Part shown: piece after piece, positions 1 to 35,664 of the stretch | Layout of the letters: each line of letters starts with the position of its first letter | Numbering within the stretch: the first letter of the stretch is position 1 | NCBI GenBank assembly: GCA_018822365.1 | Contig: JAHJKL010000029.1 | Location: 1-35,664 of the forward strand | Reading direction: 5' to 3' | DNA: 35,664 nt | Origin: Candidatus Margulisiibacteriota bacterium | GTDB lineage: Bacteria > Margulisbacteria > WOR-1 > O2-12-FULL-45-9 > XYB2-FULL-48-7 | Notes under the pieces: model-generated | What the model was told of the DNA's origin: nothing | Database searches by the model: none | What the model saw: the letters and a program-made list of their open reading frames with translations, nothing else | Translations under genes and position numbers: made by a program

Positions 1-692
1 GCTACTCCCCTGATCACTTCATACGTTACCGCAAACGGCCGCGGGAGGCGCCGCCGGTTCCTGATCGCCGGGCCAGCTATCCTGGCCGTTGGGCTATTTG
101 CGCCAATAGAACGCAAATGACCGACCAGTTCTTTGACCCCCGGGAAAGTCTGCCCGATCAGCTCATCCTGTAATTGCTTCCTGGAAAAAGGGACCAGTTG
201 AGCGGCGATCGCTTCCAGGGACGGAAATTCATTGACCCGAAAACCACAAGCCTTTAACTCTCCAAGAGATCTGGGGCCAAATGTCGAAAAAACGAACCGT
301 CCGCCAGGAAGGAGTAATTTTAGCACATTACTGAATATCAGAGAGAGGTCCATCCATTGCAGGGCAGCGTTGGCAACGATCAGATCGTATCTTCCCTCGG
401 TATAATTTTCCGCGTCGGCGACAACATATCTGATATTTGGGTGGCTCCTCTCCCGGGCGGCATCGATCATGCCTGGAGCAATATCTATCCCAACAACCAA
501 AGCCAGCGGATATCGTTCGGCCAAAAGCCCGGTCAAATAACCCGTTCCACACCCCAGATCAAGGATCCTGGTGGGGGAACAATCAACCAGCATCGCCAGA
601 AGCTGATCGGAGAGCTCTTTTTGCAAAAAAGCCTGATCGTCATATAAAGAAGCGCCGCGGGAAAAATTGGCCCGGACCATTTCTTTATTCAT
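1..692 (-). CDS. bioC: Malonyl-ACP O-methyltransferase BioC (partial, 3' end off the left edge)
   Basis: SAM-dependent methyltransferase that masks the free carboxyl of malonyl-ACP so that fatty acid synthesis can build the pimeloyl chain of biotin. Reading leftward from ATG at 692, I translate 230 codons with no stop before the window ends; family members are about 250-270 residues, so only the C-terminus is missing. Residues 44-51 read LDLGCGTG (SAM-binding motif I), an acidic GID follows near residue 70, and ANAALQWMDL near 108-117 matches the BioC-type motif IV region. The start overlaps the end of bioH by 8 bases, so the two are translationally coupled, and bioB-bioF-bioD lie close by on the other strand. 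The motifs and context together make the assignment strong. A generic class I methyltransferase is the only alternative. Confidence 0.9.
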   Translation of the reverse strand, partial: MNKEMVRANFSRGASLYDDQAFLQKELSDQLLAMLVDCSPTRILDLGCGTGYLTGLLAERYPLALVVGIDIAPGMIDAARERSHPNIRYVVADAENYTEGRYDLIVANAALQWMDLSLIFSNVLKLLLPGGRFVFSTFGPRSLGELKACGFRVNEFPSLEAIAAQLVPFSRKQLQDELIGQTFPGVKELVGHLRSIGANSPTARIAGPAIRNRRRLPRPFAVTYEVIRGV

Positions 693-1323
693 TGACAAAC
701 CCCGCTATCAACCGGCGCAATTCTTCCGGAGCTTCAACCTGGGGGACGTGGCCAACCCCCTTGAGCATGGCTAGTCTGCTTTCCGGAATGGTCTGATCAA
801 AAAAATCGGCCGCCGCTGGTAGACAGATCTCATCATCGCATCCGTGAACGATCAAAGTCGGCAAACGAAGCTCGCCTGCTTCATCGCGTAAATCAATTTG
901 GGCCAGTTCGGCCAGCTCTTTCATCGCCGAATCACGCGGCAGGTTTAGCTGGGCAACTCCCCCTCTATCCTTAAAGACCAATTCGTAAAATGGGTCCAGG
1001 CCGTGGTCCTTGATCTTTTTGGCCAACCGCTTCAAAAGCGCGGGAGGCAAACCGGAGGTATAACTTTCGTTGTTTAAAAACCTGGGAGTAGTGGAAACAA
1101 GGACCAGGCTGGCAACTTTGGCCGGGGCTAGCAGCGCGGTTTTGATCGCCAGCATCCCCCCCATTGACCAACCGACCAAACAGCATTCGGCCGGAAGCAT
1201 TTCGGCCAAACGACGCGCTTCAAGGGAGAGGTCTTCAAAGCAGAGTTCCGGGGTCAAACCGGCTGCCTGCCCCTCCCAGATCCCTGGACCAATGGCAAAA
1301 CCATGTAAATAAACGATTTCCAT
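685..1323 (-). CDS. bioH: Pimeloyl-ACP methyl ester esterase BioH
   Basis: Alpha/beta hydrolase that removes the methyl group added by BioC, ending pimeloyl chain synthesis. I chose ATG at 1323 (212 residues, protein begins MEIVYLHGF). An in-frame ATG at 1359 would overlap the divergent gene and add 12 residues ahead of the first beta strand. The nucleophile elbow is GWSMGG with Ser53; the acid is Asp163 or Asp164 in VHGCDDE; the histidine is His192 in GVGHVPQ. The oxyanion-region LHGF is at residues 6-9. The length is short compared with E. coli BioH (about 256) but fits compact BioH/BioG-like esterases. It overlaps bioC by 8 bases. Other small esterases share this fold, so the name rests partly on the neighbours. 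Confidence 0.88.
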   Translation of the reverse strand: MEIVYLHGFAIGPGIWEGQAAGLTPELCFEDLSLEARRLAEMLPAECCLVGWSMGGMLAIKTALLAPAKVASLVLVSTTPRFLNNESYTSGLPPALLKRLAKKIKDHGLDPFYELVFKDRGGVAQLNLPRDSAMKELAELAQIDLRDEAGELRLPTLIVHGCDDEICLPAAADFFDQTIPESRLAMLKGVGHVPQVEAPEELRRLIAGFVNE

Positions 1324-1331
1324 ACTCTCTA

Positions 1332-1340
1332 TGTTATAAT
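1332..1340. promoter_or_regulatory. Symmetric divergent -10 element between bioH and the Omp85-like gene
   Basis: Only 24 bases separate the two divergent start codons. Rightward there is an extended -10, TG-T-TATAAT (1332-1340), ending 7 bases before ATG 1348. On the other strand the same bases read TATAAC (1338-1333), ending 9 bases before ATG 1323. The shared core TTATAA is palindromic, so one site could fire both ways. No good -35 is visible for either direction, which the extended -10 could compensate for. With normal spacing both transcripts would start at, or within a few bases of, the start codon. Confidence 0.6.
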
Positions 1341-1347
1341 TTTCAGG

Positions 1348-2415
1348 ATGAATTATCAAGAAAGGATTACCGCGTGCCTGCTCTTGTTCGCCCTGGTCTT
1401 TTTCTCTCGGCCGGCGCTGGCGGAAGAGTCTTTTTCGTACAATGTCCTCCCTTACGCTTTTTACGACTCCTCGATCGGCACGATGTTTGGTTTATTTGGC
1501 GCCAGCTCCAATCTTTTCCAGCGGGGCGAATTGGTCAACGCCTACTTTAATTTCGTCGACAGCGGCGCCCGGGAGATCAACCTGGCCGGAGCTTTTCCCA
1601 GCAAGGAGCGGCGCTATGATCCGATCAAAGTCCCTCTGGCAATCGATGCCGAGCTATCAGTCGGGACAGCGGTTGATGACCGGTTTTACGGTTTGGGGAT
1701 GGGGACCCCTGACAAGAATTATTCGAGCTATAACAATGACTATGCCAATCTCCGCCTTTATTTGACCAAACCGGTCACCAAAGAGCTCCGGTTGGGGGTC
1801 AAACTCCACGCCTCAAATAACTCCCTCTTCAAGATCAACAACCAGCTCAATCCGATCACCGCCGACCTAGAAAATACTTTGCGGCAGTATTATGTCGCCA
1901 GCTTTTTTTTAAAGGGCGAATCGTTTAACAACCTGCTTAACCCGACAGAGAGCTGGTCGCTCTCTTGCTCCCTCGATCTTGGAAGCAGCTCGGCTGATTT
2001 TGTCCGCTGGAAAGGAGAAGCAGCCCGAACTCTCCCCCTCCCCTACCCCGGACAAGCAATTGCCGGGCGACTCTCCTTATCGCAATTAAGCGGGAAAGCC
2101 ATCCCCCTCTATGAATACGCGACTCTCGGCGGTCGGGATAACCTGCGGGGCTATCCCTGGTATCGCTTCCGGGGGTTGGGATCAAGCATGGTCAACCTGG
2201 AATATCGTTTCCCGATCTTCTGGGCGATTGGCGGGGTGCTCCTGTTTGACAGCGGACGGGTCTACGACCGGGCGGGAATGTTTGCCCTGAATTCCTGGGC
2301 GACCGATTATGGCTTTGGCGTCAGGCTCTATCTGCCGACCATGACCCTCCGGGCCGATTACAGCATCGGCAACGAAGGGGGTTTTGTCACTTTCTACTAC
2401 AACCACGCGTTTTAG
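1348..2415 (+). CDS. Omp85-type outer-membrane beta-barrel protein (BamA/TamA C-terminal domain only)
   Basis: 355 residues with a signal peptide (residues 1-25, ending PALA). The rest is a barrel of alternating polar/aromatic strands and no POTRA repeats. The Omp85 signature is visible near residues 262-275 as GGRDNLRGYPWYRFRG, followed by NLEYRFPIF, and the protein ends in Phe, as outer-membrane barrels usually do. This is the 'surface antigen' (Bac_surface_Ag) architecture, seen alone in small Omp85 relatives. Its exact role (protein or lipid translocation) cannot be told. It lies between bioH and bioB and shares a very short divergent promoter with bioH; a functional link to biotin synthesis is unproven. 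The presence of this gene shows the host has an outer membrane. Confidence 0.8.
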   Translation: MNYQERITACLLLFALVFFSRPALAEESFSYNVLPYAFYDSSIGTMFGLFGASSNLFQRGELVNAYFNFVDSGAREINLAGAFPSKERRYDPIKVPLAIDAELSVGTAVDDRFYGLGMGTPDKNYSSYNNDYANLRLYLTKPVTKELRLGVKLHASNNSLFKINNQLNPITADLENTLRQYYVASFFLKGESFNNLLNPTESWSLSCSLDLGSSSADFVRWKGEAARTLPLPYPGQAIAGRLSLSQLSGKAIPLYEYATLGGRDNLRGYPWYRFRGLGSSMVNLEYRFPIFWAIGGVLLFDSGRVYDRAGMFALNSWATDYGFGVRLYLPTMTLRADYSIGNEGGFVTFYYNHAF

Positions 2416-2419
2416 AAGG

Positions 2420-2428
2420 TGCTATAAT
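2420..2428 (+). promoter_or_regulatory. Extended -10 promoter of bioB (probably leaderless)
   Basis: TG-C-TATAAT sits just after the stop codon of the barrel gene, and its last base is 6 bases before ATG 2435. A start site at the usual 6-8 bases downstream would coincide with the bioB start codon. A purine run AGAAGG at 2414-2419 is too far (15 bases) to be a normal ribosome-binding site. No -35 match is seen. Confidence 0.6.
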
Positions 2429-2434
2429 TATTTT

Positions 2435-3424
2435 ATGGACTATCAATCTCTGGCGAATCGCTTAATTGGCGGGGAAAAGCTGGCACCAGCGGAGGGACTG
2501 GAACTAATCTCGACCCCGGACGAGCAGACGTTTGCCCTGCTCTCTGCCGCCAACCAACTGCGTCATCATTTCAAGGGGAACAAGGTCCGGCTCTGCGCCA
2601 TTGTCAACGCCAAATCGGGCCGCTGCAGCGAAAATTGTTCCTTCTGCGCCCAATCGGGACACTATCAGACCGGCGCCGAAGTCTATCCTCTCCAGCCGGC
2701 CGAGGATATCTCCGCGACCGCCAGGAAAGCGGAAAAAGAACAGCAGGCCACCTGTTTTTCGATCGTCACATCAGGACGAGGGGTCAATACCGAAAAAGAT
2801 ATCTACGAGATCTCCGGGGCGCTTAAAAAGATCAGCAACACGACCAGGATGAACCGCTGTGTCTCGCTCGGGATCCTTGACCGGCCAACTATCCGCCAAT
2901 TGAAAGCGGCCGGGCTGAAAAAACTTCATCACAACCTTGAATCGGCAGAAAGTTATTTCTCCAATGTTTGCACCACTCACACTTTTGCCGAGCGGGTTGC
3001 CACCATCAAAAACGCCAAAGCCGAAGGAGTGGCGGTCTGCGCCGGCGGGATCTTTAACCTGGGGGAATCGCTGGAACAAAGAGTTGAATTAGCAATGACC
3101 CTGCGTGAACTTGAAGTTGATTCGGTCCCGATCAATATTCTCAATCCGGTCGCTGGAACTCCCGCCGCCGCTAAGCACCGACCAATTACTCCGCTGGAGG
3201 TCTTGCGATTGATCGCTACTTACCGTTTCATCATGCCAAACAAGGATATTGGTCTTTTTGGAGGAAGAGAAAAGTCACTGGGAACGCTGCAACCACTAAT
3301 GTTCATTGCCGGGGCCAATGTTACTTTGGTGGGTAATTATTTGACCACGACCGGCCAATCGGCCGAGCAGGACCTGGCAATGATCAAGGCGCTTGGTTTA
3401 GAGATTGAGAAAACCGCGTGTTAG
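2435..3424 (+). CDS. bioB: Biotin synthase BioB
   Basis: Radical-SAM enzyme that inserts sulfur into dethiobiotin, the last step of biotin synthesis. 329 residues from ATG 2435; an earlier in-frame ATG at 2384 lies inside the upstream gene and lacks family similarity. The radical-SAM cysteines are C64, C68 and C71 in GRCSENCSFCAQSGHY. Also visible are the family segments ETG-like HHNLESAESY (about 175-185), VCAGGIFNLGES (about 214-225) and the C-terminal FIAGAN...LTT region. bioF starts 7 bases before its stop, so the two are coupled. A near-leaderless start is predicted. Confidence 0.97.
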   Translation: MDYQSLANRLIGGEKLAPAEGLELISTPDEQTFALLSAANQLRHHFKGNKVRLCAIVNAKSGRCSENCSFCAQSGHYQTGAEVYPLQPAEDISATARKAEKEQQATCFSIVTSGRGVNTEKDIYEISGALKKISNTTRMNRCVSLGILDRPTIRQLKAAGLKKLHHNLESAESYFSNVCTTHTFAERVATIKNAKAEGVAVCAGGIFNLGESLEQRVELAMTLRELEVDSVPINILNPVAGTPAAAKHRPITPLEVLRLIATYRFIMPNKDIGLFGGREKSLGTLQPLMFIAGANVTLVGNYLTTTGQSAEQDLAMIKALGLEIEKTAC

Positions 3425-4614
3425 AATTTATCGATCAGGAGCTTGAAGCCTTGAAACAAACCGGACTTTATCGCTCCTTTAAAACAGTCACGAACTCCAC
3501 CGGGCGTCTGATCGAGATCGATGGCAAAAAGCTCCTCAATTTCTGTTCCAACAACTATCTCGGCCTGGCCAATCATCCGCTGGTGATCGCGGCAGCCAAC
3601 ACGGCAACCAGCGAATTCGGTTTTGGGGCCGGTGCTTCGCGGCTGATCTCCGGCAACACCCTTTTGCACGAAAAACTGGAGAAAAAGCTCGCCGCTTTTA
3701 AAGGCCGGGAAGAGGCGCTGGTCTTTTCGACCGGCTACCTGGCCAACCTGGGGGTAATCTCCGCCTTAACCGGCGAAAACGATACGATCATCATCGATCG
3801 GCTCAACCACGCCAGCATTATTGACGCTTGCCGCCTTTCTAAAGCCAGGCTCCAGGTATATAAACATCGCGACTTGGCTTCTTTAGAAGCGGTCTTAAAA
3901 CGATCGGCTAAGTGCCAAAAACGGCTGATCGTGACCGATTCGATCTTCAGCATGGATGGGGATCTCGCCCCACTCCCCGAGATCCTCTCCCTGGCAAAGA
4001 AATATGACGCGGTCACCATGATCGATGAGGCGCATGCGACAGGAACCATCGGGCCCAGGGGCCAGGGACTGGAAGAATATTACAATTTAAAAGGGCAGGT
4101 CGATATTATTATGGGGACTTTGTCCAAAGCGCTGGGGAGCCTGGGCGGGTTTATCGCCGGCGAGGCGAAGCTGATCGATCACTTACGAAACAAAGCCCGC
4201 AGTTTTATTTACACGACCGCCCTCCCCCCCAGCGCCTGCGCCGCCGCGCTTGCCGCATTAGAAGTGATCGAAGCGGAACCGGAAAGAAAAAAGAGGTTGC
4301 AACAAAATATTTGTTTGGCCAACACTCTTCTTGGAAACCTGCGACTAAACGTCGCGGTTTCCAAGGAACCAAGGCGTTCAGCCTCCGGTTCCTTGGAGCA
4401 GCAAAGCCCGATATTTCCAATAATCATCGGCGACAACGAGCGGACGATGCGAGTCTCGCAACAACTTTACGAGCGGGGCTTTTACGTTTCCGCTATCCGC
4501 CCGCCAACCGTCCCGGACGGAGAAGCCCGTTTGCGGATCACGCTCACCAGCGAACACACCAAGGAGGACCTAGAATGCCTGGCATCTTCATTACAGGAAC
4601 TGATACCGGCGTAG
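3418..4614 (+). CDS. bioF: 8-amino-7-oxononanoate synthase BioF with a palindromic insertion
   Basis: PLP enzyme condensing pimeloyl-ACP with L-alanine. 398 residues from a GTG start at 3418 that overlaps the bioB stop. The PLP lysine is K237 in GTLSKALGSLGG, the ring-contacting Asp is D203 in MIDEAHATG, and NFCSNNYLGLANHP is at residues 41-54. Everything before residue 305 and after residue 329 looks typical. Between LLGNLR and SPIFPIIIGD there are roughly ten more residues than usual, encoded by overlapping inverted repeats (see 4331-4396). The reading frame is intact, so the enzyme is probably functional with an extended surface loop. bioD starts inside its last 40 bases. Confidence 0.95.
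   Translation: MLEFIDQELEALKQTGLYRSFKTVTNSTGRLIEIDGKKLLNFCSNNYLGLANHPLVIAAANTATSEFGFGAGASRLISGNTLLHEKLEKKLAAFKGREEALVFSTGYLANLGVISALTGENDTIIIDRLNHASIIDACRLSKARLQVYKHRDLASLEAVLKRSAKCQKRLIVTDSIFSMDGDLAPLPEILSLAKKYDAVTMIDEAHATGTIGPRGQGLEEYYNLKGQVDIIMGTLSKALGSLGGFIAGEAKLIDHLRNKARSFIYTTALPPSACAAALAALEVIEAEPERKKRLQQNICLANTLLGNLRLNVAVSKEPRRSASGSLEQQSPIFPIIIGDNERTMRVSQQLYERGFYVSAIRPPTVPDGEARLRITLTSEHTKEDLECLASSLQELIPA
4331..4396. repeat. Overlapping inverted repeats inside bioF
   Basis: Two hairpins share bases. The first has arms 4331-4345 and 4351-4364 (TTGGAAACC then GCGAC, 14 paired bases with one bulged T, 5-base loop). The second has arms 4361-4370 (CCAAGGAACC) and 4387-4396 (GGTTCCTTGG), with an inner AGGC/GCCT stem at 4372-4375 and 4381-4384. 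The second hairpin is 36 bases, or 12 codons, and encodes residues about 316-327 (KEPRRSASGSLE), in the place where BioF proteins are normally shorter. This resembles an in-frame palindromic element insertion like the RPEs of Rickettsia. Confidence 0.7.
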
Positions 4615-5177
4615 GCAAGACCTACGTCACCCAATATCTGGCCGAGGAATTCCGGAAGGAAGGGCTCGACGTTGGGATCATGAAGCCGATCTCCTGCGGA
4701 CCGGACAATGACGCCGTTCTCCTTAAAAAAAAGCTTAAGTTAAAGGATCCTATTCACCTAATCAACCCAATTCACCTCAAACCTCCCCTCTCACCCCTGG
4801 CCGCCTCCCGGCTGGAAAAGAAAAAGATCAACCTCAAGCCAATCTTTGCCGCCTACCGGGAACTGGCCAAACGCCGCCAAATGGTCCTGGTGGAAGGGGT
4901 TGGCGGAGTGGCGGTCCCGATCAGCACAAACTATTGCGTTATCGACCTGATCAAAGAGTTAAAACTACCGGTTATAATAGTCGCCCGGGCGGGGCTCGGG
5001 ACGATCAACCACACCCTGCTGACGGTTGGCGCCTTAAAAGATCAGGAGATCGAGATCATGGGAATAATAATAAATGGCTTCCGGGGAAAAGAACTCTCCG
5101 AAAGGACAAACGCCCAGATGATCGAAGAGTTAAGCGGGGTTCCGGTGATCGGCAGGCTTAAATGGGAGAAAAACTGA
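4575..5177 (+). CDS. bioD: Dethiobiotin synthetase BioD
   Basis: ATP-dependent carboxylase closing the ureido ring of dethiobiotin. I chose ATG 4575 because a strong ribosome-binding site (AAGGAGG, 4561-4567) lies 7 bases before it, and because the protein then begins MPGIFITGTDTGVGKT, the family's N-terminal P-loop (residues 8-16). Length is 200 residues, slightly short for the family. KPISCG (about 37-42, usually KPVxxG) and VEGVGGVAVPI (about 105-115) are the other family motifs. It overlaps bioF by 40 bases and converges on queH, overlapping it by 20 bases. Confidence 0.95.
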   Translation: MPGIFITGTDTGVGKTYVTQYLAEEFRKEGLDVGIMKPISCGPDNDAVLLKKKLKLKDPIHLINPIHLKPPLSPLAASRLEKKKINLKPIFAAYRELAKRRQMVLVEGVGGVAVPISTNYCVIDLIKELKLPVIIVARAGLGTINHTLLTVGALKDQEIEIMGIIINGFRGKELSERTNAQMIEELSGVPVIGRLKWEKN

Positions 5178-5724
5178 ATTCACAGCCGCAGTATTTTTGG
5201 CGGTAAACACCGAACTTTTTGGTTAGTACCAATCCCTTTTTATGGGCCTCGTCGGCATTTAACGGAAAAGTTCGGTATTTCAATTTATATTCCCGGGCCA
5301 GCTCTTCGCCAAACGCATTGATCGCCGAAACATCCTTGAACCGGCTAACGCTTAAAGTGGCGGCAAATTCCTGAAATCCGTTTTCGGCGGCAAATTCGGC
5401 GGTGTTAAGCAAGCGGAACTTAAAACAGAGCTGACAGCGCTCGCTATTCTCTCCGTAATTTTCCAATGGCGACCCCAAACGCTCCTTCAGATAAACCAGC
5501 CAACTATTGTGGTCATATCCCCCTTCAATGAAGTTTATTCCGTATTGAACGGCAATTCGCCTGACCTCCTCCAGCCGTTTCAGGTATTCCGCTTCCGGGT
5601 AGATGTTTGGTCCGTAAAAATATAGGGAGAACCGCTCAAGACGCCGCTTTTCAACATTGATCAAATAGTCAATGATCGGCAAAGCGCACGGGGCACAGCA
5701 GACATTGAGGAGAAGCCTATCCAT
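5158..5724 (-). CDS. queH: Epoxyqueuosine reductase QueH
   Basis: Metal/Fe-S enzyme performing the last step of queuosine tRNA modification; it is the non-cobalamin alternative to QueG (DUF208 family). 188 residues. The family's cysteine pairs are visible: CCAPC at residues 9-13, CQLCFKFRL near 97-105 and YRQKYCGCE near 174-182. The CCxPC opening places substrate and cluster ligands at the N-terminus as in Thermotoga QueH. No other queuosine gene lies nearby. The promoter has TATAAT ending 6 bases before the start and no ribosome-binding site. Confidence 0.93.
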   Translation of the reverse strand: MDRLLLNVCCAPCALPIIDYLINVEKRRLERFSLYFYGPNIYPEAEYLKRLEEVRRIAVQYGINFIEGGYDHNSWLVYLKERLGSPLENYGENSERCQLCFKFRLLNTAEFAAENGFQEFAATLSVSRFKDVSAINAFGEELAREYKLKYRTFPLNADEAHKKGLVLTKKFGVYRQKYCGCEFSFSPI

Positions 5725-5730
5725 ATTTAT

Positions 5731-5736
5731 ATTATA
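5731..5736 (-). promoter_or_regulatory. -10 box of queH (probably leaderless)
   Basis: The minus strand reads TATAAT, six bases, then ATG of queH at 5724. The box overlaps the end of the kinase gene upstream. The spacing predicts transcription starting at the A of the start codon. Confidence 0.55.
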
Positions 5737-6769
5737 ACGTGGTTGGCCTAAAGATTACATCTTTAACTCTATCAACAAGATCATAGAGACCAAACATAAT
5801 TCTATCCGCAACACCAAATATTTTGCCAAGCACCCTTCGCCAACGGCTCTCTTTCTTTGGCATAGACTTTTCCGCAAGATCTATCATTCTAATGATATCA
5901 TCACAAGATTTTATCCTAGAGCCCAGTTCCGGGGCAAGCATCCCATGCATTAATTGACGCGTCTCTTTGGGAAGAGAATATATTCGCAATGATGGTCTTC
6001 TTTCGTTCATTACATTCCAAAGGATTCTCTCTTCACTATCACCACTGACGGCAAAGGGATGTCGGCCGAAAATCATCATAAAAAAGGTTATGCCAAGAGC
6101 AAAAATATCAGCTCTTTGGTCAATTTCAGACATCTTTGCTTTTTCTGGAGAATAATACTTAGGTGTTCCAGTATGAATCCCTATTGGATAACTGCTCGCC
6201 ACCCCTAAATCAATCAATTTTAAGGCTCCATTTTCATCCATCATAATATTTTCCGGCTTAATATCATTATGGATCAATCCAATACTATGCAAGTAACCAA
6301 GCCCGCTGGTGATCTGCCTTAAATAATTCAAAGCCAATAAATGCGGCAAACCAGAGGGTTCAATCCCGCCATGCTCTTTAATAATCTTAGAAAGATCCCC
6401 CCTATCCAAATATTCCAACACGCAAAATGAAAGACCAGATGATTCTTCCCGTCCGAAATAATTAATAATTGACGAGTGCCCACCAGTCGCCATAACTTGA
6501 GAGAAATTATTAAATTCAGTATTATCGGTACAATTAATATCAAGCCCAAGCTGTAATGTATCAATTTTTAACGCGTATCGTTTTCCGGAAGGATCAAGCC
6601 CTTCCCAAACCTGTCCATAACCACCCTGACCAACTATTTTTTCAAGTGTATATTTCCCTAATGAAACACCTTTCCCCAGAGTTGGTTTCACCAAATGGTG
6701 CGCCGGTATATGCGCTTTTTTAGCCTCGGCATTTCTAACTAATGATCTTAATGATGGTAATGTGGTCAT
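5732..6769 (-). CDS. Ser/Thr protein kinase (Hanks type), soluble, AT-rich
   Basis: 345 residues. The glycine loop is GQGGYGQV (47-54), the ATP lysine K68 (YALK), the catalytic loop HNDIKPEN (167-174, Asp169), the metal site DLG (187-189) and the activation region GTPKYYSPEKA (201-211). Two departures stand out: the Arg of the usual HRD is Asn (a non-RD kinase), and the DFG is DLG, a frequent bacterial variant. The last 60 residues are basic and amphipathic, with no clear membrane span and no PASTA or sensor domain, so this is an orphan kinase. Codon use is clearly AT-richer than the neighbours (many AAT, ATT, ATA, TTA codons), which suggests recent acquisition. GGGAG, 6 bases before ATG, supports the start. 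No target or phosphatase gene is adjacent. Confidence 0.9.
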   Translation of the reverse strand: MTTLPSLRSLVRNAEAKKAHIPAHHLVKPTLGKGVSLGKYTLEKIVGQGGYGQVWEGLDPSGKRYALKIDTLQLGLDINCTDNTEFNNFSQVMATGGHSSIINYFGREESSGLSFCVLEYLDRGDLSKIIKEHGGIEPSGLPHLLALNYLRQITSGLGYLHSIGLIHNDIKPENIMMDENGALKLIDLGVASSYPIGIHTGTPKYYSPEKAKMSEIDQRADIFALGITFFMMIFGRHPFAVSGDSEERILWNVMNERRPSLRIYSLPKETRQLMHGMLAPELGSRIKSCDDIIRMIDLAEKSMPKKESRWRRVLGKIFGVADRIMFGLYDLVDRVKDVIFRPTTL

Positions 6770-6786
6770 AGCTACTCCCTATATAA

Positions 6787-6801
6787 GTATTATCGTAATA
6801 C
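6787..6801. promoter_or_regulatory. Perfect short inverted repeat upstream of the kinase gene
   Basis: GTATTA-TCG-TAATAC, 6-base perfect arms, centred about 25 bases before the kinase start. On the minus strand it contains GATAAT, which could be the -10 box, so the palindrome could be an operator. The rest of the 103-base gap 6770-6872 shows nothing else that I can name. Confidence 0.3.
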
Positions 6802-6872
6802 GCAGAGAAAATATTGCATTAAATGGCAGCCTACAACAACCTGTTTTTGGCTACACTATGCCCATTTTTAGG

Positions 6873-7346
6873 TCAATTCAAAATCGCCACCGCCAGGTTC
6901 AAGACCGAAGCAAAGCTAACCCAGAGGATGTAGGGAACTAGCAGCCAGGCAGCTGGTCTGGAGAGCTTACCGAAGCGGATAATCGTCTCCAGGATCAACA
7001 ACCAGAGGAAAACGATTACGATAAACGCCCCCCAGGGGGAATGAAGGCTAAAAAAGACGACCGACCAGGCAACATTAAGGGCGAGCTGAAGGGCAAAAGG
7101 GAGAAAGGCAAGCTTAACCTCTTTGCTTCCCCACCCTTTTTCCCAGATCAAATAGGCGGCAAGACCCATCATTAAATACAGCAGGGTCCAAACCGGCCCA
7201 AAAAGCCAATTTGGGGGATTAAAAAAAGGTTTATTAAGCGCCGCGTACCAAGTCGGGATCGATGGCATTGTATAGACCGAACCGATAAAACCGGCTCCCA
7301 GGCAAAGAGCAATCGCCATCAGCAATTTAACCGCTTTAATTAACAT
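6873..7346 (-). CDS. tspO: TspO/MBR family membrane protein
   Basis: Small integral membrane protein of the translocator/peripheral benzodiazepine receptor family, which binds porphyrins and other hydrophobic ligands. 157 residues with five hydrophobic spans. Family positions are visible: PSIPTWYAALNKPFFNPPNW (residues 29-48, the loop and start of TM2) and GPVWTLLYLMMGLAAYLIW (about 50-68), followed by the LALNVAWSVVFF segment (about 87-98). The start is fixed by a strong AAGGAGG site 7-8 bases upstream. It is probably a single-gene transcription unit. Its ligand here is unknown. Confidence 0.93.
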   Translation of the reverse strand: MLIKAVKLLMAIALCLGAGFIGSVYTMPSIPTWYAALNKPFFNPPNWLFGPVWTLLYLMMGLAAYLIWEKGWGSKEVKLAFLPFALQLALNVAWSVVFFSLHSPWGAFIVIVFLWLLILETIIRFGKLSRPAAWLLVPYILWVSFASVLNLAVAILN

Positions 7347-7380
7347 AGTTCTTCCTCCTTATAACCCAATTCCTAATCAC

Positions 7381-7470
7381 CTATTCTCCCATAACTTTAA
7401 CGATTGTTCGTTTCCGCCTCTGCCCGTCAAACTCGCCATAAAATATCTGCTGCCATGGACCAAAATCCAA
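7381..7470 (-). pseudogene. yjbQ: C-terminal remnant of a YjbQ (UPF0047) gene
   Basis: Directly after the TGA stop of the glycosylase gene, the same frame runs on for 29 codons to TAG. It reads LDFGPWQQIFYGEFDG, then QRRKRTIVKVMGE. This matches the conserved C-terminal end of the YjbQ/UPF0047 family (typically LGTWQQI..., a short acidic turn, and a final IIGE-like tail). No start codon, ribosome-binding site or N-terminal two-thirds is present. It is therefore most simply the 3' end of a yjbQ gene left by a deletion that joined it to the glycosylase gene. Confidence 0.75.
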
Positions 7471-7896
7471 TCACAGCTTCTCCCAGCTTTCAACCTTTCC
7501 GGTTATAACTTTAAATATCGGATTTGGGACTAATCTCATTGTTCGTTTATTATACCCTGTTCCCAGGCGCCGCTTCAACTTTCGCCGCAAATGACGGCGC
7601 TCATATTCAAGCTGCCCTTTGTTTACGGTAATGACCCGGCGGATCAGTCCCGGCTCAACGATCTTTGTCCGGTCAAAAACAAAACCCCGCCCATCCGCTT
7701 CCCGCCGAATAAAAGATAAGTATGCGCCAATTGTTTTAAGGGGATCCTTCGCCGCCCGAAACCTCGTTAGCTGGGGATGGCGCTTATAGCCGGTGGTTTT
7801 TCCTTGCAAAACCTTCTGCGCCAAAAGCCCCTCCCGCCAGAGAGCGACCAGCCCTTTACCGTCGAGATATTTTGGATGGAGGCTCCACAATCGCAT
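7471..7896 (-). CDS. Pyrimidine dimer DNA glycosylase family protein (T4 endonuclease V-like)
   Basis: Predicted base-excision repair enzyme of the Pyr_excise family (PF03013). 141 residues. The N-terminus MRLWSLHPKYLDGKGLVALW, followed by REGLLAQKVL and GYKRHPQLTRF, is the family's signature block. The downstream part is rich in basic residues (about 98-118), in keeping with DNA binding. Bacterial members are often annotated only as hypothetical; activity on UV dimers is known for the phage enzyme and inferred here. The promoter is an extended -10 (TG-A-TATCAT) ending 6 bases before the start, within a perfect inverted repeat. A YjbQ remnant follows in frame. Confidence 0.82.
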   Translation of the reverse strand: MRLWSLHPKYLDGKGLVALWREGLLAQKVLQGKTTGYKRHPQLTRFRAAKDPLKTIGAYLSFIRREADGRGFVFDRTKIVEPGLIRRVITVNKGQLEYERRHLRRKLKRRLGTGYNKRTMRLVPNPIFKVITGKVESWEKL

Positions 7897-7900
7897 AGGA

Positions 7901-7923
7901 AAATGATATCACAGTTATCATTT
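7901..7923. promoter_or_regulatory. Inverted repeat overlapping the glycosylase promoter
   Basis: AAATGATA (7901-7908), seven bases, TATCATTT (7916-7923): perfect 8-base arms. The left arm read on the minus strand supplies the glycosylase -10 (TATCAT, preceded by TGA). The right arm supplies the mirror-image TATCAT on the plus strand. It may be an operator for a dimeric repressor or a symmetric divergent promoter. Confidence 0.5.
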
Positions 7924-7934
7924 AAAGAAGAAGT

Positions 7935-7961
7935 GAAATTTTGCCAAAAACCTGCCGATAT
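7935..7961 (+). promoter_or_regulatory. Sigma-28 (FliA)-type promoter candidate
   Basis: GAAATTTT, 11 bases, GCCGATAT. This compares with the flagellar sigma-28 consensus TAAAGTTT-N11-GCCGATAA: 6 of 8 and 7 of 8 matches with exact spacing. It is intergenic and is followed about 100 bases later by an intrinsic terminator. No flagellar gene is in the window, so the match is from sequence only. Confidence 0.5.
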
Positions 7962-7988
7962 ATAGGTAGAAGCGTAAGACATACCTTT

Positions 7989-8018
7989 TCCGCCATAGGC
8001 GGACCCGCCCTGGGCGGG
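7989..8018. repeat. Tandem short palindromes
   Basis: TCCGCC-ATA-GGCGGA (7989-8003) is immediately followed by CCCGCC-CTG-GGCGGG (8004-8018). Paired GC-rich palindromes of this kind are common dispersed elements in uncultivated-lineage genomes. Here they would form two hairpins inside the putative small RNA. No second copy is seen in this window. Confidence 0.5.
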
Positions 8019-8038
8019 CACTTCTGTCGAGACAAATT

Positions 8039-8069
8039 AACCGGGAACGCCTGTTTTCCCGGTTTTTTT
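8039..8069 (+). terminator. Intrinsic terminator before the 8087 gene
   Basis: Stem AACCGGGAA (8039-8047) and TTCCCGGTT (8056-8064), 8-base loop, T-run 8063-8069. It is a strong rightward terminator with no rightward coding gene upstream of it, which is the main reason to suspect a non-coding transcript. Confidence 0.85.
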
Positions 8070-8086
8070 GTATCTTTAGGGCAGAT

Positions 8087-8515
8087 ATGAAAATAAAGTT
8101 TAATAATCCGATCGATCCTAGAGGCCGCTGTTTTGTTTTTAAGCCGGCCGCCGCGCTGCAATTCAAAGGCTCATTTGTCCTGACCAACCGCAACCTTCAC
8201 GATTTTCTCGCGTTAAACCCCGATTTTTCCGGGAAATTTGTTTTTGACCTGCGGACGAAAATACTGGCCCTTGCCGCTGGAGAAGATACTCCGCACCGCA
8301 GCATCGCCCGCTCCCTAACTGAAGACATTTCCAGGAACGAAATGGTCGGAGCTTTTCTTGATCTAAACAGGTCAGCCGATGGGTTCAAAATTGAGCTTTA
8401 TGGCGATTCCGGTTATTTCGGACGACCGTCAGGCAAGGAGTTAAAACTTGTGGCCGATCATCTGGCGGAATTGTTCGGATCGGCAGGAGTAGCCGGCTTA
8501 TCGATTGCTCATTAG
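8087..8515 (+). CDS. Hypothetical protein (142 aa)
   Basis: I do not recognise this protein. It is 142 residues, with no signal peptide and no membrane span. It is a mix of short beta strands (FVFDLRTKILALAAG, FKIELYGDSGYFG) and a C-terminal amphipathic helix (GKELKLVADHLAELFG), so it is probably a small globular cytoplasmic protein. AGGG at about 8077-8080 lies 6 bases before ATG 8087. It follows the putative small RNA and terminator by 17 bases and could be controlled by read-through. Its stop codon overlaps the stop of the leftward gene by 3 bases. Codon use resembles the neighbours, supporting a real gene. Confidence 0.7.
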   Translation: MKIKFNNPIDPRGRCFVFKPAAALQFKGSFVLTNRNLHDFLALNPDFSGKFVFDLRTKILALAAGEDTPHRSIARSLTEDISRNEMVGAFLDLNRSADGFKIELYGDSGYFGRPSGKELKLVADHLAELFGSAGVAGLSIAH

Positions 8516-8982
8516 TCGGTCAACCAGGCGGGCGGGACATTGTCAGAATTATCCCCTGTTTCGCCGGGTATCACCGTTTTGATCTGTCTGGGCTGATAAT
8601 ATACCGTCCTTTTCACTCTTTTCGGTTTTTCCGCCAAACTGATCTTCGCCTTAAGGTCAGCGATCTCTTTTTCATGCCTCGCTTTGATGAACTTGATCTC
8701 TTCCGCTTGTTTCAGATTTAAAGCAATGACCTCTTCCTCATGCTTCGCCATGATCACTGAAATATCGGGTTTCCCGGTCGCCTCTTCTTCGATCCTGGGG
8801 ATCGGCTCCCACATCCGGCCGTTGTATCGCCAGCTCTGGCCGGTCTCGGTATCGACCATCATGAAAGAACTCCCGCCCCAAAAGCCTGCCTTTTCCATAA
8901 AGATCCGGTATCGGTCCGGATTGGCGTGGGTTGCGGCAGCGGATATTAACAGCAGTAATAAGATCAGAAATACTTTTTTCAT
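8512..8982 (-). CDS. Hypothetical secreted/periplasmic protein with a coiled-coil segment
   Basis: 156 residues with a signal peptide (1-20, ending THA). The N-terminal domain (RYRIFMEKAGFWGG, then MMVDTETGQSWRYNGRMWEP, about 23-62) resembles the short tryptophan-rich repeats that describe a value held in a 'DTETG' strand. Next comes a charged helix (about 75-118: HEEEVIALNLKQAEEIKF, KARHEKEIADLKAKISLAEK), probably a coiled coil, and a basic/polar tail. There is no lipobox cysteine. Start support is a GGGGGG-AAGC run just before ATG. No function can be assigned. Confidence 0.75.
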   Translation of the reverse strand: MKKVFLILLLLLISAAATHANPDRYRIFMEKAGFWGGSSFMMVDTETGQSWRYNGRMWEPIPRIEEEATGKPDISVIMAKHEEEVIALNLKQAEEIKFIKARHEKEIADLKAKISLAEKPKRVKRTVYYQPRQIKTVIPGETGDNSDNVPPAWLTD

Positions 8983-9024
8983 GAGCTTCCCCCCTAATAA
9001 ACCTTCAGCCTGACGCTTTCTAGT

Positions 9025-10395
9025 TTACTTGCCTTCTTTTTTCATCGCCGCGAGAATGTCGTCGATCCCAAACCCGTATTTCTGGGGCCTGGTCGCTGCT
9101 GGCGGCGATTCCTTTCTTTCGGCAAGCGGGGCTCTGGGCCGCTCAGGTTGATTTTGTGGTCTCCTGAAGCCGGACTGTCTGGCAGGACGTTGAGGCCGAT
9201 GGGACGGACTATTCCCTCTGCGAGGCTGAAAATGCCGCGAAGGAGGAGACGAGCTCCCCCGGTCAAAACCTTCGGTCATGATCTCGGGATGACGGCCAAC
9301 TGGAATGCTTAGCTTCATCATCCGTTCAATACTGCGGAATTCCTTCTCCTGGTCCGGGGTCGCCAGCGAGATCGCTTTACCTTCGCTGCCGGCGCGGGCG
9401 GTCCGCCCGATCCGGTGAACATAGTTCTCGCTGTCATCTGGCAGGTCAAAATTAACCACCAGCTCGATCCCTTTTACATCAATGCCACGGGCGGCAATGT
9501 CGGTCGCGACTAAAACCCGGTACTTTCCTCTCTTGAACCCTTCCAGCGCCTCCCGGCGCTGGGCCAGAGAGCGGTCGGAATGAATATCAGCCGCGTTAAT
9601 ACGCCGGGACTGCAGGTCGCGGGCAACCCGGAAAGCCCCTCTTTTGGTCCGGCAAAAAACCAGGACCGTCCCCCGGTACTGTTCCAGAAGCTTGCAAAGC
9701 ATCGGCAGTTTTGCTTCTTTCCTGACAATAAATACTTCCTGGGAAACTTTTTCAGCCGCTGTTCCCGGAGGAGCAACCTCGATCCGAATTGGGAGCTTCA
9801 TATATTTTGACGCGACCCGGACGATCTCAACCGGCATGGTCGCGGAAAAAAGCATTGTTTGTTTCTCGCGCGGAACTGTCTTCAAAACCTGTTCGATCTG
9901 GGGGGCAAAACCCATGTCGAGCATCCGGTCAGCTTCGTCCAGGACCACGATCCTGGCGTCACCCAGGTAAACGTTCCCCTGGCTAAGATGATCGATCAAA
10001 CGGCCCGGTGTCGCAATGATAATGCGCGCCTGGCGGCGAAGGGCCTGGATCTGTCTTTCCATAGAAGCGCCACCGATCAGGACCGCCGGCCTGACATTGT
10101 AAGCCTGGCAAAATAAGCGGAGACTCTCTTCAACCTGCAGAGCTAATTCACGGGTTGGGACCAGGATCAACCCTTTCCCCTGTTCTGTCGCTAGCCGTTG
10201 GATCATTGGAATACCGAATGCGAGTGTTTTACCGGTACCGGTCTGGGCGATCCCGACCAGGTCTTTTCCCTCGACCGCGACCGGAATAGCTTTGTGCTGG
10301 ATCGGGGTTGGGGTAGTAAATTTAAGTTTTTCCAGAACTCCCAATGTCTTGGGAGCCAGGCCAAGCCCGTAAAACGTCAGATTTTCGTTGTTCAT
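9025..10395 (-). CDS. DEAD-box RNA helicase (RhlE-like)
   Basis: ATP-dependent RNA helicase, probably acting in ribosome assembly or RNA decay. 456 residues. The Q motif has Q33 (TPIQ), motif I is AQTGTGKT (50-57), Ia PTRELALQ (80-87), II DEAD (153-156), III SAT (184-186) and VI HRIGRTAR (about 328-335). From about residue 365 the tail is rich in Arg, Pro, Gln and Ser (RRGNSPSHRPQRPARQSGF), an unstructured RNA-binding extension as in RhlE/CsdA-type enzymes. Its promoter has TATAAT ending 6 bases before ATG and lies just past the P-type ATPase stop. RhlE is the best subgroup guess but is not certain. Confidence 0.95.
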   Translation of the reverse strand: MNNENLTFYGLGLAPKTLGVLEKLKFTTPTPIQHKAIPVAVEGKDLVGIAQTGTGKTLAFGIPMIQRLATEQGKGLILVPTRELALQVEESLRLFCQAYNVRPAVLIGGASMERQIQALRRQARIIIATPGRLIDHLSQGNVYLGDARIVVLDEADRMLDMGFAPQIEQVLKTVPREKQTMLFSATMPVEIVRVASKYMKLPIRIEVAPPGTAAEKVSQEVFIVRKEAKLPMLCKLLEQYRGTVLVFCRTKRGAFRVARDLQSRRINAADIHSDRSLAQRREALEGFKRGKYRVLVATDIAARGIDVKGIELVVNFDLPDDSENYVHRIGRTARAGSEGKAISLATPDQEKEFRSIERMMKLSIPVGRHPEIMTEGFDRGSSSPPSRHFQPRRGNSPSHRPQRPARQSGFRRPQNQPERPRAPLAERKESPPAATRPQKYGFGIDDILAAMKKEGK

Positions 10396-10401
10396 ACGAC
10401 T

Positions 10402-10430
10402 ATTATAGCTCTTTTATCAATGATAATCAA
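10402..10430 (-). promoter_or_regulatory. Promoter of the DEAD-box helicase gene (probably leaderless)
   Basis: -35 TTGATT (10430-10425), 17-base spacer, -10 TATAAT (10407-10402), then 6 bases to ATG at 10395. No ribosome-binding site can fit after the expected start of transcription. Confidence 0.6.
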
Positions 10431-12976
10431 ACTGAACACCTTGGTGATTTTCGATTCAACAGTTTCAAACCCTCAAACCAGGTCAAACTGGCTACTCCAC
10501 CCAAAAAAGCAATTATCAGGTCGTTCACAGATAATATCTCAAAATGGAACAGATCTCTAAAGAAAGGAAAATAAATAGCCGAAAAAAGAGCAAGCAGTGT
10601 TCCAAAAACCACCAGCCAAAGAGCGAGATTCTTCTTCCTGACGATATAAGTAATGTTCTGTGTCCAGGAAAGATTGGTCAGGATCAACATTAAATTGGCA
10701 AAAACCATGGTCGCAAAGGTCAGCGTCCGGGCTTCAGCCGCGCTTTTTCCCAGGAGAAGAGCCAGCAGAAAAATGATCATAACAACGGCTAATACGCTTA
10801 ACCCCTGAAGAAGACTAATGGCTAAAGCATTCCGGTCAAAAAGCCGGTCTGATAATGAGCGAGGGGGACGCGTCATGAGCCCCTCTTCTTCAGGTTCCGC
10901 TTCAAAAACAGTCGAACAGGCGGGATCGATGATCAATTCTAAGAAAGCAATGTGAGCTGGCAAAAGAACGATCGGCAGCTGGAAAAGGACCGGCAGGAGC
11001 GACATTCCCGCGATGGGAACATGGACGGCAAAAATATAGGCGATCGCTTTTTTCAGGTTCTCATAGATCCGCCTCCCCAGCCTGACCGCTGTCACGATCG
11101 AAGAAAAATCATCGTTAAGCAGGACCAGGTCGGCCGATTCGCGGGCGACATCGGTCCCCCGCTCCCCCATCGCCACTCCAATATGTGCCGATTTCAAAGC
11201 AGGGGCATCGTTAACCCCGTCGCCGGTCATCGCGACCACTTCATTATTCGCTTTGAGAGCGCTGACAATGTTATATTTCTGTTCAGGGACTACCCTGGCA
11301 AAAATATTAATTTCGCGGATCCTTTCCTGCAGTTCAAGCTGCGCCATTTTCTGAAGTTCCAATCCTGTAATCGCCTGGCCGGGATTCTTCAGGCCGATCT
11401 GTCTGGCAATAAATTTTGCGGTCCCAGGATAATCGCCGGTGATCATGATAACCCGCATCCCGGCCGCGTAACATTCTTTAATCGCCGCCGGTACTGTTTC
11501 CCTTATTGGATCGGCAAAACCGATCAACCCGATAAATTGGAAGGCAAAGTCATGCTGCCCTTCGGGAAGGGCGGTTTTCTGGAACGATGCTTTTGCCACG
11601 CCCAACAAGCGCAGCCCTTTCTCGGCCAAAGCCGCGACATCTCCGGCCAGGGTTTCTTTCTGGTCGGCCGAAAAGTGACAAAGATCAGCGATCGCTTCCG
11701 GCGCCCCTTTGGCGGCGATCACAAAACTTTGCTGATCGGGAGACTCCCAAACGTGCGATAAAGCCATCAGCTCTTTGGAAAGAGGATATTCCCTGATCAG
11801 TTTCCAGCGATGATGAATATGCTCGGTATTGGTCAGCCAGAGTTCGCCTCGCGCTTTGATCTCTTTTTCGATCGGATCAAAAGGGTCAGCTTGGCTCGCC
11901 AACAAAGAAAACTCCATTAAGTCGTGAAATCTTTCATCCAGCTGTTTAAGCCCCTTGGTTTCACGGTGCTCCCCGTTGCAATAAAGTGAGCTCAAGGTCA
12001 TTTTGTTATCGGTCAGCGTACCGGTCTTGTCGACGCAAAGAACGGTAGCCGCACCCAGGGTCTCAATAGCCGGCATCTGGCGGGTTAGGATCTGCCTTTT
12101 GGAAAGCCGCCAGGCCCCAAGGGTTAAAAAGATCACCAGGACAACCGAAAACTCTTCGGGGAGCATCGCCATGCTCAAAGTAAGCCCGGCTAAAAATCCG
12201 TTGATCCAGTTCCCCCGGGTCAAGCCATAGACGACAACAACGACCGCGCACAGAAAAAGTCCTACCAGAGCAAACATTCTAATGATCCTTGATGTCTCGT
12301 TCTGCAGAAGGGTAGATTCTTCTTTGATCGACTCTAAGGTTTTTCCTATTTTGCCGATCTCCGTTTTTACTCCGGTCGCAAACACCTCCCCCAACCCATG
12401 ACCCTGAACGATCATTGTGCCTGAATAAACAAAGGGGAGCCCCTCTCCACCGGCTTGTTTCGGCCCGCTTTTCCCGTCCCACTCGCTTTTACCAACCGAA
12501 AGCGACTCCCCGGTCAGCAGGGACTCGTCAAGCATTAAATTACTATTGAAAATGACATTTGCATCGGCCGGTACCCGGTCTCCCTCGTGCAAGACAATGA
12601 TATCTCCCCTAACCACTTCCCGACCATGGATCCTTTTTCGAACTCCGCCGCGAATGACCAGCGCTCTCGGAGAAGATAAATTTCGGAGCGCTTCTAAGGC
12701 ATGTTCGGTCTTTCGCTCCTGATACAAAGTAATGCCGATAACAACCAGCACAAAGGTCATCAGCATCAGGGCATCCTTAAATTCGCCAAGAAGAAAATAG
12801 ATGGCACCGGCGGCCAGAAGGAGCGTCAGCATCGGTTCGCGAATGACGTTCCAGAGGGATTGCAAAAATCTGCGCTGTTTTTGGGAGGGGAGTTCGTTAT
12901 AACCTTCGATCTTCAGCTTTTTTGCTGCTTCTTTTTCTGAAAGGCCTTTAATATTCTGCAGCAGTGCTTCTTTCAT
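10427..12976 (-). CDS. P-type cation-transporting ATPase
   Basis: 849-residue ion pump. The N-terminal cation-ATPase domain (GLSEKEAAKKL, 11-21) is followed by the actuator motif TGES (155-158), the phosphorylated Asp316 in DKTGT, the MITGD and TGDGVNDAP motifs of the P domain (about 510-620), and paired C-terminal membrane spans. Membrane helix 4 carries MLPEEFSV (271-278) where SERCA has PEGL. Helix 6 carries ELIIDPACSTVFEAEP, the block typical of a bacterial P2-like group. The heavy-metal CPx motif is absent, so a heavy-metal pump is unlikely. Ca2+ is possible but the ion is not determined. There are no metal-binding N-terminal domains. It is a single-gene unit upstream of the helicase. 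Confidence 0.92.
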   Translation of the reverse strand: MKEALLQNIKGLSEKEAAKKLKIEGYNELPSQKQRRFLQSLWNVIREPMLTLLLAAGAIYFLLGEFKDALMLMTFVLVVIGITLYQERKTEHALEALRNLSSPRALVIRGGVRKRIHGREVVRGDIIVLHEGDRVPADANVIFNSNLMLDESLLTGESLSVGKSEWDGKSGPKQAGGEGLPFVYSGTMIVQGHGLGEVFATGVKTEIGKIGKTLESIKEESTLLQNETSRIIRMFALVGLFLCAVVVVVYGLTRGNWINGFLAGLTLSMAMLPEEFSVVLVIFLTLGAWRLSKRQILTRQMPAIETLGAATVLCVDKTGTLTDNKMTLSSLYCNGEHRETKGLKQLDERFHDLMEFSLLASQADPFDPIEKEIKARGELWLTNTEHIHHRWKLIREYPLSKELMALSHVWESPDQQSFVIAAKGAPEAIADLCHFSADQKETLAGDVAALAEKGLRLLGVAKASFQKTALPEGQHDFAFQFIGLIGFADPIRETVPAAIKECYAAGMRVIMITGDYPGTAKFIARQIGLKNPGQAITGLELQKMAQLELQERIREINIFARVVPEQKYNIVSALKANNEVVAMTGDGVNDAPALKSAHIGVAMGERGTDVARESADLVLLNDDFSSIVTAVRLGRRIYENLKKAIAYIFAVHVPIAGMSLLPVLFQLPIVLLPAHIAFLELIIDPACSTVFEAEPEEEGLMTRPPRSLSDRLFDRNALAISLLQGLSVLAVVMIIFLLALLLGKSAAEARTLTFATMVFANLMLILTNLSWTQNITYIVRKKNLALWLVVFGTLLALFSAIYFPFFRDLFHFEILSVNDLIIAFLGGVASLTWFEGLKLLNRKSPRCSV

Positions 12977-12983
12977 TCAGGTA

Positions 12984-13012
12984 ATGATATCAAATTAACC
13001 GCTCCCGCTCAA
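12984..13012 (-). promoter_or_regulatory. Promoter of the P-type ATPase gene (probably leaderless)
   Basis: -35 TTGAGC (13012-13007), 17-base spacer, extended -10 TG-A-TATCAT (box 12989-12984), then 7 bases to ATG at 12976. The same TGATATCAT sequence drives the pyrimidine-dimer glycosylase gene. Confidence 0.55.
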
Positions 13013-13016
13013 ACAA

Positions 13017-13047
13017 GAAGGGTCCCAACTTAACGTCGGGACCCTTC
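13017..13047 (-). terminator. Intrinsic terminator after the glutamate-synthase-like gene
   Basis: Ten-base perfect stem GAAGGGTCCC (13017-13026) and GGGACCCTTC (13038-13047), 11-base loop. On the minus strand it is followed by TTGTTTG, a weak T-tract. It lies 21 bases after the stop of the 13069 gene and just before the ATPase promoter. Confidence 0.7.
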
Positions 13048-13068
13048 TCCTGCAATTAAAACAATTAT

Positions 13069-14649
13069 TTAGGCTAAAATCCGATCACAGATCTCTTTAT
13101 CAAGGTCCATGACGTAAGGAATGCCGGTCACCTGTGTACATTCTTGGGTCAAGGAAACAAGATCATCGCGGGTCAGGTAAGAGAGAGCAAATTTCCTCTC
13201 CCCAGCCATGAACTGGCGGAGCCCGGTTGCTAAACGATCAACGTAAGAGTACATCGCAACCGCTCCCAACGGAATCTTCTTAAAGTCCTTGCCATAGATC
13301 CCCTTAAGCTCTTCATATTTCACAAAGATCTCTTCGGCACTCTTCCCGTACTTGGAAACAGTATTGGGAAGTTTCCCTTCTTTAATCCACTGTTCAATGT
13401 TTTTACCAACCATCCCCGGGATCATTGTCGCCCGGCCCATGCAGACCGCTTTAACATATGGCGCTCCCATGGCTATTGCTTTGAAAATATGATCCTCCAG
13501 CGAAAAGCCACCCGCGATCGCCAGGTCAGGGACAAACTTCCCCTTGGCCCGAAGCTTCTCACACATGTCATAAGCCATCGATTGGAGATAGATCGTCGGG
13601 ATCCCCCATTCGCACATCATCCGCCAAGGGCTCATCCCGGTTCCTCCGCTAGCTCCGTCAATGGTGAGCAGGTCGATCTGATGATCGGAAGAGAACTTGA
13701 TCGCCCGGGCCAGATCAGCCGGCCGATAAGCGCCTGTCTTCAGGGTGACATATTTCGCCCCCGCCTTCCGCAAGCGGGAAACTTCGCCGGCAAAACCTTC
13801 TTCCGACACCATCCCGAGGCGGGAATGGCGCTCGAACTCTTTGATCGCCCCTTCTTCGTAGGCTTCTTCGATCGCCTTATTCTCTGGATCAGGGGCAACA
13901 ATATAGCCGCGGGATTTGAGCTGAAGAGCTCTCTCTATCGTTGGCAATTTGACCTCACCGCCAATGTCCTTGGCCCCTTGCCCCCATTTCATTTCGATAA
14001 CTTCCGCGCCGAGCTTTTCGATGGCATACTCCGGCACGCCCAGCCGACCGTCTTCAACGTTGTACTGGACCAGGATATTGCCGTAATCGCCTTTCCATTC
14101 TTGATAAAGCTTGACCCGTCGCTCCAGCTCCGGTGAATTGATGATCCGGCCATTCTTGATCTCAGCTTTCGGGTCCATACCACAGACGTTCTCGCCAACC
14201 ACGATCATGATCCCGGAGATCGCCGCGCCAATGGCAAAGCCTTCCCAGTTAACCCGGGCGATATCGGTCGAACCAAGCGCGCCGGTAAAGACCGGAACTT
14301 TCATTTTGATCTTTGGTTTGCCCGGGGCGCCAACTTCCGACTCAACATTCACGTTGGGGAATTTAGCGACATCAGGGTCCGGCGCTACGCCAACCGCCCC
14401 AACTGCCGTGCCCATAATGTTTAAATGAGAATAGTCAACCGGATAGTCTTTGGTCGATCCGGAAGTGGTCTTGCCATACGGTTGGGGATAGATCACTTCG
14501 CGGCCGCGCATGGAAGAGCGAAATACTTCGCAGTTGCCGGCACATCCGTCGAGACAAACTGAACAAAGGCCTGAACATGGAGCGACTTCCTGGATCCGGT
14601 TCTTGGAGTCGGTCGCGGTTGAACCATTGGGACGCATTAAATTACCCAT
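13069..14649 (-). CDS. FMN-binding glutamate synthase-like protein with N-terminal cysteine cluster
   Basis: 526 residues containing the FMN/glutamate-synthase catalytic domain (GltB domain 2) but no glutaminase domain. The N-terminus has C25, C29, C32, C36 and C40 (CSGLCSVCLDGCAGNC), a likely Fe-S site. The glutamate-synthase barrel is visible in KWGQGAKDIGGEVKLP (about 221-236), LTIDGASGGTGMSP (about 327-340) and IAGGFS plus KAVCMGRATMIPG near 379-410. Related proteins in clostridia and methanogens are annotated as archaeal-type or stand-alone glutamate synthase. Here it is downstream of glnA and a GAF-ANTAR regulator, which supports a role in glutamate formation. The amide or ammonia donor partner is not visible. 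Start support is AAAGGAGAG before ATG 14649. Confidence 0.85.
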   Translation of the reverse strand: MGNLMRPNGSTATDSKNRIQEVAPCSGLCSVCLDGCAGNCEVFRSSMRGREVIYPQPYGKTTSGSTKDYPVDYSHLNIMGTAVGAVGVAPDPDVAKFPNVNVESEVGAPGKPKIKMKVPVFTGALGSTDIARVNWEGFAIGAAISGIMIVVGENVCGMDPKAEIKNGRIINSPELERRVKLYQEWKGDYGNILVQYNVEDGRLGVPEYAIEKLGAEVIEMKWGQGAKDIGGEVKLPTIERALQLKSRGYIVAPDPENKAIEEAYEEGAIKEFERHSRLGMVSEEGFAGEVSRLRKAGAKYVTLKTGAYRPADLARAIKFSSDHQIDLLTIDGASGGTGMSPWRMMCEWGIPTIYLQSMAYDMCEKLRAKGKFVPDLAIAGGFSLEDHIFKAIAMGAPYVKAVCMGRATMIPGMVGKNIEQWIKEGKLPNTVSKYGKSAEEIFVKYEELKGIYGKDFKKIPLGAVAMYSYVDRLATGLRQFMAGERKFALSYLTRDDLVSLTQECTQVTGIPYVMDLDKEICDRILA

Positions 14650-14702
14650 TAAGATACTCTCCTTTAATAAAAAACATTAACCTTCTTGAGGACTTCTTCG
14701 TC

Positions 14703-14772
14703 TTGGCCGCACGTCATTGTGCGAGGCAAAAATGAGGTTTCGCAGTGATTACTTTACTAAAAAGGCGGCCAA
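14703..14772. repeat. Inverted-repeat element in the leader of the glutamate-synthase-like gene
   Basis: Terminal arms TTGGCCGC (14703-14710) and GCGGCCAA (14765-14772) enclose an imperfect palindrome (14713-14749) whose arms start GTCATTGTGCGAGG and end TTTCGCAGTGAT. This resembles the widespread GTCATTGCGAG-type palindromic repeats. On the minus-strand RNA a local hairpin CGCAC-AAUGAC-GUGCG can also form; it has a six-base loop with A1 and G4 and overlaps the outer arm, so the two folds exclude each other. The element occupies most of the 126-base gap between the ANTAR gene and this gene. Confidence 0.55.
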
Positions 14773-14775
14773 ATG

Positions 14776-15474
14776 TCAAACTTTTTGAAAACTCTCAGCC
14801 AGGATGATCGCTTCAGCCACTTCTCTCATGGGCTTTCGGTTGTCCATGCTCTGTTTCTGGATCATTCTGAACGCCTCGCTTCCGCAAGCGCCGATATTTT
14901 TCATCAATATATCTTTTGCCCGCTCCACAATTTTCCTGGTTTCCAGTTCTTCGTAAATAACCTTGGTCTCAACCATCAGTTCTGTATTTTCTATGGCGAC
15001 TGCCGCCTGGTTGGCGACGGTTTGCAGTAAACTGACCTCTTCCTTGCTAAAACGATGGGGTTGAGAAGTGTAGCAATTGATCACCCCTTTGACCTTCCCT
15101 TTCAAAGAGATGGGGACAGAAAGAAGCGAACATAACTTTTCTTTTTTAGCGAGTTCTCGATTGATATATCTTGGGTCTTTACGTACATCCTGGGCCTGAA
15201 TCGGGGTGTTTTCTAGGGCCGCTAAACCGGCAACTCCTTCCCCTATTTTTAAATTTGGCTTCCGTTTATACGCCGGACTGATCGACTGGGTCGCTTTGAC
15301 CGTTAGCTCATTGTCTTTGTTTAACAGCATCAGAGAACAGATCTTGGAATGCATCACCGAAGCGGTAACAGTCACGATCAACCCTAAGATATCTTCAAGG
15401 TAAATATCTGAAGTAATCGCCCGGCTGATCTCGAGCAATCCATTAATATGCCTGGCGGTTTTATTGGGGGCCAT
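14776..15474 (-). CDS. GAF-ANTAR transcription antitermination regulator
   Basis: 232 residues. Residues about 15-165 form a GAF sensor domain (LLEISRAITSDIYLEDILGL through QTVANQAAVAIENTEL). Residues about 172-230 form an ANTAR RNA-binding domain: ELETRKIVERAKDILM, then EAFRMIQKQSMDNRKPMREVAEAI. ANTAR proteins bind a pair of six-base-loop RNA hairpins and stop termination in leaders of, typically, nitrogen or ethanolamine genes. The ATG directly follows the TAA of glnA with no gap (TAAATG), so it is translated by coupling to glutamine synthetase. The GAF ligand is unknown. Unlike EutV-type regulators it has no phospho-receiver domain. Its likely targets are nitrogen genes nearby. Confidence 0.9.
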   Translation of the reverse strand: MAPNKTARHINGLLEISRAITSDIYLEDILGLIVTVTASVMHSKICSLMLLNKDNELTVKATQSISPAYKRKPNLKIGEGVAGLAALENTPIQAQDVRKDPRYINRELAKKEKLCSLLSVPISLKGKVKGVINCYTSQPHRFSKEEVSLLQTVANQAAVAIENTELMVETKVIYEELETRKIVERAKDILMKNIGACGSEAFRMIQKQSMDNRKPMREVAEAIILAESFQKV

Positions 15475-16818
15475 TTACAGCGCTTCCAGGTATTTGTCCA
15501 ACTCCCATGGCGTTATTTGCATCCGGTAATCGTCAAATTCCGCCAGTTTGGCTTCGACAAACCTCTCAAAAGTATGTTTGCCTAGCGCTTCCTGGAGCAC
15601 TTTATCGGCTTTTAATTCTTCGACCGCTCTTTTCAGCGAGAATGGAAGCATCCCGACATTGAGTTCAACCAGACGGGATGGAGCCAATTCATACACATCT
15701 TCCTCAACCGGCCCCGGCGGCGTCTGCTTCCCTTTAATCCCATCTAAACCGGCTTTAAGCATCACGGCAAAAGCAAGATATGGATTGCACGAAGGGTCTG
15801 GACAACGGAGCTCCAGCCTGGTCGACTGCTCGCGGCCTGGGGAATAACGAGGAATCCTGATCAGGGCGGAGCGGTTGATCTGCGCCCAGCAGATATAGAC
15901 CGGCGCTTCGTAGCCGGAAACCAGCCTCTTGTATGAATTTATCGTCGGCGCGACTATTGCCGCCAGCGAACGGGCATGTTTAAGCTGTCCCGCCATGTAT
16001 TGATAGGCAAGCTTACTTAATTTGTATTTATCATTGGGGTCAAAAAACGCGTTCTTTCCTTCTTTATCAAACAGCGATTGATGGACATGCATTCCCGACC
16101 CAGCCTGATTATAAAGAGGTTTTGGCATGAAAGAGGCATACAGGTCATGCCGGTTGGCAATCGCCTTGATCGCGTATTTTAGGGTGATCGTGTTATCTGC
16201 CGAAGAAAGGGCATCGGAATAGCGGACATCGATCTCGTGCTGTCCGGGGCCAACCTCGTGATGGGACATTTCGGAAACCATTCCCATCCCTTCCAGGGCA
16301 AAGATAATGTCCTGCCGGACATCCGAAGCCATATCTCTGGGCGAATAGTCAAAGTAGCCGCCAATATCGTGGGGAACGGTCGTTATCTTGCTGTTCTCTT
16401 TTTTCAGGAGGTAGAATTCGACTTCCGGACCGGTATAGAATTTGTACCCAAGCTCTTCGGCTTCAGCAATCGCTTTCCGCAGAATATAGCGGGGATCACC
16501 TTCAAACGGTTTCCCCTCCGGAGTAAAAATGTCACAAATAAATCTGGCACACTTGCGCCCTTCTACCGTCCAGGGAATAACCTGATAAGTGTTGGGGTCG
16601 GGTTTAAGAAACATATCTGATTCACAGATCCGGGCAAAACCAAGAATAGAGCTGCCATCAAACCAGAGCCCTTTATCAAGCACATCGGAAACCCGATTAA
16701 GCGGAATAGCTACCGACTTGATCGCTCCCATGATATCGGTAAATTGAAGATAAACAAACTTAATTTTATCTGATTGAGCCTTTGCCAAGACATCTTTAGC
16801 CGCCACGTCTAAAGTCAC
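15475..16818 (-). CDS. glnA: Glutamine synthetase type I (GSI)
   Basis: ATP-dependent ligation of ammonium to glutamate. 447 residues from a GTG start supported by AGGAGG six bases upstream. Motifs: LWFDGSSILGFA (residues 51-62, substrate/Asp latch), PGQHEIDVRYSDAL (about 206-219, metal ligands), AGSGMHVHQSLF (about 246-257), ISGYEAPVYICWAQINRS region (about 303-320) and RLELRCPDPSCNPYLAFA (about 344-361). The length and the missing NLYDLP-type adenylylation loop (here VYELAP) place it with the GSI-alpha group, so it is probably regulated by means other than adenylylation. It heads an operon with the GAF-ANTAR gene. A second, unrelated GS (type III) lies at 30043-32139. Confidence 0.96.
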   Translation of the reverse strand: MTLDVAAKDVLAKAQSDKIKFVYLQFTDIMGAIKSVAIPLNRVSDVLDKGLWFDGSSILGFARICESDMFLKPDPNTYQVIPWTVEGRKCARFICDIFTPEGKPFEGDPRYILRKAIAEAEELGYKFYTGPEVEFYLLKKENSKITTVPHDIGGYFDYSPRDMASDVRQDIIFALEGMGMVSEMSHHEVGPGQHEIDVRYSDALSSADNTITLKYAIKAIANRHDLYASFMPKPLYNQAGSGMHVHQSLFDKEGKNAFFDPNDKYKLSKLAYQYMAGQLKHARSLAAIVAPTINSYKRLVSGYEAPVYICWAQINRSALIRIPRYSPGREQSTRLELRCPDPSCNPYLAFAVMLKAGLDGIKGKQTPPGPVEEDVYELAPSRLVELNVGMLPFSLKRAVEELKADKVLQEALGKHTFERFVEAKLAEFDDYRMQITPWELDKYLEAL

Positions 16819-16857
16819 AAAAAACCCTCCTAATATAAATTGCTAATGTATTAATGT

Positions 16858-16886
16858 ATTATAGTAAATGATTAGTTATTATGCAA
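16858..16886 (-). promoter_or_regulatory. Housekeeping promoter of glnA
   Basis: -35 TTGCAT (16886-16881), 17-base spacer, -10 TATAAT (16863-16858), expected start about 16850, giving a leader of about 30 bases with AGGAGG. In contrast to several genes earlier in the window, this gene has a real leader. No ANTAR-type paired hairpins fit in this short leader. Confidence 0.75.
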
Positions 16887-16937
16887 CTTGAGCAAGCTCA
16901 CGCCATACTGCACAATGAATAGACTGGTGAAGGTTAA

Positions 16938-18050
16938 TTACTTTTTAAGCGGTAAAACAGGTTTTTTCTTGATTATGACAGGTGCTTTAATTGGTTTTTT
17001 AACGTTCTGTTTAATGACCGGCTTCGGGACAACCGGCGGCTGGGGAAGAGGTGTTTTCACCACTGGCTTTGGCTTTACCACATTAACCGGTGGATCTTCG
17101 CCAATATAACCGATTGAGAAATAATGGGTAGACATCTCGCTTAGGCCGGCAAAGGTCCGGTAAGCATAATCAAAAGTAAACCCTTTGACCTTTGTACCTA
17201 CCCCTAACGAATAATCAATGTTCTCCGGCTTTTGGTCAAAACCGCCGCGTAAAAATATCTGCTTATAAGGATTCCATTCTGCCCCTAAATGCAACAAAAA
17301 GCCCCGGGTTGTGTAAGACAGGTCAGCAATAGTCAACAATTTTCTGTCCGGCAGTTTGAAGGCAACTCCGCCTGTAATCGTCATGGGGAGTTCATCCGCG
17401 CGAATGTTATTCCCCGGAATAATATTTTTAATAGCAATAGAACCGGTCAAACGCTCATTGATCGGAATAATTGTTCCCAGATCCAGGTCAAACCCGCCTC
17501 CACCCGCTCCTTCAAAACTGGCCGCGCCACTAAAACCCTGGTTAACAAACTTCAGGCTGGCGCCAACTTTGGCGTTTCGATCGGTCAAAAATTTGATATT
17601 GTTAATAAACCTGACCTCTTTTGCTTCATTGGCATAACCGATCAAAAGTGAGCCGCTGCCATAATTCGCTTCGTTGCCGGTGATCTCCGGAACCCCATTG
17701 ACCAGGGTCGCTTCTCTGATCCCGCTGACCGAGGCGTTAATATAACCGATACCAAACACCCCATATTGTGTCCGGTAAGCGCCGCCAAGCATCAGGTATG
17801 GGACCTCACCCATAACGTTGCCGCTCATACTGGTCAAGCTGTATTTTTTTACATTGGAAATTCCGGCGGGATTTTGAAAAAGCGAGCCGCTTTCATCCGA
17901 CGGATTAAAGGTATTACCTGTTCCAAGCGGCTTGGACCCGGCACCGATCTCAGTCAGGTCAACAATCTGGGAAGCAAAAGCAGGGGAAAACATCTGTAAA
18001 CAATAAACTGCAAGCATTAAACAAGAAATAACAAACAATCTTTTTGTCAT
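16938..18050 (-). CDS. PorV/PorQ-like outer-membrane protein (UPF0164) with Pro/Lys-rich tail
   Basis: 370 residues with a signal peptide (1-26). The mature N-terminus (EIGAGSKPLGTGNTFNPSDE, then LFQNPAGIS, about 34-65) is the hallmark of the PorV/UPF0164 branch of FadL-like barrels. A 14-strand-type barrel follows to about residue 318. In Bacteroidetes PorV carries sorting-domain cargo during type IX secretion. Here its ATG overlaps the stop of a beta-helix protein with a sorting-like C-terminus by 4 bases (ATGA), suggesting co-translation and a shared pathway. The last 50 residues are almost only Pro, Lys and Val (for example KPKPVVKTPLPQPP), unusual after a barrel. Transport function is inferred only. 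Confidence 0.75.
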   Translation of the reverse strand: MTKRLFVISCLMLAVYCLQMFSPAFASQIVDLTEIGAGSKPLGTGNTFNPSDESGSLFQNPAGISNVKKYSLTSMSGNVMGEVPYLMLGGAYRTQYGVFGIGYINASVSGIREATLVNGVPEITGNEANYGSGSLLIGYANEAKEVRFINNIKFLTDRNAKVGASLKFVNQGFSGAASFEGAGGGGFDLDLGTIIPINERLTGSIAIKNIIPGNNIRADELPMTITGGVAFKLPDRKLLTIADLSYTTRGFLLHLGAEWNPYKQIFLRGGFDQKPENIDYSLGVGTKVKGFTFDYAYRTFAGLSEMSTHYFSIGYIGEDPPVNVVKPKPVVKTPLPQPPVVPKPVIKQNVKKPIKAPVIIKKKPVLPLKK

Positions 18051-20677
18051 TTGACGATCCCCATCTTCCCGCCGCCGATCACTTTACCGGACTGGACGAT
18101 TTTATATAAATAAACGCCATCTCCTAAAATTTGTCCCCATTTGTTTTTTCCATCGAAATCAATATTGTTTTCCCCGGTACTCCCGCCAATCGCTCCGGCC
18201 GCGTAACTGTTCTGCCAAACGACCGTCCCGGCTAAATCAACAATATAAATACTGGTCGCTGCGGCAGAATCAAGCCAGTACCAGATCTTAGCGGCTGTTC
18301 CGCTATTCGGATTATATGGATTTGGTCCAAAGCGGACCACGTTGCTTGAGAGCGCTCCAATTGGCGCAAAGATAGTGAAATGAGTCGTGGTAAAGGTAAT
18401 TGATGTGTCTGTGTAAGAAACAACCGTTATCCCGTCCCGGCTCCAGCCGCTGCCGTTCCAATAGTAGACCCGCGGATCGGCCAGCGGCCCGTCGATCGGC
18501 ATGGTCACTGTCACCGGCAGGGTAAAACTGGTGATCGATGAAACAATGTCATACACTTTGCCGCCAATCATATACCCGACCGGCGGGTTCCCCGGACTGG
18601 CGACTTCAGTCACCGTGATCGTCGGATCGGTCGTAGCCGCCCCGGCTGGAATAGTAATTGTCATCCCGGGAATGCCGAGGTCGGAGCTGGAGTATTCTTT
18701 GGTTGAAGTCTTGACCAGCACTTCCATGGACGCGCTAAATTGGGAAGTGTCCCCCAATTGTCCGGTCTGGGTCGCCGTCAAATAGTCCCCGGAAAGCAAA
18801 CCGCTGTAGGTTATCGTACCGTTAAACGCGCCGGAAGAGTCGGCCGATAAAGCGCCAAGATAGGTTATACCTTCGTCGCCATAGGCCTTAAATAATTCGA
18901 CCGTCGCGTTCGGCGAAGCGGACCCGGTCACCTTTAGGGCGCCGGTAGTCTGATTATATTCATTTGTTAAAACTTCCGGCGATGGGATACCAAGATTTGA
19001 GTCAAGATATAATTTTATCCCCTCTCCATAATTTTCAAAAATTGAATTTTGGGAGATGGTTTCATGGGTCGTGTTTGAATCTTTTATCTGGATGCCATTC
19101 GGATAGGCGCTATTACCATTATAAGCGATACTATTTTTATAATAGTAATTGTCATGACTGCCGGTCAGACTATAAACACCAAAATGCTCGTTTTTTACGT
19201 TGGTTTGCCCATCGCTCCCAAGCCCGATGTAGTTCGACATAATATAATTATGGTCCGACGAGACCACCGCTATCCCCGACATCTGGTTGCCGGAGATAAC
19301 GTTCCTGCTGCCGGCTGTCCCATCGCCTATATAATTATGGTGAGTGCCGTTATATAGCCCTACTCCATGAACGGAATTGCCGATTGAACTTAGCCCATCC
19401 GGGCTTAGGCCGATATAATTTCCTAAAACTTCGTTGCTTGACGATCCATACAGGTAAACACCGTGATTACTATTACCGGAAATCACGTTGCGGCCGCTAA
19501 CCGTTCCATTGCCGATTTTATTTCTAACGGCAGTCCCGCTGATCTGCACTCCATAATTATTGGCGATTTTCGCCGTCCCGGCGGCGTTCAAGCCGATATA
19601 ATTCCCAAGGACCTCATTACTATTAGAATTTGAAATATAAATCCCTAAATTATTCCCGGAAATAATATTCCTGTCCCCAGAATCAGCACCGCCAATGATA
19701 TTGCCAAAAGCGCCGCTTGAAAGATAGATGCCGTAATACCCGTTACCAAGAAGGCCCGAGCCGGAAGCGTTTACGCCGATATAATTCCCCTTAACTTCAT
19801 TGGTCGAGGCATCGGAATAAATATAAACACCATATCCGTTGCCGGAAATAACATTGCGGCCGCCAACCGTCCCATCCCCCACATAGTTGCCAGAAACGCT
19901 ATAAATGATAACGCCATTTTGAGCGCCGCTAAGATCAATTGCTCCGGTCCGATCTGTCCCAATATAATTTCCTAACACTCTATTGTTCGTGTTCCCAATG
20001 CTGCCATATAAGTAAACACCGCCAAAATAATTCCCAGAGATCACGTTGCGGCCGGCAGAGGTCCCATCGCCAATATAATTATTATTGCTGTTATTGACGA
20101 TATAAACACCATAATTACTCGTCAAGGGCGCGGTCGCGTCCCCACTGGCCGATAAGCCGACATAACATCCCTTAATAACATTTCCATCGGCATCATTAAT
20201 AATAATTAATGACCCACCACGGCCGCCTATGGGACCGCATTTATTGACCGCAAGCCCATGAATAACGTTGTTATCCCCCTTGACATAAAAAACATTAGTA
20301 GAAGCCTCCACGCTCGCTCTGACCTCTACCTGCGGGCCCTGGCTGTTTGAGGCTTCGCGGGTTTGGGTAGATCCATCGATCGTTAAATTATTGACCGTGA
20401 TATCCGGCAAGCCTGACCGGAGAACAATCCTGTACCACCAGTTGCTTCCCGCTTCGGTTGTCACCAGTCCAGGACCGGCTTCACCTGTTGAATATCCGGC
20501 ATTGGCCAGGGTAATATCAAAGGCTATGGTATCGCCGGCTCCCGCTTCGGTGATCGCCTGGCGGAGGGAGCCGACACCGGAATCGGCGCAATTGGTGACA
20601 GTCCGGGTGGCGGCCAATCCCGAAGAAGAGAAAAAAACCATAAATAGCACAGCGTAAAATATATTTCGCCAGTTCAT
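18047..20677 (-). CDS. Secreted parallel beta-helix protein with FlgD-Ig/sorting-like C-terminus (paralog 1)
   Basis: 876 residues. Signal peptide 1-23; then TVTNCADSGVGSLRQAI (about 26-42), the N-cap segment common in right-handed beta-helix surface proteins. About six imperfect turns-pairs of roughly 60 residues follow, each with a GRNVISGN-like and an NYIGL-like element (about 190-520). A ZU5/Ig-like module comes next (about 655-775), ending in FTTTHFTIFAPIG. The last 90 residues start NPYNPNSG, contain NNIDFDGKNKWG and end GVYLYKIVQSGKVIGGGKMG, like the FlgD-Ig/T9SS type A sorting domains. It is predicted to be exported to or beyond the outer membrane. No carbohydrate-active catalytic residues are obvious. 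It is coupled to the PorV-like gene by ATGA. Confidence 0.85.
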   Translation of the reverse strand: MNWRNIFYAVLFMVFFSSSGLAATRTVTNCADSGVGSLRQAITEAGAGDTIAFDITLANAGYSTGEAGPGLVTTEAGSNWWYRIVLRSGLPDITVNNLTIDGSTQTREASNSQGPQVEVRASVEASTNVFYVKGDNNVIHGLAVNKCGPIGGRGGSLIIINDADGNVIKGCYVGLSASGDATAPLTSNYGVYIVNNSNNNYIGDGTSAGRNVISGNYFGGVYLYGSIGNTNNRVLGNYIGTDRTGAIDLSGAQNGVIIYSVSGNYVGDGTVGGRNVISGNGYGVYIYSDASTNEVKGNYIGVNASGSGLLGNGYYGIYLSSGAFGNIIGGADSGDRNIISGNNLGIYISNSNSNEVLGNYIGLNAAGTAKIANNYGVQISGTAVRNKIGNGTVSGRNVISGNSNHGVYLYGSSSNEVLGNYIGLSPDGLSSIGNSVHGVGLYNGTHHNYIGDGTAGSRNVISGNQMSGIAVVSSDHNYIMSNYIGLGSDGQTNVKNEHFGVYSLTGSHDNYYYKNSIAYNGNSAYPNGIQIKDSNTTHETISQNSIFENYGEGIKLYLDSNLGIPSPEVLTNEYNQTTGALKVTGSASPNATVELFKAYGDEGITYLGALSADSSGAFNGTITYSGLLSGDYLTATQTGQLGDTSQFSASMEVLVKTSTKEYSSSDLGIPGMTITIPAGAATTDPTITVTEVASPGNPPVGYMIGGKVYDIVSSITSFTLPVTVTMPIDGPLADPRVYYWNGSGWSRDGITVVSYTDTSITFTTTHFTIFAPIGALSSNVVRFGPNPYNPNSGTAAKIWYWLDSAAATSIYIVDLAGTVVWQNSYAAGAIGGSTGENNIDFDGKNKWGQILGDGVYLYKIVQSGKVIGGGKMGIVK

Positions 20678-20686
20678 TTATATGCG

Positions 20687-20715
20687 ATTATCTCCAAATA
20701 TTTCATGACTGTCAA
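20687..20715 (-). promoter_or_regulatory. Promoter of beta-helix gene 1
   Basis: Perfect -35 TTGACA (20715-20710), 17-base spacer, -10 GATAAT (20692-20687), then 9 bases to ATG at 20677. The expected transcript begins one to three bases before the start codon. GGAG in the spacer would not be transcribed, so it cannot serve as a ribosome-binding site. Confidence 0.75.
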
Positions 20716-20716
20716 T

Positions 20717-23700
20717 TTATTTAACAATTCCCATCTTCCCGCCGCCGATGACTTTTCCATCCTGGACGATCTTATATAAGTAAACGCCATCCCCCAGGAC
20801 GCTCCCCCATTTATCTTTGCCGTTAAAATCAATATTGTTCTCGCCGGCGCTCCCGCCCGGGACTCCAGCCGAATAGCTATTCTGCCAAACTATCGTTCCG
20901 GTTAAGTCAATGATATAAATGCTCGTCGCCGCGGCAGAATCAAGCCAGTACCATATTTTGGCGGCCGCGCCGCTGTTTGGATTGTATGGGTTGGGAGCAA
21001 CCCGGACCAGGTTGCTGGCAAGCGCCACCATAGGAGCAAAAGTTGAAAAATGGCTCGTAGTAAACGTAACCGATCGATCATCGTAGGCAACAATCTCGAT
21101 CCCTTCACGGCTCCAGCCTCCTGACCCCCAATAAAACACCCGCGGGGCGGCAAGTGGAACATTGACCGGCATAGTCATGGTTATTGGCTTCGAAAATGCT
21201 TTGATCGAAGAAATAACATTCAAGACTTTTCCCGCAATATGATAGCCGGGAGGCGGAGGGCCGGGACTTACGGTCTCCAAAATCGAGATCACCGGGATAT
21301 TGACCAGCGCGTCGCCAGGGATTGAGATATGGGTTCCAGGCATGCCAAGATCTGATTCGGTATAAACCAAAGCTGCTGGGAGCGGTTCATCAGGAAAAAC
21401 AAAGGTCGCCTTCGCTTTGATTGAAGAGGTTTTGCCAGGATCATAAATTGAAGAAGAGGTTAGTATTACTTCAGCGGTCGTCGTACTGCTTCCAATGGAG
21501 CAGATCTCAATCCTTCCTTCCATTTGTCCTCCAACTGGAAGGGAAGATGGATAACTGCCCGCTTGGACCGCGGCAGTTATATCGTTTCCTCCGCTCTTAG
21601 CGTCAAATATTCTCAAGCTGTGTTCGCTTCCTGGTCCGTTTGCCTCCAGCAGATATTGATCGGCAACATTGCCAAGATTCTTCAATGAAAAATAATACAC
21701 GGCCGTTTCTTTGGATGTGACAGAAAGAATTGCTTCATCATCCATATAAACCGACCCACTTGTCCCAATTTTGAGTTCTGGCTGATAAAGAAAAGGAACG
21801 GCAATGTTGATCTCTTTTACCAGTGAAAACTCAGAGGTATTCTGAAGATTATCCCGTTGCGTAGCGACCAGGGTATCGCCGGCCAATAAGCCCGGACAGG
21901 TGATCGAACTATCAACCTCTCCGCTGGCAGAAGCGGAAAAACTCCACAAGTACTTCTCTCCCTGTCCGCCTCGCGCCTTAAAGATCTCAACCCGCGCGTT
22001 GGGAGAAGCGGAAACAGTCAGCGCCAGCTCGCCGGTCGGCTGGTTATAACTAGTGGCAATAATCACCGGTGACGGGATCATAATATTCGCCCCGTTAAGG
22101 AGCAAGATCCCCCGTCCGTAATTTTCATAAATAGAATTTCTACTGATCAATTCCTGGGTCGACTGAGAACTGTTCAAAAATATTCCGGCCGGATGCATAA
22201 AGTCGCCATTAAAAGCCACAACGTTAGACGGTCCAATTATATTCGCGCCAGCTTTATTGTCGATATAAACCCCAAACCAGCTGTTACCAGCCTCCGCGCT
22301 GGCCGCGTCGATACCGATGAAATTATTCGACAACTCATTGTAGCTTGTGCCGGGATCTACCAGATATACTCCATTATGACCATTATTGGAAATAATATTT
22401 CCGCCCCCGCCGATCCGGTTATATTTTGCTCCCTGCCTGATGTTTACGCCATCGCCCGAGTTACCGATAATCGTATTTCCGCTAACCTCATTACTGTTGA
22501 CCCCCATTCCAACAATTGAAATCCCGGCTTCATTGTTACCGGAAATAACATTGCCGGCATAGAGCAGGTTATTCTTTGCGGCACTATACAATGAAACTCC
22601 CCCCCAATCATTACTAACTGCTGACAAGCCATCGATATCGGTCCCGATATAATTGCCGGCAACCACATTGCTATCGGCCCCAATCACTACCCCATACCGG
22701 TTATTCCCTGAAATAATATTGCGGCCATTGTTCTGGCCATTTCCAATTCGATTAAAATTTGCGCCGCTGTAAATAGAGACCCCCTCCTGATTGTTCCCCA
22801 GATCAAACCGACCGGTCCGGTCAAGCCCAATAATGTTTCCATATACTTCATTACTGTTGCTGCCGGTCCCGCTTACGTAAATCCCAAGATTGTCGTTGCC
22901 GGAAATGACATTTCCTTCATTCGAATCCCGGCCGCCTATAGTATTATTGTTTGCGCCGTCATATAACCAAACACCGTAATAAGTGTTTCCCAGGTCTATT
23001 GTCCCGGTCCGGTCGGTCCCAATAAAGTTAGCGGCAATTTTATTTTCCTGACCAGCGGCAACACAAACCCCATATAGACCATTTGCAGAAATAACATTCC
23101 CTAAGCCAGCTGTTCCAATAATATTATTGGCCCCATTTGCGATATAAACACCGATATCTGAAGCAAGCGGAGCGGCCATGTCGCCGCTCGCGTTTGTCCC
23201 CAGATAACAGCTTCGAACTAGGTTCCCTCGCGCTCCATTAATATTTATCAAACTCCCCAATTTACCGTTGCCAGAGCCATATTTATTGATAGCCAAACCT
23301 TCGATCGTGTTATTGTTTCCGCTAATGGTAAAAACATCAGTAAAAGAGGTGGCATTGGCCCGGACTTCCACTTCCGGACCGGAACTATTATCCGCCTCTC
23401 CAGTTTGAGTCGAACCATTTATTGAGACCCCGCTAGCGGTTAAAACAGGCAGTCCGGAATTCAAAACTATCCGAAACCATTTCTTGCCTGGAACTTCACT
23501 AACTACCAACCCTGGAAAGCCGGGGCCAGCAGAATATCCTCCCTCTTGGGTCGTTATGGCAAAAACTATCTGATCGCTATCCTGGGTGTCGGTCATTACC
23601 TGGCGAAGAGAGCCAGGACCAGAATCGGCACAGTTAGTGACAGTCCGGGAAAGAGCGGCACTGGCCGATTGGGAAGCAGCAATGTAGGAAAGCACAAGGA

Positions 23701-23743
23701 CCACGCTGGTATAGACCTTAAGCTTGTCAATGTTAAAATTCAT
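20717..23743 (-). CDS. Secreted parallel beta-helix protein with FlgD-Ig/sorting-like C-terminus (paralog 2)
   Basis: 1008 residues, a tandem paralog of the 18047 gene. Signal peptide about 1-30, TVTNCADSGPGSLRQVM N-cap, then beta-helix turns with GNVISGN- and NYIGTD-like elements (about 190-560). This copy has an extra immunoglobulin-like domain of about 120 residues (about 655-775, PFLYQPELKIGTSG onward) that the other lacks. Both then share the module ending FTTSHFSTFAPM and a nearly identical last 90 residues (NPYNPNSG to GGGKMGIVK). Start support is AAAGGAG 10 bases before ATG, with an extended -10 further up. It is probably an adhesin or matrix-type surface protein; no enzyme activity is evident. 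Confidence 0.85.
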   Translation of the reverse strand: MNFNIDKLKVYTSVVLVLSYIAASQSASAALSRTVTNCADSGPGSLRQVMTDTQDSDQIVFAITTQEGGYSAGPGFPGLVVSEVPGKKWFRIVLNSGLPVLTASGVSINGSTQTGEADNSSGPEVEVRANATSFTDVFTISGNNNTIEGLAINKYGSGNGKLGSLININGARGNLVRSCYLGTNASGDMAAPLASDIGVYIANGANNIIGTAGLGNVISANGLYGVCVAAGQENKIAANFIGTDRTGTIDLGNTYYGVWLYDGANNNTIGGRDSNEGNVISGNDNLGIYVSGTGSNSNEVYGNIIGLDRTGRFDLGNNQEGVSIYSGANFNRIGNGQNNGRNIISGNNRYGVVIGADSNVVAGNYIGTDIDGLSAVSNDWGGVSLYSAAKNNLLYAGNVISGNNEAGISIVGMGVNSNEVSGNTIIGNSGDGVNIRQGAKYNRIGGGGNIISNNGHNGVYLVDPGTSYNELSNNFIGIDAASAEAGNSWFGVYIDNKAGANIIGPSNVVAFNGDFMHPAGIFLNSSQSTQELISRNSIYENYGRGILLLNGANIMIPSPVIIATSYNQPTGELALTVSASPNARVEIFKARGGQGEKYLWSFSASASGEVDSSITCPGLLAGDTLVATQRDNLQNTSEFSLVKEINIAVPFLYQPELKIGTSGSVYMDDEAILSVTSKETAVYYFSLKNLGNVADQYLLEANGPGSEHSLRIFDAKSGGNDITAAVQAGSYPSSLPVGGQMEGRIEICSIGSSTTTAEVILTSSSIYDPGKTSSIKAKATFVFPDEPLPAALVYTESDLGMPGTHISIPGDALVNIPVISILETVSPGPPPPGYHIAGKVLNVISSIKAFSKPITMTMPVNVPLAAPRVFYWGSGGWSREGIEIVAYDDRSVTFTTSHFSTFAPMVALASNLVRVAPNPYNPNSGAAAKIWYWLDSAAATSIYIIDLTGTIVWQNSYSAGVPGGSAGENNIDFNGKDKWGSVLGDGVYLYKIVQDGKVIGGGKMGIVK

Positions 23744-23778
23744 CTTCTCTGACTCCTTTGGTAACTTGAGTTCTGGTG

Positions 23779-23787
23779 ATTTTAGCA
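23779..23787 (-). promoter_or_regulatory. Extended -10 upstream of beta-helix gene 2
   Basis: The minus strand reads TG-C-TAAAAT, about 35 bases before ATG 23743, in the 51-base gap after gltD. It would separate the surface-protein operon from the nitrogen operon. No strong -35 and no terminator for gltD are seen here. Confidence 0.4.
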
Positions 23788-23794
23788 GCTTTGG

Positions 23795-25243
23795 TTACAT
23801 TGTGGGGAGAGAAGAAAAACCTGATAAATACCCGTCTACCGCTCGAGCGGCCCTGCGCCCTTCGGAGATTGCCCAAACGATCAACGACTGTCCCCGCCTC
23901 ATATCCCCGGCCGAAAAAACTCCTTTGACGGAAGTTTGGTATTTATCGTCGGTCTTAATGTTCCCACGCTGGTCAAAAGCGACTTTTAACGACTCCAATA
24001 AGCCTGATTTTTCCGGATGGACAAAACCAAGCGCTAAAAAAACCAGATCAGCTTCAACCTCAAATTCTGATCCAGGAACTTCCCGCATTATAACACAACC
24101 CTTTTCATCCCGTTTCGAAAAATCTACCTGGGCGCAAATAATTTTCCCCACCGCTCCATTCTCGCCGATAAACTTCTTGGTCGTAACCTGCCATTGCCGT
24201 TCCGCTCCTTCTTCGTGGCTGGAAGTTGTTTTAAGAAGCATGGGATATTTTGGCCAGGGCTGGCCCTCCGGGCGGCAATCAGGCTGTTTAGGCATCAGTT
24301 CGATCTGTACCACGCAGGCCGCTCCCTGGCGGTTGGCTGTGCCGACGCAATCAGAGCCGGTGTCTCCACCGCCAATAACCACGACCTTCTTCCCTTTAGC
24401 GTCTATCAATTCGTTATCGCTGATTTTAGCTCCGGCGACTCTCCGGTTGGATTGGGTCAAATATTCCATGGCAAAATGGATCCCCTTAAGCTGCCGCCCT
24501 TCAACCTTCAGGTCGCGCGGCTGGCGCGACCCGCCGCAAAGAATGACCGCGTCAAATTCCTTTTTAAGCTTTTCAACCGGAAGGTCTACCCCAACGTCTA
24601 CCCCGGTCTTGAAAATGATCCCTTCCTGTTCCCAGATAGAGACCCTTCTGTCCAGGATCTTTTTTTCCAGTTTAAAGTCTGGAATGCCAAAGCGCATGAT
24701 CCCGCCAACTTTCTCGTCACGCTCAAAAACAGTAACCGTGTGACCGGCTTGATTGAGCTGGGCGGCGCAGGAAAGCCCTGCCGGACCTGAACCAACAACC
24801 GCAACTTTTTTGCCGGTCCGATCGCAAGGGGGATCGGCTTTAACCAACCCCTCCCTGAACGCGTGCTCGATAACGCCAAGCTCATTTTCTCTGACCGTGA
24901 CCGGATCATCATTGATCCCCAGGACACAAGCGTATTCACAAAGTGCGGGACAAACCCGGCCGGTAATTTCCGGCAGGTTATTGGTCGCGTTAAGCATGGT
25001 AAACGCTTTCTCCCAATGGCCGCGGGCGACAAGTTCGTTCCATTCGGGGATCAGGTTGCCGACCGGACACCCCCAGTGGCAGAACGGGGTGCCGCAATCC
25101 ATGCAACGGACCGCCTGTTCCTCGGTCTTTTCGTCGCTGCGCGGCTCGAACACCAGTTCATAGTCTTTGACCCGCTCGCAGACCGGCCGGTAAAAGGTTT
25201 TATCTCGTTTAACTTTCAGGAAACCTTTTGGATCTTTAGCCAT
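23795..25243 (-). CDS. gltD: Glutamate synthase small subunit GltD
   Basis: NADPH-oxidising flavoprotein subunit that feeds electrons to GltB. 482 residues. The N-terminal Fe-S region has C47, C50, C55, C59 (CMDCGTPFCHWGC) and C98, C102, C106 (CPALCEYAC). The FAD Rossmann motif is VVGSGPAGLSCA (about 149-160) and the NADPH motif is VIGGGDTGSDCVG (about 288-300). LGFVHPE and GVFSAGDMRRGQSL close the fold. Its start overlaps the gltB stop by 8 bases. It is the final gene of the nitrogen operon. Confidence 0.96.
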   Translation of the reverse strand: MAKDPKGFLKVKRDKTFYRPVCERVKDYELVFEPRSDEKTEEQAVRCMDCGTPFCHWGCPVGNLIPEWNELVARGHWEKAFTMLNATNNLPEITGRVCPALCEYACVLGINDDPVTVRENELGVIEHAFREGLVKADPPCDRTGKKVAVVGSGPAGLSCAAQLNQAGHTVTVFERDEKVGGIMRFGIPDFKLEKKILDRRVSIWEQEGIIFKTGVDVGVDLPVEKLKKEFDAVILCGGSRQPRDLKVEGRQLKGIHFAMEYLTQSNRRVAGAKISDNELIDAKGKKVVVIGGGDTGSDCVGTANRQGAACVVQIELMPKQPDCRPEGQPWPKYPMLLKTTSSHEEGAERQWQVTTKKFIGENGAVGKIICAQVDFSKRDEKGCVIMREVPGSEFEVEADLVFLALGFVHPEKSGLLESLKVAFDQRGNIKTDDKYQTSVKGVFSAGDMRRGQSLIVWAISEGRRAARAVDGYLSGFSSLPTM

Positions 25244-28200
25244 CAGACTCCTCCGTCAAACCAAGCTTTTTAACTACTTTCTGTTCTTCAAGAATCCGCT
25301 TATACTCCAAAGGCATAACTTTCACAAATTTTTGGCTCTCTTCTTTAAAATTGGCCAGGACTTTATCCCCTTTGGCGCTTTTGGTCAACCTAACATGGTT
25401 GTGGAGCAAACTTTGGACAGTTTCCAGGTCAGCCTGGTCCAGCTTTTGCAGTTCAACCATTTCAAAATTGCATTTGTCCTTAAAATCACCCGCCTCATCA
25501 AAGACATAGGCGATCCCGCCCGACATTCCGGCGGCAAAGTTGCGCCCGGTTTTCCCTAAAATGACGACCCGGCCGCCGGTCATGTATTCGCACCCGTGGT
25601 CCCCAACCCCTTCAACTACTCCATAAAGCCCGGAATTGCGGATGCAGAAGCGCTCTCCCGCTACTCCGCTAATATAAGCTTCGCCGGAGATTGCCCCGTA
25701 AAAAGTCGTATTGCCGATCAGGATATTTTCGTCAGCCTGATAAGTTGTTTTTTTGTCAGGATAAATAACGATCCTGCCGCCGGAGATCCCCTTGCCGACG
25801 TAATCGTTGGCCAAGCCTTCGAGCTCAAAAGCAACCCCTTTAGCCAGCCAGGCGCCAAAGCTCTGCCCGGCAACACCGGTAAATTTAACTTTTATCGTCT
25901 CTTCGTTCAAACCGGTTTCGCCATAACGTTTGCAGATCTCGCCGCTCAGCATCGCGCCGGTCGTCCGATTGACGTTCCTGATCTCCATGTCCAGAGAGAC
26001 CGGCTCCCCCTTTTCCAAGGCCGGCTTGGCCAGGTCAATAAGCTTGCGGTCCAAAACTTTACCTACCCCATGGTCCTGGGAAATGACACAGCGGGTTTTA
26101 ACGCTCTTTGGCACTTTTGGCTGGTGGAGGATCTTGGTATAGTCGATCTTTTGCGCCTTCCACGGGACGATCGCCTGGTTCAGCTCCAGCAGATCGGTCC
26201 GGCCGATCATTTCATCGATCGTTCTTATTCCAAGCTGGGCCATAATTTCGCGCAGCTCCCTGGCGATAAAACTAAAATAGGTCACGACGTGTTCCGGCTT
26301 CCCCTGAAAACGTTTTTCCAGAAGTTCGTCCTGGGTGGCAACACCCAGAGAACAGTTGTTCAAGTGACAGTGCCGAAGCATCACGCACCCCATGACGATC
26401 AGCGCGGCGGTGCAAAAACCGTATTCTTCCGCTCCCAGCAGAGCGGCGATCGCCACATCCCTGCCGGTCCGCATCTGACCATCGGTCTGGAGCCTAACCC
26501 TGCTTCTCAGGTCGTTTAGGACCAGCGTCTGGTGAGTTTCAGAAAGCCCAAGCTCCCAGGGGAGCCCGGCATGCTTGATTGAACTGATCGGCGAAGCGCC
26601 GGTCCCGCCGTCCCCGCCGGAGATCAGGATCATGTCGGCATGCCCTTTGGCAACCCCGGCCGCTACCGTCCCCACACCGATCTCTGAAACCAGTTTCACG
26701 CTGATGCGAGCTGTCGGGTTGGTGTTCTTTAAATCAAAGATCAATTGGGCCAGGTCTTCGATCGAATAAATATCATGGTGAGGTGGGGGTGAGATCAACG
26801 TTACCCCAGGCGTGGTGTAGCGGGTCCTGGCAATAATGGCGCTAACCTTGTGTCCTGGAAGTTGGCCACCCTCTCCAGGTTTTGCTCCTTGAGCGATCTT
26901 GATCTGGATCTCGTCGGCATTGACCAAATAATTGGTTGTTACCCCAAAACGGCCAGACGCGATTTGTTTGATCGAGCTCCGTTTGGAGTCGCCGTTAGGT
27001 AGAGAAGCAAAGCGGGCCGGGTCTTCCCCGCCTTCGCCAGTATTGGAACGCCCGCCGATCCGGTTCATGGCGATCGCCAGCGACTCGTGAGCGCCCCGGC
27101 TGATCGAACCAAAACTCATCGCTCCGGTCGCCAGCCGCCTGAAGATTTTTTCCATCGGCTCAACCTGGTCGATCGGGATCGATTCGCTCTTTTTTAATTT
27201 CAGCAGTCCGCGCAGGGTCGCCGGTTGTTTTGACTGGTCGTTGATCATGCCGGCAAACTCCCGGAAGCGGTCATAATCGTCATTTCTGACCGAATCCTGG
27301 AGGGCGGCAATGCTTTCGGGGTTCCAGAGGTGGAATTCACCGTCTTTTTTCCACTGGTAGAGGCCGCCGGAAATCAGATATGGTAAAAGCATCCCGCTTT
27401 TTGGAAAGGCCTGGCGGTGCCGCAGGCCGGTCTCTTTGGCGATCTCTTCAAACCCGACTCCGCCGATCCGCGAGGGGGTCCCGGCAAAACATTTATCGAT
27501 CACTTCGGCTCCTACCCCAAGCGCTTCAAAGATCTGCGCGCCGCGGTAACTTTGCAGCGTAGAGATCCCCATTTTCGATAAAACCTTTAAGATCCCCTGG
27601 TCAACAGCATGTCGATAATTTTTTTGCGCGGTCCCCGGGTCGATCGTCAATTCCTTTTCGGCGATCAACAATTCAACCGCTTCATAAGCAAGATACGGGT
27701 TGACACAGTCGGCCCCGTAACCGAATAACAAAGCAAAGTGATGGACTTCGCGCGGCTCCGCGCTCTCAACAATGATCCCGATCCTTGAACGTAGGGTCTT
27801 GCGGACCAAATGGTGGTGAACCGCGCCGGTCGCCAGCAGAGCCGGGAGGGGAGCCAGATCCTCGGTAACCCCGCGGTCGCTTAATATAATGAATGAATAT
27901 CCTTCGTTTATCGAATTCTCTGCCTCCGAGCAGATCGCGCCAAGCCTGGCCGAGAAATCCTTAGCATCATCAGCTTTAAATAGTATCGATATCGTTTTTG
28001 ATTTGAATCCCTTTTCCTTGATCCCTTTGATCCTCCCTAACTCTTCATTGGTCAGGATCGGTTCCTTGACGTAAAGTCGATGCGCGTGCTCCGGTGTTTC
28101 GTCCAGCAGATTTTTTTGCGGACCAATAAAACTATCGAGGCTCATGACCAGCTCTTCGCGGATAAAATCGACCGCCGGGTTGGTCACTTGCGCGAAAAGC

Positions 28201-29753
28201 TGCTTGAAATATGAATAAAGCGGTTGCGGGTTGTTGGAAAGGACCGCGTGCGGGGTATCGTTCCCCATTGAACCGATCGGTTCCTTCCCCGATTCAGCCA
28301 TTGGCTTGACAATAACCTTTAGATCTTCGCGTGAATAACCAAAGGCTTTAAGAGCGATCATGGTTTCACCGCTATTCTTCTCCCTCTGTCCGGCTGGGAG
28401 ATCTCTTAGGTCGACCAAATTATCGGCAACCCACTTGCCGTAAGGTTGTTGTGTCGAAACGGCCCGTTTAACCTCTTCGTCATTGAAAAGCTTGCCGCTT
28501 TCAGTGTCAATATACAGGATCTTACCCGGCTCCAGACGACCGGAAATAGCGATCGTTTCCGCCGGGATATCAAGGACCCCAACTTCAGAGGCCATAGCAA
28601 GCATTCCATCTTTGGTCAGGATATAGCGGGCCGGACGCAGGCCGTTCCGGTCAAGGACGGCGGCGATGCTGGTCCCATCGGTCACCGCCATCGCCGCCGG
28701 ACCATCCCACGGCTCCATTAAACAAGCATGATACCTATAAAACTCTTTTAGTTCAGACGACATTTTATTGTGCTGTTCCCAGGCACCGGGGATCATCATC
28801 ATCATCACGTGAGGGAGCGAGCGGCCGGAAAGAAGGAGGAGCTCAAAGACATTGTCAAAGATCGCCGAATCGCTTCCTCCCTGTACAATAACCGGCAGGA
28901 TCTTGGCCAGGTCATCGCCAAAAAGCGGGTTGGCCAGCAAGCTTTCTTTGGCCGCCATCCAGTTGATATTGCCGCGCAGTGTGTTGATCTCCCCATTATG
29001 AGCCAGGAACCGGAACGGCTGGGCCAGGTCCCAGGTCGGAAAAGTATTGGTGCTATAGCGGGAATGGACCAGGGCGATAGCGCTCTCGATCCGTGGGTCC
29101 CGCAAGTCCAGAAAGAAAGACCCGACTTGTTCGGGCATTAACAATCCCTTATAAACAAAGGTCCGGGATGAAAGGCTTGGAATGTAAAAAAATGATCTCT
29201 GTTTAAATTTTGAGGCTCTGATCTTATTTTCAGCTATTTTTCTTATAACAAATAGTTTTCTTTCAAACGCGAGTGGGTCTATGGAAGTTCCTTTTCCGAT
29301 AAAAACCTGTTCGATCTCCGGCTCAGTCTCTTTGGCTGATTCCCCAATCTCCCCATTATTGACCGGAACCTTTCGCCAGCCAAGAAGGATTTGTCCTTCG
29401 CTTTTTATAACAGTCTCAATTATTTTTTTGCAATCAAGCCGTTCCTTGCTATTGGTTGGCAAAAACACTAAACCTGTTCCGTAAGCGCCAGCATCTGGCA
29501 ACTCTATTCTAATTTCTGATGATATAGCAGACAAATACGTATGGGGGATTTGGATCAATAACCCGGCCCCGTCCCCGGTTTTTGGGTCAGAACCGGTCGC
29601 TCCGCGATGGGCAAGCCTTCGCAGAACCTCAAGTCCCTGCAAGACTATTTTATTGGTTTTTTTTCCCTTAATATCGCAGATAAACCCCACTCCGCAGCTA
29701 TCATGCTCATAAGCAGGGTCATATAACCCAACTATTGTTTCTGGTTTACGCAC
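25236..29753 (-). CDS. gltB: Glutamate synthase large subunit GltB
   Basis: Moves the amide of glutamine onto 2-oxoglutarate. 1505 residues. The N-terminal nucleophile is Cys20 (HDSCGVGF), exposed after removal of a 19-residue propeptide. In order: glutaminase domain (about 20-430), central domain (about 460-770), FMN domain (about 820-1190, with GEGGEDPARF and SGGDGGTGASP), the 3Fe-4S cysteines in CVMLRHCHLNNCSLG (about 1120-1135), and the GXGXG beta-helix domain (about 1240-1430). The start is GTG at 29753, two bases after the stop of the Fis-like gene; GGGAGA in that gene's end is the ribosome-binding site. It is full length, bacterial NADPH-type with GltD. Confidence 0.97.
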   Translation of the reverse strand: MRKPETIVGLYDPAYEHDSCGVGFICDIKGKKTNKIVLQGLEVLRRLAHRGATGSDPKTGDGAGLLIQIPHTYLSAISSEIRIELPDAGAYGTGLVFLPTNSKERLDCKKIIETVIKSEGQILLGWRKVPVNNGEIGESAKETEPEIEQVFIGKGTSIDPLAFERKLFVIRKIAENKIRASKFKQRSFFYIPSLSSRTFVYKGLLMPEQVGSFFLDLRDPRIESAIALVHSRYSTNTFPTWDLAQPFRFLAHNGEINTLRGNINWMAAKESLLANPLFGDDLAKILPVIVQGGSDSAIFDNVFELLLLSGRSLPHVMMMMIPGAWEQHNKMSSELKEFYRYHACLMEPWDGPAAMAVTDGTSIAAVLDRNGLRPARYILTKDGMLAMASEVGVLDIPAETIAISGRLEPGKILYIDTESGKLFNDEEVKRAVSTQQPYGKWVADNLVDLRDLPAGQREKNSGETMIALKAFGYSREDLKVIVKPMAESGKEPIGSMGNDTPHAVLSNNPQPLYSYFKQLFAQVTNPAVDFIREELVMSLDSFIGPQKNLLDETPEHAHRLYVKEPILTNEELGRIKGIKEKGFKSKTISILFKADDAKDFSARLGAICSEAENSINEGYSFIILSDRGVTEDLAPLPALLATGAVHHHLVRKTLRSRIGIIVESAEPREVHHFALLFGYGADCVNPYLAYEAVELLIAEKELTIDPGTAQKNYRHAVDQGILKVLSKMGISTLQSYRGAQIFEALGVGAEVIDKCFAGTPSRIGGVGFEEIAKETGLRHRQAFPKSGMLLPYLISGGLYQWKKDGEFHLWNPESIAALQDSVRNDDYDRFREFAGMINDQSKQPATLRGLLKLKKSESIPIDQVEPMEKIFRRLATGAMSFGSISRGAHESLAIAMNRIGGRSNTGEGGEDPARFASLPNGDSKRSSIKQIASGRFGVTTNYLVNADEIQIKIAQGAKPGEGGQLPGHKVSAIIARTRYTTPGVTLISPPPHHDIYSIEDLAQLIFDLKNTNPTARISVKLVSEIGVGTVAAGVAKGHADMILISGGDGGTGASPISSIKHAGLPWELGLSETHQTLVLNDLRSRVRLQTDGQMRTGRDVAIAALLGAEEYGFCTAALIVMGCVMLRHCHLNNCSLGVATQDELLEKRFQGKPEHVVTYFSFIARELREIMAQLGIRTIDEMIGRTDLLELNQAIVPWKAQKIDYTKILHQPKVPKSVKTRCVISQDHGVGKVLDRKLIDLAKPALEKGEPVSLDMEIRNVNRTTGAMLSGEICKRYGETGLNEETIKVKFTGVAGQSFGAWLAKGVAFELEGLANDYVGKGISGGRIVIYPDKKTTYQADENILIGNTTFYGAISGEAYISGVAGERFCIRNSGLYGVVEGVGDHGCEYMTGGRVVILGKTGRNFAAGMSGGIAYVFDEAGDFKDKCNFEMVELQKLDQADLETVQSLLHNHVRLTKSAKGDKVLANFKEESQKFVKVMPLEYKRILEEQKVVKKLGLTEESDG

Positions 29754-29755
29754 AA

Positions 29756-29968
29756 CTATCTCCCTATCCCTAACTTCTTTAATTTCCCTCGTAAAGTGTT
29801 TCTATTTATACCCAATATTTTAGCGGTTTGCAACTGATTCCCTCTAGTATACAGTAATAACTTAGAAATTAATGGTTTCTCAAGCGCCTCTAATAAAACC
29901 CGGTATATTTTGCCGGTATTTTCATTTATATAAAGCTCGTTTATTTCATCAATTTCTTTTTCAAACAT
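29756..29968 (-). CDS. Stand-alone Fis-type (HTH_8) DNA-binding protein
   Basis: 70 residues. The C-terminal half (about 27-69: ALEKPLISKLLLYTRGNQLQ, then TAKILGINRNTLRGKLKKLG) is the Fis/NtrC-type helix-turn-helix, with the NRNTLRGKLKKLG recognition helix seen at the end of sigma-54 activators. There is no AAA+ or receiver domain, so it is a DNA-binding piece alone. The first 26 residues are acidic and probably form a dimerising helix as in Fis. The stop codon is two bases before the gltB start, so they are coupled. It lies downstream of a GSIII terminator. Possible roles are a regulator of the gltBD and amt/GSIII sigma-54 promoters, or a nucleoid protein. Confidence 0.8.
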   Translation of the reverse strand: MFEKEIDEINELYINENTGKIYRVLLEALEKPLISKLLLYTRGNQLQTAKILGINRNTLRGKLKKLGIGR

Positions 29969-30000
29969 ATTTAATGCCTATATTTTGTGCATTTAATGGG

Positions 30001-30031
30001 AAAAAATGGGCGGGACCACTTTGTCCCGCCC
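30001..30031 (-). terminator. Intrinsic terminator after GSIII
   Basis: Minus-strand stem GGGCGGGAC (30031-30023) and GTCCCGCCC (30016-30008), six-base loop AAAGTG, then A and six Ts (30006-30001). It begins 12 bases after the GSIII stop and separates it from the Fis-gltB-gltD operon. The remaining gap to 29968 holds no clear promoter, so the Fis gene may depend on read-through or a weak promoter. Confidence 0.9.
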
Positions 30032-30042
30032 AAAAATATCTT

Positions 30043-32139
30043 TTATAAAATCGTGAGCAGTTCCTGATATTTAGCCATCGGCCAGAAAGCGTCAGCCACC
30101 AGCGTTTCCGCTTCATCGACACTGGCGCGTAACGCGGCCAAGGAATCAGCCCCGTTCTTAGCGTAGAGCCTGGCTTTCTTTTCCAGATTTTCTTCCTTTT
30201 CACATAGCGTGATCGCTTTTTCAAGTCCGGCAATTGCCGCTTTGATATCGCCATACAGGCCGGAAACAACCTTCAGGTCAGCTGCTATCGCGCTGGATTT
30301 GGAAGTCACTTTGACCGCTTCACCCAGTGATTTGATCTGTTCCAGGACTGCCGGCAGGACCAGCGTCCGGGCAATATTCAGTGCCGCTTTAAGCTCAACA
30401 TCTTTGATCTTAATGTAGGCATCAAGTTTAATCTCCACCTTCGAGTGCAATTCCCGCTTCGACAAAACGCCGTATTTTTCGAATAGCTCAACGCTCTCTT
30501 TATCCAGCATCAAGCCCAGGGCTTCCGGCGTATTTTTAGCGTCTGGCAACCCGCGCTTGGCCGCTTCCTTATGCCAGGCTTCCGCATAGTTGTTCCCTTC
30601 AAAGCGAACCCGCTTAGTCTCCTTCAATACATCCTTCATTACCAGGATCGCATTTTCCTTTACATTGCCGCCCTTCTTGGCTGAAAGCCGACGGACGATC
30701 TCGTTGTAGCCATAAGCAACAAGCAAATTTAGCGTGGTCCCGGCTTCGGAACAGTTCTGAGAAGAACCTACCGCACGAAATTCAAACTTGTTCCCGGTAA
30801 AGGCAACCGGCGAGGTCCGGTTCCGATCCGAGGTATCCTTGGCGACTTTAGGAAGATTTTTCACGCCAAGGTTAATGTTTGCCAGGCTCTTTTCGTTAAC
30901 GCTGGTCCCAATCCCCTCTATTTCGTCCATAATACCATTCAGATATTCGCCAAGATAAACGGACATGATCGCCGGCGGGGCTTCGTTCGCCCCTAAACGG
31001 TGGTCATTGCCGGCATCCGCCACGGCCGCCCGCAGTAAGCCGCCGAATTTATTTACCCCAAGCAGGATCGCCCCCAGCGTCAGCAAAAAATTGATATTTT
31101 TGATCGGCGAATCAGAAGGTTCCAGGTAGTTAGCTCCGCTGTCGTCGCCCAGTGACCAGTTAAAGTGTTTACCGGACCCGTTGACACCGGCAAACGGTTT
31201 TTCGTGCAACAGCGCGACCAGGCCGTGCTTCTCAGCTACTTTGCGGATGATCTCCATCAACTGCAGGTTGTGGTCGACCGCCATATTCACTTCTTCGTAC
31301 AGCGGGGCGACTTCGAACTGATTCGGGGAAACCTCGTTATGCCTGGTCTTCGACGGAATGCCGCGACGGTAAAGTTCGGTGTCAAAGTCCTCCATGAACA
31401 TCATGACCTTGTCTTTGATCGCGCCGAAATAATGGTCTTCCAGCTGCTGCCCCTTGGCTGGAGGGGCGCCAAACAAGGTCCGCCCGGCAACGCACAGATC
31501 GGGACGAGTATCGTAGAGTTCCTTAGAGACCAGGAAATATTCCTGTTCCGGACCTCCATACACCTTCATTTTCTTGACACTGTTGTTGCCCAACAACTTT
31601 TGCAGTTTGATTGCTGAGTCGTTGAGCGCTTTCATGGAGCGGAGCAACGGGGTCTTCAGGTCAAGAACTTCACCGGTCCAGGAGAGATACACGGTCGGGA
31701 TGACCAAAGTCTTGGTATCGCCGGCTTCGAGCAGGAAGGCAGGGCTGGTCGGGTCCCAGGCGGTATAACCGCGCGCCTCAAATGTCGAACGAATGCCACC
31801 AGAAGGAAAGCTTGAAGCATCCGGTTCGGACTGGATCAACTGCTTGGCGCTAAAGCGTTCGACCATTTCCCCCTCGCTGCCGTAGCTGAGGAAAGCATCG
31901 TGCTTTTCAGCGGTGCCGCCGCGCTGCGGCTGGAACCAATGGGTAAAGTGGGTCGCCCCATTTTCCATCGCCCACTCCTTCATCGCGTGAGCGACATCGC
32001 TGGCAATCGCCTCGTCCAGGGGTTCCTCTCTTTCAACCGTAGCTAGTAATTTGGCAAAAATCTCCTTACTTAGCCTGTCTTTCATCGCTTTTTTATCAAA
32101 AGTTAACTCGCCGAAGATCTGACTTGCTGCTTTTACCAT
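30043..32139 (-). CDS. glnN: Glutamine synthetase type III (GSIII)
   Basis: Large GS class, unrelated in sequence length to GSI. 698 residues. Hallmarks: FPSGGIRSTFEARGYTAWDP (about 111-130, the N-terminal GSIII block), GPEQEYFLV (about 196-204), RHNEVSPNQFEVAPLYEE (about 268-285, metal and ammonium site), NGSGKHFNWSLGD (about 325-337) and NRTSPVAFTGNKFEFRAVGSS (about 438-458). The C-terminal region after about 560 is helical with many Lys/Glu, typical of the class. Start support is AAGGAG 10 bases upstream. A sigma-54 promoter with a leader of about 60 bases precedes it, placing GSIII under nitrogen-stress control alongside amt1-glnK1. Confidence 0.96.
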   Translation of the reverse strand: MVKAASQIFGELTFDKKAMKDRLSKEIFAKLLATVEREEPLDEAIASDVAHAMKEWAMENGATHFTHWFQPQRGGTAEKHDAFLSYGSEGEMVERFSAKQLIQSEPDASSFPSGGIRSTFEARGYTAWDPTSPAFLLEAGDTKTLVIPTVYLSWTGEVLDLKTPLLRSMKALNDSAIKLQKLLGNNSVKKMKVYGGPEQEYFLVSKELYDTRPDLCVAGRTLFGAPPAKGQQLEDHYFGAIKDKVMMFMEDFDTELYRRGIPSKTRHNEVSPNQFEVAPLYEEVNMAVDHNLQLMEIIRKVAEKHGLVALLHEKPFAGVNGSGKHFNWSLGDDSGANYLEPSDSPIKNINFLLTLGAILLGVNKFGGLLRAAVADAGNDHRLGANEAPPAIMSVYLGEYLNGIMDEIEGIGTSVNEKSLANINLGVKNLPKVAKDTSDRNRTSPVAFTGNKFEFRAVGSSQNCSEAGTTLNLLVAYGYNEIVRRLSAKKGGNVKENAILVMKDVLKETKRVRFEGNNYAEAWHKEAAKRGLPDAKNTPEALGLMLDKESVELFEKYGVLSKRELHSKVEIKLDAYIKIKDVELKAALNIARTLVLPAVLEQIKSLGEAVKVTSKSSAIAADLKVVSGLYGDIKAAIAGLEKAITLCEKEENLEKKARLYAKNGADSLAALRASVDEAETLVADAFWPMAKYQELLTIL

Positions 32140-32203
32140 TATAATCTACTCCTTCATAATTAAAACTCGGTAGTCCAAACGTTGTATATTACAATAATTA
32201 CAT

Positions 32204-32220
32204 AGCAACTTATTTGCCAA
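32204..32220 (-). promoter_or_regulatory. Sigma-54 promoter of GSIII
   Basis: The minus strand reads TTGGCAAATAAGTTGCT, with GG and GC exactly 10 bases apart, as sigma-54 requires (consensus TGGCAC-N5-TTGC). The transcript would start near 32191, leaving a leader of about 55-60 bases that ends in a good ribosome-binding site. Confidence 0.75.
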
Positions 32221-32283
32221 AACAATATTTGCCTATAAATCAGGCATTTTTATTTTTAGCGGTCAATTGTTTCCAACATATTT

Positions 32284-32313
32284 GTAGAATAAAAGCCTGT
32301 TTTCTACTTTTTT
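32284..32313 (+). terminator. Terminator-like hairpin on the plus strand after glnK1
   Basis: GTAGAA (32284-32289) pairs with TTCTAC (32302-32307), with additional A/T pairing inside, followed by six Ts on the plus strand. It points against the gene direction. It may block antisense transcription into glnK1 or simply be an AT-rich palindrome. On the minus strand the T-tract is missing, so it does not look like a glnK1 terminator. Confidence 0.3.
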
Positions 32314-32316
32314 GTA

Positions 32317-32655
32317 TTAGATAACCGAACCTCCACGCTCCCGGGTTCTGATCCTGACCACTTCTTCAACCGGTAAAACAAAGATTTTGCCATCCCCAAC
32401 ACTGCTGGTTGAGCAGCTCGCCAAGATCACTTCTATAACTTTATCGACATCTTTAGCGTTAACCACCAATTCAACTTTAACTTTGGGCAAAAATTCAACC
32501 CGGTATTCGCCAACCCGCCATTCCAGGGTTATCCCCCGCTGGACCCCGCGTCCCTTTACTTCCGTAATGGTCATTCCGGAAAACCCCTTGGAATCTAGGG
32601 CCTCCCTTAGTTCTTCCAGTTTTTCCGGTTTTATGATCGCTTCAATCTTTTTCAT
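32317..32655 (-). CDS. glnK: Nitrogen regulatory protein PII (GlnK-type, copy 1)
   Basis: 112-residue trimeric sensor of ATP/ADP and 2-oxoglutarate. Tyr51, the uridylylation site, is kept in the T-loop (GEYRVEFLPK, 49-58). The B-loop GDGKIFVLPVE is at about 87-97. Its ATG overlaps the amt1 stop by one base (TAATG), so it is made with the Amt channel it would plug, as GlnK does with AmtB. Residues 1-65 differ from copy 2 at only three positions, while the second half is more diverged. Confidence 0.96.
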   Translation of the reverse strand: MKKIEAIIKPEKLEELREALDSKGFSGMTITEVKGRGVQRGITLEWRVGEYRVEFLPKVKVELVVNAKDVDKVIEVILASCSTSSVGDGKIFVLPVEEVVRIRTRERGGSVI

Positions 32656-33872
32656 TAATATACCGACTCCCCATGTTGGGCAATATCCAAACCGACGTTC
32701 TCTTCGTTATCTTTCGCTCTCAGCGAAAACATCGTATCAACAACCTTGGCTATCAGATATGAAACAATAAAAGAAAAACCAGCTACCACCGCGATCGTCA
32801 ATACCTGGACAAAAAAGAAGTTATATCCGCCTAACAACAAGCCGTTAGCCCCGGCAGGATTTACCGCTTTTTGGGCAAATATCCCAACCGCCAGCATCCC
32901 CCAGATCCCCCCAATACCATGACAGGCGAACACATCAAGCGACTCGTCAAAACCGATCTTCATCCTAAAAATTATCATATAATAAGAAAGGGCGGCCGCG
33001 ATAACCCCGATCAGCAAGGCAGAAAGAGGCGTGATGAATCCGGAAGCGGGAGTAACCGCCGCCAAACCGGCGATCGCCCCGGTCGAAAATCCAAGGACAC
33101 TTGGCCGTTTATGGGTCCAATTAATGATCATCCAGGTCAGGGCGGCCGCCGCGCCCGAAGCATTGGTCGCGACCAGAGCCTGAGCCGCGACCGCACCGGC
33201 CGAGAGGGCTGAACCGCCATTAAAACCAAACCAACCAAACCAGAGCAAAAACGCACCCAGGACCGTCAAAGGAATATTTGACGGCTCCATATTATCTTTT
33301 CCATAACCCTTCCGCTTGCCAATGACCATCGCCACCGCCAGGGCCGAGACACCGGCAGTGATATGGACAACCGCCCCTCCGGCAAAATCAAGCGCGCCAA
33401 GAACCCGGAGCCAACCGCCGATCCCCCAGATCCAGTGAGCGACAGGAGCGTATATAAAGGTCGACCAAAGCAGGGTAAAAACCAGGAACCCGGAAAAATT
33501 TATCCTTTCAACAAAGGCTCCGGTGATCAACGCCGGGGTAATGACCGCAAAAGCAAGCTGAAAAGCCATAAAGGCAAGGTGTGGGACCCCAGGAGCGTAG
33601 CCGGCATGCGGAGCCCCCCCAACCTTCATTAACCCAAGCCAATCCAACCCCCCGATTATTCCCCCATGATCCGGACCAAAAGCTAAAGTATAGCCAAAAA
33701 GCATCCATTGCACCGTAATTAAGGCTAAGATAACCACCGATAACATAATAGTGGAGAGCAGGTTCTTTTTACGGACCATCCCTCCATAAAAAAAGCCAAG
33801 CGCCGGAGTCATTAGGATAACCAAAGCCGTTGAGATCAAAACCCAGGCAGTATCTCCGCTGTTTATATTCAT
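32655..33872 (-). CDS. amt: Ammonium transporter Amt (copy 1)
   Basis: 405-residue, 11-span inner-membrane ammonium channel. The pore histidines are in VVHITAG (about 168) and FACHGIGGIWG (about 315). DFAGG (about 161-165) and [12 protein letters not shown] (26-37) are family signatures. The C-terminal tail GLDIAQHGES is the GlnK-contact end. There is no signal peptide; the N-terminus is short. It is co-transcribed with glnK1 from a sigma-54 promoter whose predicted start is only two or three bases before the ATG. No clear ribosome-binding site is present. Confidence 0.96.
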   Translation of the reverse strand: MNINSGDTAWVLISTALVILMTPALGFFYGGMVRKKNLLSTIMLSVVILALITVQWMLFGYTLAFGPDHGGIIGGLDWLGLMKVGGAPHAGYAPGVPHLAFMAFQLAFAVITPALITGAFVERINFSGFLVFTLLWSTFIYAPVAHWIWGIGGWLRVLGALDFAGGAVVHITAGVSALAVAMVIGKRKGYGKDNMEPSNIPLTVLGAFLLWFGWFGFNGGSALSAGAVAAQALVATNASGAAAALTWMIINWTHKRPSVLGFSTGAIAGLAAVTPASGFITPLSALLIGVIAAALSYYMIIFRMKIGFDESLDVFACHGIGGIWGMLAVGIFAQKAVNPAGANGLLLGGYNFFFVQVLTIAVVAGFSFIVSYLIAKVVDTMFSLRAKDNEENVGLDIAQHGESVY

Positions 33873-33884
33873 GCTTCAATAAAA

Positions 33885-33900
33885 AGCAATGTTATTGCCA
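33885..33900 (-). promoter_or_regulatory. Sigma-54 promoter of amt1-glnK1
   Basis: The minus strand reads TGGCAATAACATTGCT: GG-N10-GC spacing is exact and TTGC is intact. The +1 would fall at about 33874, leaving a two-base leader before ATG at 33872. The rest of the 76-base gap has a small CTACA/TGTAG hairpin at 33933-33946. Confidence 0.75.
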
Positions 33901-33948
33901 CTAAGCGAACTTAAGTCATAGCCCTTACTTATCTACATTTTTGTAGCT

Positions 33949-34287
33949 TCAAAGGACTCCGGACCCGCGATCACCGGTCCTGATCCTGATCACTTCTTCA
34001 ACCGGGGAAACAAAGATCTTCCCATCCCCAATACTCCCGGTCTTGCAAGTCCTGACAATAATATCAATGACCTCGGTCGCTTTTTTTTCTTCAACCACTA
34101 GTTCAACTTTGATCTTGGGGAGAAATTCCACCCTGTACTCGCCAACCCGCCATTCCAGGGTTATCCCCCGCTGGATCCCCCGCCCTTTGACTTCGGTAAT
34201 GGTCATACCGGAAAATCCTTTGGCGTCCAAAGCCTCCCGCAGTTCTTCAAGCTTCTCCGGTTTAATGATCGCTTCAATCTTTTTCAT
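33949..34287 (-). CDS. glnK: Nitrogen regulatory protein PII (GlnK-type, copy 2)
   Basis: 112 residues, paralog of the 32317 gene. Tyr51 and the T-loop (GEYRVEFLPK) are conserved, as is GDGKIFVSPVE in the B-loop region. It has its own AGGAGG site 13 bases after the amt2 stop. The N-terminal 65 residues are nearly identical to copy 1, including a 37-base stretch of identical DNA over the T-loop coding region, while the C-terminal half has diverged. This is consistent with gene conversion or selection on the channel-binding face. Confidence 0.96.
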   Translation of the reverse strand: MKKIEAIIKPEKLEELREALDAKGFSGMTITEVKGRGIQRGITLEWRVGEYRVEFLPKIKVELVVEEKKATEVIDIIVRTCKTGSIGDGKIFVSPVEEVIRIRTGDRGSGVL

Positions 34288-34299
34288 GGCCTCCTCCTT

Positions 34300-35511
34300 T
34301 TACACGCTCTCCGCGTGTTGCGAAATATCAAGCCCAACCAGCTCTTCGTTCTCGGCAACCCTTAACCCCATAAACAGATCGATCAGTTTCGCGATAATGA
34401 TCGTTACGATAAAAGCAAAAAGCCCGGTAACCGCTACCGCGATAAACTGGGTCCAGACCAGGCCGGGATTGCCAAAGAGCAGGCCATCCGCCCCGGCCGG
34501 ATTGACCGCTTTACTGGCAAAGATCCCGGTCGCGATCGCTCCCCAGGCTCCTCCCATCCCATGACAGGCAAAGGCATCCAGCGACTCGTCTATCCGCCAT
34601 TTCATCCGGAGAATGATCATATAATAAGAAATAACAGCCGCGCTCCCACCGATCGCGATCGCTGAAAGTGGGTCGACAAACCCTGAAGCCGGGGTGATCG
34701 CGACCAAACCAACAACCGCACCGGTCGCCACCCCCAGAACACTTGGCCGACGGTGCAGCCAGCTTAAGAACATCCAGACCACCGCTGCTGCCGCTGCCGC
34801 TGTATTGGTAACCACAAAAGCAGAGACCGCTAATCCGTTAGCCGCTAGCGCGGACCCGCCGTTGAAACCAAACCAACCGAACCAGAGGAGAACCGCCCCC
34901 AAAACCACGATCGGGATATTGCTTGGCTCCATATTATCCTTGCCATAACCAAGCCGTTTGCCAATAACCAGGGCAATGGCCAGCGCGGAAAAACCTGCAG
35001 TCACATGAACCACCGTCCCTCCGGCAAAATCAAGCGCCCCCAGGTTCCGGAGCCAACCCCCAACTCCCCAGACCCAATGAGCGACCGGATCGTAAACGAT
35101 CGTCGCCCAAATAACCGAAAAGAACAAAAACGAGGAGAATTTGATCCTTTCAACAAAAGCACCAACAATAAGCGAAGGGGTCACAATGGCAAAGGCCGCC
35201 TGGAAGATCATAAAAGCCAGCGCCGGGATCGTCGCCGCGTAATCGGCATTAGGGGCCTGCCCGACCCCAATCAGTCCCAGCCAGTCAAGGCCACCAATTA
35301 TTCCCCCCTGGGTCGGCCCAAAAGCCAGAGTGTAGCCAAAAAGGACCCACTGGAGGCTGATCACCATCAAAACAGCAAAACACATCATGATGGTTGAAAG
35401 TATGTTCTTTTTACGGACCATCCCGCCGTAGAAAAAACCGACCGCCGGCGTCATCAGAATTACCAGCGCCGCCGACATCAGGACCCAAGCTGTATCTCCC
35501 GCATTGATCAT
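34300..35511 (-). CDS. amt: Ammonium transporter Amt (copy 2)
   Basis: 403-residue, 11-span channel, paralog of the 32655 gene with closely similar sequence. VVHVTAG and [11 protein letters not shown] carry the pore histidines; [12 protein letters not shown] and the tail [10 protein letters not shown] are kept. It starts at ATG 35511 with AAAGGAGG about 8 bases upstream, so unlike amt1 it has a transcribed leader. glnK2 follows after 12 bases. No sigma-54 element is seen upstream; a large nested hairpin is found instead. Confidence 0.96.
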
Positions 35512-35538
35512 TTTCTTCTCCTCCTTTTATTATTTAAA

Positions 35539-35596
35539 GCGGGGATCCCGGCCTGGCCCATTTCTTGGTATGGGCGGCGGCCGGAGCGTTTCCCGC
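35539..35596 (-). terminator. Large nested hairpin between an upstream gene and amt2
   Basis: Minus-strand RNA can form three stacked stems: GCGGG/CCCGC (35596-35592 with 35543-35539), CCGGCC/GGCCGG (35584-35579 with 35553-35548) and GCCCAT/ATGGGC (35575-35570 with 35561-35556), with an 8-base loop. It starts 5 bases after the stop of the upstream gene and is followed only by TTTAAATAAT, a weak T-tract, then the amt2 ribosome-binding site. It may be a terminator, an mRNA-stability hairpin or a regulatory leader. Confidence 0.55.
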
Positions 35597-35601
35597 AATT
35601 A

Positions 35602-35664
35602 TCACAAATTTATATCGAGTTGGGTAGTGATCGTCGGCTTGGCATTATTGTTATAAGTGCCGTA
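35602..35664 (-). CDS. C-terminal end of an unidentified gene (partial, starts beyond the right edge)
   Basis: Reading leftward from the window edge, 20 codons then TGA: YGTYNNNAKPTITTQLDINL. The alternating polar/hydrophobic ending (TTQLDINL) looks like the last strand of an outer-membrane barrel, perhaps a porin, but too little is visible to name it. It lies directly upstream of amt2 in the same direction and is followed at once by the nested hairpin. Confidence 0.45.
   Translation of the reverse strand, partial: YGTYNNNAKPTITTQLDINL

Follow-up and report, generated by a model that had tools for sequence, protein, structure and literature searches.

A secreted β-helix protein and a PorV-like outer-membrane barrel, encoded by overlapping genes in the genome of an uncultured Candidatus Saganbacteria bacterium (Margulisiibacteriota, a phylum near Cyanobacteria), probably form one unit of a phylum-wide display system resembling type IX secretion (T9SS), in which each PorV-like barrel would carry, and then anchor, its own cargo. 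The window, i.e. the whole stretch of 35,664 nucleotides that was analysed, holds the following features of this operon, the C-terminal domain of the cargos being abbreviated as CTD:

16938..18050, minus strand: PorV-family outer-membrane barrel, 370 aa, putative carrier and anchor of both cargos (NCBIfam PorV_fam, E 7e-13, residues 34-315)
16941..17102, minus strand: Pro/Lys-rich C-terminal tail of the barrel (sequence; similar tail in the same-genus ortholog)
18047..18050, minus strand: ATGA stop/start overlap of cargo 1 and barrel (DNA read directly)
18047..20677, minus strand: cargo 1, secreted right-handed β-helix protein, 876 aa (ORF and domain matches)
18050..18325, minus strand: CTD of cargo 1, FlgD-Ig / type A-like sorting domain (I-x4-G-x2-V loop motif and terminal lysine)
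18350..18703, minus strand: GAIN/ZU5-like domain of cargo 1, shortly before the CTD (AlphaFold and Foldseek)
18374-18382, minus strand: HFT motif of cargo 1, close to the end of its GAIN/ZU5-like domain
20717..23743, minus strand: cargo 2, paralogous secreted β-helix protein, 1008 aa (ORF and domain matches)
20720..20995, minus strand: CTD of cargo 2 (profile matches, alignment)
21044..21052, minus strand: HFS motif of cargo 2, at the end of its GAIN/ZU5-like domain

Both open reading frames of the initial annotation were found on the minus strand where it had placed them, and the ATGA coupling that it described can be read in the DNA, where ATC GTC AAA TGA runs over ATG ACA AAA to give a 4-base overlap. 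Absent from that annotation was cargo 2, which lies 39 bp upstream of cargo 1 and has the same C-terminus; the tandem cargos are 84% identical in their CTDs and 47% in their passengers. Another member of the genus, with a complete genome, keeps both the arrangement and the overlap. The operon sits inside a nitrogen-assimilation cluster.

The description of cargo 1 as a large secreted β-helix protein agrees with an N-terminus that, judged by eye, is signal-peptide-like and with matches to Beta_helix (31.6 bits) and NosD (28.1 bits), both above cut-off. Its C-terminus matched FlgD_ig at 18.7 bits, under the cut-off of 27, and the CTDs of the window cargos match FlgD_ig and TIGR04183, each under the curated cut-off. 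A CTD profile searched against the PDB retrieved the PorU CTD as its top match (E 8e-7), with FlgD second and the PorZ CTD at E 1.7e-4, in keeping with the proposed kinship to type A T9SS sorting domains. FlgD-Ig folds occur in FlgD too, which we counted against the display reading. The domain occupies the extreme C-terminus in 12/12 aligned family members, an internal position having been named at the outset as an argument against a sorting role. As to the T9SS CTD motifs, whose definitions were taken from PMC11285876, the C-terminal lysine is invariant (12/12 aligned CTDs) and the loop glycine was seen by inspection in 8/12. A count of the proteins sharing this tail, proposed in the initial annotation, gave about 19 in the source genome, and CTD matches are present in 74/74 phylum genomes examined. 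The CTD is retained among passengers that vary widely; paired cargos elsewhere are not β-helices, one cargo (L039) also exceeds the CHU_C cut-off, and in seven genomes a PorV barrel has as its partner a protein of about 110 aa that consists of the CTD only.

The window barrel had been labelled PorV/UPF0164, of which the PorV part is sustained by its NCBIfam match; the UPF0164 part was discarded, since the Pfam search returned no match at E<=1 for this barrel and UPF0164 matches are merely weak, in two of its paralogs. Against the NCBIfam PorV/PorQ family (NF033709) the window barrel itself scores 48.8 bits, under the curated cut-off of 90, which three of its paralogs exceed. The best PDB match of a profile of 11 own-genome paralogs is PorV of F. 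johnsoniae (6h3i_F; E 5.9e-8). PorV-family matches number 16 in the source genome and occur in 74/74 phylum genomes examined. Beyond the barrel, six of the paralogs in the source genome carry SLH domains and one LysM, both of them peptidoglycan-binding; TPR domains also occur in this position among the paralogs, and the Pro/Lys-rich tail of the window barrel is expected to lie in the periplasm.

Two readings of the operon as something other than display bear on these matches. FadL-like uptake barrels could lie beside surface-active secreted proteins, with a CTD that is no more than a generic Ig fold and a pairing that reflects metabolism, as might be suggested by the membership of PorV in the FadL fold family, the FlgD match of the CTD profile and the nitrogen-assimilation surroundings of the window operon. 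We regard this as improbable, because the best PDB match is PorV itself, FadL-like 3dwo reaching just E 0.06 with the same profile, the CTD stays while the passengers differ widely, and even CTD-only proteins occur next to a PorV barrel, in the seven genomes mentioned. The adjacency of a β-helix cargo and a barrel in one operon also recalls two-partner secretion (type Vb), in which a β-helix TpsA is exported by its own barrel; this explanation is contradicted by the barrel family, which is PorV and not Omp85 (the window barrel has no Omp85 or POTRA match in Pfam), as well as by the cargos of other fold in the pairs elsewhere, and we give it almost no credence.

The initial claim that cargo and PorV-like partner share one operon extends well beyond the window. 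Taking the best 150 matches of each list (CTD and PorV family) over the 74 phylum genomes, we counted 37 same-strand adjacent pairs in 18 genomes, the window pair included, with the cargo first every time and no opposite-strand pairs. In the one complete genome (WOR-1 RIFOXYB2_FULL_45_9) 5 pairs were observed against about 0.04 expected by chance. The pairing therefore exceeds chance, given these counts and the overlap kept within the genus. The source genome has 7 cargo-then-PorV pairs; about 12 of its 19 CTDs have no adjacent PorV, which we counted against the display reading. Distances among CTDs and among their partner barrels correlate with r 0.85, a value reached in 0/5000 within-genome shuffles; we did not take this mirror-tree correlation as proof of contact, since operon linkage alone could produce it.

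A standard T9SS was rejected. PorU, whose homologs the initial annotation had proposed to look for, belongs to a protease family (peptidase C25, PF01364) that is absent from all 31 genomes of the class, in a search that works, since PF01364 finds C25 peptidases in 2 of the 74 phylum genomes. Nor was a known motor recovered, because GldL (PorL) was found in 0/74 genomes and GldM (PorM) in three of the 74 at just 18-20 bits, below threshold, both searches lacking a positive control. Of the type IX-like pair outside Bacteroidetes that had been postulated, the CTD, the PorV partner and the lineage stand, whereas the standard system, with no C25 in the class, does not.

The large translocon is the component for which a candidate can be named. 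A barrel of SprA size (about 1330-1860 residues) is encoded in 71/74 phylum genomes and in 34/34 good ones, and lies beside a convergent CTD-subtilase (family C38) at 23 of 26 Saganbacteria loci; in the remaining three, the contig ends within about 520 bp. Its AlphaFold model (pLDDT 82, pTM 0.47) has 39 strands at least 9 residues long, and Foldseek ranked three SprA entries on top (E 1e-11 to 4.5e-10) with a TM-score of 0.26, equal to the 0.25 obtained for the Deinococcus SlpA barrel. At the sequence level, an identity with SprA is not supported. The SprA model matches just a hairpin motif (positions about 590-717), under cut-off and common to phage tail proteins; its best score anywhere is 51.3 bits, where the cut-off is 200. 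The full-length profile had no match in the PDB, single sequences had no relevant match, and the hairpin-motif profile placed SprA at a non-significant E 0.44, behind a tailspike. For another family with the SprA motif (C15, about 1000 aa) the PDB profile search was empty. The giant barrel is thus far a candidate SprA-type translocon. The genome holds in it at least one further candidate T9SS component, the lack of any other having been regarded initially as contrary evidence.

The same results bear on whether a true, complete T9SS has diverged past recognition of its PorU, motor and ring by the models used. The CTD and PorV relatives and the SprA-sized barrel would fit such a system, as would the lack of positive controls for GldL and GldM, but the effective C25 search and the low SprA-model scores argue against it, and we think it quite unlikely. 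Alternatively, the PorV barrel could be the final anchor only, the cargo arriving at the surface by other means and its CTD doing no more than dock on a peptidoglycan-tethered barrel. The dedicated pairs, the SLH, LysM and Pro/Lys tails and the failure to find either sortase or motor are consistent with this proposal; it is disfavoured by the giant barrel, a candidate pore standing beside a CTD protein in all sufficiently long Saganbacteria loci, and no other outer-membrane route was identified. We judge it unlikely.

Under the favoured reading of carriage and anchoring by a dedicated barrel, the cargo would reach the periplasm via Sec, dock through its CTD on its own PorV-like barrel and exit via a large translocon in the outer membrane; the best candidate for this pore is the giant barrel beside the C38 subtilase. 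The cargo would then stay at the surface bound to its barrel, itself tethered to the cell wall, a scheme in which a PorU-type sortase would not be needed. Of the dedicated export route first suggested, the dedicated cargo/carrier pairs are upheld and the standard T9SS is not, export itself being what we infer.

In place of a sortase, cleavage in the two window cargos may fall to the domain preceding the CTD. AlphaFold modelled this domain in cargo 1 with pLDDT mostly 80-90, and the 15 top-ranked Foldseek matches belong either to the extracellular (GAIN) part of adhesion GPCRs or to ankyrin ZU5 (best E 1.1e-3). HFT in cargo 1 and HFS in cargo 2 occupy the place of the self-cleavage motif of GAIN/ZU5 proteins, which reads HF(S/T) or HL(S/T); Pfam GPS matched the window cargos at E 0.02-0.08, under cut-off, and sequence searches of the domain against the PDB gave nothing useful. 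In predicted fold and in an HF(T/S) before the CTD the domains resemble those of adhesion GPCRs and ankyrin/UNC5, but they are bacterial and secreted, with a Foldseek E of 1e-3 at best. Both window cargos could cleave themselves just before the CTD.

Bacteroidota provide a precedent in the type B cargo/SprF pairs and PorP anchoring, where the cargo gene likewise immediately precedes that of a dedicated FadL-fold carrier, to which the cargo is thought to remain surface-bound (PMC12618676, PMC9143113). Here, in contrast, the carrier matches PorV (the PorP model did not match the window barrel), the CTD is nearer to type A/FlgD-Ig, and the carrier has a peptidoglycan-binding part of its own, a function supplied in Bacteroidota by PorE. 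With type A T9SS (PorV, SprA, PorU) there are in common the CTD and PorV families and a very large outer-membrane barrel; the differences are several PorV paralogs instead of one, a class devoid of the PorU family, GldL not found (in the search without positive control) and a giant barrel that is not SprA by full-length sequence. The OmpM/SLH tethers of diderm Terrabacteria (PMC10628300) similarly tie an outer-membrane barrel to the cell wall through SLH, whereas here the barrel is PorV-like, the SLH is C-terminal and a secreted protein is paired with it.

T9SS has been described as limited to Bacteroidota, or at most to FCB phyla (PMC4793230, PMC11285876). Our literature search found no paper linking it with Margulisbacteria or Saganbacteria and, for other candidate phyla, just a reference-list mention. 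Our findings suggest that a stripped-down relative of type IX export exists well outside its known bacteria. More tentatively, and with rather less than even confidence, it is tempting to speculate on a minimal relative throughout Margulisiibacteriota, outside the FCB phyla, in which a SprA-like translocon would serve many dedicated, wall-tethered PorV-like carriers without a C25 sortase, the cargo perhaps cleaving itself instead; in that case T9SS could have grown from a wider display module, with sortase and motor added later. Such a core in a phylum near Cyanobacteria, made up of CTD cargo, PorV carrier and perhaps a SprA-like pore, would provide a simple system for defining the minimum requirements of export, and the same core allows one to ask whether a carrier can be the final anchor. 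For these uncultured bacteria, a CTD plus a neighbouring barrel gene also supplies a rule for finding surface proteins.

The window forms one contig of its source genome (1.68 Mb, 95% complete), which was compared with those of Candidatus Saganbacteria/WOR-1 and other Margulisiibacteriota, 74 genomes of the phylum being examined. The initial annotation had described a beta-helix cargo overlapping a PorV-family barrel by 4 bases; the overlap is indeed present on the minus strand, and a second cargo gene precedes the pair:

20717-23743, minus strand: cargo 2, 1008 aa, 39 bp upstream of cargo 1
18047-20677, minus strand: cargo 1, 876 aa, joined to the barrel by a 4-base ATGA overlap
16938-18050, minus strand: PorV-family barrel, 370 aa, downstream of cargo 1

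All three genes and the overlap are kept at the same site, between gltD and glnA, in a complete genome of the same genus (WOR-1 RIFOXYB2_FULL_45_9). The surroundings form a nitrogen-assimilation cluster (13069-35511; two ammonium transporters, type III glutamine synthetase, gltB, gltD, glnA, a GAF-ANTAR regulator and a glutamate-synthase-like protein), an arrangement also conserved within the genus. Elsewhere in the window (1348-2415), an Omp85 superfamily domain occurs in a 355-aa protein, small for a BamA relative.

From N- to C-terminus both cargos consist of a signal-like segment (recognized by eye), right-handed beta-helix repeats, a domain of ~120 residues and, at the extreme end, an Ig-like C-terminal domain (CTD) of ~92 residues, which is 84% identical between the two proteins vs 47% for the passenger. 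A profile built on 12 of the genome's CTDs best matched, among solved structures, the PorU CTD (E 8e-7), followed by FlgD (E 7.6e-5) and the PorZ CTD (E 1.7e-4), with gingipain and NucA CTDs ranking lower, below significance; the type A-sorting/FlgD-Ig-like character first attributed to this C-terminus is supported. The CTDs of PorU and PorZ stay uncleaved in Porphyromonas gingivalis (PMC11285876), and likeness to them would fit display with the CTD kept on the cargo. An I-x4-G-x2-V loop and a C-terminal motif with a conserved last-strand lysine have been reported as necessary for type IX secretion system (T9SS) export of P. gingivalis CTDs (PMC11285876); scored by eye on the alignment of the 12 CTDs, the lysine is invariant (12/12) and the loop glycine is found in 8/12, the other 4/12 having alanine. 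The domain preceding the CTD was modelled by AlphaFold from a two-sequence alignment (pLDDT mostly 80-90), and the top 15 Foldseek hits of the model, reaching E 1.1e-3 at best, were all entries for ankyrin ZU5 or for the extracellular (GAIN) part of adhesion GPCRs. HFT/HFS-type motifs act as self-cleavage sites in proteins with GAIN or ZU5 domains. HFT or HFS lies near the end of this predicted GAIN/ZU5-like domain in both cargos, as a putative self-cleavage site.

Residues 34-315 of the window barrel match the PorV/PorQ family, at a score under the curated cut-off, and are followed by a C-terminal 54-residue Pro/Lys-rich tail; among PDB entries, a profile of 11 paralogs matched Flavobacterium johnsoniae PorV (6h3i_F) most strongly (E 5.9e-8). 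C-terminal to the barrel, SLH domains occur in six paralogs (on contigs C27, twice, C71, C12, C21 and C77), two LysM in one and TPR in another. These domains would sit in the periplasm, so that many PorV-family barrels look tied to peptidoglycan.

CTDs and PorV-family barrels are present in 74/74 genomes, with 16 barrels and 19 CTDs in the window's genome. Taking the 150 top-scoring CTD matches and the 150 top-scoring barrel matches, and counting as a pair any CTD gene with a co-oriented barrel gene <=400 bp downstream, we found 37 pairs in 18 genomes and none in the opposite orientation. Seven belong to the window's genome (the window, contigs C64, C71, C83, C27 twice and C74), and the complete genome holds 5 vs 0.04 expected under random placement. 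Over the 37 pairs, distances among CTDs correlate with those among partner barrels (r 0.85, reached by 0/5000 within-genome shuffles), a value that would equally arise from inheritance of CTD and barrel as a linked unit. In seven genomes, proteins of ~110 aa comprising a hydrophobic N-terminus, the CTD and little else precede a PorV-family barrel (loci L034:10006-10359, on contig C83 of the window's genome, L140, L151, L154, L159, L161 and L165); a CTD without cargo could serve as a plug or core part.

The search for other T9SS parts yielded a candidate for the SprA-type barrel and, in the class, no match to the PorU family. The SprA model produced weak matches in 59/74 genomes, confined to a short hairpin region and falling into two families, C15 (~1000 aa) and C38 (1330-1860 aa). 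The latter, the giant barrel, occurs in 71/74 genomes and in 34/34 good ones, and in 23/26 Saganbacteria loci it adjoins a convergent subtilase with a CTD like that of the cargos, a contig end lying <= ~520 bp away in the remaining 3/26. AlphaFold modelling of an ortholog (residues 160-1357, 34-sequence alignment) gave pLDDT 82, pTM 0.47 and 39 strands of >=9 residues; the SprA barrel has 36 strands (PMC10994853). SprA entries took Foldseek ranks 1-3 (E 1e-11 to 4.5e-10), above Deinococcus SlpA (E 6e-8), with TM-scores low and equal for both (0.26 and 0.25) and SprA's length possibly favouring it. The hairpin motif is also common to phage tail proteins, and its profile reached at best E 0.44 against SprA. 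Identity of the giant barrel with SprA is no more than a possibility. The same motif was seen in 2052-3324-aa proteins of Candidatus Wallbacteria (L132, L133, L134), and a C15-type gene, assigned by its C-terminus, shares a locus with a relative of the window cargo/PorV pair (L177:4038-6698 and 7891-13310).

The PorU family C25 (gingipain/PorU) was found in 0/31 genomes of the class and gave two matches in the whole phylum (L180 and L181), both in more distant genomes; the matches correspond to an open frame of 3856 aa in genome G035 and to 782 aa in G031. Searches run without a positive control returned GldL in 0/74 genomes and three GldM matches of only 18-20 bits. At one locus of a UBP8 Margulisiibacteriota genome (L126:14539-18099), the giant barrel is followed by an amidase_3/AMIN protein and then by ExbB-, ExbD- and TonB-family genes, a possible energy source; amidase-like and TonB-like genes are also present in a neighbouring genome (L124).

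From gene content, gene order and relatedness, which are the direct observations, we infer the export, binding, anchoring and energization of the cargo/barrel system. We propose that each cargo would bind its own partner barrel through the CTD and that the two would exit together via a translocon, for which the giant barrel is a candidate; the cargo would then remain at the surface, held by the wall-tethered barrel. Type B cargos of Bacteroidota depend on a carrier encoded directly downstream, PorP-like barrels holding them and PorE linking to peptidoglycan (PMC12618676, PMC9143113); in the present system, carrier and wall link are often fused in a single protein. The T9SS has been regarded as restricted to Bacteroidetes (PMC4793230), or, at the widest, as possibly present in further FCB phyla and lacking in all others (PMC11285876), and a search of published, largely non-subscription papers retrieved no report linking it with Margulisbacteria or Saganbacteria. 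The initial annotation's idea of a type IX-like export pair outside Bacteroidetes is supported in part: the window system looks like the cargo/carrier part of a T9SS, and a full T9SS is not supported, at least one defining feature (PorU) being missing here.
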